DNA of 64,000 nucleotides from Halomonas sp. Its GTDB lineage: Bacteria; Pseudomonadota; Gammaproteobacteria; Pseudomonadales; Halomonadaceae. Of this stretch, positions 1 to 64,000 are shown in pieces (the first letter of the stretch is position 1; each line of letters begins with the position of its first letter). Under the pieces are notes generated by a model. The model was not told the origin of the DNA and searched no databases. It saw only the letters and a program-made list of their open reading frames with translations. The stretch lies in assembly GCF_017983445.1 (NCBI RefSeq), contig NZ_JAGOBJ010000003.1, positions 186,001-250,000 on the forward strand, in the 5' to 3' direction. Made by a program: the position numbers and the translations under genes.

Positions 1-147
1 TTGATGTTTTTAGTTGGCCTGCTGATCAAGAGGCGTTTATCGCAGGCGCTTCTTAAATACGCCAGCTCGATTCAAAAATAATGATGCCAGCGCAGTTATT
101 GAGAACGTCTTCGAGACTGCGCCAGCGCCTAGAAGAGAGGATTCCGC
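1..147. other. Window edge: upstream region of fdhA
   Basis: This stretch carries the fdhA ribosome binding site (GAGAGG at 135-140, 7 nt before the ATG) and possibly the 3' end of an upstream gene. Two plus-strand frames stay open from the edge: one stops at 54-56, the other at 88-90. Neither short tail is recognisable. In Pseudomonas the gene before fdhA is purU, but the visible tails do not look like a PurU C-terminus. Confidence 0.3.
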
Positions 148-1335
148 ATGTCCAACAATCGCGGTGTTGTTTATATCGGTGACGGTAAGGTCGAAGTCCA
201 GGATATCGCCTACCCGAAAATGGAAACGCCCCATGGCAAGCCCATTGATCACGGCGTCATCTTAAAAGTGGTGTCCACGAATATCTGCGGCTCCGACCAG
301 CACATGGTGCGCGGGCGGACCACAGCGCCTACCGGCATGGTGCTGGGCCACGAGATCACCGGTGAAGTGATCGAGAAGGGCAAGGGCGTCGAGTTTCTGA
401 GCATTGGCGACATCGTGTCAGTGCCGTTTAACGTTGCCTGCGGCCGCTGCCGTACCTGTAAAGAGGGCCACACCGGCCTTTGCCTGCACGTCAACGATGA
501 TCGAGCGGGCGGCGCCTACGGGTATGTCGATATGGGCGGCTGGGTAGGTGGGCAAGCGCACTATGTCATGGTGCCCTATGCCGACTTCAACCTTTTGAAG
601 TTCCCGGACCGCGATCAGGCCATGACCCAGATTCGCGATCTGACCATGTTAAGCGATATTCTTCCGACGGGTTTCCACGGCGCTTTAAAAGCGGGAGTTG
701 GCGCGGGCTCTACGGTGTACGTTGCCGGTGCAGGCCCTGTGGGGCTGGCCGCGGCCGCCTCGGCACGCCTGCTAGGCGCGGCAGTAGTGATGATCGGTGA
801 CTTCAATCAGGCGCGCCTGGAACACGCTCGCAAGATGGGCTTTGTGCCGATTGATCTGAGCAAGCACGACCGTCTGGGCGAAATGATTGCCGCGGTGGTC
901 GGCGAGCCCAGTGTAGACAGCGCCATTGATGCGGTGGGTTTTGAAGCCATTGGGCATGGCGGTAAAGAGCAGCCCGCGGTAGTGCTTAACCAGATGATGG
1001 AAGTCACCCGCGAAGGCGGCTCCATCGGTATTCCGGGGCTTTACGTGACCGAAGACCCGGGCGCGACCGAAAAAGCCGCGCAAACCGGAAGCCTCAGCCT
1101 GCGCTTTGGCCAGGGCTGGGCCAAGGGGCTCTCTTTCCATACTGGCCAGACGCCGGTAGTGCAGTACAACCGCCAGCTAATGCAGGCCATTCTGCACGGA
1201 CGCTTGAACATTGCCGAGATCGTCAACGCCCAGGTTATCTCGTTGGAAGATGCGCCAGCGGGTTACGAGCAGTTCGATGCGGGCGTGGCCAGCAAGTTTG
1301 TTCTTGATCCTCATGGCCTGCTGGGCGCTGCCTGA
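148..1335 (+). CDS. fdhA: Glutathione-independent formaldehyde dehydrogenase
   Basis: A zinc-dependent, NAD-linked medium-chain dehydrogenase that oxidises free formaldehyde to formate without glutathione. The 395-aa length is normal. Visible landmarks are the catalytic zinc Cys47 (NICGSD) and His68 (GHE), the structural zinc cysteines at 98, 101, 104 and 112, and a Rossmann motif GAGPVGLAAA near residue 195. The ATG has GAGAGG 7 nt upstream, and a strong terminator follows at 1371-1403. Each demethylation by the neighbouring betaine and dimethylglycine enzymes releases formaldehyde, so the context fits detoxification and C1 recovery. Family assignment is firm. Substrate preference is taken from Pseudomonas FdhA and not shown by the sequence itself. 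Confidence 0.93.
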   Translation: MSNNRGVVYIGDGKVEVQDIAYPKMETPHGKPIDHGVILKVVSTNICGSDQHMVRGRTTAPTGMVLGHEITGEVIEKGKGVEFLSIGDIVSVPFNVACGRCRTCKEGHTGLCLHVNDDRAGGAYGYVDMGGWVGGQAHYVMVPYADFNLLKFPDRDQAMTQIRDLTMLSDILPTGFHGALKAGVGAGSTVYVAGAGPVGLAAAASARLLGAAVVMIGDFNQARLEHARKMGFVPIDLSKHDRLGEMIAAVVGEPSVDSAIDAVGFEAIGHGGKEQPAVVLNQMMEVTREGGSIGIPGLYVTEDPGATEKAAQTGSLSLRFGQGWAKGLSFHTGQTPVVQYNRQLMQAILHGRLNIAEIVNAQVISLEDAPAGYEQFDAGVASKFVLDPHGLLGAA

Positions 1336-1370
1336 CTAGGCGTTAAAACGAGCGGGTAACAAACGCTGAT

Positions 1371-1403
1371 AACGCTCATGGCTACGCGCCATGAGCGTTT
1401 TTT
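1371..1403 (+). terminator. Rho-independent terminator of fdhA
   Basis: Perfect 12-bp stem (AACGCTCATGGC at 1371-1382 pairs with 1388-1399), 5-nt loop, then a T run. It lies 36 nt after the fdhA stop. Confidence 0.9.
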
Positions 1404-1431
1404 GTCTGTTTATTGTGAATGTAAGACATAA

Positions 1432-1463
1432 AAACGGATACCGATTGAGGTCGATATCCGTTT
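1432..1463 (-). terminator. Terminator of gbcB
   Basis: Inverted repeat AAACGGATA (1432-1440) / TATCCGTTT (1455-1463). Read on the minus strand it ends in a run of T, as expected just after the gbcB stop. Confidence 0.7.
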
Positions 1464-1494
1464 CCTGGCAGGCTTTTTCCTTAGGTTTTTCGCG

Positions 1495-2601
1495 TTAGAA
1501 ATCGACTACCAGATTGCCTTTCGGGCGGCTGCAGCAGGACAGAATGTAACCCTCTTCAATATCTTCGTCGGTAATCCCGCCGTTATGTTCCATTTCCACT
1601 TCGCCGGACTTCAGCTCCACGCGGCAAGTACCGCAGATACCCATACCGCAGGCCTTGGGGATGTGCAGGCCCAGTTTGGCCGCTGCGGCGTGGACCGTTT
1701 CGCCTGCTTGTATACGTACACTCTTGTTCGACTGGGCAAATTCGATGTTGATCAGCTCCTCTGGCTCCGCCATTTCGGCCTCTACTTCGGCCTGCTCGGC
1801 AAGTTCCAGAACATCTTCCTGGACGTCCATCGGCGTCGCGCCAAACGACTCTTCATGGTAGTGATCCATGCCGTAGTTGTTGGCGCGCAGAATCGCCTTG
1901 ATGGCGTTCATATAGGGCGTCGGGCCACAACAGAATATTTCCCGTTCAAGGAAATCCGGCGCCATCAGCTCAAGCATGGGCTGGGTCAGGTAACCGCGGT
2001 AACCGGCCCACGCCTCGCCGATATCGTCTTTCTTTTCGCACACGATATGCAGCTTGAACTCTGGAATACGCGAGAACATGTGCACCAGTTCGCGGTGATA
2101 GATGACATCACGCGGGGCGCGTGCGCTGTGAATGAACTCAACGTCCACATTGGCATTGGTATCAAAGAACCAGCGGGTCATCGACATCAGCGGCGTAATG
2201 CCTACGCCGCCGGAGAGAAACAGTACCTTTTCAGCAGGAAAGTCGATGGAGTTGAAGTTTCCGACCGGGCCGTGGACCACCAGCTCGTCGCCTACCTTGA
2301 GGTTGGCATGCAGCCAGTTGGAGACATGGCCGCCCGGCACTTGCTTGACCGTGATGGAAAAGCTGTACGGCACCGAGGGAGAGCTTGAAATCGTATAGGA
2401 GCGCATGACGGGCTGGTTATCGATTTCAAGCTCCAGCGTCACAAACTGGCCCGGCTTGAAGAAGAACATTACTGGCTGTTCAGCCATAAAGCAGAACGTG
2501 CGAACGTCCCAGGTTTCCTGAATGATCTTGACGCACCGCACATGGTGGCGGCCGTTGGTCCAGGTCTGGGTCGTGACGGGATTAAAGTAGTTCATTGTCA
2601 T
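1495..2601 (-). CDS. gbcB: Glycine betaine monooxygenase, reductase subunit
   Basis: Electron-transfer partner of GbcA: it passes electrons from NAD(P)H through flavin and a 2Fe-2S centre to the Rieske oxygenase. At 368 aa it has a ferredoxin-reductase FAD domain (RSYTISSSP near 67-75), a nucleotide-binding segment (FLSGGVGITPLMS near 128-140) and a C-terminal plant-type ferredoxin with Cys318, Cys323, Cys326 and a Cys at 356/357. The gene is divergent from gbcA across a 368-bp regulatory region, so the two subunits can share activator sites. In Pseudomonas both genes are needed for growth on betaine. The ATG at 2601 is used; a second ATG two codons in is possible. Confidence 0.92.
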   Translation of the reverse strand: MTMNYFNPVTTQTWTNGRHHVRCVKIIQETWDVRTFCFMAEQPVMFFFKPGQFVTLELEIDNQPVMRSYTISSSPSVPYSFSITVKQVPGGHVSNWLHANLKVGDELVVHGPVGNFNSIDFPAEKVLFLSGGVGITPLMSMTRWFFDTNANVDVEFIHSARAPRDVIYHRELVHMFSRIPEFKLHIVCEKKDDIGEAWAGYRGYLTQPMLELMAPDFLEREIFCCGPTPYMNAIKAILRANNYGMDHYHEESFGATPMDVQEDVLELAEQAEVEAEMAEPEELINIEFAQSNKSVRIQAGETVHAAAAKLGLHIPKACGMGICGTCRVELKSGEVEMEHNGGITDEDIEEGYILSCCSRPKGNLVVDF

Positions 2602-2969
2602 CGTCGTCTCAATATGGCCGTGCTATCGCGTTGCCTTCACCGGCCCGTCCTGTTTGCACGGTCCAGCACCATTAACCTGCATTCTGGGTACGCGCTTTAT
2701 GGCCAGCTTGCCTGTTAGCGACACGCACTTACCTTGCGACACCTTCTGTTGATCAAAAAACTCTGCTCACGTCGTCGCCACGCCACACAGTGTCGTGGGC
2801 AGATAATTGACGGCAAAAGCCGTGCACCACAATCCATCAACAAGTAGCAAGTGCTGCGCGCTTCACAAAATCGCCAGGTTACGCAACTTAACAACAACAC
2901 AATCATGTTTGATTAACGGCCCTGTCGCCGCCCTGGGTAAGGGAGGCGGTGTTAAAAAGGATATCTGGT
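2602..2969. promoter_or_regulatory. gbcB/gbcA divergent control region
   Basis: Non-coding region between two divergent betaine demethylase genes. It holds a direct repeat GCGACAC at 2718-2724 and 2736-2742 (18 bp apart; GTGTCGC on the other strand) and a TGTCG at 2791-2795. AraC-family activators such as GbdR usually bind direct repeats about two helical turns apart, so these are candidate GbdR half-sites. I could not place core promoters with confidence. Confidence 0.5.
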
Positions 2970-4256
2970 ATGAACAAGACAATGGATTACACACACAACG
3001 ACCTGCTGGCATCCATGCGTGAAGCGACGGTTGATATGCTGCAGTCCCGGGCGCGTGCCTATTCTCTACCCCAGCCGTTCTATAATGATGCCCGCCTGTT
3101 CGCGCTCGATATGCAGGAAATCTTTGAGAAGGAGTGGTTGTTCGCGGGTATGGCCTGCGAGATCCCGGCCAAGGGCAACTTCATGACGCTCGAGATCGGC
3201 GACAACCCCGTGGTGATTGTGCGCGGTGGCGAAGGCCAGATTCACGCTTTTCATAATGTCTGCCGTCACCGCGGTTCACGGCTATGTACCAAGGACAAGG
3301 GCAAGGTAGCCAAGCTGGTATGCCCCTACCATCAGTGGACCTATGAGCTTGATGGCCGGTTACTGTTTGCCGGAAGTGATATGGGCACTGACTTCGACCT
3401 TAACCAGTTTGGGCTGAAACCGGTTAGCGTACGCACCGCCGGTGGCTTTGTATTTATCAACCTGAGCGAGAACCCGCCCGCCATCGACGATTTTCTGGTG
3501 ACGCTTGAGCATTACCTTGAGCCGTATCAAATGGATAACGTCAAGGTCGCCGTGGAGTCGAGCATTGTCGAGCAGGCCAACTGGAAGCTGGTCATCGAGA
3601 ATAACCGCGAGTGCTATCACTGCAATGGCTCGCACCCCGAGCTTTTGAATTCGCTGATTGAGTTTGATGATACCGAAGACCCGCGTGCGACGGACAAGTA
3701 TAAAGACCTGGTGACCCGCAAACAGGCCGACTGGAACGGCGAGCAGGTGCCCTGGCAGCTCAAGCGTTTTGGCAAGCGTAACCGCGTGACACGTACGCCG
3801 TTACTCGATGGTGTGGTATCCATGACCATGGACGGCAAGCCGGCCTGCAACAAGCTGATGGGCCGACTGACCAGCCCGGACATGGGTTCGCTGCGCATTC
3901 TGCACCTGCCCAACTCCTGGAACCATTTCATGGGTGATCACGCTGTCGTGTTCCGTGTACTGCCGCTTGGTCCACAGCAGACCGTGGTGACGACCAAATG
4001 GCTGGTGCATAAAGATGCTGTGGAAGGCGTGGACTACGACTCGGAAAACATGCGCCGCGTATGGGACGCCACCAACGATCAGGATCGCCAACTGGCGGAA
4101 GAGAACCAGCGCGGCATCAACTCCAAGGCCTATCAGCCCGGCCCCTACTCACAAACCTACGAGTTTGGGGTCATCGACTTTATCGACTGGTACTCCGAGC
4201 GCATGCTCAGCAATTTGGGTAGCGATAGCGTCGCGCTGCAGCTGGCTCAGGGCTAG
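2970..4256 (+). CDS. gbcA: Glycine betaine monooxygenase, Rieske oxygenase subunit
   Basis: Converts glycine betaine to dimethylglycine and formaldehyde in the cytoplasm, with electrons from GbcB. From the ATG at 2970 the protein is 428 aa. The Rieske 2Fe-2S site is C98-x-H100 and C118-x2-H121. The mononuclear iron domain has the NNRECYHCNGSHPEL signature near residue 210. A GTG at 2949 is in frame, but the ATG at 2970 has AAGGA 8 nt upstream and is preferred; an ATG at 2982 is also possible. It resembles plant choline monooxygenase and stachydrine demethylases, but the dgc genes, gbcB and gbdR nearby make betaine the likely substrate. Confidence 0.93.
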   Translation: MNKTMDYTHNDLLASMREATVDMLQSRARAYSLPQPFYNDARLFALDMQEIFEKEWLFAGMACEIPAKGNFMTLEIGDNPVVIVRGGEGQIHAFHNVCRHRGSRLCTKDKGKVAKLVCPYHQWTYELDGRLLFAGSDMGTDFDLNQFGLKPVSVRTAGGFVFINLSENPPAIDDFLVTLEHYLEPYQMDNVKVAVESSIVEQANWKLVIENNRECYHCNGSHPELLNSLIEFDDTEDPRATDKYKDLVTRKQADWNGEQVPWQLKRFGKRNRVTRTPLLDGVVSMTMDGKPACNKLMGRLTSPDMGSLRILHLPNSWNHFMGDHAVVFRVLPLGPQQTVVTTKWLVHKDAVEGVDYDSENMRRVWDATNDQDRQLAEENQRGINSKAYQPGPYSQTYEFGVIDFIDWYSERMLSNLGSDSVALQLAQG

Positions 4257-4270
4257 AACGCCATATAAAC

Positions 4271-4290
4271 AGGCCCGCCAAGGCGGGCCT
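4271..4290 (+). terminator. Hairpin after gbcA
   Basis: 9-bp G+C-rich stem AGGCCCGCC / GGCGGGCCT with a 2-nt loop, 15 nt after the gbcA stop. There is no clear T run, so termination may be weak or Rho-assisted. Confidence 0.55.
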
Positions 4291-4316
4291 GCTCAGCACC
4301 GCGACTTGATCACCAC

Positions 4317-4547
4317 TTAAAACGTCAGGAAGCGCTCAATGGCTTGGCGTACCGATGGAAGCAGGATGTTCTGCTGCTCCATAAGTTCGTCAACCAGGGC
4401 CGGGAGTTCCAAAACCGCGTTTTGCTGATGCGTCTGTGCCGCGATACGTGCACACGTATCGGGGTCGGCATCATCCGGAATATCAATCCCCAGCGCGGTT
4501 AGTCGCGCTCGAAAATCATCACCATCAATCAGTTCCACAATCATCAT
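4317..4547 (-). CDS. Small protein of unknown function (76 aa)
   Basis: I do not recognise this protein. It is 76 aa, acidic, with no cysteine pair and no membrane segment; it looks like a compact helical protein (repeated LxxL-type spacing in the second half). The start has AGAGGA at good spacing (two adjacent ATG codons, 4547 and 4544). It lies convergent to gbcA and divergent from the BCCT gene. Reality is supported by the ribosome binding site and by filling its gap neatly; function cannot be stated. Confidence 0.55.
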   Translation of the reverse strand: MMIVELIDGDDFRARLTALGIDIPDDADPDTCARIAAQTHQQNAVLELPALVDELMEQQNILLPSVRQAIERFLTF

Positions 4548-4548
4548 G

Positions 4549-4748
4549 ACGGCATCCTCTCACGTGTTGGCCGTTGGGCCTGTCAGTGTACTCATAACCA
4601 GCCGCTAATACGTTTGTCGACGCGGCAATAGCTATGTCGGTGTCGGTTTTAAACAACTGCACAGAGGCGTATCGCCTAAGAATTCAAAAGGCCGTGTCCG
4701 CCACCTCGGCGGCTCGAGTGCATCAAACAACAACAACGAGGATAACCT
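4549..4748 (+). promoter_or_regulatory. BCCT gene upstream region with TGTCG repeats
   Basis: TGTCG occurs at 4615, 4635 and 4641, the first two 20 bp apart. The same pentamer recurs before gbcA/gbcB and once (17413-17417) before the dipeptidase-dgc operon. Candidate GbdR binding region; inference only. Confidence 0.35.
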
Positions 4749-6326
4749 ATGGACCATGATGATCCGATCCTGACTCCCGGTCAGGATAATAAGCAGGTCA
4801 TGGGGCTGGATTTTCATAACCCCGTCTTTCCACTTTCCGCTCTCGCTATCCTGCTGTTCATTCTTTATGCATTGGTCTATCCGGATGCGGCGAATACCCA
4901 GTTAGGGGTCGCCAAGAACTGGTCGATCGAGCATTTCGACTGGCTGTTCATGATTGCGGGCAACGTGTTTGTGGTGTTCTGTCTTTTGTTGATTGTGTTG
5001 CCACTCGGGCGGATTCGCTTAGGCGGCAATGATGCGAAGCCGGAATACTCGCGCACCTCCTGGTTCGCCATGCTGTTTGCAGCCGGCATGGGCATCGGCC
5101 TGATGTTCTGGAGCGTTGCTGAGCCGGTGGCCTACTACACCGACTGGTACGGTACGCCCCTGAATATTCCAGCCAATACGCCGGAAGGCGCTAGCGCCGC
5201 CATGGGCGCGACCATGTTTCACTGGGGGCTGCACCCTTGGGCCATCTACGGCGTGGTCGGGCTTTCACTGGCTTTCTTTGCGTATAACAAGGGGTTGCCA
5301 CTGACGCTGCGTTCGGCGTTTTATCCGGTTCTGGGCGAGCGTACCCGGGGCTGGGCAGGCCATATCATCGATATCCTGGCGGTGCTGGCGACTATCTTCG
5401 GTCTGGCGACCTCGCTGGGTTTTGGAGCGACCCAGGCGGCTAGCGGGCTTGCCTACCTGTTTGATATCCCCAACACCATCGGCACGCAGCTGGCGATTAT
5501 CGTGGTGGTTACCGTGATTGCGCTGTTTTCGGTATGGCGGGGCCTCGACGGTGGCGTCAAGCTGTTCTCGAACATTAATATGGTGATCGCGGCGATCCTG
5601 CTGCTGTTCGTGATTATCGCCGGACCGACCCTGATGATTCTGGCGGGCATCGGTACCACCGCAGTGGACTATATGAGTCACCTGCTGCCGCTTTCCAACT
5701 GGATCGGCCGCGACGATGATATCTGGTATCACGGCTGGACCATCTTCTACTGGGCGTGGTGGATCTCCTGGTCTCCGTTCGTGGGCATGTTTATCGCTCG
5801 CGTATCCCGGGGGCGCACGGTACGCGAGTTCCTGATCGCCGTGCTGCTGGTGCCGACGCTGGTTACGCTGGTCTGGATGAGCGCGTTTGGCAGCACGGCG
5901 CTGTTTCAGGCGGAAAACGGTGTGGGTGAACTGGCAAACGGCATTTCTGATGTCTCGCTTGCCATGTTCCACATGCTTGAGCAACTACCGTTAACCAGCA
6001 TTACCTCAACGCTTGCCATCGTGCTGGTGCTGGTATTCTTCATTACCTCTTCAGACTCTGGATCGCTGGTCATCGACAGTATCACCGCCGGTGGCAAGAC
6101 CGATGCACCCAAGGGGCAACGGGTATTCTGGGCCGCGCTTGAAGGTGTGATTGCCGGTGCGTTGCTATATGGCGGGGGAAGCACGGCGCTTAGCGCGCTT
6201 CAAGCGGGCGCGGTGGCCACCGGGCTACCCTTTACGCTGGTTCTCTTGTTAATGTGTTCCAGCCTTTATGTAGGACTTCATAAGGAGTGGCGCCAGCTCA
6301 ACGCGATACCCAAAGCTGTTGGGTAA
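4749..6326 (+). CDS. BCCT family betaine/choline transporter
   Basis: Inner-membrane secondary carrier for quaternary ammonium compounds, driven by sodium or protons. The 525-aa protein has about 12 hydrophobic segments, the BCCT glycine stretch GMGIGLMFWSVAEP near residue 117, and the tryptophan-rich signature WAWWISWSPFVGMF near 335. It lacks the long C-terminal osmosensing tail seen in some BetT/BetP members; the protein ends soon after the last membrane segment. Next to gbcAB it most likely imports betaine as a nutrient rather than only as an osmolyte, but choline or carnitine cannot be excluded. Confidence 0.88.
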   Translation: MDHDDPILTPGQDNKQVMGLDFHNPVFPLSALAILLFILYALVYPDAANTQLGVAKNWSIEHFDWLFMIAGNVFVVFCLLLIVLPLGRIRLGGNDAKPEYSRTSWFAMLFAAGMGIGLMFWSVAEPVAYYTDWYGTPLNIPANTPEGASAAMGATMFHWGLHPWAIYGVVGLSLAFFAYNKGLPLTLRSAFYPVLGERTRGWAGHIIDILAVLATIFGLATSLGFGATQAASGLAYLFDIPNTIGTQLAIIVVVTVIALFSVWRGLDGGVKLFSNINMVIAAILLLFVIIAGPTLMILAGIGTTAVDYMSHLLPLSNWIGRDDDIWYHGWTIFYWAWWISWSPFVGMFIARVSRGRTVREFLIAVLLVPTLVTLVWMSAFGSTALFQAENGVGELANGISDVSLAMFHMLEQLPLTSITSTLAIVLVLVFFITSSDSGSLVIDSITAGGKTDAPKGQRVFWAALEGVIAGALLYGGGSTALSALQAGAVATGLPFTLVLLLMCSSLYVGLHKEWRQLNAIPKAVG

Positions 6327-6344
6327 TTAAGCGCCTAGTGCATT

Positions 6345-6373
6345 CGGGGCGCCCCTATAAGACGCCCCGTTTA
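6345..6373 (+). terminator. Probable terminator after the BCCT gene
   Basis: 7-bp stem CGGGGCG (6345-6351) / CGCCCCG (6363-6369) followed by TTTA. Confidence 0.5.
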
Positions 6374-6487
6374 GCTAACCTGGCGGGTGTCGTAAATGCT
6401 GCATTGAACGCCGCTGGTAACAATGAACGTACTGGCAAAGCGTTGCACCATGGCTAACACAATATTAACAACTCCACGGCCATTCCT

Positions 6488-8227
6488 ATGATTTACACCA
6501 TCGCAATACTGCTCAGCTTTGTCGGCTATTTTGTTATCGGGCATCTGGCCGGGCGACGCGTCAAAGGCTTGGATGATTATCTGGTAGCCGGTCGCAATGC
6601 GTCCACCTTCTTTATCTTGGGTACGCTGGTGGCAAGCTATTTGAGCACCAGCGCCTTTCTGGGCGAAACGGGCTTTGCCTATCAGGGCTACCCGTTTGTC
6701 ATGCTCATCTTTGCCGCGATCAGCACGTCGGGCTGCCTGCTGGGCGCGCTGGTATTTGGGCGCTACCTGCGGCGTAGCGAGGCCAGAACCGTGCCGGAGT
6801 TCTTTGGCAAGCGCTTCGCCTCGCGCCGCGTTCAGGTGATCGCTGGGTTGACCACCATCATCGGCCTGGGCGCGTATCTTCTGGGTGTAATGCAGGGCGC
6901 GGGCATCATGTTCGCCGAGCTGACCGGTATGCCGTACTGGGTGGGTCTGGTACTGGTGTGGGCGACCTACACCGGCTTTATTCTCTATTCGGGTTCGCCC
7001 GGAGTCATGCTCACCGACACGATCATGTTCGTGATCTTCTCGCTGGCGGCACTCGGTGGTTCGCTCTACGTGATTCAGGATCTCGGCGGCTTCAGCGGCG
7101 TGGTCGAGGGGCTTCTGGCCCAGGCTGACAAGCTGGATATAGCGCTGTGGCACGGCGTGCTCGAAGGCCCCGATGCCGCGTTTTCGACGCCTGGCGAGGC
7201 GCTGACCTGGGGGCTGACTCTGGGGCTTGTGTGGGCGGCGGTACTGGCGGCGAGCCCCTGGCAGTCGAGTCGTTACCTGATGGCGCGCAACGAGCACGTG
7301 GTGATGCGCTCGGCCATGCTCACCGCCGTGGCGCTGGCGATCTTCTACGCGCTAATGATGATGACCGGCGCGGCGATCAACCTGTATGACCCTCAGCTTG
7401 ATCCTGAACGCTCCATGATCTGGTTGGCGCTCAACGTGCTGCCTACCTGGCTTGGCGTGGTCATTTTGACCGGCGTGTTCGCTGCGGGGCTGTCGTCCTG
7501 TTCGACGTTTTTGTCGATCATTGGTTTTAGCCTTTCCAACGATATCTTGCCCGCTTCGCTGGACGATAAATCGGCCATGCGCAAAAGCCGTATCGCAGTG
7601 CTGACGGCGGGGTTGATTGCGCTGCTGATGGCGCTATTCCAGCCGCCGGCGGTCATGTCGGTGGTGTGGTTTGCCGCTACGCTGTTTGCTTCCTCCTGGG
7701 GGCCGGTGGCGCTGATGAGTATCTGGAGCAAGCGGATCACCGCTGCGGGCGCCAGCTGGGGCTTGGCGGTAGGATTCGTTGGCAATGTGGCTTTATCGAT
7801 GATGATTCAGGCCGAATGGCTTAGCCTACCGGTGTATCTGCACCCGGTGCTGATGAGCACGCTGATGGCGCTGGTAGCGATTGTGCTGGCCTCTCGTGTA
7901 ACCCGCGTAACCCAGGCCGAAAAAGCCTATCAGGCGTTTCTGCATGAGTTTGATGCCCAGGCCGTCAGCGGCTGGATGACGGGTACCCGTTTGATTGCGC
8001 TCTGCACCATGCTGTCTGGCGTGGCCATCGGAATATTCCTGTGGCAGCAGTATGCGGTGACGCTGGCCGGATTTGCCGCGCAGTTTAATGTGGATGCCAG
8101 TGCCGTGCAGGGCGGCTACGCCTTGGCGATTGGTTGTGGCGGCATGTTATTGATGGCTGGGGCGGTGGGCTTCTGGGTGGTTCGCCCTCGCCAGCAAAAG
8201 GCATTCGCCGCGCGCATGATCAGCTAG
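6488..8227 (+). CDS. Sodium:solute symporter family transporter
   Basis: A 579-aa member of the SSS (SLC5-like) family, sodium-coupled uptake at the inner membrane. The N-terminus carries the family pattern GLDDYLVAGRN and SYLSTSAFLGETGFAYQGY (residues about 27-62), and some 13 hydrophobic segments follow. Substrate is not readable from sequence. The start ATG has only a weak ribosome binding site. It lies between a betaine carrier and an EamA exporter, with its own terminator at 8259-8294, so it is probably a single-gene unit. Candidate substrates given the setting include amino acids or methylamines, but this is guesswork. Confidence 0.8.
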   Translation: MIYTIAILLSFVGYFVIGHLAGRRVKGLDDYLVAGRNASTFFILGTLVASYLSTSAFLGETGFAYQGYPFVMLIFAAISTSGCLLGALVFGRYLRRSEARTVPEFFGKRFASRRVQVIAGLTTIIGLGAYLLGVMQGAGIMFAELTGMPYWVGLVLVWATYTGFILYSGSPGVMLTDTIMFVIFSLAALGGSLYVIQDLGGFSGVVEGLLAQADKLDIALWHGVLEGPDAAFSTPGEALTWGLTLGLVWAAVLAASPWQSSRYLMARNEHVVMRSAMLTAVALAIFYALMMMTGAAINLYDPQLDPERSMIWLALNVLPTWLGVVILTGVFAAGLSSCSTFLSIIGFSLSNDILPASLDDKSAMRKSRIAVLTAGLIALLMALFQPPAVMSVVWFAATLFASSWGPVALMSIWSKRITAAGASWGLAVGFVGNVALSMMIQAEWLSLPVYLHPVLMSTLMALVAIVLASRVTRVTQAEKAYQAFLHEFDAQAVSGWMTGTRLIALCTMLSGVAIGIFLWQQYAVTLAGFAAQFNVDASAVQGGYALAIGCGGMLLMAGAVGFWVVRPRQQKAFAARMIS

Positions 8228-8258
8228 TTGGGGAGGCCATTCATCGGCTGTCAGGCTT

Positions 8259-8294
8259 AACCGCTCGCCCATTGGGCGGGCGGTTATCTGTTTT
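8259..8294 (+). terminator. Terminator of the SSS transporter gene
   Basis: 12-bp stem with one wobble pair (8259-8270 / 8274-8285), loop ATT, followed by ATCTGTTTT. Confidence 0.8.
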
Positions 8295-8314
8295 GCCAAC
8301 CGGGAGACAATGTA

Positions 8315-9217
8315 ATGCAGATAAGTCCTTACCAACGCGGTCCTTACCAACGCGGTCTGCTCATGGTGATACTGGGCGTGGTGTTTCTCAGCTTTGATGG
8401 CCTGCTGATCCGCCTGGCGGATACCGATGGGTGGACCATCGTGTTTTGGCGCGGCTTTTTAATGTTCTGCGTGCTGGTGCTGTTGTGCCTTGTAGGCAAC
8501 CGGCTGGTCGGGCTGCGCGCCAATCCATTCTCATCGCTGGTCTCGGCGCTACTTTTAGGCCTGATTTCGGCGCTCTTCGTACTCGCGGTGATGAACGCAA
8601 GCGTCGCTAACGTGGTAGTGATTCTTAGCACAGCGCCTCTGTTCGCGGCGCTGTTTTCGCGGGTTTTCCTCAAAGAGCGTGTTGCCTTGCGAACGCTGGT
8701 GGCGATTGTCATCTGCATGCTGGGCATGAGCTTGGTCTTTATGGGCGAGGGCGCCACGGGGATGCTGGTGGGCAACTTGTATGCCCTGGCTGCGGCGCTG
8801 GCGATCGGGGGCAATTTAACGGTGCTGCGCCGCTATCCAGATATTGACCGTATTGTGGTGATTGCCAGCGGGGGCTTGCTTTCGGCGGCCATCGCGCTGC
8901 CTTTGGCTGCGCCGTTTTCGTTGGATGCTCCGCGCTACAGCGTACTCGCTGTGATGGGGCTTATCCAGATGCCGCTGGCCACCGTACTGATCAACAACGC
9001 TACTCGCTATCTACCGTCGACCGAGGTGGCGCTTTTCTACCTAGTGGAAACGGCGTTGGGCACGTTATGGGTGTGGTGGTGGTTGGGCGAGGAGCCTACG
9101 GCTTCGACGCTGGCGGGTGGGGTAGTGGTGATTACTGTGCTGGTGGCGCATGCGGGGATTGGCCTGCACCGGGAAAGGCAGCGTTTGCGGCTGTATCCGG
9201 GGTTTGTGGGGAAGTAG
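8315..9217 (+). CDS. EamA/DMT family transporter
   Basis: A 300-aa drug/metabolite-transporter superfamily protein with ten predicted membrane helices arranged as two EamA repeats. Such proteins export amino acids or metabolites; the substrate here is unknown. CGGGAG lies 8 nt before the ATG at 8315. Codons 5-14 contain an exact 15-bp tandem duplication (8326-8340, 8341-8355) coding for a repeated PYQRG just before the first helix. The gene sits alone between a terminator and a repeat-rich spacer. Confidence 0.82.
   Translation: MQISPYQRGPYQRGLLMVILGVVFLSFDGLLIRLADTDGWTIVFWRGFLMFCVLVLLCLVGNRLVGLRANPFSSLVSALLLGLISALFVLAVMNASVANVVVILSTAPLFAALFSRVFLKERVALRTLVAIVICMLGMSLVFMGEGATGMLVGNLYALAAALAIGGNLTVLRRYPDIDRIVVIASGGLLSAAIALPLAAPFSLDAPRYSVLAVMGLIQMPLATVLINNATRYLPSTEVALFYLVETALGTLWVWWWLGEEPTASTLAGGVVVITVLVAHAGIGLHRERQRLRLYPGFVGK
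8326..8355 (+). repeat. 15-bp tandem duplication in the EamA gene
   Basis: TCCTTACCAACGCGG occurs twice head to tail, in frame, in the cytoplasmic N-terminal leader of the transporter. Confidence 0.95.
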
Positions 9218-9229
9218 GTCATCGGTAAA

Positions 9230-9425
9230 CTCGATTATCGGTGCAGGGAGGTCGGACGCAAGCAACCCTGCGCGAAGGCGCCGTAAATACTTCCCTGTAG
9301 GCTACTTTCGCCATCTGACCGCCATGGATGGCGGGAATGCCGAAAACGCAGGAGCTTTTTTTTGCCATGGCGAAAGACCCTCGCTACGGGTTGCTTCCAT
9401 CCTCGCTCACTGGCGTAGCGAGCTT
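9230..9425. repeat. Structured intergenic repeat-like element
   Basis: Non-coding spacer with several dyads: CCGCCAT-GG-ATGGCGG at 9319-9334 and CTCGCTACG (9380-9388) / CGTAGCGAG (9414-9422). The composition resembles degenerate interspersed palindromic repeats that I recall from halomonads and pseudomonads. Whether it is truly repeated in this genome cannot be tested within one window. Confidence 0.4.
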
Positions 9426-9442
9426 TCTTAAAAATTTTCTCA

Positions 9443-9470
9443 ACAAAAAGCCCGCTGGTCAGGCGGGCTG
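9443..9470 (-). terminator. Terminator of the dgc-etf operon
   Basis: Stem AGCCCGC (9449-9455) / GCGGGCT (9463-9469). Read on the minus strand it is followed by TTTTTG, matching the end of etfB. Confidence 0.8.
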
Positions 9471-9500
9471 AAAAGTAACATTACCAGAAGCAACCATTAC

Positions 9501-10325
9501 CTAACGCAGTACCCCTTCCTCCTTGAGCAGTTTGAAGATCGCCTCGGCGCCCTGTTCCGGTGTGACGTCAGTCAGCGTTTGCCCGCCGCCGCCATCGGCC
9601 TTGGCCGCCGCGGCTTTGAAGCGGTCGCGTGCCGAGGAGGCCTTGACGATCTTGAGCCGCTTGGGACGTTTGCGCGCTGGCTGGATGTGCCATGCTCCCA
9701 GCGCTTCGTCGATCGAGCTGGGTTCTAGGTGAATAGCTAGCTCGCCACGTTTGGCCGGGCCGAAGGCGCTCTGACGCGCGGGGGGCGCGCTGCTATCTAC
9801 GGTGGCAATGGCGGGTAGGCGAACGCGCAGACGCCGGCGCTTGCCGCGGGGGAGGGCCTGAAGCACTACCGCCATGCCCTGCTCGATTTTCTCGATTGCG
9901 GCCAGGCCGGTAATGATCGGCCAGCCCAGCGCCTCGGCCAACAGGTAAGGCGTTATACCCGAGGCCTCGCCGGTTTCGGCGCGGGTGCCGGTCAGCACCA
10001 GCTGCGGGGCACTGGCACGCAGCGCTTTGGTCAGCGCAGGTACCACATCGGCCTGGGGCTTCTGTGCGATCAAGCCGACAGAGTCGATGCCCATGCCAAG
10101 ATAGCCGCGGATGGCCTCTTCGTTCTCACTATCCTGCTGGCCTGCATGCAGCAGGCTGACTGAGGCATTTTGCAGGGTCAGGGCCATTTCCACGGCGCGG
10201 GCGTCCTGATCCGCACGGCGCGCTCGCGCAGTCAGCGGGTGGCGACCTATTGATACCAGCACGGTAACGCTCAACCCGCTGGCTTTTGAATGACTGGCAC
10301 TTGTGTTACTGACATCATGCGGCAT
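9501..10325 (-). CDS. etfB: Electron transfer flavoprotein beta-type subunit
   Basis: Small subunit of an ETF dedicated to dimethylglycine oxidation, expected to take electrons from DgcA/DgcB together with the alpha subunit next to it. The 274-aa protein has the ETF beta core (TGTRAETGEASGITPYLLAEALGW, split here by the family: TGTRAETG near 152, then the AEALGWP segment). The ATG at 10325 has AGGAG 7 nt upstream and overlaps the etfA stop by 11 bp, implying translational coupling; a GTG lies one codon earlier. Residues after 190 are rich in Arg/Lys and end in an acidic helix. Corresponds in position to the P. aeruginosa gene after the PA5400 ETF gene. Confidence 0.82.
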   Translation of the reverse strand: MPHDVSNTSASHSKASGLSVTVLVSIGRHPLTARARRADQDARAVEMALTLQNASVSLLHAGQQDSENEEAIRGYLGMGIDSVGLIAQKPQADVVPALTKALRASAPQLVLTGTRAETGEASGITPYLLAEALGWPIITGLAAIEKIEQGMAVVLQALPRGKRRRLRVRLPAIATVDSSAPPARQSAFGPAKRGELAIHLEPSSIDEALGAWHIQPARKRPKRLKIVKASSARDRFKAAAAKADGGGGQTLTDVTPEQGAEAIFKLLKEEGVLR

Positions 10326-11592
10326 CACGGTTCTCCTGCTGTTCAGCGCGATACTGCTCGACGCGTTTCACTAGTGCGGCGAGCACGGCGCTGGCATCGC
10401 CGATCACAGCCAGATCAGCGCGCTTGACCATGTCGCAGCCTTCATCAAGGTTGACTGCTACTACTTTCTCGCAGCTCTGAATACCCTGCAGGTGCTGGAT
10501 GGCGCCGGAAATTCCTACCGCCACGTAAACACGTGCAGATACCCAGGTGCCGGTGGCGCCTACCTGGCGATCCCGCGGCATAAAGCCGTCGTCCACCGCC
10601 ACGCGTGACGCGCCCTTGGTGGCGCCGAGAACTTCGGCAGCGTGGTGATAGCTGTCCCAATCCTTGACACCGTTACCGGCGGACAGAATGAATTCAGCTT
10701 CAGCGAGCGACACGCTGGCCGGGTCAACCGCCACTTCGCCCATATCCTCGATACGTCCGAGCACATCGGGAAGGCCTTGCGAAAGATTGATCGGCTCAGC
10801 CGCGTGCCGGGTTTCGCTGATCGGGTCGGCGCACTCGGCCAGGGCCAGCACGATACGGGGCAGGGTGCGGGTAATATCGTTTCTACCCGCCGCTCCGCGC
10901 GCGGTACAGTGCCAGCCGGTCGCGCTTTCAGCATCTGCCTCGACCTGCCAGACCTTAGCCGCCGGGCGTTCGCCAAGCCGTGCGGCAAGGCGCCGACCCA
11001 GCTCGCCGCCGACGCTTGAGTCGGGCAGCAGCCAGTAGCGGGGCGCCATTTCACGATCCACGCCCTGCAGGGTGGCAGCGCTAAGCTCCGGCAGATAGCC
11101 CGAGAAGCGCTCGCCTTCCAGATACATTAGCCGGTCAATACCTGCCTCGCCAAAGGCGGTTTCTTTATGTTCGCCAAAGACAATCGCCACCACGGCGCCG
11201 GGCTGTGCCGGGTCAGCGTCGGCCAACTGGCGAGCAAGCCCAAGTAAATCGCGGTCATGGGAGGAAAGGCGCCCGCCGGCCATATCGGGCACCACCGCGA
11301 CCATAAACGCTGGCGTATCGATAACGACTTGGCGCCGTGCGTCCTTGGCTTCTGCACTGCGTCCAGGCGCCTGCGCCTCCTGTTGGGCGCCACTGCGATC
11401 AATACGCCGGATGCCGTTGGGGCCGATGAACCCTACGATGTGAGGGTTGCGGCGCATCACGCCGTTAGGTCCCATCCATTCACTGGCGACTGCGCCGCCG
11501 CCCAATTCGGCCAGCACATCAAGGTGCTGCGGGTGCAGGCGGTTGCGGGCGATCCACTCCCTGCGGGGGTCGCGACGCACAGGTTCGCTCAT
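10315..11592 (-). CDS. etfA: Electron transfer flavoprotein alpha-type subunit
   Basis: Larger ETF subunit, binding FAD through its C-terminal domain (SAGNGVKDWDSYHHAAEVLGATKGAS region, then GATGTWVSARVYVAVGISGAIQH; each stretch is typical of ETF alpha). At 425 aa it is about 100 residues longer than classic ETF alpha, with an extra N-terminal segment ahead of the ETF domain. The ATG overlaps the dgcB stop by 4 bp and has a very strong GAGGAGG inside dgcB. With EtfB it probably carries electrons from dimethylglycine demethylation to the respiratory quinone pool. The homologous gene in P. aeruginosa (PA5400) sits in the same place. Confidence 0.85.
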   Translation of the reverse strand: MSEPVRRDPRREWIARNRLHPQHLDVLAELGGGAVASEWMGPNGVMRRNPHIVGFIGPNGIRRIDRSGAQQEAQAPGRSAEAKDARRQVVIDTPAFMVAVVPDMAGGRLSSHDRDLLGLARQLADADPAQPGAVVAIVFGEHKETAFGEAGIDRLMYLEGERFSGYLPELSAATLQGVDREMAPRYWLLPDSSVGGELGRRLAARLGERPAAKVWQVEADAESATGWHCTARGAAGRNDITRTLPRIVLALAECADPISETRHAAEPINLSQGLPDVLGRIEDMGEVAVDPASVSLAEAEFILSAGNGVKDWDSYHHAAEVLGATKGASRVAVDDGFMPRDRQVGATGTWVSARVYVAVGISGAIQHLQGIQSCEKVVAVNLDEGCDMVKRADLAVIGDASAVLAALVKRVEQYRAEQQENRDAA

Positions 11593-13610
11593 GGCGTTAC
11601 CTCCTCGATGGTGCGCGGTGCTGCTGGCGTGGACTTGCTTTGAGTCGCCTTTTCGTCAGGCGTTTTGATGATCAACGCATCGGCGACCAGTTCGGCGATA
11701 TCCTTGATATCAGCGCGGGGCTCCACAACGCCTTCAAGCATGGCGGTACACTGCGGGCAGCCCACCGCAACCAGGTCAGCACCCGTTTCGCGAACATCTT
11801 CCATACGCATATCGGGGATACGCTGTTTGCCGGGGATATCGGTGATCGGTGCGCCGCCACCACCGCCGCAGCAGCGCGAGCGGTAGCCGGAGCGGGCCAT
11901 CTCTTTCACTTCGATGCCGAGTGCACGGAGTACGTCCCTCGGTGCCTCGTACTCGCCGTTGTAGCGGCCGAGATAACACGGATCGTGATAGGTTACGCTG
12001 CCGCCTTTCCAGGCCTTGAAGGTGAGTTTGCCCGCAACCACCAGCTCGTTGATATAGGTGCTGTGGTGCTGCACATGATAATCAGCGGGCGTCTCCGGCG
12101 TTCCCAGGTCCCCATACTCGTTTTTCAGCACGTGGAAGCTGTGCGGGTCGCAAGTGACGATGCGCGAAAAGCGATACTGGGCAAGCGTTTTGATGTTGCG
12201 CTTGGCTAGGCTCTGGAAGGTGGCCTCATCGCCCAGGCGCCTTGCCACGTCGCCGCTGTCGCGCTCCTCTGTGCCTAGCACGGCAAAGTCGACGTTCGCA
12301 GCACGCAGCACGCTGATAAAGGCGCGCAGGGTGCGTTGGTTGCGCATATCAAACACGCCGTCGCCCAGCCACAGCAGTACTTCGGCTTCGCGCTTGTCGG
12401 CCATCAGCGGCAGGTTCAAATCCGCCGCCCAATGCAGGCGCGAGTCAGGATCAAAGCCGCCGGGGTTATCCGTGGCAATCAGGTTATCCAGTACTTCGGC
12501 GCCCTTGTTAGGTGTGTTGCCGTGCTCCAGGGTCAGAAAGCGGCGCATGTCGACGATGGCATCGACATGCTCGATCATCATCGGACACTCTTCCACGCAG
12601 GCGCGGCAGGTGGTGCACGACCACAGCGTTTCGGCATCGACCAGCGCGCCGCCCGCACGGTTCACAATCGGCCCGTGAGGCGTACCAGCATGCTCACCCA
12701 CCGGCTTGCCGGGATAGGGGGAGCCTACATAGTGGGCGTCGGTGCCGCCAGCCATGCCGACCACCATATCCTGAATCAGCTTCTTGGGGTTGAGCGGCTG
12801 GCCGGCGGCAAAGGCCGGACAAACGGCTTCACAGCGCCCGCACTGGACGCAGGCATCAAAACCCAGCAGCTGATTCCAGGTGAAGTCGGCCGGCACTTCG
12901 ACGCCCAGCTTTGTCCGGTCGTCATCAAGCGCCAGCGGTTTGAGGCCGGTTGAGCGGTGTTCCCCGCCAGCGCGGTTGGAAAAACGCTCCGGGCGACGAT
13001 GGAAGGCCAGATGCAGGGCGCCGGCAAAGGCGTGCTTCATCGGCCCACCCCAGGTCATGCCGAAGAACATCTCGCCCAGGCCCCAGACGATGACCGCGGC
13101 CAGCACTAAGGCAGCGATCCAGCCTAAGCCTTCCTGGAAAACGCCTTCCGGCAGAATACCCGCGGTGGGCAGGGTGACTATGAACATACCGATCGAGAAC
13201 GCCATCAGGCTCTTGGGCAGACGCATCCACGGGCCCTTAGAGAGCCGTGAGGGCGGCGGGCTGCGCCGCTTGGCGACCAGCAGGCTGCCGATGAACATGC
13301 TGGTGGTAGCGGCCAGCAGTACCCAGGCAAGAATGGCGCTGTCCAGGCCAAAGCCGTGGACCACGATAGCCAATAACGCGGCCAGCACAAAGCCGCCGGC
13401 AGTGGCCACGTGGGTGTGGGAAATGTACTTGTCCCGCTCGACGACGTGATGCAGGTCGACCAGATAGCGCCGAGGAACCTGCATCAACCCTTTGATGACG
13501 GGAACGGAAGAGGGGCGCCCCTGGCGCCACAGGCGCACCCGGCGCACGGCACCGATGGCGGCAAGCGCGAGCGCAGAAAACAGTAGGATCGGCAGAAGGG
13601 TATCGAGCAT
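11589..13610 (-). CDS. dgcB: Dimethylglycine catabolism iron-sulfur membrane protein
   Basis: Needed with DgcA for oxidative demethylation of dimethylglycine to sarcosine. From the ATG at 13610 the protein is 673 aa: membrane helices in the first 220 residues, two 4Fe-4S motifs (CVQCGRCEAVCP and CTTCRACVEECP), and a C-terminal cysteine-rich domain with HDPCYLGRYN and a CCGGGGG cluster, as in heterodisulfide-reductase-like proteins. A longer in-frame start at 13652 is less likely because GAGGAGAG lies just before 13610. The layout suggests a membrane-bound electron conduit between DgcA, the ETF and quinone. Overlaps etfA by 4 bp. Confidence 0.9.
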   Translation of the reverse strand: MLDTLLPILLFSALALAAIGAVRRVRLWRQGRPSSVPVIKGLMQVPRRYLVDLHHVVERDKYISHTHVATAGGFVLAALLAIVVHGFGLDSAILAWVLLAATTSMFIGSLLVAKRRSPPPSRLSKGPWMRLPKSLMAFSIGMFIVTLPTAGILPEGVFQEGLGWIAALVLAAVIVWGLGEMFFGMTWGGPMKHAFAGALHLAFHRRPERFSNRAGGEHRSTGLKPLALDDDRTKLGVEVPADFTWNQLLGFDACVQCGRCEAVCPAFAAGQPLNPKKLIQDMVVGMAGGTDAHYVGSPYPGKPVGEHAGTPHGPIVNRAGGALVDAETLWSCTTCRACVEECPMMIEHVDAIVDMRRFLTLEHGNTPNKGAEVLDNLIATDNPGGFDPDSRLHWAADLNLPLMADKREAEVLLWLGDGVFDMRNQRTLRAFISVLRAANVDFAVLGTEERDSGDVARRLGDEATFQSLAKRNIKTLAQYRFSRIVTCDPHSFHVLKNEYGDLGTPETPADYHVQHHSTYINELVVAGKLTFKAWKGGSVTYHDPCYLGRYNGEYEAPRDVLRALGIEVKEMARSGYRSRCCGGGGGAPITDIPGKQRIPDMRMEDVRETGADLVAVGCPQCTAMLEGVVEPRADIKDIAELVADALIIKTPDEKATQSKSTPAAPRTIEEVTP

Positions 13611-13644
13611 GGCGTCTCTCCTCTCAGAGACACCGTAAGTACAA

Positions 13645-13674
13645 AACGTCATGAGCCGGATGGCCCATGACGTT
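13645..13674 (-). terminator. Intercistronic hairpin between dgcA and dgcB
   Basis: AACGTCATG (13645-13653) / CATGACGTT (13666-13674) with further inner pairing GCC/GGC. On the minus strand it is followed by TTGTAC, not a clear U tract. It could be a partial terminator or an mRNA stabiliser that adjusts DgcA relative to DgcB. Confidence 0.55.
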
Positions 13675-13692
13675 CAGCTTACAGCGTTATTG

Positions 13693-15765
13693 TCAGAAGT
13701 CCTTGCAAAGCCGCAGCGCGTCATAGATGGCGGCGTGCGTATTGCGTGGCGCAGTGCAGTCGCCCAGGCGGAATAGGGCAAACCCCTCACCGCCGTCCGT
13801 CAGGCAGGGCTGAGGCTTGATTGCGTAGAGCGCTTCGATATCGGTCTGGCCCTTGTTGCGCGAACGCTCCTTGAGGCTGTAATAGAGGGCTTCATCCGGG
13901 CGCACGCCGTTTTCGACCACCACCTGATCCACCACCCGCTCTTCGAGCGCACCGGTGTACTCGTTCTCAAGCACTGCGACCAGTAAGTCGCCCTCGCGGT
14001 AGACCTTATGCAGGGCGAGATCCGAGGTCATGATCACTTCTTTCTCGTACAGGCTGCGGTAGTAGGTCGGGAAGGTAGTGCCGCCTACCGCAGCTCCCGG
14101 CTTGATGTCATCGGTAACGATCTCGACCCGTGAGCCCTTGTCGGCCAGATAGTCCGCCGCTGAAACGCCGGAGAACTCGCAGATGGTGTCGAAGATCAGT
14201 ACGTTCTTACCCGGTGCCACGGTGCCATTGAGGATGTCCCAGGTGCTGACCACCAGGCTCTTGTCGGTATCCGCGTCATAGCCCCACTCCGGTACCTGGG
14301 AGAGAAACGGCTGGCCGCCGGTGGCTAAAATCACCACATCCGGGCGCAGGTCTTGGATAGTCGCCTCATCGGCCTTGGTACCCAGGCGCTGATCCACCTC
14401 GAGACGGTTGAGCTCTAACTGATACCAGCGCGTGATACCGGCGATCTGGTCGCGCTGAGGTGCTTTGGATGCGATGGTGATCTGGCCACCGATCTGGTCA
14501 TTGGCTTCAAACAGCGTGACATCGTGGCCGCGCTCGGCGCAGACCCGTGCCGCTTCCATTCCCGCTGGGCCACCGCCCACAACCACCACCTTGCGTTTGG
14601 GGCCTTCGCTTTTTTCGATGATGTGCGGCAGGCCCATGTACTCGCGGGAGGTCGCGGCGTTCTGGATGCACAGCACGTCGAGCCCCTGATACTGGCGGTC
14701 GATGCAGTAGTTGGCGCCCACGCACTGCTTGATCTGGTCGATCTGGCCCATCTTGATCTTGGCGATCAGGTGCGGGTCGGCAATGTGGGCGCGGGTCATG
14801 CCGACCAGATCCACGTAGCCGCCTTCCAGAATCCGCTGGGCCTGGTTGGGGTCCTTGATGTTCTGGGCGTGAATGACCGGAACGTTAACCACTTCCTTGA
14901 TACCGGAGGCCAGGTGCAGGAAGGGCTCCGGCGGAAACGACATATTAGGAATGACGTTGGCCAGCGTATTGTGGGTATCGCAGCCCGAGCCCACCACGCC
15001 GAAGTAATCAACCATGCCGGTGGCATCGTAATACGCGGCGATCTTTTTCATGTCCTCGTGGGTCAGGCCATCCGGATGGAACTCGTCACCGGTGATACGC
15101 ATGCCCACCACGAAATCGTTGCCCACTTCAGCACGCACCGCCTTGAGCACTTCCATGCCAAAGCGCATGCGGTTCTCAAAGCTGCCGCCCCATTCGTCGG
15201 TACGCTTGTTGACGCGAGGACTCCAGAACTGATCGATCAGGTGCTGGTGCACGGCGGAAAGCTCAACGCCATCCAGCCCGCCTTCCTTCGCCCGGCGTGC
15301 CGCCTGGGTGAAGTCATAAATGATGCGGTGAATCTCTTCCACTTCGATGGTTTTGCAGGTCGAACGGTGAACCGGCTCACGAATACCCGACGGTGAAACC
15401 AGCGTCGACCAGTCGTGCCCATCCCAGCGCGAACGGCGCCCCATGTGGGTAATCTGGATCATGATCTTGCCGCCGTGCTTGTGCACGGCATCCGCCAGGT
15501 TCTGGAAGTGCGGAATGATGCGATCAGTCGACAGGTTGACCGAACTCCACCAGCCCTGGGGGCTGTCGATGGAAACAATCGACGAGCCACCACAGATGCA
15601 CAGGCCACAGCCGCCCTTGGCCTTCTCTTCGTAGTATTTGACGTAGCGATCCGTGGTCATGCCGCCGTCAGTGGCGTATACCTCGGCGTGCGCCGTGCTG
15701 ACCACGCGGTTGCGGATGGTCTGGCTGCCGATCTGGATTGGCTTGAACAGTGCTTCGAATGCCAT
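13693..15765 (-). CDS. dgcA: Dimethylglycine demethylase flavoprotein subunit
   Basis: Catalytic subunit for dimethylglycine to sarcosine. The 690-aa protein has the fold order of the 2,4-dienoyl-CoA reductase / trimethylamine dehydrogenase family: an FMN-binding TIM barrel (about 1-340), a cysteine cluster for a 4Fe-4S centre (CVGANYC ... VLCIQNAA, about 345-370), then an FAD/NAD-type Rossmann domain (VVVVGGGPAGMEAARVCAER, about 392-411). GAGGAGCG precedes the ATG. It is 11 bp downstream of the 177-aa gene and followed by dgcB after a hairpin. Identification rests on domain order and on the same gene order as P. aeruginosa PA5396-PA5400. Confidence 0.92.
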   Translation of the reverse strand: MAFEALFKPIQIGSQTIRNRVVSTAHAEVYATDGGMTTDRYVKYYEEKAKGGCGLCICGGSSIVSIDSPQGWWSSVNLSTDRIIPHFQNLADAVHKHGGKIMIQITHMGRRSRWDGHDWSTLVSPSGIREPVHRSTCKTIEVEEIHRIIYDFTQAARRAKEGGLDGVELSAVHQHLIDQFWSPRVNKRTDEWGGSFENRMRFGMEVLKAVRAEVGNDFVVGMRITGDEFHPDGLTHEDMKKIAAYYDATGMVDYFGVVGSGCDTHNTLANVIPNMSFPPEPFLHLASGIKEVVNVPVIHAQNIKDPNQAQRILEGGYVDLVGMTRAHIADPHLIAKIKMGQIDQIKQCVGANYCIDRQYQGLDVLCIQNAATSREYMGLPHIIEKSEGPKRKVVVVGGGPAGMEAARVCAERGHDVTLFEANDQIGGQITIASKAPQRDQIAGITRWYQLELNRLEVDQRLGTKADEATIQDLRPDVVILATGGQPFLSQVPEWGYDADTDKSLVVSTWDILNGTVAPGKNVLIFDTICEFSGVSAADYLADKGSRVEIVTDDIKPGAAVGGTTFPTYYRSLYEKEVIMTSDLALHKVYREGDLLVAVLENEYTGALEERVVDQVVVENGVRPDEALYYSLKERSRNKGQTDIEALYAIKPQPCLTDGGEGFALFRLGDCTAPRNTHAAIYDALRLCKDF

Positions 15766-15776
15766 GGCGACGCTCC

Positions 15777-16310
15777 TCAGTGCTTGGGCGTGACAACGAA
15801 CAGGCCGTGCTCACAGCCCTCTTCAGCGCCGCTTTGGGTCTGTTCGGCGACCGTGCGCATCTCGCTTCCCCGGGCCGCCAGAATCTGGTCCATGGCCCCC
15901 GCGAACCAGCCGGTGAACATGTATTCGATCTTGCGGTTCACCTTGCCCATTTGATAGACAAACGCGCTGTGCTCGAGGCGTACGCGGACGGTACCGGCGT
16001 CGAGGTCGATCTCTTCAGTAATGAACAGACCCCAGCCGCGCTGGGAGAGGCGCTTCATGTAGTGCTCGAACACGTCCACGCCTTCCAGGCCGTGGAGCTC
16101 GGCCTCTTTCTCGCACCAGTGCCAGGCGCTCTTGTAGCCCGCGTGATAGAGAATATCGGCATATTTTTCAGCACCCAGCGCCTCTTCAATGGCCACGTGG
16201 TTATTGACGAAGAAGTGGCGCGGTACGTACAGCATTGGCAGCGCGTCGGTCGTCCAGATACCGGTTTCGCTGTCAACGTCAATCGGGAGTTCGGGGGCGG
16301 TCGTGGTCAC
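15777..16310 (-). CDS. DUF5943/4VR-like protein of the dgc operon
   Basis: A 177-aa protein that accompanies dgcA in betaine-degrading bacteria (position of P. aeruginosa PA5397). It resembles the DUF5943 family and has a vinyl-4-reductase-like (V4R) small-molecule or heme-pocket look: residues about 60-170 contain WHWCEKEAELHGLEGVDVFE and a glycine-rich end. No signal peptide or membrane segment. Its role in dimethylglycine use is not established. It sits between the dipeptidase gene and dgcA on the same transcript. Confidence 0.7.
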   Translation of the reverse strand: MTTTAPELPIDVDSETGIWTTDALPMLYVPRHFFVNNHVAIEEALGAEKYADILYHAGYKSAWHWCEKEAELHGLEGVDVFEHYMKRLSQRGWGLFITEEIDLDAGTVRVRLEHSAFVYQMGKVNRKIEYMFTGWFAGAMDQILAARGSEMRTVAEQTQSGAEEGCEHGLFVVTPKH

Positions 16311-16388
16311 GGTCGTATTCCTTGCGCTTATAGTTGTTCAAAAACAAGTTTTCAAAACAGATGTTTAAAAGCCGTCGGGGCATTGAGC

Positions 16389-17366
16389 TTATTCGCCCCA
16401 TACATCCTTGAGGGTACGCACCCAGTTCTCGCCCATGATCTTTCTCACTTGGGACTCGCTCATGCCACGCTTCAAGAGCGCCTCGGTCAGATTGGGGAAC
16501 TCACCGATGGTACGGATGCCTTCCGGGTTGATGATCTTGCCGAAACTGGTCAGGCGACGGGCGTAGCCCTTATCATGGGTCAGCCACTCGAAGAAGTTCT
16601 GATCATGGCCCTGGGTGAAATCGGTACCGATACCGATGGCGTCCTCGCCCACGATGTTCATGATGTACTCAATCGCTTCACAGTAGTCATCGATGGTCGA
16701 ATCAACGCCCTTCTTGAGAAACGGGGTGAACATGGTCACGCCGACAAAGCCGCCGTGGTCGGCGATGAACTTGAGCTCTGCATCAGACTTGTTGCGCGGG
16801 TGCTCCTTGAGCCCGGAGGGCAGGCAGTGGGAGTAGCACACCGGCTTCTTGGATTCGAGAATGACTTCCTCGGATGTCTTGGCGCCCACGTGGGAAAGGT
16901 CGCACAGCATGCCCACGCGGTTCATTTCAGCGACGATCTCGCGGCCGAATCCGGAAAGGCCGCCATCACGTTCGTAACAACCGGTACCTACCAGATTCTG
17001 GGTGTTGTAGCACATCTGTACGATGCCCACGCCGAGCTGCTTGAATATCTCGACGTAGCCGATCTGGTCCTCGAAGGCATGGGCGTTCTGGAAGCCGAAA
17101 ATGATGCCGGTCTTGCCTTCTTCCTTGGCACGGGTGATGTCGGCGGTGGTGCGTACCGGGCGTACCAGATCGCTGCACTCTGCCATCAGTTTGTTGGAGG
17201 CTACGATGTTATCCACCGTCGCTTTGAACCCCTCCCAGACCGAGACGGTACAGTTGGCCGCGGTCAGGCCCCCTCGACGCATATCTTCAAGCAACTCACG
17301 GTTCCATTTGGCGATAATTAGGCCGTCAATGATGATGGCATCTTGGTGCAACTCAGCAGGGTTCAT
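16389..17366 (-). CDS. Membrane dipeptidase family (peptidase M19) protein
   Basis: A 325-aa zinc-dependent renal-dipeptidase-type amidohydrolase. Visible zinc-site segments are DGLI near residue 14, LCDLSHVGAKT near 158, and CYSHCLPSGLKEHPRN near 177; GIGTDFTQGHD follows near 240. It is the first gene of the dgc operon and matches PA5396 in P. aeruginosa, which is under GbdR control. A link to betaine breakdown is unclear; hydrolysis of a methylated dipeptide or related amide is only a guess. GGAG lies about 6 nt before the ATG. Confidence 0.8.
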   Translation of the reverse strand: MNPAELHQDAIIIDGLIIAKWNRELLEDMRRGGLTAANCTVSVWEGFKATVDNIVASNKLMAECSDLVRPVRTTADITRAKEEGKTGIIFGFQNAHAFEDQIGYVEIFKQLGVGIVQMCYNTQNLVGTGCYERDGGLSGFGREIVAEMNRVGMLCDLSHVGAKTSEEVILESKKPVCYSHCLPSGLKEHPRNKSDAELKFIADHGGFVGVTMFTPFLKKGVDSTIDDYCEAIEYIMNIVGEDAIGIGTDFTQGHDQNFFEWLTHDKGYARRLTSFGKIINPEGIRTIGEFPNLTEALLKRGMSESQVRKIMGENWVRTLKDVWGE

Positions 17367-17571
17367 AGCATGCTCCAGAATTGTTTATGTAGGGAGCATA
17401 GCTTTGTGATGGTGTCGATCTGCTCTTGGAAACGACGACGGAAATTCCAAAAGCGTCATCGTGTGAAAAGCACGTGCAGGAAACCTGGCGAGCAGCCTGG
17501 TTAAGCGGTACATAAGAAAGCAGGGGAGGCACAAAAGAAGGTGGCATGATATGGCAAAAGGCTTAACGAAA

Positions 17572-17596
17572 CAGAGCCGCCTTTTGGGCAGCTCTG
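17572..17596 (-). terminator. Probable terminator of gbdR
   Basis: CAGAGC (17572-17577) / GCTCTG (17591-17596) with inner GCC/GGC pairing around an A/T loop; on the minus strand it is followed by TTTCGTT. It separates gbdR from the downstream dipeptidase-dgc operon. Confidence 0.6.
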
Positions 17597-17647
17597 ATAT
17601 CAACGATTAATGCTGTATCAGTTAGTACTCTTTAAATTAGTACACTT

Positions 17648-18784
17648 TCAGGTAAGCAACGGCACGCTGGCAAAGGTGGGTTCGCCCTGTGCATAGGCAA
17701 GCGCCAGTAAGGCACTCGATGCCGGTTCGCTGCTTGCCGGTTCTACTCCCCAGCGTTTAAGCAAAGGGGGCGATTTTTCATATTTCTGGCGCGTATGGAT
17801 GCCCAGGCGCTCATCGCGCGGCGGAATACCGAAGCATTCGCGGTAGCACTTGGAGAAGTGCGGGGTTGAAACAAAACCACACACCGAAGCAATCTCGATG
17901 ATGGATAGCGGCGTCTGCTTGAGTAACTGACGCGCGCGAACCAAGCGTAGCTTCAGATAATACCTGGAGGGCGAACAGTGCAGGTAGCGCTGGAAAAGCC
18001 GCTCCAACTGGCGACGGGAAACGTCGACGTAACTGGCCAGCTCATCGAGCTCAAGCGGCTCTTCAAGATTGGATTCCATCAGTGCGACGATTTCCAGCAG
18101 CTTGGGCTGCGTTGTGCCCAGCACGTGCTTTAACGGCACGCGCTGCTGATCCTGTTCGTTACGCATGCGCTCATAGATAAACATCTCGGAGATGCCTGCC
18201 GAAAGCTCCTTGCCATGATCGTGAGCGATCAGGTTGAGCATCATATCCAAGGGTGCCGTGCCGCCCGAGGCGGTAAACCTGTCGCGGTCGATAGAAAAAA
18301 GCCGCGTGGTCAGCACAATCTTCGGAAACGCTTCCTGGATAGACGCCAAACACTCCCAGTGAATGCTGGTTTCGTAATGATCCAGCAGGCCCGCCTGGCC
18401 TAATGCCCAGCTCCCCGTACAGATAGCGCCCAGGCGCCGTAGCTGGCGCGACTGTGCCTGCAGCCAATGCAGGTGATCGCGGCTGACACTATGTTGGGGG
18501 GCGACGCCGCCACATACCACGACCCAGTCAAGGGTGAGGGGGGCATACATCGAAGCGTCAGGCGTTACATGCAGGCCGTCGCTTGCGCGAACCGGGGAGC
18601 CATCCTGAGTCAGGGTGTACCAACGGTAAAGCTCGCGCCCTGCCAACTGGTTGGCCATGCGCAGGGGCTCAATCGCTGACGCCAGAGAAATGAGAGTGAA
18701 GTTGTCCAACAGCAGAAAACCGAGGGTTTGCGGTACGTTCGAGTGACCTACTGTGGCTGGGTTTTTTACTTGCTCGATTGTCAT
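17648..18784 (-). CDS. gbdR: AraC-family activator of betaine catabolism
   Basis: Transcription activator that senses glycine betaine and dimethylglycine in Pseudomonas and switches on gbcAB, dgcAB and related genes. From the ATG at 18784 the protein is 378 aa: an N-terminal DJ-1/PfpI (class I glutamine amidotransferase-like) sensing domain (about 20-190, with GAICTGSWALGQAGLLD near 128) and a C-terminal double helix-turn-helix (about 235-335, IIEIASVCGFVSTPHFSKCY). A GTG 18 nt upstream is in frame, but GAGG fits the ATG better. Its gene lies directly upstream of the dgc operon and is transcribed the same way. Confidence 0.85.
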   Translation of the reverse strand: MTIEQVKNPATVGHSNVPQTLGFLLLDNFTLISLASAIEPLRMANQLAGRELYRWYTLTQDGSPVRASDGLHVTPDASMYAPLTLDWVVVCGGVAPQHSVSRDHLHWLQAQSRQLRRLGAICTGSWALGQAGLLDHYETSIHWECLASIQEAFPKIVLTTRLFSIDRDRFTASGGTAPLDMMLNLIAHDHGKELSAGISEMFIYERMRNEQDQQRVPLKHVLGTTQPKLLEIVALMESNLEEPLELDELASYVDVSRRQLERLFQRYLHCSPSRYYLKLRLVRARQLLKQTPLSIIEIASVCGFVSTPHFSKCYRECFGIPPRDERLGIHTRQKYEKSPPLLKRWGVEPASSEPASSALLALAYAQGEPTFASVPLLT

Positions 18785-19124
18785 GGTCTTTACCTCTATC
18801 ACCTAAGCGTCATCGATTTTCTTTTTATTATCGTTCTACGTCGCTGGCGTTTTGTTCTGAGTCCCTGCGCTACATACTTACTGTCTACCTGCATATTGGC
18901 ACGAATGACACTTATACTGACAAAGCAATCTGAAAAGCAATTCAATAGATGTCGCAAACAGAACACTAGAAGTCGCCGCTGAGGCGATTAATGAAGATCT
19001 AAGGCGGGCATCAGTGATGAATGAAACGTTTGTTTCAACACTAAACGTTGTTTTAATAAGTCATTAAACCTAAAGGTTTTGCATTTTAATGACGCTATAA
19101 GCTAAATAAAGTGAGGAGGCATCA
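18785..19124. promoter_or_regulatory. gbdR/mscL divergent region
   Basis: 340 bp of A+T-rich non-coding DNA. It contains TGAAAC-GTTT-GTTTCA (19022-19037) and an 8-bp inverted repeat GTCATTAA (19060-19067) / TTAATGAC (19086-19093) close to mscL. GAGGAGG lies just before the mscL ATG. I cannot tie the dyads to a known regulator. Confidence 0.4.
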
Positions 19125-19637
19125 ATGGCCAAATTTTTCAAGGAATTCCGTGAGTTTGCCGTTAAGGGCAACGTTGTGGATATGGCGGTGGGGATTATCA
19201 TAGGCGGCGCTTTTACGCTTATCGTACAAAGCCTCGTCAAGGATGTAATGAACCCGATTATCGGCCTGTTAGTAGGCGGGATTGATTTCTCCAACCTGTT
19301 CGTCGTGCTCAGCCAAGGCAACGTCGCAGGACCTTATCCCACGTTGGCGGCGGCTCAGGCGGCTGGAGCCGTTACCCTAAACGTCGGGCTGTTTATCAAT
19401 GCGGTGGTCAGTTTCACGATTGTGGCGTTTGTGGTCTTTATGCTGGTAAGAACCATCAACCGTTTAAAGCGTGAAGAGGTGGCAGCACCTAAAAGCCCGG
19501 TCGAGAAGCCCTGTCCGTACTGTTTCATGACCGTGCCGATCAAAGCCGTGCGCTGTGGCCACTGCACGTCAGAGCTGCCTGTGCCTACGGAGGCTGAGCA
19601 GCAGTCGCTCAAGGCAGCATCGTCGCCATCCTCGTAA
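19125..19637 (+). CDS. mscL: Large-conductance mechanosensitive channel with zinc-ribbon-like tail
   Basis: Homopentameric inner-membrane valve that opens under extreme tension and lets solutes out on hypo-osmotic shock. The first 115 residues are classic Msc[21 protein letters not shown] (TM1) and a second helix near 88-110. The usual C-terminal helical bundle is replaced by a CPYC (130/133) ... CGHC (144/147) zinc-ribbon-like segment and a polar tail, giving 170 aa rather than about 136. This variant exists in other bacteria as I recall, so it is not a fusion error. In a halophile that stores ectoine and betaine the channel is central to survival of dilution. Confidence 0.93.
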
Positions 19638-19649
19638 CGATTGTTCACA

Positions 19650-19679
19650 AAAACGGGTGCCCAAAAGGGCACCCGTTTT
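19650..19679. terminator. Bidirectional terminator mscL / hemY
   Basis: Perfect 13-bp stem AAAACGGGTGCCC / GGGCACCCGTTTT with loop AAAA, between convergent genes; both strands give a T run. Confidence 0.95.
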
Positions 19680-19691
19680 ACGTGGCTCACG

Positions 19692-20954
19692 TTAAGCGCG
19701 TTTTTTAGCCGCTTTCGTGTCTGGCTTCTGGCTGTCACCGGCATCGCTGGGTTGGGGTAGCGAGGGTAGCGACTTGGCAAGCATTTCCACACTATGACGG
19801 TAGTAGAGCTGGCTCTTGTTGTGCTCGCCCAGGCTTGCATATAGGCGGGCAAGCTCGGCACATACTTCGCCGTTGGGTCGCTGGCGCTGGCTGGCTTCGA
19901 AGTATTCCAGGGCTTTCTCCCACTTGCCGGTGCGCAAGGAAAGGCGGCCACAGGTCAGCAGCAGTTCTGGGTCGTTAGGTCGTTCCTGCAGCCACTTCTC
20001 GGCTTTTGCCAGCTGGCGCGCGGCATGCACGTTCAGCAGGCCGTAGCGTTTGACCAGACGAGCATCCCAATGATGATCCAGCGACTGGTTAAGCAGACGC
20101 TCGGCAATGGTTTCTTCATTGGCCTGGAGCAGCGCGTCGGTATACAGCACGATCAGCTCGGTATTGCCGCGCAGATATTCAGGCATATCCGCCCACAGCC
20201 CTCGAACCCGCTCGATATTGCTGGGGTTTCTGGCTTCAAAGACGATCAGCTCGCGGTACGCCTTGAACTCAAGCTGCTCGCGTTCCTGCTGTGCGATCAG
20301 CTTTTGCGCGGCCAGACGTGGCAGCAACCAGCGCAAGCCTTCCCAATCGTTGACGCTTAAATGCACCTGCTTGAGCAGTTTCAGCACTTGCGGGTGATCG
20401 TTGAGCTTTTTATCCAGGCGGTTGAGAATCGCCAGCGCCTCTTCAGGCTGCTGGCGGTCGATCATCAGCTGCGCCTGCATCAAGCCAATCGCGGTGTCGG
20501 CGCCCTCGGTGGAGAGCTGGGCCTGGTTCAGGTGCTCCTGGGATTTTTCGTGATTGCCCTGATAGTGAGCGGCCAGCGCGGCTGAAAGATAGTTAACCAG
20601 CGGCGTGCTTGAATCGTCGGCGGCGTGAACCAGGGTTTTTTCAGCTTTCTTCCAGCGGCCCTCGGTAAGGGCCACCAGGCCGCGTACGGTACGCTTCATG
20701 GCGCGGCGATTGCGGGCGCGGCCATTCCAGGTACGAAAGCGGCCTACCGGGCGAATAATGCCGCTCAGCAGGCGCAGCGCAAAGTGCAGTACGATAAACG
20801 CCGCGAGCAGAAGGATCAGGCCAAACCAGAAAGAGGTCTGAACCGAGGTATCACCTACCCGGATTAGCCAATAGCCGGGGACTGACATCATCAGGTGCCC
20901 AAGCAGGGCACCTACTGCCAGGCCTGCGACAAGAAGGAGGACGAGTTTTCTCAT
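19692..20954 (-). CDS. hemY: HemY-type tetratricopeptide membrane protein
   Basis: Inner-membrane protein of the hemCDXY operon, with two N-terminal membrane helices (about 5-25 and 42-62) followed by TPR-like repeats (about 100-390). This is the proteobacterial HemY family, distinct from protoporphyrinogen oxidase despite the shared name. E. coli HemY has been linked to heme-enzyme organisation. The 420-aa length is normal and the C-terminus is lysine-rich. It overlaps hemX by 4 bp (ATGA). Confidence 0.88.
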   Translation of the reverse strand: MRKLVLLLVAGLAVGALLGHLMMSVPGYWLIRVGDTSVQTSFWFGLILLLAAFIVLHFALRLLSGIIRPVGRFRTWNGRARNRRAMKRTVRGLVALTEGRWKKAEKTLVHAADDSSTPLVNYLSAALAAHYQGNHEKSQEHLNQAQLSTEGADTAIGLMQAQLMIDRQQPEEALAILNRLDKKLNDHPQVLKLLKQVHLSVNDWEGLRWLLPRLAAQKLIAQQEREQLEFKAYRELIVFEARNPSNIERVRGLWADMPEYLRGNTELIVLYTDALLQANEETIAERLLNQSLDHHWDARLVKRYGLLNVHAARQLAKAEKWLQERPNDPELLLTCGRLSLRTGKWEKALEYFEASQRQRPNGEVCAELARLYASLGEHNKSQLYYRHSVEMLAKSLPSLPQPSDAGDSQKPDTKAAKKRA

Positions 20955-22552
20955 GCATCACCTCCCTCTTCACCGTTTTGCTGGCGTGATCTAAAGCGGT
21001 TTTCAATAAAGCTGGCCATTGCTTGCTGGGAGGCGCTGATGTCCGGCAGTTCCGGCTCGATTTCCGCCTGCTTCAGCTCCTGAAGGCGGGCAATGACGCT
21101 CTGGGTCGCTTCACGCTCGACGTCGTAGTAGCCGTTGAGTAACTCCACCGCCTTGTCGATACTCGCTTCATACAGCGGCTGCTCCTCTTTGAGAAGCGCA
21201 AGCTGTGCCTGCTCGATAATCAGGCGCAGGCTTTGGCGCAGGTAAGACTCCTGCTCTGGCGTGACCAGCGTTTCCATTGCCTCATCGTGATGGCGGATCA
21301 TCACCAGGTCTTTAAGTTCTTCGCCAAAGCGGGCCAGCTGACGCTGGAAGGTGCCGGTAGGCGGCTGTTCAATACCGGAAGTCACGGCGCGCTCTTCCAC
21401 TTCTTGCGACAGACGCAGACCGGCAACCCGCTCTTGCTGAGCATTGAGTGCCAGGTAAAGGCCGGTACGGTCCACGCGCGGTACGCCATCAAGCTCAGCA
21501 AGTTCGTTGGCGATTTCACGACGCACGGCGGTCAACGCCGGGTTATCGGTATCTGCCAGACGGGCATCGGCGGTACGTAGCAGGGCGGCGGCGCCATCTA
21601 CATCCCCTTCAAGCTGTAAACGCTGGTTAGCCAGGCGTAGCAGGTAGGCGGCTTCGGCGTGCAGCCAATCGCGATCGTCGGTGTCCTGGGCTTGAGAAAG
21701 CTGATTCAGTACGTCGTCGAGCGTGCCGTTAACATCGCTGCGATAACTGTCCAGTTCGCCACGCAGTTCTTCCAACGTGCCTTCAAGCGCTTGTGCGCGC
21801 TCGCTTTCACTGCTTTCAAAGCGTGATTCAAGATCGCTCACGGTTTGCTGGGTGGCGCTGTTGTCAGCCTGCTGGCTTAGCTCATTGATACGCTGCTGCT
21901 GGCTATCCAGGCGTTGCCAGCCCTGCCAGGCCACGACGATAAGCGCTACGCCCAATATCAGTACTAAAATCAGGGCTAACAGCCCGCCTTTGCTGCCGCC
22001 GCGCTTACCGCCACCGCTGTTGGAAGCGGGTGGCGGTGTACCTTTACCGCCACTGCCGGATGGCGTATGAGGCGGAGGCGTACTGCCCAACGAATCTTTT
22101 TTAGCAGCCGCAGGCCCACTGGTAGCGGTAGGCTCATTGGCAAGCGTTGAGGCAGGCTTGTCCGTTGTGGGCGGTGTCTTCGGCGATACGCTAGCCGAAG
22201 GCGTCGTGCTTGACGGTGAAGTACTTGATGGTGAAGTGCTTGGAGATGATGCACTTGACGATGACGTACCCGAAGATCCCGCGCTTGGCGTTGGCGTGGC
22301 CGACGATGAAGCCGCCGCAGGCGTTGCGTTAGAGGTGCCGCCGCCTTTGCCACGTCGGCGCGAACGGCCGTTTCTGGACGAATCGTTTGGTGGTGGCGAC
22401 GTGGTCGCGCCCGCGGGCGGGCTGCTCTTGGCCTCGCTGGCGGGCGGAGGAGTAGTGGCTGACGCGGCAGTAGCATCCGGGTTGACGCTGTCCTTGGACG
22501 CATCAGCGGACGTTTTTTGTACGTCTTCCTGCTCGTTTGGTTGTTTGCTCAT
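20951..22552 (-). CDS. hemX: HemX-like membrane protein with long disordered N-terminus
   Basis: Encoded in the heme operon and named uroporphyrin-III C-methyltransferase-like, but without a recognisable methyltransferase active site. The 533-aa protein starts with about 185 residues rich in Ser, Thr, Pro and Ala, then one membrane helix (GLLALILVLILGVALIVVAW, about 189-208), a coiled coil (about 215-280) and a helical C-terminal domain. The DNA for residues about 95-120 shows imperfect 15-bp units coding SPSST-like blocks, suggesting expansion by slippage. It is longer than E. coli HemX (about 390 aa) because of the low-complexity tail, which should face the cytoplasm. Confidence 0.85.
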   Translation of the reverse strand: MSKQPNEQEDVQKTSADASKDSVNPDATAASATTPPPASEAKSSPPAGATTSPPPNDSSRNGRSRRRGKGGGTSNATPAAASSSATPTPSAGSSGTSSSSASSPSTSPSSTSPSSTTPSASVSPKTPPTTDKPASTLANEPTATSGPAAAKKDSLGSTPPPHTPSGSGGKGTPPPASNSGGGKRGGSKGGLLALILVLILGVALIVVAWQGWQRLDSQQQRINELSQQADNSATQQTVSDLESRFESSESERAQALEGTLEELRGELDSYRSDVNGTLDDVLNQLSQAQDTDDRDWLHAEAAYLLRLANQRLQLEGDVDGAAALLRTADARLADTDNPALTAVRREIANELAELDGVPRVDRTGLYLALNAQQERVAGLRLSQEVEERAVTSGIEQPPTGTFQRQLARFGEELKDLVMIRHHDEAMETLVTPEQESYLRQSLRLIIEQAQLALLKEEQPLYEASIDKAVELLNGYYDVEREATQSVIARLQELKQAEIEPELPDISASQQAMASFIENRFRSRQQNGEEGGDA

Positions 22553-22596
22553 CTGTCGCTAGCCCTTAATTAAGTTCCTTGATCGACATCGGCACC

Positions 22597-23391
22597 CTAA
22601 GGGTGACAGGACCTGTTTAACGCCGCTGCCAGGGCAGCCGGCGTTGCTCCCGACGCCACCTTGAGGTCACAAAAACCCAGTGTACCGGCCAGTGTAGCTA
22701 AACGGTGACTGGAAACGATTAGCGGTTGGTTCAACGCTGTCTGATCACACCATTTTGCCAGATGTTCAAGCAGTTCGCCGCTAGTGACGATTAACGCTCG
22801 ATAATCCCCGGCTGCCAGACGCGCCTGCATGGCTTGTGAAGGCGCCCGAAAAACCCGCCGATACACGGCAACCCGGGTAACCGTGGCTCCGCGCTCGGTC
22901 AGGGTATCGGCCAACAGCGTGCGGCCGCCTTCACCGGCCACCAGCAGCACCCGCTGGTTTGCGACATCCTTGAGCGAGGCAAGAGATAAAAGCGCCTCGC
23001 TGGTGTTTTCGCCGCTACTTCTTTCCGCATGCGTAGTGTCAGAATGCAGATTATCAACACCCGTGGGAGGTATACGCACTCTGACCCCGAGCTGGTTGAA
23101 GAGTACGTCAGCCGTAGCATGGCCCACGCTGTAGTAATCAATGCCGATCGGCAGTTGCGGCCAGTAGCGATCCAGAGCGTCACTTAAACACTCGGCCGCA
23201 AAGGGGCTGATCATTACCACTTTGTCATACTGATCGATATCCAGCCAGATACTGCGCATGACAGGGTCTTCCGGCAAGGCTTCAAGCGCCAGCACGTCGA
23301 GGGATTCAACGCAGGCACCTTCAGCGCGGAGCGTATCGGCCAGCGCCTCGCCCCGTTCACCTGGGCGGCAGATTAAAACCGGTTGTGTCAT
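22597..23391 (-). CDS. hemD: Uroporphyrinogen-III synthase
   Basis: Closes hydroxymethylbilane with inversion of ring D to give uroporphyrinogen III, the branch point to heme, siroheme and cobalamin. The 264-aa protein has the two-lobed HemD layout: the N-terminal ALEALPEDP strand region and [14 protein letters not shown], the hinge near 110-150, and [10 protein letters not shown] in the second lobe near residue 200. HemD is poorly conserved, so the operon context (4-bp overlap with hemC, followed by hemX) carries much of the weight. Confidence 0.88.
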
Positions 23392-24332
23392 ACGTTGTTG
23401 CCGTACACCTCGGCTAAAATTTCGCCCGCACCCTGGTCAAGCAGGTCTTCGGCAATGCGAATCCCCAGCGCCTCGGGTTCATGAATCGAACCACTGCCTT
23501 CGGCACGCAGCACTTCGGTGCCTTCAGGGTTGCCGACAAGCCCACGCAGCCAGATCGTCTCGTTGGCTTTGTCGAGCACCGCAAAGCCTGCGATGGGCAC
23601 CTGACAGCCACCTTCCAACCGCGTATTCATGGCGCGTTCAGCGCGTACGCGGGTAGCCGTGTCCGGGTCATCCAGTGGCGCCAGCAGGCCGATAAGCTCC
23701 GGATCATGCAGGCGGCACTCAATGCCCAGCGCCCCTTGGCCACACGCGGGCAGGCACACTTCCGGCGGTAGCGCCTGGGCGATACGTGCATCAAGCCCCA
23801 AGCGTTTCAAGCCGGAAGTCGCCAGAATAATGGCGTCGAATTCGCCGTCATCGAGCTTTGCCAGGCGGGTCTGCACGTTGCCACGCAGGTTGAGAATTTC
23901 CAGATCGGGGCGGATTTCGCGTAACTGTAAACCACGGCGCAAACTGGCAGTACCAATCTTGGCGCCCTCTGGCAGCTCATCAACGCTTTTGTAGTGGTTG
24001 GATACGAAAGCATCGGTAGGGTCAGCGCCTTCCAGAATCACCGAGAGTCCCAAACCTTCAGGGAACAGCATCGGCACATCTTTCATGGAGTGGACGGCGA
24101 TATCCGCGCGACCATCCAGCATGGCGTCCTCAAGCTCTTTAACAAACAGGCCCTTGCCGCCAATCTTGGAAAGGGGGGTATCGAGGATTTTGTCGCCTTT
24201 GGTGGAAAGAGCGACCAGTTCAACCTCAAGCCCTTCATGTGCTGCCATCAAGCGGTCGCGAACGTGTTCGGCTTGCCACATGGCCAACTGGCTTTTACGC
24301 GTAGCGATACGCAGTTTTTTGATGGTTGACAC
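23388..24332 (-). CDS. hemC: Porphobilinogen deaminase (hydroxymethylbilane synthase)
   Basis: Joins four porphobilinogen units into hydroxymethylbilane. The 314-aa protein carries the family N-terminus [19 protein letters not shown], the lysine-rich STKGDK segment near 64, the [20 protein letters not shown] block near 137, and the cofactor-attachment cysteine in [14 protein letters not shown] near residue 245. First gene of the hemCDXY operon; its promoter should lie in the 24333-24575 gap shared with divergent argH, a common gammaproteobacterial arrangement. Confidence 0.95.
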
Positions 24333-24575
24333 GTTATTCTCCCTAAGCCGCTGACGCGGCGCGTCTAGCTATGATGGGTCTCATCATAAAGCACCCGGCC
24401 ACACAGTAAAAATAACCGGCTGTATTTAAGGGCCTGGTTTTAAGATAAGCGCCAAGCGGGTCAAACGCCATTATGCTTAAAACGGCGTGCTGCCTGAACC
24501 CAAGCCATAAGCACAATGACTCTGTTACACTTTCCGCAATCGACTCTTTTGTTTTGTCAGCAGGATATGCCTCCG

Positions 24576-25979
24576 ATGAGCCAAACTACGAATCAGTCCT
24601 GGGGCGGTCGCTTCAGCGAGCCCACCGATGCCTTTGTTGCGCGCTTTACAGCGTCTGTGACGTTTGACCAGCGCCTGGCGCGCCAGGATATTCAGGGCTC
24701 CATTGCCCATGCCACCATGCTTGCCCGCGTCGGCGTACTTACCGACGAAGAGCGCGATGTGATCATTAACGGCTTGACCGAGATTCAGGGTGAAATCGAG
24801 CGCGGCGAGTTTAACTGGTCGGTGCCGCTTGAAGACGTGCACATGAATATCGAAGCACGCCTGACCGACAAGATTGGCATCACCGGCAAGAAGCTGCACA
24901 CCGGGCGTTCGCGTAATGATCAGGTCGCCACCGACATCCGTCTGTTCATGCGTGACGAGATCGACGTCATCGAGGTGGAATTAAAGCGTCTGCGCGAAGG
25001 CATGATCGAGCTTGCCGACCGCGAAGCCGACACCATCATGCCAGGCTTTACCCACCTGCAAACGGCCCAGCCAGTGACCTTTGGTCATCATCTGCTGGCC
25101 TGGCAGGAAATGCTTGCCCGCGACCACGAGCGCCTGCTGGATTGCCGCAAGCGTGTCAACGTACTGCCGCTGGGCGCTGCAGCACTTGCTGGCACTACGT
25201 ACCCGATTGACCGCCACGTGACCGCTGAGCTTTTAGGCTTTGATCGCCCGGCAGAGAACTCGCTGGACGCGGTATCGGATCGAGACTTTGCGATTGAATT
25301 CACAAGCTTTGCCAGCATCCTGATGATGCATCTGTCGCGCATGAGCGAAGAGCTTGTGCTGTGGACCAGTGCCCAGTTCAACTTTATCGACCTGCCTGAC
25401 CGCTTCTGCACCGGCTCCTCGATCATGCCGCAGAAGAAAAACCCCGATGTGCCGGAGCTTGTGCGCGGTAAAACAGGCCGGGTATATGGTCATCTGATGG
25501 GCCTTCTGACGCTGATGAAATCGCAGCCGCTGGCCTACAACAAGGATAACCAGGAAGATAAAGAGCCGCTGTTTGATGCAGTGGACACGGTGCGTGACTG
25601 CCTGAAAGCGTTCGCGGATATGATCCCTGCCATCGAGCCGAAAAAAGACAGCATGTATGAAGCGGCGCGGCGCGGCTTCTCGACCGCGACCGATCTTGCC
25701 GACTACCTGGTACGTAAAGGCGTTGCCTTCCGCGATGCCCATGAAATCGTCGGTCAGTCGGTTGCCTATGGCCTGAAAACCCAAAAAGACCTGTCAGAAA
25801 TGAGCCTGGAAGAGCTGCAGCAGTTCTCCACCATCATTGAGCAGGATGTGTTTGAAGTATTGACGCTTGAGGGCTCGGTTGCCGCGCGTAACCATATTGG
25901 CGGTACGGCACCGGATCAGGTACGTGCCGCCGCGCAGCGTGCCCGTGAGGCGCTCTCCTTACTGCAGGGGCAGGCATGA
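24576..25979 (+). CDS. argH: Argininosuccinate lyase
   Basis: Last step of arginine synthesis: argininosuccinate to arginine and fumarate. The signature [16 protein letters not shown] is present near residue 280, and [13 protein letters not shown] and the [14 protein letters not shown] block lie upstream. The ATG at 24576 (467 aa) has AGGA 10 nt upstream; an ATG at 24567 is too close to that site and an ATG at 24516 would add 20 unlikely residues. The stop overlaps the start of lptM (ATGA). Confidence 0.95.
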
Positions 25980-26098
25980 AAACGCTGGCGTGTATCGCGA
26001 TCATCGCGCTATTAGTCGCAGGCTGTGGTCAGAAAGGGCCGCTTTACCTGCCCGAGGATACTTCGCCCGATAACGGTGCTGCCGAGCAGGCTGGGTAA
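25976..26098 (+). CDS. lptM: Small lipoprotein LptM (YifL family)
   Basis: A 40-aa lipoprotein precursor: short signal peptide, lipobox LVAGC with Cys17, and then the family hallmark GQKGPLYLP. LptM (YifL) helps LptD mature in the outer-membrane LPS transporter in E. coli. It overlaps argH by 4 bp and precedes lysA, as in other gammaproteobacteria where this little gene sits between the same or related neighbours. Confidence 0.93.
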
Positions 26099-26120
26099 GC
26101 GGCTGCAGGAGAAATAATTC

Positions 26121-27392
26121 ATGGATCACTTTAACTATCGCGACGGCGTACTCTACGCCGAAGACGTGCCGCTTTCACAGATTGCCAAAGAGCACGGCAC
26201 GCCTTGTTACGTATACTCCAAGGCCACGTTTGAGCGCCACTTTCGCGCTTACACCGAGGCCTTGGGCAGCCACCCGCACCTGATTTGCTACGCGGTTAAA
26301 GCCAACTCCAACCTGGCCGTACTGGGCCTGTTAGCCAAGCTGGGCGCCGGGTTTGATATCGTCTCGGTAGGCGAGCTTGAACGCGTATTAACCGCCGGTG
26401 GCGACCCTGCAAAAGTAGTGTTCTCAGGCGTTGCCAAGCAGCCTCATGAAATGGCCCGCGCGCTTGAGGTGGGCATCAAGTGCTTTAACGTCGAATCGCG
26501 CCCCGAGCTTGAGCGCTTGAACGCCGTGGCGGGCGAGCTGGGTAAGATCGCTCCGGTGTCGCTGCGCGTGAACCCGGACGTAGATGCCGGCACCCACCCG
26601 TATATTTCTACCGGGCTCAAGGACAACAAGTTCGGCATCGCGGTGGACGACGCGCTGGAGGTCTACGAGCTGGCGGCCAGCCTGCCGAATCTTCAGGTCA
26701 AGGGGCTTGATTGCCATATTGGCTCGCAGCTGACCGAAACCGCGCCGTTTCTGGATGCCCTGGAGCGACTGCTGGTACTGATGGAGCGCCTTCGCGAGCA
26801 GGGCATCGAGCTTGACCATCTCGACCTGGGCGGTGGTTTGGGCGTGCCTTACCGGGATGAAAAGCCCCCGCAGCCGTTTGATTATGCAAGCCAGCTCCTG
26901 GCTCGCCTGTCGCGCTGGGAAGGCGGCGAGAATCTGATGCTGCTGTTTGAGCCGGGCCGCTCGATTGCCGCCAACGCAGGGATCATGCTGACTCGCGTTG
27001 AATTCTTGAAGCCCGGTGAAACCAAGAACTTCGCGATTGTCGACGCCGCCATGAATGACCTGATTCGCCCAGCGCTTTATCAGGCGTGGCAGGCGATTGT
27101 TGCGGTGGATACGCGCAATACCCGGCAAACGGCCACTTACGATGTGGTTGGCCCCGTGTGCGAAACCGGTGACTTCCTGGGTAAAGAGCGTGAGCTTGCG
27201 ATTGCCGAAGGCGATCTTCTGGCCGTGCGCTCGGCGGGCGCTTACGGTTTTGTGATGGCCTCGAACTACAATAGCCGTCCACGCCCGGCGGAGCTGATGG
27301 TCGATGGCGATACCTGTCACGTGGTACGGCGTCGCGAAACCGTGGAAAGCCTTTGGGCGGGCGAAGCGCTGCTGCCCGAAGGAGCGCGCTGA
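26121..27392 (+). CDS. lysA: Diaminopimelate decarboxylase
   Basis: PLP enzyme of fold type III making L-lysine from meso-diaminopimelate. The PLP-lysine segment [13 protein letters not shown] lies near residue 60, the HIGSQ and [10 protein letters not shown] motifs near 195 and 233, and the catalytic cysteine in VCETGDF near 348. Length 423 aa is typical. GGAG lies before the ATG, and the stop overlaps dapF (TGATG). Confidence 0.95.
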
Positions 27393-28240
27393 TGCTTTTA
27401 CACTTCACCAAAATGCACGGCCTGGGAAACGACTTCATGGTCGTGGACCTGGTGACCCAGCGTGCCCGGCTGCGTGAAGATCAGATTCGCCAGTTGGCTG
27501 ACCGCCGCTTCGGGATTGGTTTCGATCAGCTTTTGATCGTTGAGCCGCCGCGTGACCCGGAAATGGATTTCCGCTACCGGATTTTCAATGCTGACGGCAG
27601 CGAAGTGGAAAACTGTGGCAATGGCGCACGCTGCTTTGCGCGCTTTGTGCGCGACCAGCGCCTGACCCACAAACATGAAATACATGTGGAAACCGCTGGT
27701 GGTCCGCTGGTATTGAAGGTGCAGCACGATGGTATGGTACGCGTGGATATGGGGCGGCCCCGCTTCAGCCCCGCGGCGCTGCCTTTTGAAGCCACGGGCG
27801 ACCAGCCGCTGCACACGCTTGACGTAGCCGGTGAAACGCTGCAGATCGGCGTGGTCTCCATGGGTAACCCGCATGCCGTACTGCAGGTCGAAAGTGTTGA
27901 GCAGGCCCCGGTTGAGCGCCTTGGGCCATTGGTAGAAGCCCACCCACGCTTTCCCAAGCGTGTTAACGTGGGCTTTATGCAAATCCTTTCGCCCAACCAG
28001 ATTCGTCTGCGGGTATTTGAACGTGGCAGCGGCGAAACCCTTGCCTGCGGCACTGGCGCGTGTGCCGCCGTCGCCAGCGGTATTCGCCAGGGCTTATTGA
28101 AAAGCCCAGTGAACGTCCATCTGCCCGGTGGCGAATTGACCATCGAATGGCCTGACCCAGAGGCATCTTTAGTAATGGTCGGGCCTGCCACGCGTGTCTT
28201 TGATGGCCGCGTCGCGCTAATCAATGATGGTCGCGCTTAA
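27392..28240 (+). CDS. dapF: Diaminopimelate epimerase
   Basis: Interconverts LL- and meso-diaminopimelate for lysine and peptidoglycan. Two catalytic cysteines are visible in NCGNGARC (near 75) and CGTGACAAV (near 222). The ATG at 27392 gives 282 aa, fits the family N-terminus [15 protein letters not shown] and has AAGGAG at 27379-27384; a start 39 nt earlier is open but lacks support. One base overlaps the lysA stop codon. Confidence 0.95.
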
Positions 28241-28260
28241 TTGATTCAAGGAGAACGGTG

Positions 28261-28971
28261 ATGTCTCAAGCCCCTGAACCGCGCAAGACGCTCGATCCAG
28301 ATCAAGTAGCATTTTGGCTTGCTCGTCATCCCGATTTTTTTGTAGGCCGTGAAGGGCTGCTTCAGCAGCTTAAAGTCCCCCATCCACATATCGATGGCGC
28401 GGTTTCGCTGCTGGAAAGGCTAGTGCTGGATTTACGCAAACGTGCAGAAACGGCGGAAGACCGCCTTGAGCACTTGCTGGAAACGGCGAGACACAATGAG
28501 GCGCAGTACCGGCGCTTGCGGGAAACCCTGATGGTGCTGGTAGAGGCTGAAGACCGCGACGCGTTGGCGCAGGCCCTGGCCACCCAGCTAAGCGAGCGCT
28601 TTGATACCCCGGCAATGGCGCTGTGGTGCCCGGCCACGCTAAGCGATAATGAGCCGTCGATGCCCCAGCCGCCGCGGCATGTGCTGGACCAGCATGCCAG
28701 CGCGCGGTTAGCCGCGTTGCTGGACGGTAAAACCAGCCGCTGTGCCAAGCTGAGTATCAGCGACTGGAAGTGCTTGTTGCCGCATACCAAAGCTCCACGC
28801 AAGGCGGGTTCCTGCGCGGTCTCACGCCTTTCGGCAGGGGAGCCGCTAGGCTACCTGCTGTTGGCAAGCCCCAACCCGGAAAGCTACCGCGCCAGCATGG
28901 ATACCCTGTTTACCGAGTATCTGGGCGATATCGTGGCACGTTTGTTGATCCGCCTGGGCCAGCATGACTGA
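28261..28971 (+). CDS. DUF484 family protein
   Basis: A 236-aa protein of the DUF484 family (E. coli YigA), found between dapF and xerC in many gammaproteobacteria. It begins with a helical region containing FWLARHPDFF near residue 20 and a coiled coil (about 45-85), then a GAF-like alpha/beta domain. Biochemical role unknown. AAGGAG lies 7 nt before the ATG at 28261 (a GTG one codon earlier is also open). It overlaps xerC by 8 bp. Confidence 0.87.
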   Translation: MSQAPEPRKTLDPDQVAFWLARHPDFFVGREGLLQQLKVPHPHIDGAVSLLERLVLDLRKRAETAEDRLEHLLETARHNEAQYRRLRETLMVLVEAEDRDALAQALATQLSERFDTPAMALWCPATLSDNEPSMPQPPRHVLDQHASARLAALLDGKTSRCAKLSISDWKCLLPHTKAPRKAGSCAVSRLSAGEPLGYLLLASPNPESYRASMDTLFTEYLGDIVARLLIRLGQHD

Positions 28972-29875
28972 GTCGCCTCTTGCGACCGCTGTAACGGGCT
29001 ACCTGGAAGGGCTGTCCCGTTACGCAAGCCCGGCCACGGTGGTGGCTTATCAGCAGGATTTGCACGCTCTGTGCCGGTTTGCCGAGCAGCGCGAGGTCGA
29101 TGATCCTGCCACTCTGGACACTGCGCTACTGCGCGCTTTTTTAGGTACCGAGCGTAGCCGCGGGCTGGGTGCCCGCAGCCTTGCTCGGCGCCGGGCGGCA
29201 CTGTCGCGCTTTGCCGATTATCTGGTTAAGCAGGGTATTCTGGCCGATAACCCGGTCGGCCTGCTGCGTACCCCCAAACAGCCCAGCTATCTGCCGCGCC
29301 CGGTCGATGTGGATGCCCTCGCGCATTTTCTGGATAGCCCCCACGATGGCTCGCCTTTGGCGGTGCGTGACCAGGCGATGCTGGAGCTTTTCTACTCCAG
29401 CGGCTTGCGCCTGGCAGAACTTGCCGCGCTTGATCTTCATGACCTGCAGTTAAGCCGTGTACGGGTAATCGGTAAGGGAAGCAAGCCGCGCCAGGTACCT
29501 GTGGGCCAGCGTGCCCAGCATGTGCTGGCTAACTGGCTGAGCTGCCGGGCAGCGATGGCGCCGGAAGGTGAGACGGCACTGTTTGTCGGCAAGCAGGGGG
29601 TGCGGCTGGGGCACCGGGCAATTCAGAAACGCCTTGCCCAGCTCTCTGTCAGCCGGGGCTTGCCTGAGCATCTGCACCCTCACCGGCTGCGCCACTCATT
29701 TGCCAGCCATCTGCTCGAATCAAGCCAGGATCTGCGCGCGGTTCAGGAACTTTTAGGCCACGCCAATCTCTCCACCACCCAGGTATATACCCGGCTCGAC
29801 TGGCAGCATCTGGCGACCAGTTACGACTGTGCCCATCCACGCGCCAAGCGTCGCCCTTCTGGAAGTAAACCATGA
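28964..29875 (+). CDS. xerC: Tyrosine recombinase XerC
   Basis: With XerD it resolves chromosome dimers at dif during cell division. The 303-aa protein has the SAM-like N-terminal domain (1-95) and the catalytic domain with Arg in SGLRLAELAAL (near 148), Lys in GKGSKPRQVP, the HPHRLRHSFASHLLE box (near 240), and Tyr in TTQVYTRLDW (near 273). This is the cellular enzyme, not a phage integrase, as the dapF-DUF484-xerC-yigB order shows. Confidence 0.94.
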   Translation: MTESPLATAVTGYLEGLSRYASPATVVAYQQDLHALCRFAEQREVDDPATLDTALLRAFLGTERSRGLGARSLARRRAALSRFADYLVKQGILADNPVGLLRTPKQPSYLPRPVDVDALAHFLDSPHDGSPLAVRDQAMLELFYSSGLRLAELAALDLHDLQLSRVRVIGKGSKPRQVPVGQRAQHVLANWLSCRAAMAPEGETALFVGKQGVRLGHRAIQKRLAQLSVSRGLPEHLHPHRLRHSFASHLLESSQDLRAVQELLGHANLSTTQVYTRLDWQHLATSYDCAHPRAKRRPSGSKP

Positions 29876-30612
29876 CTGCACTGCAAGCCATCACGTTTGA
29901 TCTAGACGATACGCTTTGGGATAACCACGGGGTGATGCTGCGTACGGAGGAGGGTCATTACGCCTGGCTGCTTGAGGCGCTGAGCATATGGCGTGCCACG
30001 CGTCATGAGGCGCCGTTACCGCTGGGTTACGCAGAAGGCATAAAAGATTATTTACAGCGCCGCCAGCAGTTCGCCAAGGAGGTGCCTGAACGGCGCGGCG
30101 ACTTTACCTGGCTGCGCCTGCGCGCGTTGGAAGCTCAGCTGGAAGCCGAAGGCCTGCCGCGCAGTGCGGCGATTTTATGGGCGGCGGCGGCAATGAATGA
30201 GTTTCACCGCCTGCGCGTGCAGGTATCACCCCACCCAGAAGCCGCGGGTTTACTGTCGGCGTTAAGCGAGCGCTACCAACTTGCGGCGATTACCAATGGC
30301 AATATTCACCTCAAGCGCCAGCCGCTGGCCGCCTACTTTCCGGTGGCCATTGCCGCTGGCGAGCTCTTGGCCCCCAAACCTGATCACACGCCTTTTCTGA
30401 CCGCGCTCTCTAAGCTTAACGTCTCGCCGGAATGCGCCATGCACGTAGGTGACTCCTGGGCGGAAGACATTCTGCCTGCTCAGCAGCTCGGCATGCATGC
30501 GGTGTGGGTTTCAAATGATACCGACCAGGCCTTGCCGCCCAGAGTGCACCGCATTGCGCATATCAAGGAGCTGCCTGGCGTGCTTGACCGGGTGGAAAGC
30601 TCACTGACCTGA
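29872..30612 (+). CDS. yigB: HAD-family phosphatase (YigB-like)
   Basis: A haloacid-dehalogenase-superfamily hydrolase; E. coli YigB dephosphorylates FMN and some sugar phosphates. Motif I is [10 protein letters not shown] (near 9-18), motif II the AITNGN segment (near 138), and motif [20 protein letters not shown] (near 190). 246 aa. It overlaps xerC by 4 bp and its last 12 bp overlap the end of convergent engB. Confidence 0.88.
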
Positions 30613-31254
30613 GGTGTCTTCCTCGGGCGTGTACAGCCACTGGTCGAGTTTCTGGGAAAGCGTGTCGACGCCATCGCGCTTGAGCGATGAGAACAGCTGA
30701 ACGCTGACCAGATCTTCCCACTCTTTAAGCCGCGAGCGGACCTTTTGCAGCGCGGCGCTGGCGGGCCCTCTTTTCAGCTTGTCGGCCTTGGTGAGCAGAA
30801 TATGTACCGGCATGTTGCGCTGGTCGGCATAGCTCAGCATCATCTGGTCAAATTCGGTCAGCGGATGACGAACGTCCATTAAAAGCACCAGACCGCGTAG
30901 GCTGAAACGGCTCCGCAGGTAGTCGGATAAATGCTTTTGCCATTCGATTTTGACGGCCTCAGGCACTTTCGCGTAGCCATAACCCGGTAGGTCGACCAGG
31001 CGCAGCGACTCATTATTCATGACGCTGAAAAAGTTGATCAGCTGCGTACGACCCGGTGTGCGCGAGGTACGGGCCAGACCGTTTTGCTGAGTTAGCGCAT
31101 TGATCGCACTGGATTTACCGGCGTTCGAACGTCCCGCAAACGCTACTTCAGCGCCCGTGTCGTCCGGGCAGGTCGCCAGGGTGGGCGCGCTGATGATGAA
31201 GCTAGCGGTATGGTAGTTCAGCCGAACGACGGGGCTATCTTGGGGGGTGGACAT
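30601..31254 (-). CDS. engB: Ribosome biogenesis GTPase EngB (YihA)
   Basis: Essential GTPase for 50S assembly. The 217-aa protein from ATG 31254 has G1 GRSNAGKSS (near 38), G2/G3 [11 protein letters not shown], and G4 TKADKL (near 145). An in-frame start 48 nt upstream is weaker; AGGA sits at good spacing before 31254. Tail-to-tail overlap of 12 bp with yigB. Confidence 0.93.
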
Positions 31255-31530
31255 GGAGTGAATCCTGAAAATCGAACCTATAAAACAGTTGGCGTTAACC
31301 ACGCGTATAATGGCATGGCACGCCGCACTGCGACGAATGACCCCGTCAGGCAGGTCAAGCGTTCTGCCAAAGCGGTGATATCTGTGGCCTGGGGCGCTAG
31401 TGTACCACCGCGCTTAAGCTAACCGCGACTAATCGACATGCTGTTGGTTTGGCTTGAATCGGGATGGGCAAACAGAGTCTGTCCAGGCGGCACGAGAACC
31501 CTCTACCATTCAATAGACGAGTGAGTTGCC

Positions 31531-32256
31531 ATGAGACTTGGGATGAGAGTTTTCAAAAAAGTTTTCAGGAGCGTTGTTAAGAATGTTGTTGAGAGCGTTG
31601 TTAAAAAAGTTGTTAAAAGGGTTGTGAAGAGCGTTGTTGGAAGGACATTGCTGGCAGGTTTAGTGGCTATATCGGGTAGCACCGGAAGCGCCTATGCCCA
31701 GCCCGAGGCCGATCCAACCGCTGGTCAGCAGAGAGCCCAGACGTGTGTGGCTTGCCATGGCCCGGCCGGTATCAGCCCTGTTGAGGCTTTTCCCCATCTG
31801 GCGGGGCAGCAAATGTCCTACCTGGCCAAGCAGATTCAAGATATTCGTGATGGTAAGCGCATCGTGCCGCAGATGATGGGTATGGTCGACGGCTTTTCCG
31901 ATCAGGATGCCTGGGATGTAGCGGCCTATTACGCCGAACAGCAAGCCAATCTGGGCCATGCCAGGGCCGATGATGCCGCTCTGCTGGCGCGCGGAGAAGC
32001 GCTTTACCGTGCCGGGGACAGTCGCCTTGGCGTGCCCGCGTGTAGCGCGTGCCATACGCCTACCGGGGGGGGGATAGGTAGCGCCGTTTATCCGGCCATT
32101 GCCGGGCAGTATCCCGCCTATACCGTTGCCACGTTACGCGCCTTTGCCTCAGGCGATAGAACGAACGACCCTAATGGCAGCATGCACGATATTGCCACAA
32201 AGCTAAGCGATGATGACATGCAGGCCGTGGCTAACTATCTCTTTGGCCTGCATTAA
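31531..32256 (+). CDS. Di-heme cytochrome c4 with repeated N-terminal leader
   Basis: Periplasmic electron carrier with two c-type hemes, C72-x2-C75-H76 and C171-x2-C174-H175, each in a cytochrome c4-like domain (241 aa in all). It likely delivers electrons to a terminal oxidase. The odd part is the start: residues 7-38 are eight tandem four-residue units of the VV(K/E)x type encoded by eight 12-bp repeats (31549-31644), ahead of a normal signal peptide hydrophobic core and an AYA|QP cleavage site near 56. A GTG at 31624 could start a normal-length signal peptide but its AAGG lies only 3 nt away. dsbA follows, fitting joint periplasmic maturation. Confidence 0.88.
   Translation: MRLGMRVFKKVFRSVVKNVVESVVKKVVKRVVKSVVGRTLLAGLVAISGSTGSAYAQPEADPTAGQQRAQTCVACHGPAGISPVEAFPHLAGQQMSYLAKQIQDIRDGKRIVPQMMGMVDGFSDQDAWDVAAYYAEQQANLGHARADDAALLARGEALYRAGDSRLGVPACSACHTPTGGGIGSAVYPAIAGQYPAYTVATLRAFASGDRTNDPNGSMHDIATKLSDDDMQAVANYLFGLH
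31549..31644 (+). repeat. Eight 12-bp tandem repeats in the cytochrome c4 leader
   Basis: Units run GTTTTCAAAAAA, GTTTTCAGGAGC, GTTGTTAAGAAT, GTTGTTGAGAGC, GTTGTTAAAAAA, GTTGTTAAAAGG, GTTGTGAAGAGC, GTTGTTGGAAGG. All are in frame and start with two hydrophobic codons. Confidence 0.95.
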
Positions 32257-32353
32257 GGTCTATTGGCTTAATTAACCCGGTTTCCTATCAGTAGGGGAAC
32301 CTGATAGCGTTATTGGTAGTCCCAGCTTCGCTTACCCTTGGAGAATTATCGCT

Positions 32354-32986
32354 ATGTTCAAAACGTTATTGGTTGCCCTGACGGGTTTAAGTCTTTCGGC
32401 GGCCGTCAGCGCTCAGGAATTGGTAGAAGGTAAAGATTACACGCTGCTGGAAGCGCCGGTCGCGACCCAAGTCGATGAAGATCAGATCGAAGTCACCGAA
32501 GTTTTCTGGTTTGGCTGCCCGCACTGCTACCGCCTGCAAACACCTGTTAGCGAGTGGTACGACACGCTGGAAGACGATGTCAGCGTAGTCCACATGCCCG
32601 CGACCATGGGCGGCAACTGGAACACGCACGCCACGGCATTTTACGCGGCGGAGTCGTTAGGCATTGAAGAAGACCTGCATGCCGATTTTTTTGATGCGAT
32701 CCACCAGGATGGCCGCAAACTGACCGATTCCGACGAGATTGCCGAGTTCTTTTCCGACTATGGGGTAAGTGAAGAAGACGCTAAAAAAGCGTTAACGTCT
32801 TTCAACGTACGTAGCGATGTCAACAAGGCCAATAGCCGCATGCGCGAAATGCGCCTGATGGGCGTGCCTGCGCTGGTAATCGATGGCCGTTTCGTAGTGA
32901 CGCCAAGCTCAGCTGGCAGCCTTGAGAACATGCCGCAAGTTGCAGAGGCGCTTATCGAGCGTGTACGCACGGAACGCGAGCAGTAA
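32354..32986 (+). CDS. dsbA: Thiol:disulfide interchange protein DsbA
   Basis: Periplasmic oxidase that introduces disulfide bonds. Signal peptide with cleavage near residue 20 (VSA|QE), thioredoxin fold with active site C55-P-H-C58 inside FWFGCPHCYR, a helical insert, and the cis-Pro loop GVPALVIDG near 175. 210 aa, normal length. A promoter region of 97 bp separates it from the cytochrome c4 gene. Confidence 0.94.
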   Translation: MFKTLLVALTGLSLSAAVSAQELVEGKDYTLLEAPVATQVDEDQIEVTEVFWFGCPHCYRLQTPVSEWYDTLEDDVSVVHMPATMGGNWNTHATAFYAAESLGIEEDLHADFFDAIHQDGRKLTDSDEIAEFFSDYGVSEEDAKKALTSFNVRSDVNKANSRMREMRLMGVPALVIDGRFVVTPSSAGSLENMPQVAEALIERVRTEREQ

Positions 32987-33021
32987 GGTTTTTTAAAACC
33001 AGGGAGTCAGGTGATAAGCAG

Positions 33022-33867
33022 ATGGTCGATATGACAGCGATGAACCAGGGAACCGGACCATTGCCTCTGCGTGAGCGGGGGCATCTTCGCCTGATGACCT
33101 TTAATTTGCAGGTTGGCATTCAGACGTCTGCTTATCATCACTACGTGACCCGCAGCTGGCAGCACTTCCTGCCTAATCCGCAGCGGGTCAAACGCCTGGA
33201 TATCATGAGTGACGTGCTGGGCCAGTTCGATGTCGTCGGTTTGCAGGAAGTCGACGGCGGAAGCTTTCGTTCCAGCCGTATCAACCAGGTCGAATACCTG
33301 GCGGCCAAGGCTGGATTTCCCCATTACTTCAAGCAATTGAACCGTAATCTGGGGCACATTGCTCAGCACAGTAACGGGCTGCTTTCGCGTCTGGTGCCCA
33401 CTAAAATCGAAGAGCACCGCCTTCCCGGTACTTTGCCGGGGCGCGGCGCCATTCACGTGCGGTTTGGTAACGGGCCGGATGCGCTGCATATCTTTGTCGC
33501 CCATTTAGCCCTCAGCCACCGCGGCCGGGTGCGCCAGCTTAATTACCTGAGCGAGATCATCCAGCCGCTGCGTCACGTAGTGGTGATGGGGGATCTGAAC
33601 TGCACGCCCGACCAGCTCCATGCTCATGAGCGGTTCAGCACTTCGCTACCCTTGCATCCCGTCACTCCCTTGTTGAGCTACCCTTCGTGGCAGCCCAGGC
33701 AGGCGCTGGATCATATTCTTCTATCGCAAACCCTGGAGGCCGCCGAGGTGCGCGTAATGGATCACCTGTTCTCGGATCACTTGCCGATTGCGGTTGATTT
33801 GCCGTTGCCAGCAGCCTGCCTGTTGGCCATTGAAAATTCGACGCCCAAGCCAAATACGACCTCGTAG
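33022..33867 (+). CDS. Endonuclease/exonuclease/phosphatase family protein
   Basis: A 281-aa metal-dependent EEP-fold hydrolase. Motifs: TFNLQVG (near 30), GLQEVDGG (near 74), HLALSHRGRVRQL (near 162), GDLNCTP (near 192) and FSDHLPIAVDL near the C-terminus. No signal peptide. Substrate could be a nucleic acid end or a phosphodiester metabolite; the sequence does not tell. AGGTGA is 7 nt before the ATG. It follows dsbA closely and ends before a strong terminator. Confidence 0.82.
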   Translation: MVDMTAMNQGTGPLPLRERGHLRLMTFNLQVGIQTSAYHHYVTRSWQHFLPNPQRVKRLDIMSDVLGQFDVVGLQEVDGGSFRSSRINQVEYLAAKAGFPHYFKQLNRNLGHIAQHSNGLLSRLVPTKIEEHRLPGTLPGRGAIHVRFGNGPDALHIFVAHLALSHRGRVRQLNYLSEIIQPLRHVVVMGDLNCTPDQLHAHERFSTSLPLHPVTPLLSYPSWQPRQALDHILLSQTLEAAEVRVMDHLFSDHLPIAVDLPLPAACLLAIENSTPKPNTTS

Positions 33868-33945
33868 TCTGCCAGGATCGTAGGCCGATAAGCGCAATTT
33901 AGGCTGCTTTTATAGCTTACCAAGACCTTTTTGGGGATGACGTTT

Positions 33946-33982
33946 GGCCCAGAATCAGCGATGATTCTGGGCCGTTTCTTTT
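33946..33982 (+). terminator. Terminator between the EEP gene and dctQ
   Basis: Perfect 12-bp stem GGCCCAGAATCA / TGATTCTGGGCC with a 4-nt loop and a following GTTTCTTTT. It ends only 15 nt before the dctQ ATG, so it may also act on transcripts entering dctQM. Confidence 0.9.
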
Positions 33983-33997
33983 CCAGGACAATTTAAC

Positions 33998-34546
33998 ATG
34001 CTCGTCAATGCCCATGAGCCGCGCTTGCTACGCTGGCTCGACTGCGTGACTGAGGGAGTGGGCCGGGCCATTGCCTGGCTGGTTGTGATCATGATGGTCG
34101 TTCAGTTCGCTATCGTCGTGATGCGCTATATGTTCGGCATGAATAGCATCATTATGCAGGAATCAGTGATGTACATGCATGCCGCTGTCTTCATGTTAGG
34201 AGCTGGTTGGACGCTACGCCACGATGGCCATGTACGAGTCGATATCTTTTATCGGCGGATGTCAGATCGTGGCCGAGCATGGATTGACCTGCTGGGCACG
34301 CTGTTTTTACTGATTCCTGTGGCAACGTTTATAGCGATCTCAAGCTTTCATTATGTCTATACCAGTTGGGTCATTATGGAGCGCTCGCCAGATGGCGGCA
34401 TCCCCGCCGTTTTTCTACTTAAATCACTAATATTGTTGATGATTGCGCTGTTGCTCATACAGGCACTAGCTCAACTGATTCGGCAGGTATTGATAATTCG
34501 CGGCAAGCTACCCAGTTCCGCCCCCGAACATGAGGAGATGATCTAG
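33998..34546 (+). CDS. TRAP transporter small permease (DctQ type)
   Basis: A 182-aa four-helix membrane protein of the DctQ family, partner of the large permease that follows. Helices near 20-42, 55-75, 95-118 and 140-165. AGGA lies 9 nt before the ATG. There is no periplasmic binding protein gene next to it, although TRAP systems need one (see findings). Its 1-bp overlap with the dctM gene points to translational coupling. Sequence differs clearly from TeaB in this window. Confidence 0.85.
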   Translation: MLVNAHEPRLLRWLDCVTEGVGRAIAWLVVIMMVVQFAIVVMRYMFGMNSIIMQESVMYMHAAVFMLGAGWTLRHDGHVRVDIFYRRMSDRGRAWIDLLGTLFLLIPVATFIAISSFHYVYTSWVIMERSPDGGIPAVFLLKSLILLMIALLLIQALAQLIRQVLIIRGKLPSSAPEHEEMI

Positions 34547-35961
34547 TGCTGGCGACTCTATTGGAATGCATGCCGCTGGTACTTTTTGCCACGGTATGCG
34601 GTGTTCTGATGCTTGGCTACCCGGTAGCACTGGCGCTTGCCGGGACGGCACTGGCGTTTGCCGGGTTGGGATTGATGCTGCAGGCTATGGGCCTTCCTGT
34701 ACCTTTTGAAGCACGTATGATGGGCGCTATGCCTAATCGGCTGTACGGTATCATGACCAACTCAACCCTGTTGGCGGTGCCGCTGTTTGTACTGATGGGC
34801 GTGCTGTTGGAGAAGTCTCGGGTTGCTGAGACGCTGCTAGATGCGATGACCATGGCATTTGGTTCGCTGCGTGGTGGGTTAGGTATTGCAGTCGTGCTGG
34901 TAGGCATGCTGCTGGCTGCCTCTACCGGTATCGTAGGAGCAACCGTGGTCACTATGGGTCTATTGTCGCTACCTACCATGCTAAAGCGCGGCTATTCTCC
35001 TGCGCTAGCGACGGGCACTATTTGTGCAACTGGCACACTTGGGCAGATCATTCCGCCCTCCATTGCACTGGTACTGCTTGGTGACGTACTTTCTAATGCT
35101 TACCAGCAGGCCCAACTTTCCATGGGTGTATGGAGCCCCAAGACTCTCTCTGTAGGCGATTTGTTCATAGGGGCTTTGATCCCCGGCCTTTTATTGGTCG
35201 TTCTTTATATCATTTATCTCTTAATAGTAGCGTGGTTGAAGCCTAGCGCAGCACCAGCGGCAGACCGCCAGTCGCTGATGCAGGAGCTTGGCCATACCGG
35301 CAGTATTTGGCCGCTGTTCTTAAAAGGATTATTGCCTCCTGTATTGCTGATCATTGCCGTTCTGGGCTCGATTCTGGGCGGCTTTGCGACACCTACTGAG
35401 GCATCCGCCGTGGGCGCCTTTGGTGCACTACTACTGGCGGCTACCAACCGGCGGTTAAGCTTTTCGATGCTGGGTGAAGTGGTGCGCTCCACCGCCCAGG
35501 TGACCAGCATGGTGTTTTTGATCCTGATTGGCGCGGCACTGTTTTCGTTGGTGTTCCGGGCGTTTGGCGGTGAAGAGTTGGTTACCCATATGTTTGAGGC
35601 GATGCCTGGTGGTGTCGTCGGGGCCACTTTAGTCGTCATGCTGGTAATCTTCCTGCTCGGGTTTATTCTCGACTTTATCGAGATCACCTTTGTGGTGGTG
35701 CCGATTGTCGGCCCGGTGCTGCTCGCCATGGGGCTTGATCCCATCTGGCTGGGCATCATGATCGCCGTTAACCTGCAGACGTCGTTCTTGACCCCGCCGT
35801 TCGGGTTTGCGCTTTTCTATCTGCGCGGCGTCACCCCGCAAAGCGTACCCACGTCGGCCATCTACCGTGGAGTTATTCCGTTTATCATCATGCAGTTGGC
35901 AATGTTGCTGGCGCTTGCGCTATTCCCGGGTCTTGCCACCTGGCTACCGTCGATCATGTAG
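34546..35961 (+). CDS. TRAP transporter large permease (DctM type)
   Basis: A 471-aa ion-transporter-superfamily permease with about 12 to 13 hydrophobic segments, translated from a GTG that overlaps the dctQ stop. Conserved DctM segments include the TLLAVPLFVLMGVLLEKS helix (near 67) and GQIIPPSIALVLLGD (near 166); FATPTEASAVGAFGALL follows near 280. Ligand unknown; large DctM proteins of this length often carry organic acids or keto acids. Only 8 bp separate its stop from thiD. Confidence 0.87.
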   Translation: MLATLLECMPLVLFATVCGVLMLGYPVALALAGTALAFAGLGLMLQAMGLPVPFEARMMGAMPNRLYGIMTNSTLLAVPLFVLMGVLLEKSRVAETLLDAMTMAFGSLRGGLGIAVVLVGMLLAASTGIVGATVVTMGLLSLPTMLKRGYSPALATGTICATGTLGQIIPPSIALVLLGDVLSNAYQQAQLSMGVWSPKTLSVGDLFIGALIPGLLLVVLYIIYLLIVAWLKPSAAPAADRQSLMQELGHTGSIWPLFLKGLLPPVLLIIAVLGSILGGFATPTEASAVGAFGALLLAATNRRLSFSMLGEVVRSTAQVTSMVFLILIGAALFSLVFRAFGGEELVTHMFEAMPGGVVGATLVVMLVIFLLGFILDFIEITFVVVPIVGPVLLAMGLDPIWLGIMIAVNLQTSFLTPPFGFALFYLRGVTPQSVPTSAIYRGVIPFIIMQLAMLLALALFPGLATWLPSIM

Positions 35962-35969
35962 GAGACGCC

Positions 35970-36791
35970 ATGACGTCCAACGTCAATGTACTGACGATTG
36001 CTGGCTCCGACCCCTCTGGCGGGGCTGGCATTCAGGCCGATTTGAAGACGTTTTCAGCGCTGGGAGCCTATGGCACCAGTGTGATTACCGCGCTGACGGC
36101 GCAAAACACCCAGGGCGTACGGGGCGTTTATCCTATTCCGGCCGAGTTTATTCACGCCCAGCTGGAAACCCTGCTGGATGATGTTGAGCTCAATGCGGTC
36201 AAAATCGGTATGGTCGCCAGCCGCGAAGTGGCTGAGGTAATTGCCGACGTGCTGCGCGGGCGCCGCCCGCGCTGGATTGTGCTCGACCCGGTAATGGTCG
36301 CCAAAAGCGGCGATATCCTGGTCGATGATGCGGGGATTCAGGCGGTGCGCGACATTCTGGTGCCGCTTGCCGATATCATCACGCCCAACCTTCCCGAAGC
36401 CGCGGTACTACTGGCGTCGCCCTTGCCCGAAAGCCTGGATGCCATGGAAGCGATGCTCCCGGGATTGACCCAGCTGGGCGCGCCTTACGTGGTGCTCAAA
36501 GGCGGCCATTTACGTGGCGAGACCTGCCCCGACCTGCTGGCGACACCTACTAGCCATGAGTGGTTGCCCGCCTCACGCATTCAGACCGATAACCTGCATG
36601 GCACCGGATGTGCGCTGTCCTCTGCCATTGCCGCCTGTTTGGCAAAGCTGCCGGCTGATGCCCCAGAGGAGGCGACTGTCGCCGCCATTGGCGATGCCAA
36701 GCGGTGGCTGCATGCAGCGCTTGAAGCCAGCGTGCGTCTTAGTGTGGGTAAAGGCCGTGGGCCGGTGCATCACTTTCATGCCTGGTGGTAA
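35970..36791 (+). CDS. thiD: Hydroxymethylpyrimidine/phosphomethylpyrimidine kinase
   Basis: Phosphorylates HMP and HMP-P for thiamin synthesis and salvage. Ribokinase-like fold, 273 aa, with GSDPSGGAGIQADLKT (near 12), TALTAQNTQGV (near 41), VLDPVMVAKSG (near 110) and the catalytic GTGCALSSAIAA (near 212). AGGAG sits on the dctM stop, making thiD look co-transcribed with the orphan TRAP permeases. thiS and thiG lie 13 kb further on. Confidence 0.93.
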   Translation: MTSNVNVLTIAGSDPSGGAGIQADLKTFSALGAYGTSVITALTAQNTQGVRGVYPIPAEFIHAQLETLLDDVELNAVKIGMVASREVAEVIADVLRGRRPRWIVLDPVMVAKSGDILVDDAGIQAVRDILVPLADIITPNLPEAAVLLASPLPESLDAMEAMLPGLTQLGAPYVVLKGGHLRGETCPDLLATPTSHEWLPASRIQTDNLHGTGCALSSAIAACLAKLPADAPEEATVAAIGDAKRWLHAALEASVRLSVGKGRGPVHHFHAWW

Positions 36792-36799
36792 TCTGCTTC

Positions 36800-36843
36800 A
36801 AACGTAGTTTAAAGCTTAGATGCGTTTTAAAACGTACTTTAAA
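36800..36843. repeat. 14-bp direct repeat pair before the UspA gene
   Basis: AAACGTAGTTTAAA (36800-36813) and AAACGTACTTTAAA (36830-36843) match at 13 of 14 bases and start exactly 30 bp apart, about three helical turns. Candidate regulator binding sites. Confidence 0.6.
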
Positions 36844-36947
36844 AATTAGTTAGCTTGCGGGATATGGCTTCGCCCACCATGCTGAGGGGTGTCTGTGTGA
36901 CGACGACTGCCTAACGGTTTGGATGCTTGTTCGAGGAGCGTTATGCC

Positions 36948-37793
36948 ATGACCCGCACGTTTGTGTTTGCCACCGACCTCTCCGCTGACAATCGCGCTGG
37001 CTTTGCCCGCGCACTGCGTCTGGCATATGCCCAGCATGCCCAGTTAGACGTACTGCACGTACTCGACCCCTATCTGCCCGCCCATTTGCTTCAAACGCTG
37101 GAGCAGGCGGTCAATGAGCACACTGGCGCCACACTGACTGATATTCGCGAAGACTACGCGCTTGAAGCACCCAAAGCGGTGGTGCAAACCGTGATTGGTG
37201 AGCCCCATGTGGAAATCGTGCGTAAGGCCCATGAGGAGCGGGCAGAACTCATTGTGCTGGGCATGCACCGTAAGCGGGGCCAGCCAGAACTATTGTCGGG
37301 CACTACGCTGATGCGTGTATTGCGCAGTGCGCCATGCCCGGTGGTGGTTGTCCGCCACGTACCTACCCAAGCTTGGCAGCATATCCTGATTCCGGTTGAT
37401 TCCTATCTGGCCGCATGCCAGACCCTGATCGAGGCGTTAAAACGCTTTCCAGAAGCCAAACTGACGCTGCTCCACGCCTGGACGCTGCCTGGCGAAGGCG
37501 AGCTTGGCTCAGAAGTCTATTACGCTCAGTGGCGTGAGCAGGAAGTGGCGCGCTTACGTGAGATGCTCAACAGTGAAATAACGTGCCTAGTACGAGATAG
37601 AGATGGCGCCCCCGATATCGAACTGGTGCTCGAACCCGGTACCCCGTGCGAGGTCGTCAAAGACTATATCAAGTGTCATTCGCCTGATCTGGTGATAATG
37701 GGCAGCCGAGGCCAGCCTTATCACACAAGTGAGCTAACGCTGGCGCTGCTGAGTGAACCGCACTGTGACCTTATGCTGTGTCGTGCCTGGTAA
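36948..37793 (+). CDS. Tandem-domain universal stress protein
   Basis: A 281-aa protein with two UspA domains: residues 1-142 (FATDLSADNR ... ILGMHRKRG) and 143-281 (ILIPVDSYLAAC ... IMGSRGQPYHTS). The G-x2-G-x9-G(S/T) ATP-binding pattern is partly kept, so nucleotide binding is uncertain. The ATG at 36948 has GAGGAG 9 nt upstream; a TTG seven codons earlier overlaps that site and is rejected. Single-gene unit, possibly stress-induced via the upstream direct repeats. Confidence 0.85.
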   Translation: MTRTFVFATDLSADNRAGFARALRLAYAQHAQLDVLHVLDPYLPAHLLQTLEQAVNEHTGATLTDIREDYALEAPKAVVQTVIGEPHVEIVRKAHEERAELIVLGMHRKRGQPELLSGTTLMRVLRSAPCPVVVVRHVPTQAWQHILIPVDSYLAACQTLIEALKRFPEAKLTLLHAWTLPGEGELGSEVYYAQWREQEVARLREMLNSEITCLVRDRDGAPDIELVLEPGTPCEVVKDYIKCHSPDLVIMGSRGQPYHTSELTLALLSEPHCDLMLCRAW

Positions 37794-37856
37794 GAAAGGC
37801 ATAGGTACGAAAAGTATGGGTACACTAGGCCTTTTATCTTGTCAGGAGAGGCTGCG

Positions 37857-38294
37857 TTGAAGGTACTCATACAGCGAGTTAAGCAAGCGAGCGTCGTGGT
37901 GGAAGGGCAGACCATCGGTGCCATTGATCAGGGGCTTTTGGCTCTGGTCGGTGTTGAAAGAGACGACAGCGACGCCGCGGTTGATAAAATGCTGCACAAG
38001 CTTTTGCACTACCGCGTGTTTAGCGATACCGAAGGCAAGATGAACCTGAATCTTCAGCAGGTAAACGGCGGATTGCTGCTGGTCTCGCAGTTTACCTTGG
38101 CGGCTGAAACGCGAAAGGGCCTGCGCCCCGGCTTTTCAAGCGCCGCTGCCCCGGCTGAGGGAGAGCGGCTATTTAATCAGCTGGTCACCAAAGCGCAATC
38201 GGCCTGGCCGAACGTCGCCACCGGCCAGTTCGGTGCCGATATGCAGGTGGCGCTGGTCAACGACGGGCCGGTTACCTTTTTATTGGAAAGCTAG
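37857..38294 (+). CDS. dtd: D-aminoacyl-tRNA deacylase (TTG start)
   Basis: Removes D-amino acids and mischarged glycine from tRNA. The TTG at 37857 gives the classic 145-aa protein starting [15 protein letters not shown] and has AGGAG 9 nt upstream; an ATG 18 nt earlier would place that site inside the gene. Active-site motifs SQFTLAAET (near 77) and the C-terminal [10 protein letters not shown] are present, the latter with the Gly-Pro dipeptide that checks chirality. Confidence 0.94.
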
Positions 38295-38316
38295 ACTGCA
38301 TTTGTTGGAAGGCCAG

Positions 38317-38348
38317 GCTTAGCGCCAAAGCCTGGCGCTAAGCGTTTT
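38317..38348 (+). terminator. Terminator of dtd overlapping the end of the ABC-F gene
   Basis: 11-bp perfect stem GCTTAGCGCCA / TGGCGCTAAGC with loop AAGCC, then GTTTTC. Its 3' arm covers the stop codon of the convergent ABC-F gene. Confidence 0.75.
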
Positions 38349-40296
38349 CGCTGGTGAGCAGCTCGGTCTCCATGGCTTCCAATGACTCTTCCGCGGCTAA
38401 CCACTGCTGCTCGGCGCGATCCAGTCCGGCCTTGATCTCGGCCTGTTTGGCGAGTACTTCAGTCAGCTGGGCTTTGCGGCTGCTATCGGTATAAAGCTCA
38501 GGGTCGGCAAGAATGGACTCGACCTCTTCCAATGCTGCCTGCGCCTTTTCCATGGCTTTCTCAGCCTGGTCGCGCTCCTTTTTTAGTGGGCGCAGCTTCT
38601 CACGCAGTTCGGCGGCCGCCTTGCGCGAGGCTTTGCGCGCCTCGCGACTGTCGCCACTGGGCTGTTGGTTCTGGCGTTCGGCTTTTTCGCTGCGTGAATC
38701 GCGGCGGCTCTCTTCAAGCCGCGCTTTAAGCCACGCGCGATAATCCTCAAGGTCGCCATCGAACGGCTCAACCCGATTGTCCGCTACACACCAGAATTCA
38801 TCGACCGTGGCACGCAGCAGGTGGCGGTCGTGGGATACCAGAATTACCGTGCCTTCAAAACCGGCTAGTGCCTCGGTAAGCGCTTCGCGCATTTCCAGGT
38901 CCAGGTGGTTGGTAGGCTCATCCAGCAGCAGCAAGTTGGGCTTCTGCCAGGCGACCAGCGCCAGTGCCAGGCGCGCTTTTTCACCGCCTGAAAAGGTGGC
39001 CACTTCGCCAAAGGCGTCATCGCCCTTAAAGCCAAAGCCGCCCAGGAAGTTGCGGATCTCCTGGTCGCTGGCTCGCGGAGAAAGACGCTGAACATGCACA
39101 AACGGGGTCGAAGTGACGTCAAGCCCCTCCAACTGGTGCTGGGCAAAGTAGCCAATCGCCAGGTGCTCACCGGGAATACGCTTGCCGTTTAACAGTTCAA
39201 GCTCGCCGGTCAGGGATTTGATCAGCGTCGATTTACCCGCCCCGTTCGGCCCCAGCAGGCCAATACGGCTGCCCGGCAGCAGAGTGATATTGACCTTGTC
39301 GAGCTGAACGGTGTCACGCTCTTTACCTCGGTAGCCCAGCTGGGCCTGATCGAGTACCAGCAGTGGGTGCGAGGTCTTGTCGGCGGCCGGTAGCGTAAAG
39401 TGAAAGGGCGAATCGACGTGGGCGACGGCAATGTCTTCCATACGCTCCAGCATTTTTACCCGGCTTTGCGCCTGTTTGGCTTTGGTTGCCTGCGCTTTGA
39501 AACGGGTAATAAACCGTTCGATCTCTTCCCGGCGGGCCTGCTGCTTCGCCGCTTCCGCCTGCTGTAGGGCCAGCTTCTCGGCCCGGGTGCGCTCAAAGCG
39601 GGAGTAGTTGCCCCGGTAAAGCTCCAGCGTTTGGTGGTGCATATGCACGATGTGGTCGCATACCGCATCCAGAAAATCGCGGTCGTGAGAAATCAGCAGC
39701 AGCATGCCGGGGTAGCGGGTCAGCCACTGCTCAAGCCATAGCAGTGCATCGAGATCCAGGTGGTTGGTCGGCTCATCGAGCAGCAGTAAGTCCGAGGGCA
39801 TGAACAGCGTGCGCGCCAGATTGACGCGCATCCGCCAGCCGCCGGAAAAGTCGGATAGCGGGCGCGCAAGATCCGCCTGCATAAAACCAAGCCCTACCAG
39901 GAGCTGCGCGGCGCGGGATTCGGCACGATAGCCATCCAGTGTTTCGATCAGCCCATGAAGCTCGGCTTCACGGTGTGCTTCACCTGCCTGTTGGGCTGCC
40001 AGCAACGCGGCTTCAGCCTGGCGAAGGGCATGGTCACCGTCGAGAACATATTCAATAATTGAGCGGTCAAGGGCCTCTACTTCCTGCGCCATGTGCGCAA
40101 TGCGCTGGCCGCCACTCATTTCAACATCGCCTTGGTCGGGGCCCAGTTCATTCAACAACAGCTTGAATAAACTCGATTTACCAGCGCCATTTGCCCCGAT
40201 AATACCTGCCTTGATGCCATCATGTAGCGTTAGGTCAGCGTTATCGAGTAGCGTTTGCTTGCCGCGTTGCAGGGCGACTTGGCGCAGTGCGATCAT
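38338..40296 (-). CDS. yheS: ABC-F family ATPase (YheS type)
   Basis: Soluble ribosome-associated ATPase with two ABC cassettes and no membrane part. First cassette: GANGAGKSS (near 38), FSGGWRMRVNLA, LLLLDEPTNHLD; second: GPNGAGKST (near 350), FSGGEKARLALA, LLLLDEPTNHLD. The interdomain linker is 240-290, and a charged coiled-coil C-terminus (about 540-652) is typical of YheS/Uup. The ATG at 40296 (652 aa, GGGAGAG upstream) replaces an in-frame start 30 nt earlier. Divergent from the next gene with only 29 bp between start codons. Confidence 0.9.
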   Translation of the reverse strand: MIALRQVALQRGKQTLLDNADLTLHDGIKAGIIGANGAGKSSLFKLLLNELGPDQGDVEMSGGQRIAHMAQEVEALDRSIIEYVLDGDHALRQAEAALLAAQQAGEAHREAELHGLIETLDGYRAESRAAQLLVGLGFMQADLARPLSDFSGGWRMRVNLARTLFMPSDLLLLDEPTNHLDLDALLWLEQWLTRYPGMLLLISHDRDFLDAVCDHIVHMHHQTLELYRGNYSRFERTRAEKLALQQAEAAKQQARREEIERFITRFKAQATKAKQAQSRVKMLERMEDIAVAHVDSPFHFTLPAADKTSHPLLVLDQAQLGYRGKERDTVQLDKVNITLLPGSRIGLLGPNGAGKSTLIKSLTGELELLNGKRIPGEHLAIGYFAQHQLEGLDVTSTPFVHVQRLSPRASDQEIRNFLGGFGFKGDDAFGEVATFSGGEKARLALALVAWQKPNLLLLDEPTNHLDLEMREALTEALAGFEGTVILVSHDRHLLRATVDEFWCVADNRVEPFDGDLEDYRAWLKARLEESRRDSRSEKAERQNQQPSGDSREARKASRKAAAELREKLRPLKKERDQAEKAMEKAQAALEEVESILADPELYTDSSRKAQLTEVLAKQAEIKAGLDRAEQQWLAAEESLEAMETELLTSENA

Positions 40297-40325
40297 GCTC
40301 TCTCCCGAAAAAAGTGGGTAAACCA

Positions 40326-40889
40326 ATGCTTGATTCTAACCGATTGTGCCGCTTGGAGCAGGCGCCGCTATGGGATTTTGCCCTGGCGTTTTATGCCGAG
40401 CCTGGTATAGAGAGCGCTTGCCTGACACTGCAGGACACGCTTGATGTGGATATATGCGAGCTTTTAATGCACAGCTGGCTGTTGGTGCATAGGCTTGAAG
40501 CGCGGCCCTGCGCGCTGGCAGTGCAGCGTGAAGAGCGCACTCGTTGGCAGCGTGATATCACCCAGGTATTGCGTCATTTACGGCGCACTTTAAAGCCTCA
40601 GGCGCTGCAAAGTCCTTCTATTGCCACCCTGCGCAAAACGATTCAGCAGGCTGAACTCCAGGCGGAGCGTGAGAACCTTCAACGCTGGCAAATGTGGGCA
40701 ATGCAAGAATCAGAAAATAATCCACACTTAACCAATTGTGATGAAAATATACAAAATGTTGCGCGATGGCTGCAAGATAAGCTGCTTTTCGATGAACTTG
40801 ACAAGCATTGTTCAATTGAGTCAGGCACGCACGAAAGCGTATCCCAGGCTTGGCAGACCCTTGCCGCCCGGCTTGACCGCTTTGAATGA
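40326..40889 (+). CDS. TIGR02444 family protein
   Basis: A 187-aa protein of the TIGR02444 (DUF2390) family: LWDFALAFYAEPGIESACL near residue 12 and DVDICELLMHSWLL near 40 are the family marks. Helical, cytoplasmic, no known function. In other gammaproteobacteria it also sits head-to-head with the YheS-type ABC-F gene, suggesting a shared promoter region. The ATG at 40326 fits the family start. Confidence 0.8.
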   Translation: MLDSNRLCRLEQAPLWDFALAFYAEPGIESACLTLQDTLDVDICELLMHSWLLVHRLEARPCALAVQREERTRWQRDITQVLRHLRRTLKPQALQSPSIATLRKTIQQAELQAERENLQRWQMWAMQESENNPHLTNCDENIQNVARWLQDKLLFDELDKHCSIESGTHESVSQAWQTLAARLDRFE

Positions 40890-41081
40890 GCGCGCTAGCC
40901 TAAAATCAAGCTGCTTTTGATTAACCATTCGTTATACGTCCGCTGGCGCACAGCAATGAATGACGTTTATTCGTGTCAGCGAAGGTAAAACAAATCGTTA
41001 AAGTGCGTTTCTCAACGCTGAAAAACAAAAGCAGAATCTTGCGCACTCGTGTCGCGCTTACCACTGCAAGGGGAACATCGC

Positions 41082-42098
41082 ATGAAGGCAAGCAAATTAA
41101 TAACGACGGCTAGCATTGGCGCATTGCTGTTGGGTATGACCACGGCTGTACAGGCGGACAACTGGCGATACGCGCATGAAGAGTACGAAGGTGATGTGCA
41201 GGATGTGTTCGCGTATGCGTTTAAAGAGCATATTGAGGAAAACTCCGATCATACCGTCCAGGTATATCGGTTCGGGCAGCTGGGCGAGTCTGACGACATT
41301 ATGGAGCAGACCCAAAACGGCATTCTCCAGTTCGTTAACCAGTCCCCTGGTTTTACCGGTGCGCTAATCCCTGAAGCGCAAATTTTCTTTATACCCTACC
41401 TGCTGCCCACGGATGAAGACACGGTCCTAACGTTCTTCGACGAAAGCAAAGCTATTAACGAAATGTTCCCTGAGCTTTACTCCGAGCAGGGCCTTGAACT
41501 TTTGAAAATGTATCCTGAAGGGGAAATGGTGATTACCACTGACGAGCCGATCAGCTCGCCAGAGGACATGAGCAACAAAAAAATCCGTACCATGACCAAC
41601 CCGCTACTTTCTGAAACTTACGATGCATTTGGTGCTACGCCAACACCACTACCGTGGGGTGAGGTATATGGTGGTTTGCAAACGGGCATTTTGGATGGTC
41701 AGGAAAACCCAATTTTCTGGATCGAATCAGGTGGCTTGTACGAAGTATCACCGCATCTGACGTTTACCGGCCATGGCTGGTTTACAACCGCGATGATGGC
41801 AAACCAGGACTTCTATGAAGGCCTTTCTGAAGAAGATCAACAGTTGGTTCAAGAAGCATCTAGCGTCGCCTATGACAAAACCATTGAGCACATCAAAGGT
41901 CTGGCTGAAGAAGCGCTAGAGAAAATTCAGGCCGCTTCCAGCGACGTGACAGTTACGCGTCTGGATGAAGAGCAGATCCAGGCATTCCGTGATCGCGCGC
42001 CGCAAGTGGAAGAAGCCTTCCTCGAAATGACCGGAGAAGGCGGTGCTGAGCTGCTTGAGCAGTTCAAAGCCGACCTGGAGGCAGTAACCAGCGAGTAA
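41082..42098 (+). CDS. teaA: Ectoine/hydroxyectoine-binding periplasmic protein TeaA
   Basis: Substrate-binding protein of the TeaABC TRAP transporter, which recovers ectoine and hydroxyectoine that leak from the cell. From ATG 41082 (AAGGGGA upstream) the precursor is 338 aa, with signal cleavage near residue 25 (VQA|DN). The mature sequence is nearly the H. elongata TeaA I remember (DNWRYAHEEYEGDVQDVFAY, TMTNPLLSETY, PLPWGEVYGGLQTG). A DctP-family protein with this degree of likeness is a confident call. A terminator-like hairpin right after it should raise TeaA above the permease subunits. Confidence 0.96.
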   Translation: MKASKLITTASIGALLLGMTTAVQADNWRYAHEEYEGDVQDVFAYAFKEHIEENSDHTVQVYRFGQLGESDDIMEQTQNGILQFVNQSPGFTGALIPEAQIFFIPYLLPTDEDTVLTFFDESKAINEMFPELYSEQGLELLKMYPEGEMVITTDEPISSPEDMSNKKIRTMTNPLLSETYDAFGATPTPLPWGEVYGGLQTGILDGQENPIFWIESGGLYEVSPHLTFTGHGWFTTAMMANQDFYEGLSEEDQQLVQEASSVAYDKTIEHIKGLAEEALEKIQAASSDVTVTRLDEEQIQAFRDRAPQVEEAFLEMTGEGGAELLEQFKADLEAVTSE

Positions 42099-42139
42099 TC
42101 GTGGATTACTGGGAAAAGCAAAATGGTGACTCACCAGGA

Positions 42140-42165
42140 GGGGCAGCCAAGGCTGTCCCTTTTTC
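42140..42165 (+). terminator. Partial terminator between teaA and teaB
   Basis: Stem GGGGCAGCC / GGCTGTCCC (one wobble pair, 2-nt loop) followed by TTTTTC, 41 nt after teaA. Likely attenuates read-through into teaBC. Confidence 0.7.
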
Positions 42166-42250
42166 TGTTACGTATAAGATAGGTAGTAAAACGCTTTCAA
42201 AAAGCAATAAACGTTGATGTAAATCGCACTAACGTTAAGGCGAAAAAGCA

Positions 42251-42279
42251 GGGTACACATTACGCTAGTTAGTGTACCC
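42251..42279. promoter_or_regulatory. Inverted repeat in the teaA-teaB spacer
   Basis: GGGTACAC (42251-42258) and GTGTACCC (42272-42279) are exact inverted copies with a 13-nt spacer. It may be an operator or a stem in the mRNA leader of teaB. Confidence 0.4.
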
Positions 42280-42384
42280 ATTCGATGTATATCCAGCCTT
42301 TTGTATGAGTAAAACAACTATCATATTCAGCAATACTATTGGCCGCTATTCGCCGTAGTCATGCTGTTCAACAGGAGTTCGGCC

Positions 42385-42963
42385 ATGACCGATGAAGAAT
42401 CCGAGAAGAATTATCACTCTGGTCTACCCGGCATACTTGGAACGATCGACACTGCAATTAGCAAAATCGAGTCAGTCATACTGGCGTTAGGGGTTTTGCT
42501 AATGGCGCTGAATACGGTCACCAATGTCGTTGCTCGCTTTGTATTTGGCAATAGCATCATGTTTTCCGGTGAGCTAAACCGCATTCTAATCATCATGATT
42601 ACGTTTGCCGGTATTGGTTATGCGGCACGTCATGGCCGTCATATTCGTATGTCTGCCATCTATGATGCGTTACCAGTAGGTGGGCGTAGAGTTCTGATGA
42701 TCTGTATTTCGCTATGTACCTCGTTGATCATGTTCTTTTTACTTTACTACTCTATCGTTTATATCCAGGATCTTTATAACAAGGGGCGTGTGTTGCCTTC
42801 CTTGAGCCTGCCAGTCTGGATTATTTACCTATGGGTGCCGATGGGCTTTTTAATCACGGGTATTCAATACCTTTTGACGGCCATCAAAAATGTCACTTCT
42901 CATGATGTGTATCTCTCAACCGGGGTGGTAGACGGTTATAAAGATACGGAAACGGAAGTTTGA
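42385..42963 (+). CDS. teaB: TRAP transporter small permease TeaB
   Basis: Small membrane subunit of the ectoine TRAP transporter, 192 aa, four helices (about 30-50, 65-85, 100-125, 145-165). The ATG at 42385 has AGGAG 7 nt upstream; an ATG at 42361 covers that site. It lies 286 bp after teaA and 29 bp before teaC, in the gene order of H. elongata. Confidence 0.92.
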
Positions 42964-42992
42964 CGCAGAGCATCGCACTTTAGGGGAACGTT

Positions 42993-44276
42993 ATGACAAC
43001 GATAATGGTAGTTACCATGATTGCCCTGCTATTGCTGGGCTTTCCAATGATGATTCCGCTGATTGCGGCGGCGATCATCGGTTTTTATATGATGTTTAAC
43101 GGCTTTGGCCAGATGGATACGCTGATCCAGCAAATGATGGCAGGTATACGTCCAGCCTCACTGATAGCAGTACCCATGTTTATTTTAGCGGCTGATATTA
43201 TGACCCGTGGCCAATCGGCTAACCGTTTGATTGATATGGTGATGTCGTTTATTGGCCATATTAAAGGCGGGCTTGCGGTAAGTACCGCGGCGTCCTGTAC
43301 GTTGTTTGGCGCCGTTTCAGGGTCAACTCAGGCAACTGTAGTAGCGGTGGGATCGCCACTGCGGCCCAAAATGCTAAAGGCTGGCTATTCTGACTCGTTC
43401 ACACTGGCGCTGATTATCAATGCCAGCGATATCGCCTTTTTGATCCCGCCGAGTATTGGCATGATCATCTATGGAGTTGTATCGGGGACATCCATTGGTG
43501 AACTATTTATCGCCGGGATTGGGCCAGGGCTTTTAATTTTAGTCATGTTTTCGATCTACAGCATTATCTACGCGACAGTAAAAGACGTGCCCACCGAGGC
43601 GCGGGCAAATTGGAAAGAACGTGGCGTCGCTGTCCAAAAAGCGCTCTGGCCGCTGGGTTTTCCGGTAATAATCGTAGGCGGAATCTATGGGGGAGTTTTC
43701 AGTCCTACTGAGGCGGCCGCAGCGTGTGTGTTATACGCCATTTTGCTGGAATTCGTGGTATTCCGCTCGCTAAATATGAGCGACATCTACGCTATTGCGA
43801 AGTCTACTGGGCTGATTACAGCCGTAGTCTTTATTCTGGTCGCGGTAGGTAATAGCTTTTCGTGGATTATCTCATTTGCTCAGATTCCACAAGCGATTCT
43901 GGAGGTTGTAGGAGTAAATGATGCAGGACCCACCGGCGTATTAATCGCAATCTGCGTCTCTTTCTTTATTGCCTGTATGTTCGTGGATCCTATCGTTGTT
44001 ATTCTAGTGCTGACACCTATCTTTGCTCCCGCGATTGCGGCCACTGGGCTTGACCCAGTACTGGTGGGGATTCTTATAACCCTACAGGTAGCGATAGGCT
44101 CTGCCACACCGCCATTTGGGTGCGATATATTTACTGCGATTGCTATTTTTAAGCGCCCTTACTGGGATGTTATTAAAGGTACGCCGCCGTTTATCTTTAT
44201 GCTCATTCTGGTCGCTGCCTTACTGATCATGTTTCCGCAGATTGCGCTTTTCTTACGTGATGTAGCCTTCCGTTAA
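42993..44276 (+). CDS. teaC: TRAP transporter large permease TeaC
   Basis: Large membrane subunit (427 aa, the same length as in H. elongata by memory) that couples sodium or proton flow to ectoine uptake. Has DctM hallmarks: [18 protein letters not shown] (near 55), [15 protein letters not shown] (near 149), [12 protein letters not shown] (near 237). Ligand specificity comes from TeaA. The uptake is osmotically regulated in H. elongata. Confidence 0.94.
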
Positions 44277-44296
44277 CTTTTCACAAGGAGAACTGC

Positions 44297-44740
44297 ATGT
44301 TTAGTCGCATTTTAGTCCCCGTGGATGGTTCGAAAGGGGCCATCAAAGCACTCGATAAGGCGGTTGGGCTGCATTTGCTAACGGGCGCCGACCTGTATTT
44401 TTTATGTGTATTTAAACATCACAGTCTGCTAGAAGCGTCGCTTTCCATGATACGGCCAAGCCAGCTGGATATACCCGATGATGCATTAAAAGAATATGCC
44501 ACCGAGGTTGCCGTACATGCGAAATCTCAAGCGCTTGATATGGGAGCCGAAAGTAGCTGCCTCCGCGCTTTTGTTAAAGGGGGACGTCCATCACGAACAA
44601 TCGTCCGCTTTGCTTGGAAGCGAGAGTGCGATTTAATTGTTATTGGGGCCCAGGGCACCAATGGTGAAAAAAGTATGCTGCTAGGCAGCGTTGCCCAGCG
44701 GGTGGGCGGTGCGGCCCACTGTCCTACATTAGTTGTATAA
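44297..44740 (+). CDS. teaD: Universal stress protein TeaD
   Basis: A 147-aa UspA-type ATP-binding protein that downregulates TeaABC activity in H. elongata. N-terminus [21 protein letters not shown]-terminus [20 protein letters not shown], where G-x2-G-x9-GS pattern needed for ATP binding is seen. Last gene of the tea operon, 20 bp after teaC. Confidence 0.93.
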
Positions 44741-44777
44741 CGTAGCGTAAACCTCTGGGTAAACGCGCTGTCCTATT

Positions 44778-44834
44778 TTTTGAAGTACTCTAAATATTTT
44801 GAAGTATCTTAAGTATTTTAGAAGCACCTAAATA
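44778..44834 (+). repeat. Three contiguous 19-bp repeats between teaD and fkpA
   Basis: Units at 44778-44796, 44797-44815 and 44816-44834 all begin TTTT and end in TAAATA or TAAGTA (for example TTTTGAAGTACTCTAAATA). A+T rich, head to tail with no gap. Located just upstream of the FKBP gene. Confidence 0.85.
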
Positions 44835-44869
44835 TGGCGTATTACGCCGACGAATAAGGTTATTTCTTA

Positions 44870-45550
44870 ATGAAAACACTGCTCTCTACAACGGCCCTGA
44901 CCAGTCTGCTTTTGGTGGCACCTTTTGTTGCCGCTGCCCCTGATACAGACGAGCAGCGTCTTGCCTACAGCCTTGGGGTTACTCTGGGCGAAAGCATGAA
45001 GGCTGATATCGAAGATTTGGATCTGGACGCGTTTAACGACGGCATGCACGACGTGTTCGAAGACAACGATCTGGCGCTCAGCGAAGACGAGATGGTGGAG
45101 TCAATCATGGCCTTCCAGGCGCGCTCCCAAGAGGCGCGTGAAAAAGAAGCGGCCGAGATGGCCCAGCTAAATCAGGAAGAAGGCGATGACTTCCTGGCGG
45201 AAAACGCCGAGCGTGAAGGCGTCGAAGTAACCGAATCGGGCCTGCAGTACGAAGTACTGGAGTCGGGTGATGGCGAATCCCCGGGGCCTGAAGATACCGT
45301 GGAAGTAAACTACGAAGGCATGCTGCTTGACGGTACTGTATTTGACAGCTCGTTTGAGCGCGGCGAACCGGTAAGCTTCCAGGTCAACCAGGTAATCGAA
45401 GGCTGGCAGGAAGCCCTACAGCTGATGAGCGTTGGCGATAGCTGGATGCTGTATATTCCTGCTGACCTTGCCTACGGTGAACACGGGCAGGGCCCGATTG
45501 GCCCCAACGAAATGCTTACCTTCCGCGTTGAACTACTAGGCGTCGAATAA
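44870..45550 (+). CDS. fkpA: FKBP-type peptidyl-prolyl isomerase, periplasmic
   Basis: Proline isomerase and chaperone of the Mip/FkpA type. 226 aa: signal peptide (cleavage near residue 22), an N-terminal dimerisation helix bundle (about 25-115) and a C-terminal FKBP domain (about 118-226; VEVNYEGMLLDGTVFDSSFERG, and YGEHGQGPIGPNEML). It could be named Mip-like instead of FkpA. Periplasmic folding of TRAP binding proteins or outer-membrane proteins are plausible clients. Confidence 0.88.
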   Translation: MKTLLSTTALTSLLLVAPFVAAAPDTDEQRLAYSLGVTLGESMKADIEDLDLDAFNDGMHDVFEDNDLALSEDEMVESIMAFQARSQEAREKEAAEMAQLNQEEGDDFLAENAEREGVEVTESGLQYEVLESGDGESPGPEDTVEVNYEGMLLDGTVFDSSFERGEPVSFQVNQVIEGWQEALQLMSVGDSWMLYIPADLAYGEHGQGPIGPNEMLTFRVELLGVE

Positions 45551-45553
45551 CCT

Positions 45554-46612
45554 ATGTTCCTGGCCCCCGTTATTGCCCGTTACACCAGTTTCATACTCTT
45601 GGTAGGCGGGCCTTTGGTGGCCAGTGCTGCTGAAACGCCTAACCGCCTGCCTGCGTTAAATGCAGCGACGGAACAGGCAAGTGTAGTAGGCGTATCCGCG
45701 GGTGGGTATATGGCCGCCCAGCTAGCGGTTGCCTGGCCTGAGCGCTTTAGCGGTGTTGGTGTACTGGCGGCGGGGCCTTGGGGATGTTCTCAGGGCTCGC
45801 TGAGCATGGCACTTAACCAGTGCATGATGACGCGTGGTGGTCTGCCTGATCCGGAAGACCTTGAAGACCGCCTCGAGCGTTATAGGCAAAACGGGCAGGT
45901 GGGCGATCAGGCCGCTCTTGGCAAGCTCAGAGCCTTTATCTGGCATGGCGGGGCAGATAATGTCGTTGACCCTGAGCTTGTTGAATTATTGACCGGTCAG
46001 TGGAGGCAGTGGTTGGCTGCGCCTGACCAATTAAAGGTCGTACGCAATCAGGCAGCGGGCCACGGCTGGCCGGTACGCCTGCACGAAGAAGAAACGGTTG
46101 GCCCCCATGAGCTGGGGAACTGCCGTCAGGGCGGAGGGAGCCATGTACTCGCCTGCGATGAAGATGTCGCCCGCGAGATGCTTGACTGGCTATATCCAGA
46201 GCGCGAAACGGTTAGTCCCGAATCAGGTGAGCTCGTCGCGTTTGATCAGTCAGAGTTTACCGTCAAAGGGCTTGCAGATACCGGCTATCTATTTATCCCC
46301 GCTTCTTGTGAAGATGAAGCCTGCCCGGTCACGATTGCCCTGCACGGCTGCCAGATGAGCACCAATGCCATCAATGATACCTTCGTCAGCCACAGTGGAT
46401 TAAATCACTGGGCCGCAAGGCACCGCCAGATAGTGCTTTATCCGCAAATCGACAGCAGCCTGTCCAACCCGCAGGGGTGCTGGGATTGGTGGGGATATGC
46501 CGAAAGCCTTTGGCAGCAGAGTCTACTCCACGATACCCGTGAAGGCAGCCAGGTGAGCGCGCTAATAGCCATGCTCGACCGATTGCAAACGACTTCTACT
46601 GACGCCGATTAA
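45554..46612 (+). CDS. PHB depolymerase-like extracytoplasmic esterase
   Basis: A 352-aa alpha/beta hydrolase with a probable signal peptide (cut near residue 26, ASA|AE). The lipase box GVSAGGYMA places the nucleophile at Ser48, and a second half holds IALHGCQMS (near 259), the poly(3-hydroxybutyrate) depolymerase family mark. Related proteins degrade oligomers of polyhydroxyalkanoate or other short esters. It starts 3 nt after the fkpA stop, so they are co-transcribed. Substrate is not shown. Confidence 0.78.
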   Translation: MFLAPVIARYTSFILLVGGPLVASAAETPNRLPALNAATEQASVVGVSAGGYMAAQLAVAWPERFSGVGVLAAGPWGCSQGSLSMALNQCMMTRGGLPDPEDLEDRLERYRQNGQVGDQAALGKLRAFIWHGGADNVVDPELVELLTGQWRQWLAAPDQLKVVRNQAAGHGWPVRLHEEETVGPHELGNCRQGGGSHVLACDEDVAREMLDWLYPERETVSPESGELVAFDQSEFTVKGLADTGYLFIPASCEDEACPVTIALHGCQMSTNAINDTFVSHSGLNHWAARHRQIVLYPQIDSSLSNPQGCWDWWGYAESLWQQSLLHDTREGSQVSALIAMLDRLQTTSTDAD

Positions 46613-46665
46613 GCTTTTTCTGACACCTTTACGTCGAACCGCTATTTGATCTCCCTCTTGGGATA

Positions 46666-46959
46666 TCAAGGGTGACGCGTGCCTGCCAGAGGCATAATGG
46701 CTTGAGAGGCCGCTTTTGCTGATCTATCGACGTTAATATGCAGTGTTAACCTCCCCCCGTCGCCCAAAATAGCTGAGCAAGCCTGGCCATTAAGATCGCA
46801 GATGGCCATTGTGGGGTGCCCAGCAGTTGGGTGACTATCGTGCAGGCGATGGAAAAACACATACCAGGCACACACCGCCAGCGCTAAGCCGGTGATCAAA
46901 ATCAGTAGCTTGAGTCCCTTTAAACCCGCAAAGCAAGCAGGTTGAGGTAGTATCTTCAT
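46666..46959 (-). CDS. Small membrane-anchored protein, possibly shortened
   Basis: 97 aa: one N-terminal membrane helix (about 16-34), then a periplasmic segment with CDLNGQACSAILGDGGRLTLHI. That motif recalls a family of membrane-anchored proteins in pseudomonads and halomonads with a C-(x)6-C-x5-G pattern followed by another 50 to 60 residues; here the protein stops soon after, so it may be a truncated member. Function unknown. Starts at ATG 46959, near the divergent AEC gene. Confidence 0.5.
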   Translation of the reverse strand: MKILPQPACFAGLKGLKLLILITGLALAVCAWYVFFHRLHDSHPTAGHPTMAICDLNGQACSAILGDGGRLTLHINVDRSAKAASQAIMPLAGTRHP

Positions 46960-47064
46960 GGCAGTATATCGCTACGCGAGCCGTGAGGCGGGGATTCGTT
47001 TCATGGTAACAGTAAACGTGTCGATGTCGTTGTGCTGTGATGTCGCAGGCCATAAGGAAACCCC

Positions 47065-47979
47065 ATGGAGAGTATTACCGCTGCGTTAGGCCCACTGTTT
47101 CTTTTGATACTTTTTGGTGCAGCACTGGGCTACTGGCGTTGGCCGGGTACGGATTTTTGGCCGCAGATGGAGCGGTTAATCTACTTTGTGCTTTTCCCGG
47201 CCATGCTGGTCGGCACGCTGGCAACCGCGGATGTAAGCCAGGTGCCGGTAGGGCGCCTAGCGTTGGTGCTACTTGGCGCAATGACACTATTTGGCCTGCT
47301 GATCTGGCGCTTGCGACATTTGCTAAAGCTCACGCCCGCCGCGTTTACTTCGGTGTTTCAGGGCGCGGTACGTTTCAATACCTATGTGGGCGTGGCGGGA
47401 GCAGCTGCGCTACACGGGGAGCTGGGTGCGACCACCGCGGCGGTTGCCGTAGCGCTGATGGTACCTGTGGTCAATGTGATGTGCGTGGCAAGCTTCGTCG
47501 CTGCCGGGACATTGGGCAGTGCCAGTATGGGGAAAAGCGTGATGGCGCTGGTGAAAAACCCGCTGATACTCGCTTGTCTGGCAGGCATTGCGTTAAACCT
47601 GACCGGTATTGGCTTGCCAGGGTGGAGCCAGGATACCGTGGGCCTTCTGGGACGGGCCGCCTTACCGCTGGGGCTGATTGCCGTGGGGGTTGCCCTGCGC
47701 CCGACAGCGCTATTACGGATCGACCGCGGCCTACTCGCCACCAACAGCATCAAGCTAATGCTAATGCCCGCGCTGGTATTGGCGCTGGCGTGGACGTTAG
47801 GGCTGGACACGGTTAGCCGAGACGTTGCGCTGCTGTTTGCGGCACTCCCGACCGCCACCTCAGCCTATATTCTAGCCCGACAGTTAGGCGGTGATGCCGA
47901 GCTGATGGCGGCGATTATCACCGGCCAAACGTTGCTCGCCATGTTCACTTTACCCCTATGGCTACAGCTTGCTGGATAG
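47065..47979 (+). CDS. AEC family (auxin efflux carrier-like) transporter
   Basis: A 304-aa inner-membrane carrier with ten predicted helices, in two halves. Family marks: FLLILFGAALGYWRW near the N-terminus, FNTYVGVAGAAAL near 103, and the second half LATNSIKLMLMPALVLAL near 227. Bacterial AEC proteins move malate, malonate or other anions; the ligand here is unknown. Confidence 0.83.
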   Translation: MESITAALGPLFLLILFGAALGYWRWPGTDFWPQMERLIYFVLFPAMLVGTLATADVSQVPVGRLALVLLGAMTLFGLLIWRLRHLLKLTPAAFTSVFQGAVRFNTYVGVAGAAALHGELGATTAAVAVALMVPVVNVMCVASFVAAGTLGSASMGKSVMALVKNPLILACLAGIALNLTGIGLPGWSQDTVGLLGRAALPLGLIAVGVALRPTALLRIDRGLLATNSIKLMLMPALVLALAWTLGLDTVSRDVALLFAALPTATSAYILARQLGGDAELMAAIITGQTLLAMFTLPLWLQLAG

Positions 47980-48001
47980 TTTGTAAAAATAAATAAAAAG
48001 T

Positions 48002-48034
48002 ATTCGCATTTGTATTGACGCGCTTAATGCGAAT
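48002..48034. promoter_or_regulatory. 9-bp inverted repeat around the -35 box
   Basis: ATTCGCATT (48002-48010) and AATGCGAAT (48026-48034) are exact inverted copies, 15 nt apart, flanking the predicted -35 hexamer of the small RNA. Likely an operator. Confidence 0.55.
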
Positions 48035-48043
48035 GATTATATT
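48015..48043 (+). promoter_or_regulatory. Sigma-70 promoter with Fur-like box
   Basis: TTGACG (48015-48020), 17-bp spacer, TATATT (48038-48043). Over the -10 region, TGCGAATGATTATAT (48028-48042) matches the Fur 7-1-7 model TGATAAT-n-ATTATCA at 10 of 14 positions. Expected start near 48050. Confidence 0.65.
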
Positions 48044-48049
48044 GTGATT

Positions 48050-48169
48050 GTAGCGTTTAATGAGTCGCTACAGACCACGACAACAAGCCGCCAGTTTGCT
48101 GTCATGGTTTCTCCCTCTCATTGCTAGTCACGGTCTTTTGCCACTCCATTGGAGTGGCTTTCTTTTTTT
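48050..48169 (+). ncRNA. Candidate small regulatory RNA
   Basis: About 120 nt, no start codon with a ribosome site. Predicted parts: hairpin 1 GTAGCG (48050-48055) / CGCTAC (48066-48071); hairpin 2, ACCACGACAAC (48074-48084) with GCTGTCATGGT (48098-48108), 9 of 11 pairs; a single-stranded pyrimidine-rich stretch TTTCTCCCTCTC (48108-48119) complementary to Shine-Dalgarno sequences, followed by CATTGC; and an intrinsic terminator. This is the layout of an Hfq-dependent trans-acting RNA. The Fur-like box upstream makes an iron-stress role (as RyhB/PrrF) plausible; sequence identity to those RNAs is not claimed. Confidence 0.6.
48140..48169 (+). terminator. Strong intrinsic terminator of the small RNA
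   Basis: Perfect 8-bp stem GCCACTCC / GGAGTGGC, loop ATT, then TTTCTTTTTTT. Confidence 0.92.
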
Positions 48170-48294
48170 GAGCCCCAGAAATTAAAATGATGCAGTGCTG
48201 CAGGCTGTTGAACGCCTGCTAAAAGCACAGGCACTTTCTAAGCGTCTACACTCATGCGTTCACCCGTTTTCACGCCTTGAATATTGGTACCCCC

Positions 48295-48432
48295 ATGGCC
48301 CACCAGAAACCGCACCTTCCAACGAAAATATGCCCGGTTTGTGAGCGCCCCTTTACGTGGCGTAAGAAATGGGCCCGGGATTGGGAGAACGTCGTCTACT
48401 GCTCGCAGCGGTGTCGACGTCAGGGCGTGTAA
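48295..48432 (+). CDS. DUF2256 family small zinc-finger-like protein
   Basis: A 45-aa protein with four cysteines in two pairs: CPVC (13, 16) and CSQRC (36, 40), and the family pattern [13 protein letters not shown] between. DUF2256 proteins are short and of unknown function, often near DNA photolyase/cryptochrome genes elsewhere. No clear ribosome binding site precedes the ATG. It ends before the bidirectional terminator shared with trmB. Confidence 0.85.
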
Positions 48433-48452
48433 TGCATCGGTGGGCTAGGGCG

Positions 48453-48477
48453 AAAAGCCGTCAATCTGACGGCTTTT
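48453..48477. terminator. Bidirectional terminator DUF2256 / trmB
   Basis: Perfect 11-bp stem AAAAGCCGTCA / TGACGGCTTTT, loop ATC, between convergent genes. Confidence 0.9.
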
Positions 48478-48496
48478 AACGAGAGCGTCTGGCTGA

Positions 48497-49240
48497 TTAA
48501 AGCGTTTTGCGATAAATCAGATCCCACACGCCATGGCCCAGCTTCTCGCCGCGGGCTTCAAACTTGGTCAGCGGGCGGAAGGTGGGGCGGGGCACGTAAG
48601 GTGCTGTGTCGGCATCGGCCGTATTAGCGTAGCCGGGGGCGGCTTCCATTACCTCGGCCATCCACTCCGCATAGGCTTCCCAGTCGGTCGCCATGTGGAA
48701 GGTGCCGCCGGGTTTCAGACGGGTACGAATCAGCTCTACAAACGCGGGCTGCACAATGCGCCGCTTGTGGTGCTTTTTCTTCGGCCAGGGGTCGGGGAAG
48801 AACAGCTGCACGGTGGTCAGCGAGCCTTCCGGCAGGCACTTCTCCAATACGGCCAGAGCATCTTCCTTGTAGATACGCAGGTTGGTAAGCCCGCGCTTGT
48901 CCACTTCATCCAGCAGCTTGCCGACACCCGGCGAATGCACTTCGATACCGATAAAGTCGGTGTCCGGGTGGGTTTCGGCCTGCTCGATCAGCGAATTGCC
49001 CATGCCAAAACCGATTTCAACCACGCGAGAGGCTTCCCGGCCAAACAGCGCGGTCAGATCCTGCAGGCCATCGTCAATCGTCAAGCCAAAGCGCGGCCAT
49101 ACGTCTTCAAGGCCCCGGTTCTGGGCCTGGGTCATGCGCCCGGCACGAATTACATAGCTTTTAATACCGCGACGATGCAGCGGCGCTTCAGCGCTTTCTG
49201 GCCCGGTTGAAGACTCATCGGTACTTTTAATATCAGTCAT
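48497..49240 (-). CDS. trmB: tRNA (guanine-N7-)-methyltransferase
   Basis: SAM-dependent enzyme methylating G46 in the tRNA variable loop. 247 aa with [11 protein letters not shown] (SAM motif, near 71), [16 protein letters not shown] (near 147) and AFVELI. Start 8 bp after thiG, which is upstream on the same strand, so thiS-thiG-trmB form one operon, an order also found in pseudomonads. Confidence 0.95.
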
Positions 49241-49248
49241 AAAATCTC

Positions 49249-50040
49249 TTAACCGTTAATGCGGCCAGCAAAAGGTGATGATGGGTCTGCCGTTTGGCGA
49301 CGCGGCATGCGTCCGGCCAGGAACGCATCGCGCCCCGCTTCTACGGCATTTCTCATGGCACGCGCCATGCGCAACGGCTCACGCGCGTGGGCAATCGCCG
49401 TATTGAGCAGTACACCGTCGCAACCCAGCTCCATGGCCATGGCGGCGTCGGATGCCGTGCCGATACCGGCATCAACCAGCACCGGTACGCTGCTTTGCTC
49501 AACAATCAGGCGCACGTTGTGCGGGTTCTGAATGCCGTGGCCCGAGCCGATCAGCGAGCCCAGCGGCATGATGGCGCAGCACCCCATGGCTTCAAGTTCG
49601 CGGGCTACAATGGGGTCGTCGCTGGTGTACACCATGACGTCAAAGCCATCGGCCAAGAGCGTTTCGGCGGCTTTCAGAGTTTCGACCACGTTGGGGTAGA
49701 GCGTGGTCTCATCACCCAGCACTTCCAGCTTGACCAGATTGTGGCCATCCAGCAGCTCACGAGCCAGGCGACAGGTGCGCACGGCGTCTTTAACGGTGTA
49801 GCAGCCTGCCGTATTGGGCAACAGGGTGTAGCGCGACGGCGAAATCACGTCAAGCAGGTTGGGCCCGGCTTCCTGCCCCAGGTTGGTGCGGCGTACGGCA
49901 AAGGTGACGATCTCGGCGCCGCTTTCAGCAATCGCCGCGCCGGTCTCGTCGAAATCTTTATATTTGCCGGTGCCGACCAGCAGGCGAGAGCTGAAGTCGC
50001 GGCCAGCAATGGTAAACGGCGTATCGTTTTGAAATGTCAT
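49249..50040 (-). CDS. thiG: Thiazole synthase
   Basis: Forms the thiazole phosphate of thiamin from deoxyxylulose phosphate, dehydroglycine and ThiS-thiocarboxylate. TIM barrel, 263 aa; the Schiff-base lysine is in [10 protein letters not shown] near 97-106, and [13 protein letters not shown] and [19 protein letters not shown] bind phosphate. Downstream of thiS by 79 bp. Confidence 0.95.
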
Positions 50041-50063
50041 AGCGAATCCTGAATAAAGCTCAT

Positions 50064-50088
50064 GAAATAGGGCGCGAGAAATAGGGCG
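50064..50088. repeat. 14-bp spaced direct repeat in the thiS-thiG gap
   Basis: GAAATAGGGCG occurs at 50064-50074 and 50078-50088. Short local duplication; no function evident. Confidence 0.8.
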
Positions 50089-50119
50089 TAGCCAGTAAAA
50101 AAGTCATGAGTGATGCGGG

Positions 50120-50320
50120 CTAGCCACCGCCAATGGCATGTACCACTTCCACCTGGTCGTCTTCAGCCAAGCGGGTGGTGGCCAGTTGGCTGCGCGGTAC
50201 GATCTCTTCGTTGATTTCGACAGCGACGCGTTGACCGGTGAGCGCCAACTGATCGATTAGATCTGCCGCTGTAAGGCCCGCTTCCAGCGTGTAAGGCTCA
50301 CCGTTGAGTTGAATGTGCAT
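50120..50320 (-). CDS. thiS: Sulfur carrier protein ThiS
   Basis: A 66-aa ubiquitin-like carrier whose C-terminal Gly-Gly is adenylated (by ThiF) and loaded with sulfur before donation to ThiG. The end HAIGGG is intact, with LNGEPYTLEAG near the start. First gene of the thiS-thiG-trmB operon. No TPP riboswitch is recognised in the 161 bp upstream. Confidence 0.94.
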   Translation of the reverse strand: MHIQLNGEPYTLEAGLTAADLIDQLALTGQRVAVEINEEIVPRSQLATTRLAEDDQVEVVHAIGGG

Positions 50321-50481
50321 AAAATCGTCTCGTTTATCGAGGCATAGGGTTTATCAGGCAAAGAGCTAACCCTAGCGAAATACCATAAAGTGCCACTATT
50401 GTAGCGGTTTCCCGCGGTGCAAGGTATGCCGAGTCGCACGCGCGCTTATAGAGGCGCGGTAACACCTTGAAAGGAGCAGCA

Positions 50482-50859
50482 ATGCAACGTAAAGAACGAA
50501 TCATTTGGTGTCTGATCGCGCTCTCTGGGGCTGTCACGGTCATGGTGGGAGCTTACGCGGCCCATGGCCTGGCACTACGGGCCAGTGCTGAAATGGTGCA
50601 TGCGGCCGAAACCGGCGTGCGCTATCAGGCCTGGCACACGCTGGCGGTGATGGCGGTGCTCATCGGGCAGCGTGTGTTTGGCCTGAAGGGTTGGCTCTGG
50701 CCGGTTGCGCTCTGGGGGTTGGGAGTCGTGGGCTTTTCCGGCTCGCTGTATGCCATGGCGATGGCTGGTTTAAATGCGGGCATCGTCACACCCATTGGCG
50801 GTGTTCTGCTGATCACCGGTTGGCTGATGCTGGCCGTGGCGGTGCTAAGAAGCCCTTAA
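50482..50859 (+). CDS. DUF423 family membrane protein
   Basis: 125 aa, four membrane helices, with the family marks GAYAAHGL (near 23-30) and an RYQAWHTLAVM segment (near 47). Function unknown. The ATG at 50482 has AAAGGAG 5 nt upstream; a TTG at 50467 would add five residues and lose that site. Confidence 0.85.
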   Translation: MQRKERIIWCLIALSGAVTVMVGAYAAHGLALRASAEMVHAAETGVRYQAWHTLAVMAVLIGQRVFGLKGWLWPVALWGLGVVGFSGSLYAMAMAGLNAGIVTPIGGVLLITGWLMLAVAVLRSP

Positions 50860-50894
50860 TCTCGAAGTCCTTAATCTGGAAGCCCCTAACTAAA
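50850..50894. repeat. Three 15-bp repeats across the DUF423 stop
   Basis: AAGCCCTTAATCTCG, AAGTCCTTAATCTGG and AAGCCCCTAACTAAA lie head to tail at 50850-50864, 50865-50879 and 50880-50894. The first holds the DUF423 stop; the third reaches the end of the convergent mocA-like gene. Confidence 0.8.
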
Positions 50895-51495
50895 CAGCCC
50901 CAGGTAGATCCGCTGGCGCGTCTATATCACGCAAGATGCCCGCATCCGCGACCGGAAGCTCCCGCAAGCATGAGGCGCACTGCTGGATCACGCCTTTGGC
51001 ACCGTCGCTGCCGCTGATTTTTTCAAGCGCAGGCCACATTGCCCGCCCGAAAATCACCGGATGCCCGGGTTGGCCCCCAAAACAGGGCCGCACGATCATA
51101 TCGCGGGAGGCCAAGTGTTGCAGGGCCAGCAGCGTTTCTGGATCAACATAGGGCATATCGCCGAGCAGGATCGCTACGGCGTCAATGCCATCAAGACTAG
51201 GGTCACGGCCCAGTGCGCTTATCGCTTCAGACAGGCTTGCCCCCAGGCCAAGGTGCGCTTCACGAACGCGCACCAGCGCCACATCCTGGGCAAGACCTAG
51301 TAACGCCGGATCGTCCTCTTCGCGTACGGCCACGCGCAGATGGGTAAACGCCTTTTGAGCATTGGCAAGCGAGGCGGCCAGCAGCGTTTGGCCATCCGGC
51401 AGAAGCGCACAGCGTTTATCGTTAGGTCCAAAGCGGCGCGAGTAGCCTGCGGCCATCAGCAGAGCGACTACGTGACAGGCGCGCTTAGAGCTCAT
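50890..51495 (-). CDS. mocA: Molybdopterin nucleotidyltransferase (MocA-like)
   Basis: Adds a cytidine (or guanine) nucleotide to the molybdenum cofactor. 201 aa; N-terminus LLMAAGYSRRFGPNDKR is the NTP-binding signature and LLGDMPYVDPETL (near 112) holds the metal-binding aspartate. The ATG at 51495 overlaps the xdhC stop by 11 bp; earlier in-frame starts (51510, 51525) are possible. Cytidylylation would fit the xanthine-oxidase-family enzyme across the divergent promoter. Confidence 0.82.
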   Translation of the reverse strand: MSSKRACHVVALLMAAGYSRRFGPNDKRCALLPDGQTLLAASLANAQKAFTHLRVAVREEDDPALLGLAQDVALVRVREAHLGLGASLSEAISALGRDPSLDGIDAVAILLGDMPYVDPETLLALQHLASRDMIVRPCFGGQPGHPVIFGRAMWPALEKISGSDGAKGVIQQCASCLRELPVADAGILRDIDAPADLPGAV

Positions 51496-52459
51496 CGAGC
51501 GGTTTTCCATGCTGAACGCGCACAATATCGGCCATCACGGCCAGGGCAATTTCGGCAGGGGTCTTGCTGCCCAAGGCAAGGCCAATCGGCATATGGATGC
51601 GTGCGATTTCTGTCTCGCTCAGCCCACCGGAGCGGGCCAACCGCGCAGCTCTGGCCGCCGAGGTGCGCTGTGACCCCATGACGCCGATATAGAAGGCGCT
51701 CGTGCGTACGGCTTCCATCATTGCCAGGTCATCAATACGTGGATCATGAGTGAGCGCCACTACCGCCGTGGCGCCATGGCAGGTGTCCGGTGAAATGTAC
51801 GATGAGGGCAGTAGGGTCTCCACCCGAGCACCGGGCACGTTAAAGCCAGCGCAGGCGGCCTCATTCGGATCGCAGACAATCACTTCATACCCAAGCGTCA
51901 CGGCAAACGCCGCACACGGCGTGGTAATCGGTGAAATACCGGCGATGATCAGGCGATGAGCCGGGGAGACTCGCATGTTGATCATATCCCCTTGCCTCTC
52001 GACACGCGGCCCAGTGGGTGGGGCCGGGTGAAAAACGCGCGCGCCGCTTGACGTATCGACCCTACGCATCAAAGGCTCGTGGCCCTGGAGCGCGTTTAAA
52101 ACCACGCCCAAGTGTTCTCGGCTCTCGGCGGTGGGCGCTAGCCGCTCGACCAGTACCTCCAGCACGCCGCCACAGGGCAGCGCCACACCCGGAGCATCGC
52201 TGTCTGCCGTGTCGCCGTAGCGGGTGGTGGTGATGGGCTTGTCGAAGGCGCCGTTCTTGAGTCTTTCGAGAAAATCCTCCTCCACACAGCCGCCAGAAAG
52301 CGAGCCGATATGCTCGCCGTACTGGTTTGCGACCAGCCACGAGCCCGGTGCCCTAGGTGATGAGCCGAAGGTATCAAGCACGGTACAAAGCCAGATCGTC
52401 TCGTCCTTTTCACACCATGTCAGCGCTTGTTCAATGACCTTGAGGTCTAGGTGTTGCAT
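51485..52459 (-). CDS. XdhC/PaoD-like molybdenum cofactor chaperone
   Basis: 324-aa XdhC-family protein: N-terminal XdhC domain (SWLVANQYGEHIGSLSGGCVEE, near 42-63) and C-terminal Rossmann domain (about 175-310, VALTHDPRIDDLAM; GVMGSQRTSAARAARL). Such proteins bind, sulfurate and insert the cofactor into xanthine-oxidase-type enzymes. Divergent from paoABC and coupled with mocA. The ATG at 52459 is chosen by its match to the domain start; a start 33 nt earlier is open. Confidence 0.85.
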   Translation of the reverse strand: MQHLDLKVIEQALTWCEKDETIWLCTVLDTFGSSPRAPGSWLVANQYGEHIGSLSGGCVEEDFLERLKNGAFDKPITTTRYGDTADSDAPGVALPCGGVLEVLVERLAPTAESREHLGVVLNALQGHEPLMRRVDTSSGARVFHPAPPTGPRVERQGDMINMRVSPAHRLIIAGISPITTPCAAFAVTLGYEVIVCDPNEAACAGFNVPGARVETLLPSSYISPDTCHGATAVVALTHDPRIDDLAMMEAVRTSAFYIGVMGSQRTSAARAARLARSGGLSETEIARIHMPIGLALGSKTPAEIALAVMADIVRVQHGKPLDEL

Positions 52460-52646
52460 TGAGTCACGCGTTCCTTGTTCAGCGACCTGCAAGCCGGGCC
52501 GGGGTCAATGTGTACTCTAGCGTAGACCAATTGCACGTTTGAGCGGGAGTATCAGAAGAATTGGGCTGATGGCTTTAATTGTGACTATGCTTATTCCGTC
52601 ATGACCGTGACTAGGCGATAGCAACGAAAAATTAAAGGCAATCCAA

Positions 52647-53204
52647 ATGACCTCAACGACGACGTTCGAGAAGCATCGTGACAGCGCCACGAGCCGCTCC
52701 GCGGTTGCCCTGTCGATCAACGGCCAGCGCCACGAGCTGGAACTTGATAATCGCACCACGCTGCTGGATACCCTGCGCGAACACCTGAAACTCACCGGCT
52801 CCAAGAAAGGCTGCGATCTTGGCCAGTGCGGGGCGTGTACAGTATATATCAACGGCGAGCGGGTAAACGCTTGCCTGACCCTGGCGGTAATGCACCAGGG
52901 CGACGAGATCACCACCATCGAAGGCGTGGGCGATGTCGAACATATGGACCCGATGCAGCAGGCGTTTATCGATAACGACGCCTTTCAGTGCGGCTACTGC
53001 ACGCCGGGCCAGATCTGCTCAGCCAAGGCGACGCTTGACGAGATCCGCGCCGGTATCCCGAGCCACGTGACCAAAGAGCTCAATGGACCCATCGAGATCA
53101 GCGATGAGGAGATCCGTGAGCGCATGTCCGGCAACCTATGCCGCTGTGGCGCCTATGCCAATATCCTGAAAGCCATCAACCAGGTAGCCGAGGAGCGTTC
53201 ATGA
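52647..53204 (+). CDS. paoA: Molybdenum hydroxylase 2Fe-2S subunit (PaoA-like)
   Basis: Small iron-sulfur subunit of an aldehyde-oxidoreductase-type enzyme. 185 aa with two 2Fe-2S sites: C-x4-C-x2-C in [14 protein letters not shown] (near 52-65) followed by a Cys near 77, and CGYCTPGQ (near 117-124) with CRC (near 163-165). It resembles E. coli YagT/PaoA but lacks the twin-arginine signal peptide, so the enzyme here should be cytoplasmic. Overlaps the next gene by 4 bp. Confidence 0.87.
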
Positions 53205-54151
53205 AAGCCTTTTCCTATGAGCGCATCGACGATGCTGCCCAGGCGGCGGCGCGCGCCTTCGAAGTGCCCGGCAGCAAGTTCATTGCCGGGGGTACCAACC
53301 TTCTGGATCTCATGAAGCATGAGATCGAAGTGCCCGCGCATCTGATCGATATCAACGGTACCGGCCTTGATGACATTGCCGAGACCGATGATGGTGGCCT
53401 GCGCATCGGCGCGCTGGTCAGCAACACCGCCCTTGGCGCCGACGAGCGCATCAAACGTGACTACCCTGTGCTCAGCCGGGCGCTCTTCTCCGGCGCATCG
53501 AGCCAGCTTCGCAACAAGGCCTCCACCGGCGGCAATCTGTTGCAGCGTACCCGCTGCCCTTATTTTTATGACACGGCCATGCCGTGTAACAAGCGCGAGC
53601 CCGGTGCTGGCTGTGCGGCGCTGGATGACGGTGCCGACACCCGCCAGCTGGGCGTGATCGGAACGTCGGATCACTGCATCGCCACGCACCCCTCGGACAT
53701 GGCCGTTGCCCTTCGCGTGCTGGATGCCGAAGTGGAAACCGTGAGCCCCGAAGGGCAGACGCGCAGGCTTACGCTTGACGAGTTCTACCAGCTGCCTGGC
53801 GATACGCCGGAGGTGGAGAACGCCCTTGAACCCGGTGAAATCATCACCGGCGTGGTGCTGCCTGCACCGGTCGGCGGGCGCCAGCGTTACTACAAGGTGC
53901 GTGACCGCGCTTCCTACGCCTTTGCACTGGTCTCGGTGGCACTGATTGAAACTGACGACGGCAAGGGCCGCGTGGCGCTGGGTGGCGTGGCGCCCAAGCC
54001 CTGGCGGCGTGATGAGGCAGATGCCGAGCTTGGCAACGGTGCCAAAGCGGTGATGGAAAAGCTTCTGGACGGCGCGCGCCCCACCGATGAGAACGCTTAT
54101 AAGCTGACACTTGCCGAGCGTACGCTGGCCGCCCTGCTGGCAAAGGAGTGA
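53201..54151 (+). CDS. paoB: Molybdenum hydroxylase FAD subunit (PaoB-like)
   Basis: FAD-binding subunit, 316 aa. [13 protein letters not shown] (near 27) and [14 protein letters not shown] (near 112) are the FAD motifs; the four-cysteine insert [20 protein letters not shown], typical of PaoB, suggests an extra 4Fe-4S cluster. ATG 53201 has GAGGAG upstream; a longer in-frame reading lies inside paoA and is rejected. Confidence 0.88.
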
Positions 54152-54154
54152 TGT

Positions 54155-56335
54155 ATGGATTTTAATCAATCAGCCGACGATAACCTTTTCGATCACGCGC
54201 GAATCATCGGCAAGCCCCATACTCGGATTGATGGCGCGCTGAAAGTAACCGGTACGGCACCCTACGCCTACGAGCGCCATAACGTGGTGGATAACCCTCT
54301 GGTGGGTTACCCGCTGGGGTCGAGTATCGCCAAAGGGCGTATTACCCGCATGGACGCCACTGCAGCACGTAACGCGGAAGGCGTCGCGGCAGTGATCACG
54401 GCGCTGGATATCGACGAGCTGCCCCGTGCTGAAAGCAATGTCGCCAAGCTGTTTGGTGGCGACATGATCGAACACTACCATCAGGCGATTGCCGTGGTAG
54501 TGGCCGATACGCTGGAGCAGGCTCGGGCGGCTACGTCGCTCATCGAGGTGGAATACGAAGAGATCCCGAGCGAGTTCGATCTGGACGACGCCTGGAAACG
54601 GCTGCAGGACAGGGACGTGGTTTCGCACGTAGGCGATGTAGACGCGGCCTTTGACAGTGCGGACGTCACGCTTGATGAAACCTACCACACCGCTTCGCAA
54701 AGCCACGCCATGATGGAGCCCCACGCGACGATCGCGGACTGGACTGATGGCAAGAACATGACGCTCTGGACCTCGAATCAGATGATCAAGTGGACTCGCA
54801 AGGCGCTGGCCACCACGTTTGAGCTCGACCCGGCAAATATCCGTCTGGAAAGCCCCTACATCGGTGGCGGTTTTGGAGGCAAACTGTGGCTGCGCGTCGA
54901 CGCGGTGCTCGCTGCGCTTGGCTCAAGAGAGACCGGCCGTCCGGTGAAGGTGGCGCTGCCACGTTCGTTTATCTTCAATAACGCCACCCATCGCTCCGGT
55001 ACCGTGCAGCGACTGCGCATCGCAGCCAACAAGGATGGCCGGATCACCGCCTTCGATCACTCGGCGATTTCCCATACGCTGCCCGGCGGCAGCGGTGAAG
55101 ATGCGGTCAACCAGACACGCTGCTTTTACGCTGGTGAAAACCGCCGTGTGGCGCACCACGCCATCGACATGAACCTGCCGGAATCCGCTGACATGCGTGC
55201 CCCGGGTGAGGCCTCTGGCCTGGCCGTGCTGGAAATCGCCATGGACGAAATGGCCGAGAAGCTTGAGATGGACCCGGTGGAGTTTCGGATTCTCAACGAC
55301 ACCCAGGTCAATCCCGAAGAGCCTTCCAAACGCTATAGCGACCGGCACTTCGTCGAGTGCTTGCGTAAGGGTGCCGAGGTATTCAATTGGAGCGCGCGTA
55401 ACACCACGCCAGGCGGTAAGCGCGAAGGGCAGTGGCTGATTGGTCAAGGCATGGCCGGTGCCTATCGCGGTTCACCGACGCTTGATTCCGGTGCCCGGGT
55501 AAGGTTGAGCGAAGGGCGTCTGGTCGTCGAGACCGACATGACCGATATCGGCACTGGCTCCTACACCATCATCGCCCAGACCGCTGCTGAAACCATGGGC
55601 CTGGAGATGGCCGATGTAGAAGTGCGCCTGGGCAATAGCGCCTACCCGGCGGCGTCGGGTTCCGGCGGCCAGATGGGCGCGGCCAGTTCCACCGCAGGCG
55701 TATACGCGGCATGCGTGGCGCTGCAGGATGAAATCCTCAAGCGGCTGGGGGTTGAGTCGGCACGCTTTGAGAACGGCCAGGTGGTAACTGGCGAAAAGAG
55801 CGTCACGCTTCGCGATGTAGCCCAGGGCGAAGAGCTTGTGGGCGAGGACTCGCTACACTTTGGTGACTTCAAGGACGAGCTTGAGATTGGCACCTTTGGT
55901 GCGCACTTCGTGGAAGTGGCGGTCCACGCCTATACCGGGGAAACCCGCCTGCGCCGGACGCTGTCGGTATGCGATGCCGGGCGCATCCTGAACCCGACTA
56001 CCGCGCGCAGCCAGGTGCTGGGCGGCATGACCATGTCAATCGGCGCCGCGCTGACCGAAAGCCTCAACGTCGATACCGCGCGGGGCTTCTTTCCCAACCA
56101 CGACTTCGCCGGCTACGAGATCGCCGTACACGCCGATATTCCCGAGATGGAGGTGATCTTCCTGGACACGCAGGACGGTGCTTCTACACCCCTGAAAGCC
56201 AAAGGGGTCGGTGAGCTGGGCATCTGTGGCGGCGCGGCGGCGGTGGCGAATGCCATGTACAACGCCACCGGCATCCGCCTACGTGACTACCCGCTGACGC
56301 TTGACCGTATGCTGGGTCGGTTGCCTGGCGCGTAA
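54155..56335 (+). CDS. paoC: Molybdenum hydroxylase catalytic subunit (PaoC-like)
   Basis: 726-aa molybdopterin subunit of the xanthine-oxidase family; catalyses oxidation of an aldehyde or N-heterocycle. Visible are the substrate-channel GGGFGGKLWLR (near 233), MRAPGEASGLAVLE (near 348), and KAKGVGELGICGGAAAVANA near 683 with the active-site glutamate. Ends at a strong terminator. PaoABC in E. coli oxidises aromatic aldehydes; the ligand here is unknown, and aldehydes from betaine/choline use are possible. Confidence 0.88.
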   Translation: MDFNQSADDNLFDHARIIGKPHTRIDGALKVTGTAPYAYERHNVVDNPLVGYPLGSSIAKGRITRMDATAARNAEGVAAVITALDIDELPRAESNVAKLFGGDMIEHYHQAIAVVVADTLEQARAATSLIEVEYEEIPSEFDLDDAWKRLQDRDVVSHVGDVDAAFDSADVTLDETYHTASQSHAMMEPHATIADWTDGKNMTLWTSNQMIKWTRKALATTFELDPANIRLESPYIGGGFGGKLWLRVDAVLAALGSRETGRPVKVALPRSFIFNNATHRSGTVQRLRIAANKDGRITAFDHSAISHTLPGGSGEDAVNQTRCFYAGENRRVAHHAIDMNLPESADMRAPGEASGLAVLEIAMDEMAEKLEMDPVEFRILNDTQVNPEEPSKRYSDRHFVECLRKGAEVFNWSARNTTPGGKREGQWLIGQGMAGAYRGSPTLDSGARVRLSEGRLVVETDMTDIGTGSYTIIAQTAAETMGLEMADVEVRLGNSAYPAASGSGGQMGAASSTAGVYAACVALQDEILKRLGVESARFENGQVVTGEKSVTLRDVAQGEELVGEDSLHFGDFKDELEIGTFGAHFVEVAVHAYTGETRLRRTLSVCDAGRILNPTTARSQVLGGMTMSIGAALTESLNVDTARGFFPNHDFAGYEIAVHADIPEMEVIFLDTQDGASTPLKAKGVGELGICGGAAAVANAMYNATGIRLRDYPLTLDRMLGRLPGA

Positions 56336-56362
56336 GCCAGGCGCTTTGAATGTAGCAACCAT

Positions 56363-56399
56363 AAAACGCGGGGGCAGGCAACTGCCCCCGCGTTTTTTT
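56363..56399. terminator. Bidirectional terminator paoC / lacI-type regulator
   Basis: Perfect 15-bp stem (56363-56377 / 56382-56396), loop GCAA, T run on both strands. Confidence 0.95.
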
Positions 56400-56421
56400 A
56401 TGCCGACAATCAACGATATGG

Positions 56422-57462
56422 CTAGGCGTTAACCCGCCCGGTGCTTTTACGTACGATCAAATGGCTGCTTAACGTCTGACGCCGGATGACGCGCTCGCCG
56501 CGCAGCAGGTGCAGTAGCGAATGCATGGCCTGTTGGCCTATTTCGTTACGCGGTTGGCTAATAGTGGTCAGCTCGGGTTCGCAGTATTCGCTCAGCCCGA
56601 TGTTGTCAAAGCCGACGATGGATAATTGGCCAGGCACCGCGATGTTCAACTGGCGGGCCGCCTTGAGTACACCAATCGCCATCTCATCGCTATGGCAGAA
56701 AATCGCGGTGGGCCGCTGGGTACTATCCAGAAGCGCCAGTCCCTGCTGAAAGCCGGAACGAAAACCAAAATCACCCCCTGCAATGCGTGCTTCACCCGTC
56801 AAGCCGTTAGCCGCAAGCGTATCGTGATAGCCGCGCAGGCGCTCAAGGCAGATAGGATTGCTCGCCGGGCCGGTAAGGGTGGCAATACGCTGATGGCCAA
56901 GCGATACCAGATAATCAATCGCCTGACAGCTGGCCTGATGGTTGTCAATGGCAATCACTGGCAGGTCGAGATCGCTGAAGAATTCACACGCCATGACGAG
57001 CGGAAAGCTCGCCTGACCATCTGCCTGCTTGACCAGCGCCTTGGGGATTTCTGAAGTCAAAAGCACGATACCATCGGCCTGATTGGTCGAAAGCAGCCGA
57101 AAGTAGGCTTCTGCGCGCGCCGGGTCGTGTTCGCAGTCGCCAATCAGTACCTGGTAACCCGCCTGATGGGCGACATCCTCCATACCGCTAATGATTTCGG
57201 AGAAGAATGGATTCGAAATATCCGGCAAGAGCGCCACGATGGTTTTGGACTCCGCGCGGCGCAAGTTGCGCGCGGCAATATTGGGCGAATAACCCACTTG
57301 GGCAATCGCTTGCACCACCCGCTTGCGGGTGGCATCGCTGACTTTTTCAGGCGTGGCCAGAGCGCGTGATACGGTCGCCGTCGAACAGCCCGCCGCTTTC
57401 GCTACGTCTTTAATCGTGGGCACGCTGTGCGGCTGCTTGCCCGTTACCTGGGTGTTAAGCAT
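56422..57462 (-). CDS. LacI-family transcription repressor
   Basis: 346 aa: helix-turn-helix IKDVAKAAGCSTATVSRAL (about 17-35), hinge NIAARNLRR, then a periplasmic-binding-protein-like sugar-sensing domain (about 70-340; TIVALLPDISNPFF). It is divergent from the sugar operon that ends with a ribose-type ABC importer and very likely represses it and itself. Two palindromes sharing ATGTAA..TTACAT, at 57537-57552 and 57770-57785, are probable operators. Confidence 0.9.
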   Translation of the reverse strand: MLNTQVTGKQPHSVPTIKDVAKAAGCSTATVSRALATPEKVSDATRKRVVQAIAQVGYSPNIAARNLRRAESKTIVALLPDISNPFFSEIISGMEDVAHQAGYQVLIGDCEHDPARAEAYFRLLSTNQADGIVLLTSEIPKALVKQADGQASFPLVMACEFFSDLDLPVIAIDNHQASCQAIDYLVSLGHQRIATLTGPASNPICLERLRGYHDTLAANGLTGEARIAGGDFGFRSGFQQGLALLDSTQRPTAIFCHSDEMAIGVLKAARQLNIAVPGQLSIVGFDNIGLSEYCEPELTTISQPRNEIGQQAMHSLLHLLRGERVIRRQTLSSHLIVRKSTGRVNA

Positions 57463-57536
57463 TGAACGATGGTCCTGATAAAACGTGCCGGAAGAAGCAG
57501 GCGATTAAACACAATTTTGGCGTGTTAACACCCGAA

Positions 57537-57552
57537 ATGTAAATGTTTACAT
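57537..57552. promoter_or_regulatory. Candidate LacI operator O1
   Basis: ATGTAAA-TG-TTTACAT, a perfect 7-bp-arm palindrome 75 bp before the repressor start codon. Confidence 0.65.
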
Positions 57553-57769
57553 AGCGTTCAGACCATTATTAGTTCCGATGGCAGTGTTAACTTTATGATT
57601 AGCTTGATAAGTATACGCTGCTTTATTCTGCGACTTTTATTTATTCTTTAGTCTAAAGGTTAACCGTTTAATTAGCTTTTTTAATATATAAAATCTTTCC
57701 TATCATAACGTTACGTTAATCCATCTAAGCTTTTGGCACTGCTTGACCGTCTTTCTTCGCTCTGCTGAA

Positions 57770-57785
57770 ATGTAATCCATTACAT
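57770..57785. promoter_or_regulatory. Candidate LacI operator O2 on the transcription start
   Basis: ATGTAAT-CC-ATTACAT, perfect palindrome that shares ATGTAA..TTACAT with O1, and overlaps the -10 end and predicted start of the sugar operon. Centre-to-centre distance to O1 is 233 bp, allowing looping. Confidence 0.68.
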
Positions 57786-57840
57786 CAAGTTTTCAGCGCT
57801 GATTGCTGACGCTAAAACAACAAAACAAATGAGGTCGATG

Positions 57841-58896
57841 ATGAAGACCCTTAAAGGGCCCGCGCTCTTTCTAGCCCAGTACATTGGCGATCAACCGCCT
57901 TTCGATAGCCTGGAGCATATCGCCCGCTGGGCATCGAAGCTGGGCTTTAAAGCGCTGCAAATGCCCACGCTGGATAAGCGGTTTTTTGATCTTGAGCGAG
58001 CGGCGGAAAGCCAGGCGTATTGTCAGGAGGTTCAAGCCCTTTTAGCGGGGTATGGCCTGGAGATTTGTGAGCTTTCCACGCATCTCCAGGGCCAATTGGT
58101 GGCCGTGCATCCGGTTTATGACAGCCTGTTTGATGGCTTCGCCCCGCCTGAACTGCACGGCGACCCGGTCGCGCGTCAGACCTGGGCTGTCGAGCAGCTA
58201 AAGCTCGCTGCGCGCGCCAGCGCCAATCTGGGTTTGAAGGCCCATGCCACGTTCTCCGGCTCGCTGCTCTGGCCATTTCTTTACCCGTGGCCGCAGCGCC
58301 CGGCCGGGCTGGTTGAAGATGGATTTGCCGAGCTTGCCAAGCGCTGGCGGCCTATTCTGGATGCCTTCGATGCCGCGGGCGTGGACTTATGCTTTGAGAT
58401 TCACCCCGGTGAAGACCTGCATGATGGCGCGACCTTTGAGCGTTTTTTAGCCGCGGTCGACCATCACCCGCGCTGCTGCATGCTGTATGACCCGTCACAC
58501 TTGGTGCTTCAGCAGCTTGATCATCTTGCCTTTCTTGATCGTTATCACCCGTATATCCGCATGTTTCATGTCAAGGATGCCGAGTTTCATCCCACCGCCC
58601 AGCAGGGCGTTTACGGCGGCTACACTTCCTGGGTCGAGCGGGCCGGTCGCTTTCGCTCCCTGGGCGACGGGCAGGTGGATTTCAAGGCAGTGTTCTCGAA
58701 ACTTGCCCAGTACGATTTCGACGGCTGGGCGGTCATCGAGTGGGAGTGTGCGCTCAAGCACCCTGAGCAGGGCGCGGCGGAAGGCGTCACGTTTGTGAAT
58801 GAGCACATTATTCAGGTGACCGACCGCGCGTTTGATGATTTTGCCGATGCCGGAACGGATCGCCAGGCCAATCGCACGCTGCTGGGTCTCGGCTAA
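57841..58896 (+). CDS. Sugar phosphate isomerase/epimerase family protein
   Basis: 351-aa TIM-barrel of the xylose-isomerase-like (AP endonuclease 2) fold. Metal-site segments: CFEIHPGEDLHDG (near 187), MLYDPSHLVLQ (near 215) and FHVKDAEFHP (near 241), plus VIEWECALKHPEQG near the end. Three in-frame ATGs occur (57829, 57838, 57841); GAGG spacing favours 57841. Homologues epimerise or isomerise keto sugars, often paired with a Gfo/Idh dehydrogenase as here. Confidence 0.82.
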   Translation: MKTLKGPALFLAQYIGDQPPFDSLEHIARWASKLGFKALQMPTLDKRFFDLERAAESQAYCQEVQALLAGYGLEICELSTHLQGQLVAVHPVYDSLFDGFAPPELHGDPVARQTWAVEQLKLAARASANLGLKAHATFSGSLLWPFLYPWPQRPAGLVEDGFAELAKRWRPILDAFDAAGVDLCFEIHPGEDLHDGATFERFLAAVDHHPRCCMLYDPSHLVLQQLDHLAFLDRYHPYIRMFHVKDAEFHPTAQQGVYGGYTSWVERAGRFRSLGDGQVDFKAVFSKLAQYDFDGWAVIEWECALKHPEQGAAEGVTFVNEHIIQVTDRAFDDFADAGTDRQANRTLLGLG

Positions 58897-58917
58897 ACCA
58901 CGCTCAGGGGTTAGATA

Positions 58918-60096
58918 ATGACAACAACCAACAACACACCGCGCAGACTTCGCCTCGCCATGATAGGCGGCGGCCAGGGCGCCTTTATTGGCGGTGTGCA
59001 CCGTATGGCGGCGCGCCTGGACGACCGCTTTGAGCTGGTGGCGGGGGCTTTTTCATCCCAAACCGAGCGCAATCTGGCGACCGCCAACGAGTTGGGCGTT
59101 GATGGCCAGCGCTGCTATGCCGACTACTCAGCACTTTTGGCAGGCGAAGCCGCCCGAAAAGATGGCGCCCAGGTCGTGGCGATAGTTACACCCAACCACC
59201 TGCATTACCCGGCGGCGCTGGCAAGCCTGGAAGCGGGCTTTCACGTGGTGTGTGAAAAACCCATGACGCTCAGCGTTGAGGAAGCCGAACAGCTGGCGCA
59301 AGCGGCTGAGAAAAGCGCTCGCCACTTTGTATTAATGCACAACTACGCGGGTTATCCATTGGTTCAGCATGCCCGTGAAATGATTGCCCAAGGCGCGCTA
59401 GGGCAGCTTCGCCATGTGCAGGTCGAGTATATTCAGGAGTGGTTAAGCGAACCCCCGGAAGCCGATAACCGCCAGGCCGCCTGGCGTTTAGACCCCACCC
59501 AGGCGGGGGCTGCTGGTTGCCTGGGAGATATCGGCGTGCACGCGTTTCAGCTGGCCCAGTTTATCAGCGGCCAGCGCGTCAGTGAGGTAAGCGCTGAGCT
59601 GGTGACTGCTGTGCCGAGGCGGGCGCTTGATGATAACGTTCAGGCGTTGCTGCGCTTTAATGGCGGAGCGCGCGGCATGCTGTGGGCAAGCCAGACGGCA
59701 GCGGGTTATGAGAACGCGTTAACCATTCGTGTCATCGGCGAGAAGGCCAGCCTGCAGTGGGCCCAGGAGCAGCCCAACGAGCTGTGGCTGAAACCGCTTA
59801 ACGGGCCAAGCCAGCGCTTAACACGGCGCGATGACTGGCTAAGTGCGAATATCGCTCAAGGCGTGCGCGTGCCGGGCGGGCATCCGGAAGGCTACATTGA
59901 AGCCTTTGCCAACCTGTATCAGGCACTGGCCGATGGGCATACATCAGGCGAGTATCCGTCTTGGTTGCCCGGCATTGAAGACGGTGTAGATGGCATGCGC
60001 TTTATTGCCGCGGCGATTACCTCACACCAGGCGTCAGGCAGCTGGACGCCGCTGCATCTGGCTAAAGCGCCAAACACTTCCGGGGGCGCTTCATGA
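58918..60096 (+). CDS. Gfo/Idh/MocA family oxidoreductase
   Basis: 392-aa NAD(P)-dependent sugar or polyol dehydrogenase. Rossmann motif MIGGGQGAFIGGVHRMA (near 14-30), catalytic Lys in VCEKPMTLSVEEA (near 110), and a (D/E)xGxH-type GDIGVHAFQL (near 202). It likely makes a keto sugar that the neighbouring isomerase then handles. Overlaps the ATPase gene by 4 bp. Confidence 0.87.
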   Translation: MTTTNNTPRRLRLAMIGGGQGAFIGGVHRMAARLDDRFELVAGAFSSQTERNLATANELGVDGQRCYADYSALLAGEAARKDGAQVVAIVTPNHLHYPAALASLEAGFHVVCEKPMTLSVEEAEQLAQAAEKSARHFVLMHNYAGYPLVQHAREMIAQGALGQLRHVQVEYIQEWLSEPPEADNRQAAWRLDPTQAGAAGCLGDIGVHAFQLAQFISGQRVSEVSAELVTAVPRRALDDNVQALLRFNGGARGMLWASQTAAGYENALTIRVIGEKASLQWAQEQPNELWLKPLNGPSQRLTRRDDWLSANIAQGVRVPGGHPEGYIEAFANLYQALADGHTSGEYPSWLPGIEDGVDGMRFIAAAITSHQASGSWTPLHLAKAPNTSGGAS

Positions 60097-61616
60097 GCGA
60101 GCCTATTTTAACGCTTGAAGGGATCGGTAAAGCCTTCGGCCCCGTTCAGGTGCTGAATGATATTTCCCTTTCCGTTATGCCGGGCGAAGTGCTGGGTATT
60201 CTGGGGGAAAACGGCGCCGGGAAATCCACGCTGTTAAAGATCATCAGCGGTATCTACACGCCAACGGTGGGTACGATCCACCTGAATGGTCAGATATTTA
60301 GTGCGTTGGACCCGATTACGGCGCGTTTTCACGGCGTGGCGATGATCCCCCAGGAATTCAATTTAATCCCCACGCTGCGTGTTTACGAAAATGTCTTTTT
60401 GGGCCAGGAAGTACGCCGTAATGGTTTTCTTGACCACTCAGGCATGCGTAAGCGCACCCAGGAACTGCTCAGCTCGCTAGAAGTGGACCTGGACCCTGAA
60501 CTTCCCATTGAGCGGCTAAGCGTTGCCCAAAAGCAGATGGTTGAAGTGGCCAGGGTGCTGGTTAACGACGCGCGACTGCTGATTCTGGATGAGCCCACTA
60601 CGGTACTGACCGACCGCGAAGTCGCAGTGCTGTTTAACGTGGTGCGCGCGCTGGTCGCCAAGGGCGTCACGATTTTATTTATTTCTCACAAGCTAAAAGA
60701 GGTCAAAGATCTCTGTGACCGGCTGCTGATTTTACGCGACGGCCAGCAGGTAGAGCTGTGCGAGACCGCGACGCTTAATGAAGAGGACATGGCGCGCAAA
60801 ATGGTCGGGCGTGAGCTGTCACAAATTTACCCTGAGAAGCTTGCGCAAAGTACTGATAACACGCCGCCCGCGCTGCGGGTGCGGGGCTTGAGCCTTAAAG
60901 GCAAACTCAAGGACATCAACCTTGAGGTACGCCGTGGCGAAGTGCTGGGGCTTGCCGGGCTGGTAGGTGCGGGGCGCACCGAAATTGCTGAAACCATCAT
61001 GGGGCTGCACCGCAAAGAGCAGGGCGAGATATTCATCGATGGCGAGTGCGTGGATATTCGGTCACCCAGTGAGGCCCACGCCCGCGGGTTGGCGTACCTG
61101 TCGGAAGACCGCCAGGGCAAGGGGCTGATTCTCTCGTTTAACGTCATGCAGAACATTACCGCCCTTAGCCTGAAGCGCTATGTGCGCGGGTTTATCAAAC
61201 ATCGTGCTGAACGGCGTCAAGCCGAACATTACCAGCAGCGCCTGGCCATCAAGGCATCCAACCTGGCGGCGCCGGTGAGCCTTCTGAGTGGCGGTAACCA
61301 GCAGAAGGTTTACTTCTCAAAGCTACTCGATATCGAGCCCGATATCCTGATTCTCGATGAGCCCACCCGCGGCATCGACATCAGCGCCAAGCAGCAGATT
61401 TACCGGTTGATTCGCGACCTTACCCAACAAAATAAAGCCGTTATCGTGATCTCCTCCGAGCTTGAAGAGGTCATTGGTATGGCGGATCGGGTGTTAGTGA
61501 TTCGCGAGGGGAAAATAGCCGTTGAGCTTAACGGTGACGATATCAACGAAGAACAAATAATGCTGTATGCCGCTGGCGCACGACAGCACGCCAACCGTGA
61601 ACAAGTGGGGAATTAA
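60093..61616 (+). CDS. Sugar ABC transporter ATP-binding protein (RbsA type)
   Basis: 507-aa ATPase with two fused ABC domains. First: GENGAGKST (near 39), LSVAQKQMVEVARVL, LILDEPTTVLTD; second (about 260-500) has the degenerate Walker A GLVGAGRTE and LLSGGNQQKVYFSKLL, LILDEPTRGID. Typical of CUT2 importers for ribose, xylose or inositol. Followed after 1 nt by the permease gene. Confidence 0.92.
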   Translation: MSEPILTLEGIGKAFGPVQVLNDISLSVMPGEVLGILGENGAGKSTLLKIISGIYTPTVGTIHLNGQIFSALDPITARFHGVAMIPQEFNLIPTLRVYENVFLGQEVRRNGFLDHSGMRKRTQELLSSLEVDLDPELPIERLSVAQKQMVEVARVLVNDARLLILDEPTTVLTDREVAVLFNVVRALVAKGVTILFISHKLKEVKDLCDRLLILRDGQQVELCETATLNEEDMARKMVGRELSQIYPEKLAQSTDNTPPALRVRGLSLKGKLKDINLEVRRGEVLGLAGLVGAGRTEIAETIMGLHRKEQGEIFIDGECVDIRSPSEAHARGLAYLSEDRQGKGLILSFNVMQNITALSLKRYVRGFIKHRAERRQAEHYQQRLAIKASNLAAPVSLLSGGNQQKVYFSKLLDIEPDILILDEPTRGIDISAKQQIYRLIRDLTQQNKAVIVISSELEEVIGMADRVLVIREGKIAVELNGDDINEEQIMLYAAGARQHANREQVGN

Positions 61617-61617
61617 G

Positions 61618-62610
61618 ATGGCTCAACCGCCTAATACCAAGACAATGGGGAGCGTTGCACGCCAAGGTCTGCGCAGGCTGCCCCTTAATGCGACGATTCT
61701 GGCCCCGCTGGTGGCGCTGATTTTGCTGTTCGTGGTGTCGTCCATCGCCAGCGAATATTTTCTGAATACGCGCAATATTTCCAACGTAATGCGTCAGGTC
61801 TCCTATACCGGCATTATCGCCATCGGCATGACCTTTGTGATTATCGCTGGCGGGATCGATCTGTCGGTGGGTTCGATGGTGGCGCTGGTGGGCGTGGTTA
61901 TCCTGTATATCGTCAATAGCATTAGTGACCCCATTCAGGCGGTGCTTCTCGGCCTGTTGGCCGCTATCGCTGCGGGCGGGCTGTTAGGGCTATTCAACGG
62001 CTTGTTAGTCACCCGAGGGCGCATAGCGGCCTTTGTGGTAACGCTTGCCAGTATGTCGATCTTTCGCTCACTGGCGCTCTACTTCACCGACTCGGCGGTG
62101 GTCTCTACCCCCAATCCGCTATTCTCAAGCGTGGGCGGCGGCTTTTTGCTGGGCATTCCGGTTCCGGTAATCGTGTTTTTTGGCTTGGCGATCATCGCGC
62201 ATGTGCTGCTGTTTCATACCCCTTACGGGCGCCATGTGTGCGCGGTGGGCGCTAATCCTCAGGTAGCACGCTATTCGGGCATTCGGGTCGAGCGCATTGT
62301 GCTCTCCACCTTTGTGATTGCGGGGATCTGTGTGGGGCTTTCGGCCATCATGCTGACCTCGCGGCTCAACTCGGTAAGCCCGAGCGATGCAGGCTACTTT
62401 TATGAACTGGATGCTATCGCCGCCGTCGTCATCGGAGGCACGGCGCTTTCCGGCGGGCGCGGTTCGATATGGGGCACGGTCATTGGTGCGCTGATTCTGG
62501 GTATTATCAACAACATGCTTAACCTGACCGGCGTTTCCCCTTATTTACAGGGGCTGGTCAAAGGCGGCGTCATTTTGCTGGCGGTACTGCTGCAGTACAA
62601 GCGTGCCTGA
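61618..62610 (+). CDS. Sugar ABC transporter permease (RbsC type)
   Basis: 330-aa membrane subunit of the CUT2 importer, about 8 to 10 helices. Family marks: TFVIIAGGIDLSVGSM (near 77-92), LLVTRGRIAAFVVTLA (near 130) and GGTALSGGRGSIWGT (near 273). ATG 61618 has GGGG upstream; a longer frame reaching into the ATPase gene is rejected. Confidence 0.92.
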   Translation: MAQPPNTKTMGSVARQGLRRLPLNATILAPLVALILLFVVSSIASEYFLNTRNISNVMRQVSYTGIIAIGMTFVIIAGGIDLSVGSMVALVGVVILYIVNSISDPIQAVLLGLLAAIAAGGLLGLFNGLLVTRGRIAAFVVTLASMSIFRSLALYFTDSAVVSTPNPLFSSVGGGFLLGIPVPVIVFFGLAIIAHVLLFHTPYGRHVCAVGANPQVARYSGIRVERIVLSTFVIAGICVGLSAIMLTSRLNSVSPSDAGYFYELDAIAAVVIGGTALSGGRGSIWGTVIGALILGIINNMLNLTGVSPYLQGLVKGGVILLAVLLQYKRA

Positions 62611-62756
62611 TTCGTTAATACGGGTTTTAAGAACGGTGTTAAGAACAAGCGTTAAACACGATCTTTTCGGTCGCTATGCCCAAACAGGGCCGACGATCAC
62701 ACTGGGCGGGGTTGGCTCGCCCATCCACGATGTACGTTAGAAAGGGAGCAATAACA

Positions 62757-63725
62757 ATGACACTATCACGCCTTTTCAAGACTGCCGCGCTGGCCACGGC
62801 CATAGCGGGTACGTCCAGCATGGCGCTGGCCGACGACTACCATATTGGCGTCACCGTGCCGTCCGCTGACCATGGCTGGACTGCAGGCCTTTTGTGGTGG
62901 GCGCAGCAAGCCGCCGGCGAGCTAAGCGAGAAGTATCCGGATGTGAGCTTTACGGTACTTTCCGCTAACTCCGGTACGGCCCAGGTCTCTAACGTGGAAG
63001 ATCTGATGATCCGCAACCTGGATGCGCTGGTCATTTTGCCACACGACCCGGCAACGCTTCAGGCGGTTATTTCCGAAGCCTACGACGAAGGCATCTACAC
63101 CGTTGTGGTCGACCGCGAGCTTGAAACGCCTGCACAAAACGTCTTTATTGCGGGCGATAACCCCGGTTTAGGCGAGCACGCCGCGCGTTATATCGCTGAA
63201 GAACTGGGCGGCGAGGGCAATATTCTGGTGCTGGAAGGCCCGCCTATTCCCATCAACAGCCAGCGTGTCGATGCCTTTAATCGGGTGATGGAAAACTACC
63301 CCAACATCAATATTCTGGCCTCTCAAACAACCAACTGGAACCCACAGCAGGCGCTTAGCGTAACGGAAGACCTGCTGGGCAGTAACCCGGAAGTGGATGC
63401 CATTTGGGCGGGTGACGATGACGTATTGATCTCGGCGCTTCAGGCGGTGGATGAAAACAACCGCGACGATATCCAGCTGATTGTGGGCGGTGGCGGTTCT
63501 CAGCGCGTGATTGAAATGATCCGTAACGAGCACCCGATGGTTAAAGGCACCGTAACCTATCCGCCGAATATGATTGCCTCGGCCATGGCGCTAGCGGTAC
63601 ACGGCGTTAAAGGCGAGCATCTGGGCGATATGTACCACGGCGTGCCTTCACGGCTCATCCTTAACGCTGATTTAATCACCCTCGACAATGTAGAAGAGTA
63701 CTACGAGCCAGAAGCAGCTTACTAA
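62757..63725 (+). CDS. Sugar ABC transporter substrate-binding protein (RbsB type)
   Basis: 322-aa periplasmic protein, signal peptide cut near residue 24 (ALA|DD), and two-lobed PBP type I fold: HIGVTVPSADHGWTAG (near 28), VILPHDPATLQAV (near 94), VVVDRELETP, and GGGGSQRVIEMI. AAGGGAG lies 8 nt before the ATG at 62757. It is last in the operon, after a 146-bp spacer; binding proteins more often come first. Ligand unknown; a pentose, hexose or polyol is likely. Confidence 0.9.
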   Translation: MTLSRLFKTAALATAIAGTSSMALADDYHIGVTVPSADHGWTAGLLWWAQQAAGELSEKYPDVSFTVLSANSGTAQVSNVEDLMIRNLDALVILPHDPATLQAVISEAYDEGIYTVVVDRELETPAQNVFIAGDNPGLGEHAARYIAEELGGEGNILVLEGPPIPINSQRVDAFNRVMENYPNINILASQTTNWNPQQALSVTEDLLGSNPEVDAIWAGDDDVLISALQAVDENNRDDIQLIVGGGGSQRVIEMIRNEHPMVKGTVTYPPNMIASAMALAVHGVKGEHLGDMYHGVPSRLILNADLITLDNVEEYYEPEAAY

Positions 63726-63739
63726 GCTCTCTAGCCGCT

Positions 63740-63785
63740 AAAACGCCCCGCCCTCAAGCTAGTAAATAGCCAAGGGGCGTTTTTG
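63740..63785 (+). terminator. Terminator of the sugar operon
   Basis: 10-bp stem AAAACGCCCC (63740-63749) / GGGGCGTTTT (63774-63783), then TTG; 24-nt loop. Confidence 0.8.
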
Positions 63786-63821
63786 TCTTGAGAGCGGCTT
63801 TAACGTTAGCGCTGTTCGCCG

Positions 63822-64000
63822 CTACAGAGGCAGGGCGTAGCTTGCGGTGATATGGGCAACCGGCCGGGTGTCATCCGCGGCGGAGAAAACCTGTACCTCG
63901 CCAACGCCTAATCGGCGGCCCAGCTTGATCAGTTTGGCGTGGGCGATAATGTCGTGTTCGCCTGAAGCGGCGCGCAGGAAGTGACAGTTGAAGTCGCTCG
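63822..64000 (-). CDS. PaaI-type thioesterase (partial, 3' end)
   Basis: The window ends inside this minus-strand gene; the last 58 codons are visible and end at a TAG at 63822-63824. The tail SDFNCHFLRAASGEHDI ... KLGRRLGVGEVQVFSA ... PVAHITASYALPL is typical of hot-dog-fold acyl-CoA thioesterases of the PaaI/DUF4442 type, in which GRRLGVGEVQV is well conserved. Catalytic N-terminal half not visible. Substrate unknown. Confidence 0.85.
   Translation of the reverse strand, partial: SDFNCHFLRAASGEHDIIAHAKLIKLGRRLGVGEVQVFSAADDTRPVAHITASYALPL

Follow-up and report, generated by a model that had tools for sequence, protein, structure and literature searches.

The window analysed here, a 64-kb stretch of Halomonas sp. 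DNA, holds a 315-bp gap (47980-48294) between the gene of an AEC carrier (Mem_trans, PF03547) and that of a DUF2256 protein (PF10013). Does this gap contain a small RNA gene and, if so, of which kind? A sequence-only reading had described the gap and its two flanking genes and had placed in it a promoter, a Fur-like box, an inverted repeat, a terminator and a C/U-rich stretch; the gap, the PF03547 and PF10013 matches and each of these elements were confirmed in position. PrrF is the small RNA by which Pseudomonas saves iron under scarcity. The explanation that we favour, with high confidence, is an unannotated gene for a distant PrrF-family small RNA that would be Fur-controlled and iron-sparing, with sdhC, the first of the genes for succinate dehydrogenase, as its best-supported predicted target.

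Layout of the locus

Conservation was followed in 100 full copies, 99 of them distinct, from 84 loci of 81 genomes. The PrrF-type RNA would occupy 48050-48167 of the forward strand, its 5' end being placed from the promoter and its 3' end from the terminator. Upstream, an A-rich AATAAAAA (47992-47999, forward strand), which may serve as an UP element, is identical at each position in 98-99 of the 99 distinct copies. It is followed by ATTCGCATTT (48002-48011), the left arm of the inverted repeat and a probable inverted Fur half-site (compare AAATGAGAAT), conserved except at 48007, where 55 of these copies have C and 44 have T. The sigma-70 type promoter TTGACG-17-TATATT (48015-48043, forward strand) has a -35 element that is nearly invariant in the 99 copies, and a Fur-like box with the copy consensus AAATGAGAATNATTA (48023-48041), likewise conserved, covers its spacer and -10 element. 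The transcribed part begins with helix 1 (48051-48055 with 48066-48070), enclosing a loop AATGAG (48059-48064) that is complementary to the seed CTCATT (whole element 48051-48070), and continues with helix 2 (48073-48083 with 48099-48109; 48073-48109). Next come the nearly invariant C/U-rich seed region GGTTTCTCCCTCTCATTGC (48106-48124; the C/U-rich stretch proper at 48108-48124) and the core TTGCTAGTCACGGTC (48121-48135), in which each position is again identical in 98-99 of the 99 copies. The intrinsic terminator (48140-48168) combines helix 3 with a T run, and its hairpin (48140-48158) has 8 pairs and a 3-nt loop; all of these transcribed elements lie on the forward strand. Across the 99 distinct copies, 48099-48142 is nearly invariant.

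The near-ideal promoter and the perfect 8-bp terminator of the sequence-only reading are both there, but neither is remarkable on its own: the promoter pattern alone occurred at chance level (1 in 2.5 kb against a shuffle mean of 1.0), and terminator-like sites alone were near it (4 found against a shuffle mean of 2.9). The Fur-like box does lie over the -10 and is conserved in the copies, but its 19-mer at 48023 agrees with a Fur consensus at 13 of 19 positions, a best score tied with four other window positions. By eye, some loci of other families (L126, L129 and L136 among them) match more closely at the equivalent position. The 9-bp inverted repeat flanking the -35 does exist, yet only in the window's clade is it perfect: 48030 is C in 7 of the 99 distinct copies and A in 92. 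The locus stands above chance because it is conserved, with a match in 82 of 82 genus genomes and near invariance at 48099-48142, and because its structure covaries. The promoter and terminator conserved across copies point to transcription and termination, and the site over the promoter to control by Fur. The predicted transcript has a U-rich tail, on which Hfq would probably act.

That no coding frame explains the gap had also been claimed, and the one frame tested, of 41 aa from the ATG in the first loop, gave the same answer. A small protein gene would account for the near invariance of this ATG (48060), but no ribosome-binding site was apparent by eye and the gap lengths in the alignment are not divisible by three. 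The frame stops after 3-39 aa in 47 of the 99 copies, runs through the terminator for 38-45 aa in 49 and is absent in 3. This small ORF was rejected as an exceedingly improbable explanation.

Identity and distribution

When 2.5 kb around the gap were searched with cmscan, PrrF (RF00444) was matched at 48015-48167 over positions 1-150 of the 150-position model (37.5 bits, E 0.00039); when the whole window was compared with Rfam, PrrF scored E 0.01 and nothing else reached E<=1. The window copy falls short of the Rfam gathering score for RF00444 (90 bits), as did every copy scanned with this model, whether from the genus, other genera or other families. PrrF was recognised in 15 of 16 genus loci (19 matches, 35.8-47.3 bits; L053 without) and, beyond the genus, in 18 of the 20 loci scanned, which came from other genera and families (29 matches, 35.6-84.4 bits; L135 and L139 without). 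Because the scores grade continuously, we read the sub-threshold score as divergence from a Pseudomonas-centred model. Loci outside the genus had been found with a second model, R1, made from the genus copies minus the promoter, which matches the window at 48046-48167 (forward strand; transcribed part alone). As R1 was built without the promoter and RF00444 matches at the same places, two independent models agree. When RF00444 was run against the host genome, two weak places elsewhere came up and the window locus did not; as this run passed over the locus, its first look is no evidence of absence.

The sequence-only reading had recognised the architecture of a trans-acting RNA such as RyhB or PrrF, which sequence evidence now supports well, and had suggested that, for want of clear sequence identity to these, it might be a lineage-specific RNA. 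An unrelated iron RNA that resembles PrrF through convergence only would fit the score under the Rfam threshold, and a seed and first loop unlike those of other genera. The full-length match, the intermediate loci reaching 84.4 bits, and a core GCTARTCACGGT and neighbourhood common to five other genera argue against it. In the alignment, the core common to other genera reads TCATCAAGCTARTCACGGT and that of the window's genus TCTCATTGCTAGTCACGGT. The graded intermediates largely refute the idea of an unrelated RNA, which we regard as very unlikely. Judged from sequence, the locus is a real and conserved small RNA gene and a divergent member of the PrrF family, not the founder of a new one, and is of an ordinary kind in a new place.

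All 82 genomes examined of the genus, which we infer to be Vreelandella, had a match in a DNA search (E<=0.01). One protein of the window is 99% identical to its counterpart in V. zhanjiangensis. With R1, matches were obtained in 241 of 250 genomes of the family, 236 of them at E<=2.9e-5 and five (G083, G121, G132, G152, G168) doubtful at 5e-4 to 0.0075, values at which the order also gave some false matches. Among the nine family genomes without a match, the six of genus g5 all contain TCATCAAGCTAATCACGGT and G098, G142 and G256 do not; G098 was also the only genome without an Sdh_cyt match. In the order, R1 matched 29 of 293 genomes at E<=0.01, a lower bound because R1 is narrow; 12 of these belong to the family, and the core is present in 13 of the remaining 17. 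Four loci outside the family (L135, L139, L140, L142) were dropped, as their R1 match lay only around the terminator by alignment. L135, which R1 had reached via the terminator, contains a GcvB-like match at 1451-1611 (34.3 bits, cut-off 42).

Gene order was also retained. Within the stretch examined around each copy, 79 of 84 genus loci had the carrier gene, and all 7 loci from five other genera had the carrier gene, trmB or both. Neither was found within the stretch in the six g5 loci or in the loci of more distant families, so that just a part of the family gives evidence of inheritance in place. With the carrier and DUF2256 genes to either side on the same strand, the locus could also be read as a cis-acting leader or attenuator that controls DUF2256, or as the 3' end of the transcript from the carrier gene. 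Either is highly improbable, given that the locus is bounded by a promoter and a terminator of its own, spreads as one piece into tandem copies and looks the same where another gene lies downstream. At the e-value applied, DUF2256 was found in only 7 of 84 genus loci, possibly an undercount for so short a protein. Homology to PrrF, conservation, structure, gene order, and complementarity to sdhC with its own conservation were all shown by computation.

RNA structure and the first loop

A covariance search in relatives had been set beforehand as a test of the sequence-only reading, and it found both seed and hairpins conserved, in its favour. Covariation was scored in 37 copies picked for diversity from 96 distinct transcribed parts. 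Over the three helices, 98.2% of cells were paired and two-sided changes were found in 9 of 23 pairs: at 5 of 6 pairs in helix 1, at 2 of 10 in helix 2 (98.3% of cells paired) and at 2 of 7 in helix 3, where all sequences with letters on both sides were paired. Shuffles gave 14.2 cells with two-sided changes and slid versions of the structure no more than 3, compared with 53 in the actual alignment; the covariation score was 0.228, against 0.145 for shuffles and at most 0.066 for slid versions. The number of pair types was not in excess over shuffles (268/500). The predicted fold of the transcript was better than that of shuffled sequences (z -4.3; 0 of 200 as good).

Two hairpins with an exposed C/U stretch had been proposed. 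The helices do covary, but the minimum-energy fold pairs loop 1 with the seed and lacks hairpin 1. This first loop is RATGAG in 93 of the 96 distinct transcribed parts, and GATGAG in all 20 copies compared from genus g20 (18 loci; the pattern missed three of 20 loci). The seed CTCATT accompanies the RATGAG or GATGAG loop; the other genera compared have CTCATC as their seed and lack a stretch of this kind in the loop. In partition functions of 91 RNAs, the mean probability was 0.39 for the loop-seed helix and 0.57 for helix 1. These probabilities suggest a seed that might hide itself. At L044, L053, L082 (1500-1760) and L071, insertions of variable length were observed between the seed CTCATT and GCTAGTCACGG, as if two pairing modules could be split.

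Extra and tandem copies

More than one copy was present in 27 of the 82 genus genomes: 18 had two and 3 had three copies with a matched promoter part, and 6 had promoterless units (G063 being counted from one match in the genus search and not from a fetched locus). The copies were clustered in 26 of the 82 genomes, those of G026 lying on different contigs. In the three-copy genome G055, the promoter part is degenerate in the second and third copies. The six genomes with promoterless units carry one complete copy followed by one to four units that match from about position 46-51 and lack promoter and Fur box; four such units were found in G048, three in G043 and G002, two in G080 and G078 and one in G064. 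These seed-and-terminator arrays were observed at L022, L023, L024, L025, L028 and L074.

A scenario that we put forward only tentatively, as rather unlikely in its entirety, is that Vreelandella and one sister genus gained the new seed CTCATT together with the complementary loop RATGAG, so that the RNA could switch between two forms, one open with hairpin 1 formed and one closed with the seed hidden. In some species, one Fur-controlled promoter would feed up to five seed-terminator units, with read-through setting the dose and making multi-seed, PrrH-like RNAs.

Two side observations concern extra copies. In another family, L132 (G505) holds five PrrF-type copies with the promoter part, about 277 nt apart. 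In G026, an ALIL pseudoknot (RF01497, 116 bits) lies at 404-520 of L077, near the second PrrF copy; ALIL-type frameshift elements belong to insertion sequences, so this copy may have moved with one.

Predicted targets

The invariant TTGCTAGTCACGG was searched against the host genome (3.9 Mb) without regard to any gene. Its complement occurred once with no mismatch, in the RNA gene itself, and once with one mismatch, at the GTG start of sdhC; for CCGTGACTAGCAA, too, the sdhC start was the only 1-mismatch complement in the host genome besides the RNA gene. Core complements were generally not enriched there (50 at <=2 mismatches, where the reversed control gave 154). The predicted duplex joins UUGCUA and UCACGG of the RNA to UAGCAA and CCGUGA of the mRNA, either side of one mismatch and over the GUG start codon. 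The site, CCGTGANTAGYAA, is present in 50 of 53 sdhC loci examined (25 of the genus, 28 of other genera; L170-L194 and L260-L287); all 53 genes start with GTG, with GCC just before, and this unusual start fits the pairing site.

Codon usage was counted in all 53 loci, not conditioned on the site. Codons 2-4 of sdhC are near-fixed among 52 sequences (Asn: AAT 51, AAC 1; Ser: AGC 49, AGT 3; Lys: AAA 52), and the Ser codon AGT keeps a G-U pair with the RNA core. Codons 8-11 vary freely (Asn-8: AAT 16, AAC 35; Asp-10: GAC 26, GAT 25), and a control gene start showed synonymous variation from codon 2. Such start-region conservation can arise for translation alone.

Duplex energies were compared with those of 185 background ORFs, taken partly from loci chosen for near-complements of seed or core. 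None of the 185 first starts equalled the core-sdhC duplex (-19.2 kcal/mol), and a single one of 185 did so when any start was allowed. For the whole 34-nt region sdhC was not outstanding, being equalled or surpassed by 16 of 185 first starts and by 52 of 185 with any start. Among 25 genus loci, taken without the weaker second Sdh_cyt matches, the best 34-nt duplex covers the sdhC start in 21; in the host the best one falls in another part of the sdhC leader. sodB was unsupported as a target by duplex predictions: its core duplex reached -6.1 kcal/mol, 160 of 185 background starts were at least as good, and no conserved or strong predicted site was found in the 21 loci examined (5 of 26 left out).

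The anti-Shine-Dalgarno C/U stretch that the sequence-only reading had emphasised is present and nearly invariant at 48108-48124, but it is not the best-supported pairing site; the GCUAGUCACGG core beside it has the unique, conserved site on the sdhC start codon. A target search with the seed, which had been suggested, gave no enrichment of near-complements in the host genome (45 at <=2 mismatches, where the reversed control gave 50). Could the RNA nevertheless act mainly through the seed, by masking Shine-Dalgarno sequences, with sdhC as a minor target? Good seed sites were predicted at the starts of a hemerythrin-domain gene and a 4Fe-4S oxidoreductase gene, and GGGAGAAACC precedes petA (Rieske protein) in 28 of 30 other-species loci examined, so that sites at these three genes are suggestive. 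The genome-wide lack of enrichment counts against a main role of the seed, as does the host petA, which lacks GGGAGAAACC and offers just 7 contiguous pairs. The oxidoreductase gene (11592-13652, reverse strand; inner-ATG form 11592-13610) encodes DUF3483, 4Fe-4S and CCG domains, and we take its product to resemble DgcB. The site in its ribosome-binding region (13611-13630, reverse strand) would be a weak, possible secondary target, with -17.2 kcal/mol for pairing with the seed and presence in 8 of 80 homologous loci. We therefore hold a mainly seed-based action to be unlikely, and sdhC most likely remains the best-supported predicted target of the PrrF-type RNA.

In P. aeruginosa, sdhCDAB is listed among the PrrF-affected genes in PMC2851614; by analogy with PrrF, repression and decay of the sdhCDAB mRNA may be inferred here. 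Most likely, the RNA would serve to spare iron: repressed by Fur and probably dependent on Hfq, it would turn down sdhCDAB along with other mRNAs for iron proteins. With ample iron, Fe-Fur would occupy the promoter and silence the gene. When it is scarce, an RNA of ~118 nt would be made and end at its own terminator; probably with Hfq on its U-rich tail, it would pair through the single strand between helix 2 and the terminator with mRNAs, around their starts, that encode iron proteins the cell can spare, and these mRNAs would no longer be translated and would decay.

Comparison with known RNAs

The open-licence literature yielded no description of a PrrF native to Halomonas, Vreelandella, Chromohalobacter or Oceanospirillales, supplements (e.g. 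unannotated Fur-RNA candidates, PMC2527527) being outside the scope. New for the PrrF family are the changed seed, the seed-complementary loop and the extra copies in 27 of 82 genomes, six of them with promoterless tandem units. As the Halomonadaceae copies scanned fall under the curated Rfam cut-off, annotation would miss iron-sparing control in halophiles, among them biotechnology hosts. In two reviews and one paper, P. aeruginosa PrrF1 is described as a synthetic-RNA scaffold in Halomonas bluephagenesis; as relatives of hosts of this type carry their own PrrF, cross-talk with the scaffold is conceivable.

The locus resembles PrrF1 and PrrF2 of Pseudomonas in its full-length model match, which includes the promoter, the order of hairpins and the single-stranded core before the terminator, as well as in the Fur-like site over the promoter, sdh as a predicted target and the tendency to duplicate. 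Its inferred length of about 118 nt compares with 116 and 114 nt given for PrrF1 and PrrF2 in PMC2851614. Unlike them, the window copy scores below the Rfam cut-off, is single and has no predicted site on sodB, a known PrrF target. The seed is ATCTCCTCATCAAGCTARTCACGG in PrrF of other genera and families and TTTCTCCCTCTCATTGCTAGTCACGG in the window, where the first loop is complementary to it.

RyhB of enterobacteria is alike by inference, in Fur control, iron sparing and sdh; it had no Rfam match at E<=10 in 47000-49500. PMC4211561 describes PrrF and RyhB as sharing no sequence homology. ArrF (Azotobacter), NrrF (Neisseria) and BrrF (Burkholderia) are presented in PMC2851614 and PMC7377471 as iron-responsive RNAs with similar targets, and we liken them to the window RNA by description. 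PrrH of P. aeruginosa finds a parallel in the six genus genomes whose downstream tandem units could be reached only by terminator read-through. Unlike the PrrH arrangement, their downstream units have no promoter or Fur box and number up to four per promoter, and the window itself has a single copy. Tandem prrF genes are called nearly exclusive to P. aeruginosa in PMC2851614 and PMC4211561. The clustered copies in 26 of 82 genomes provide natural variants in which the role of read-through RNAs such as PrrH can be approached.
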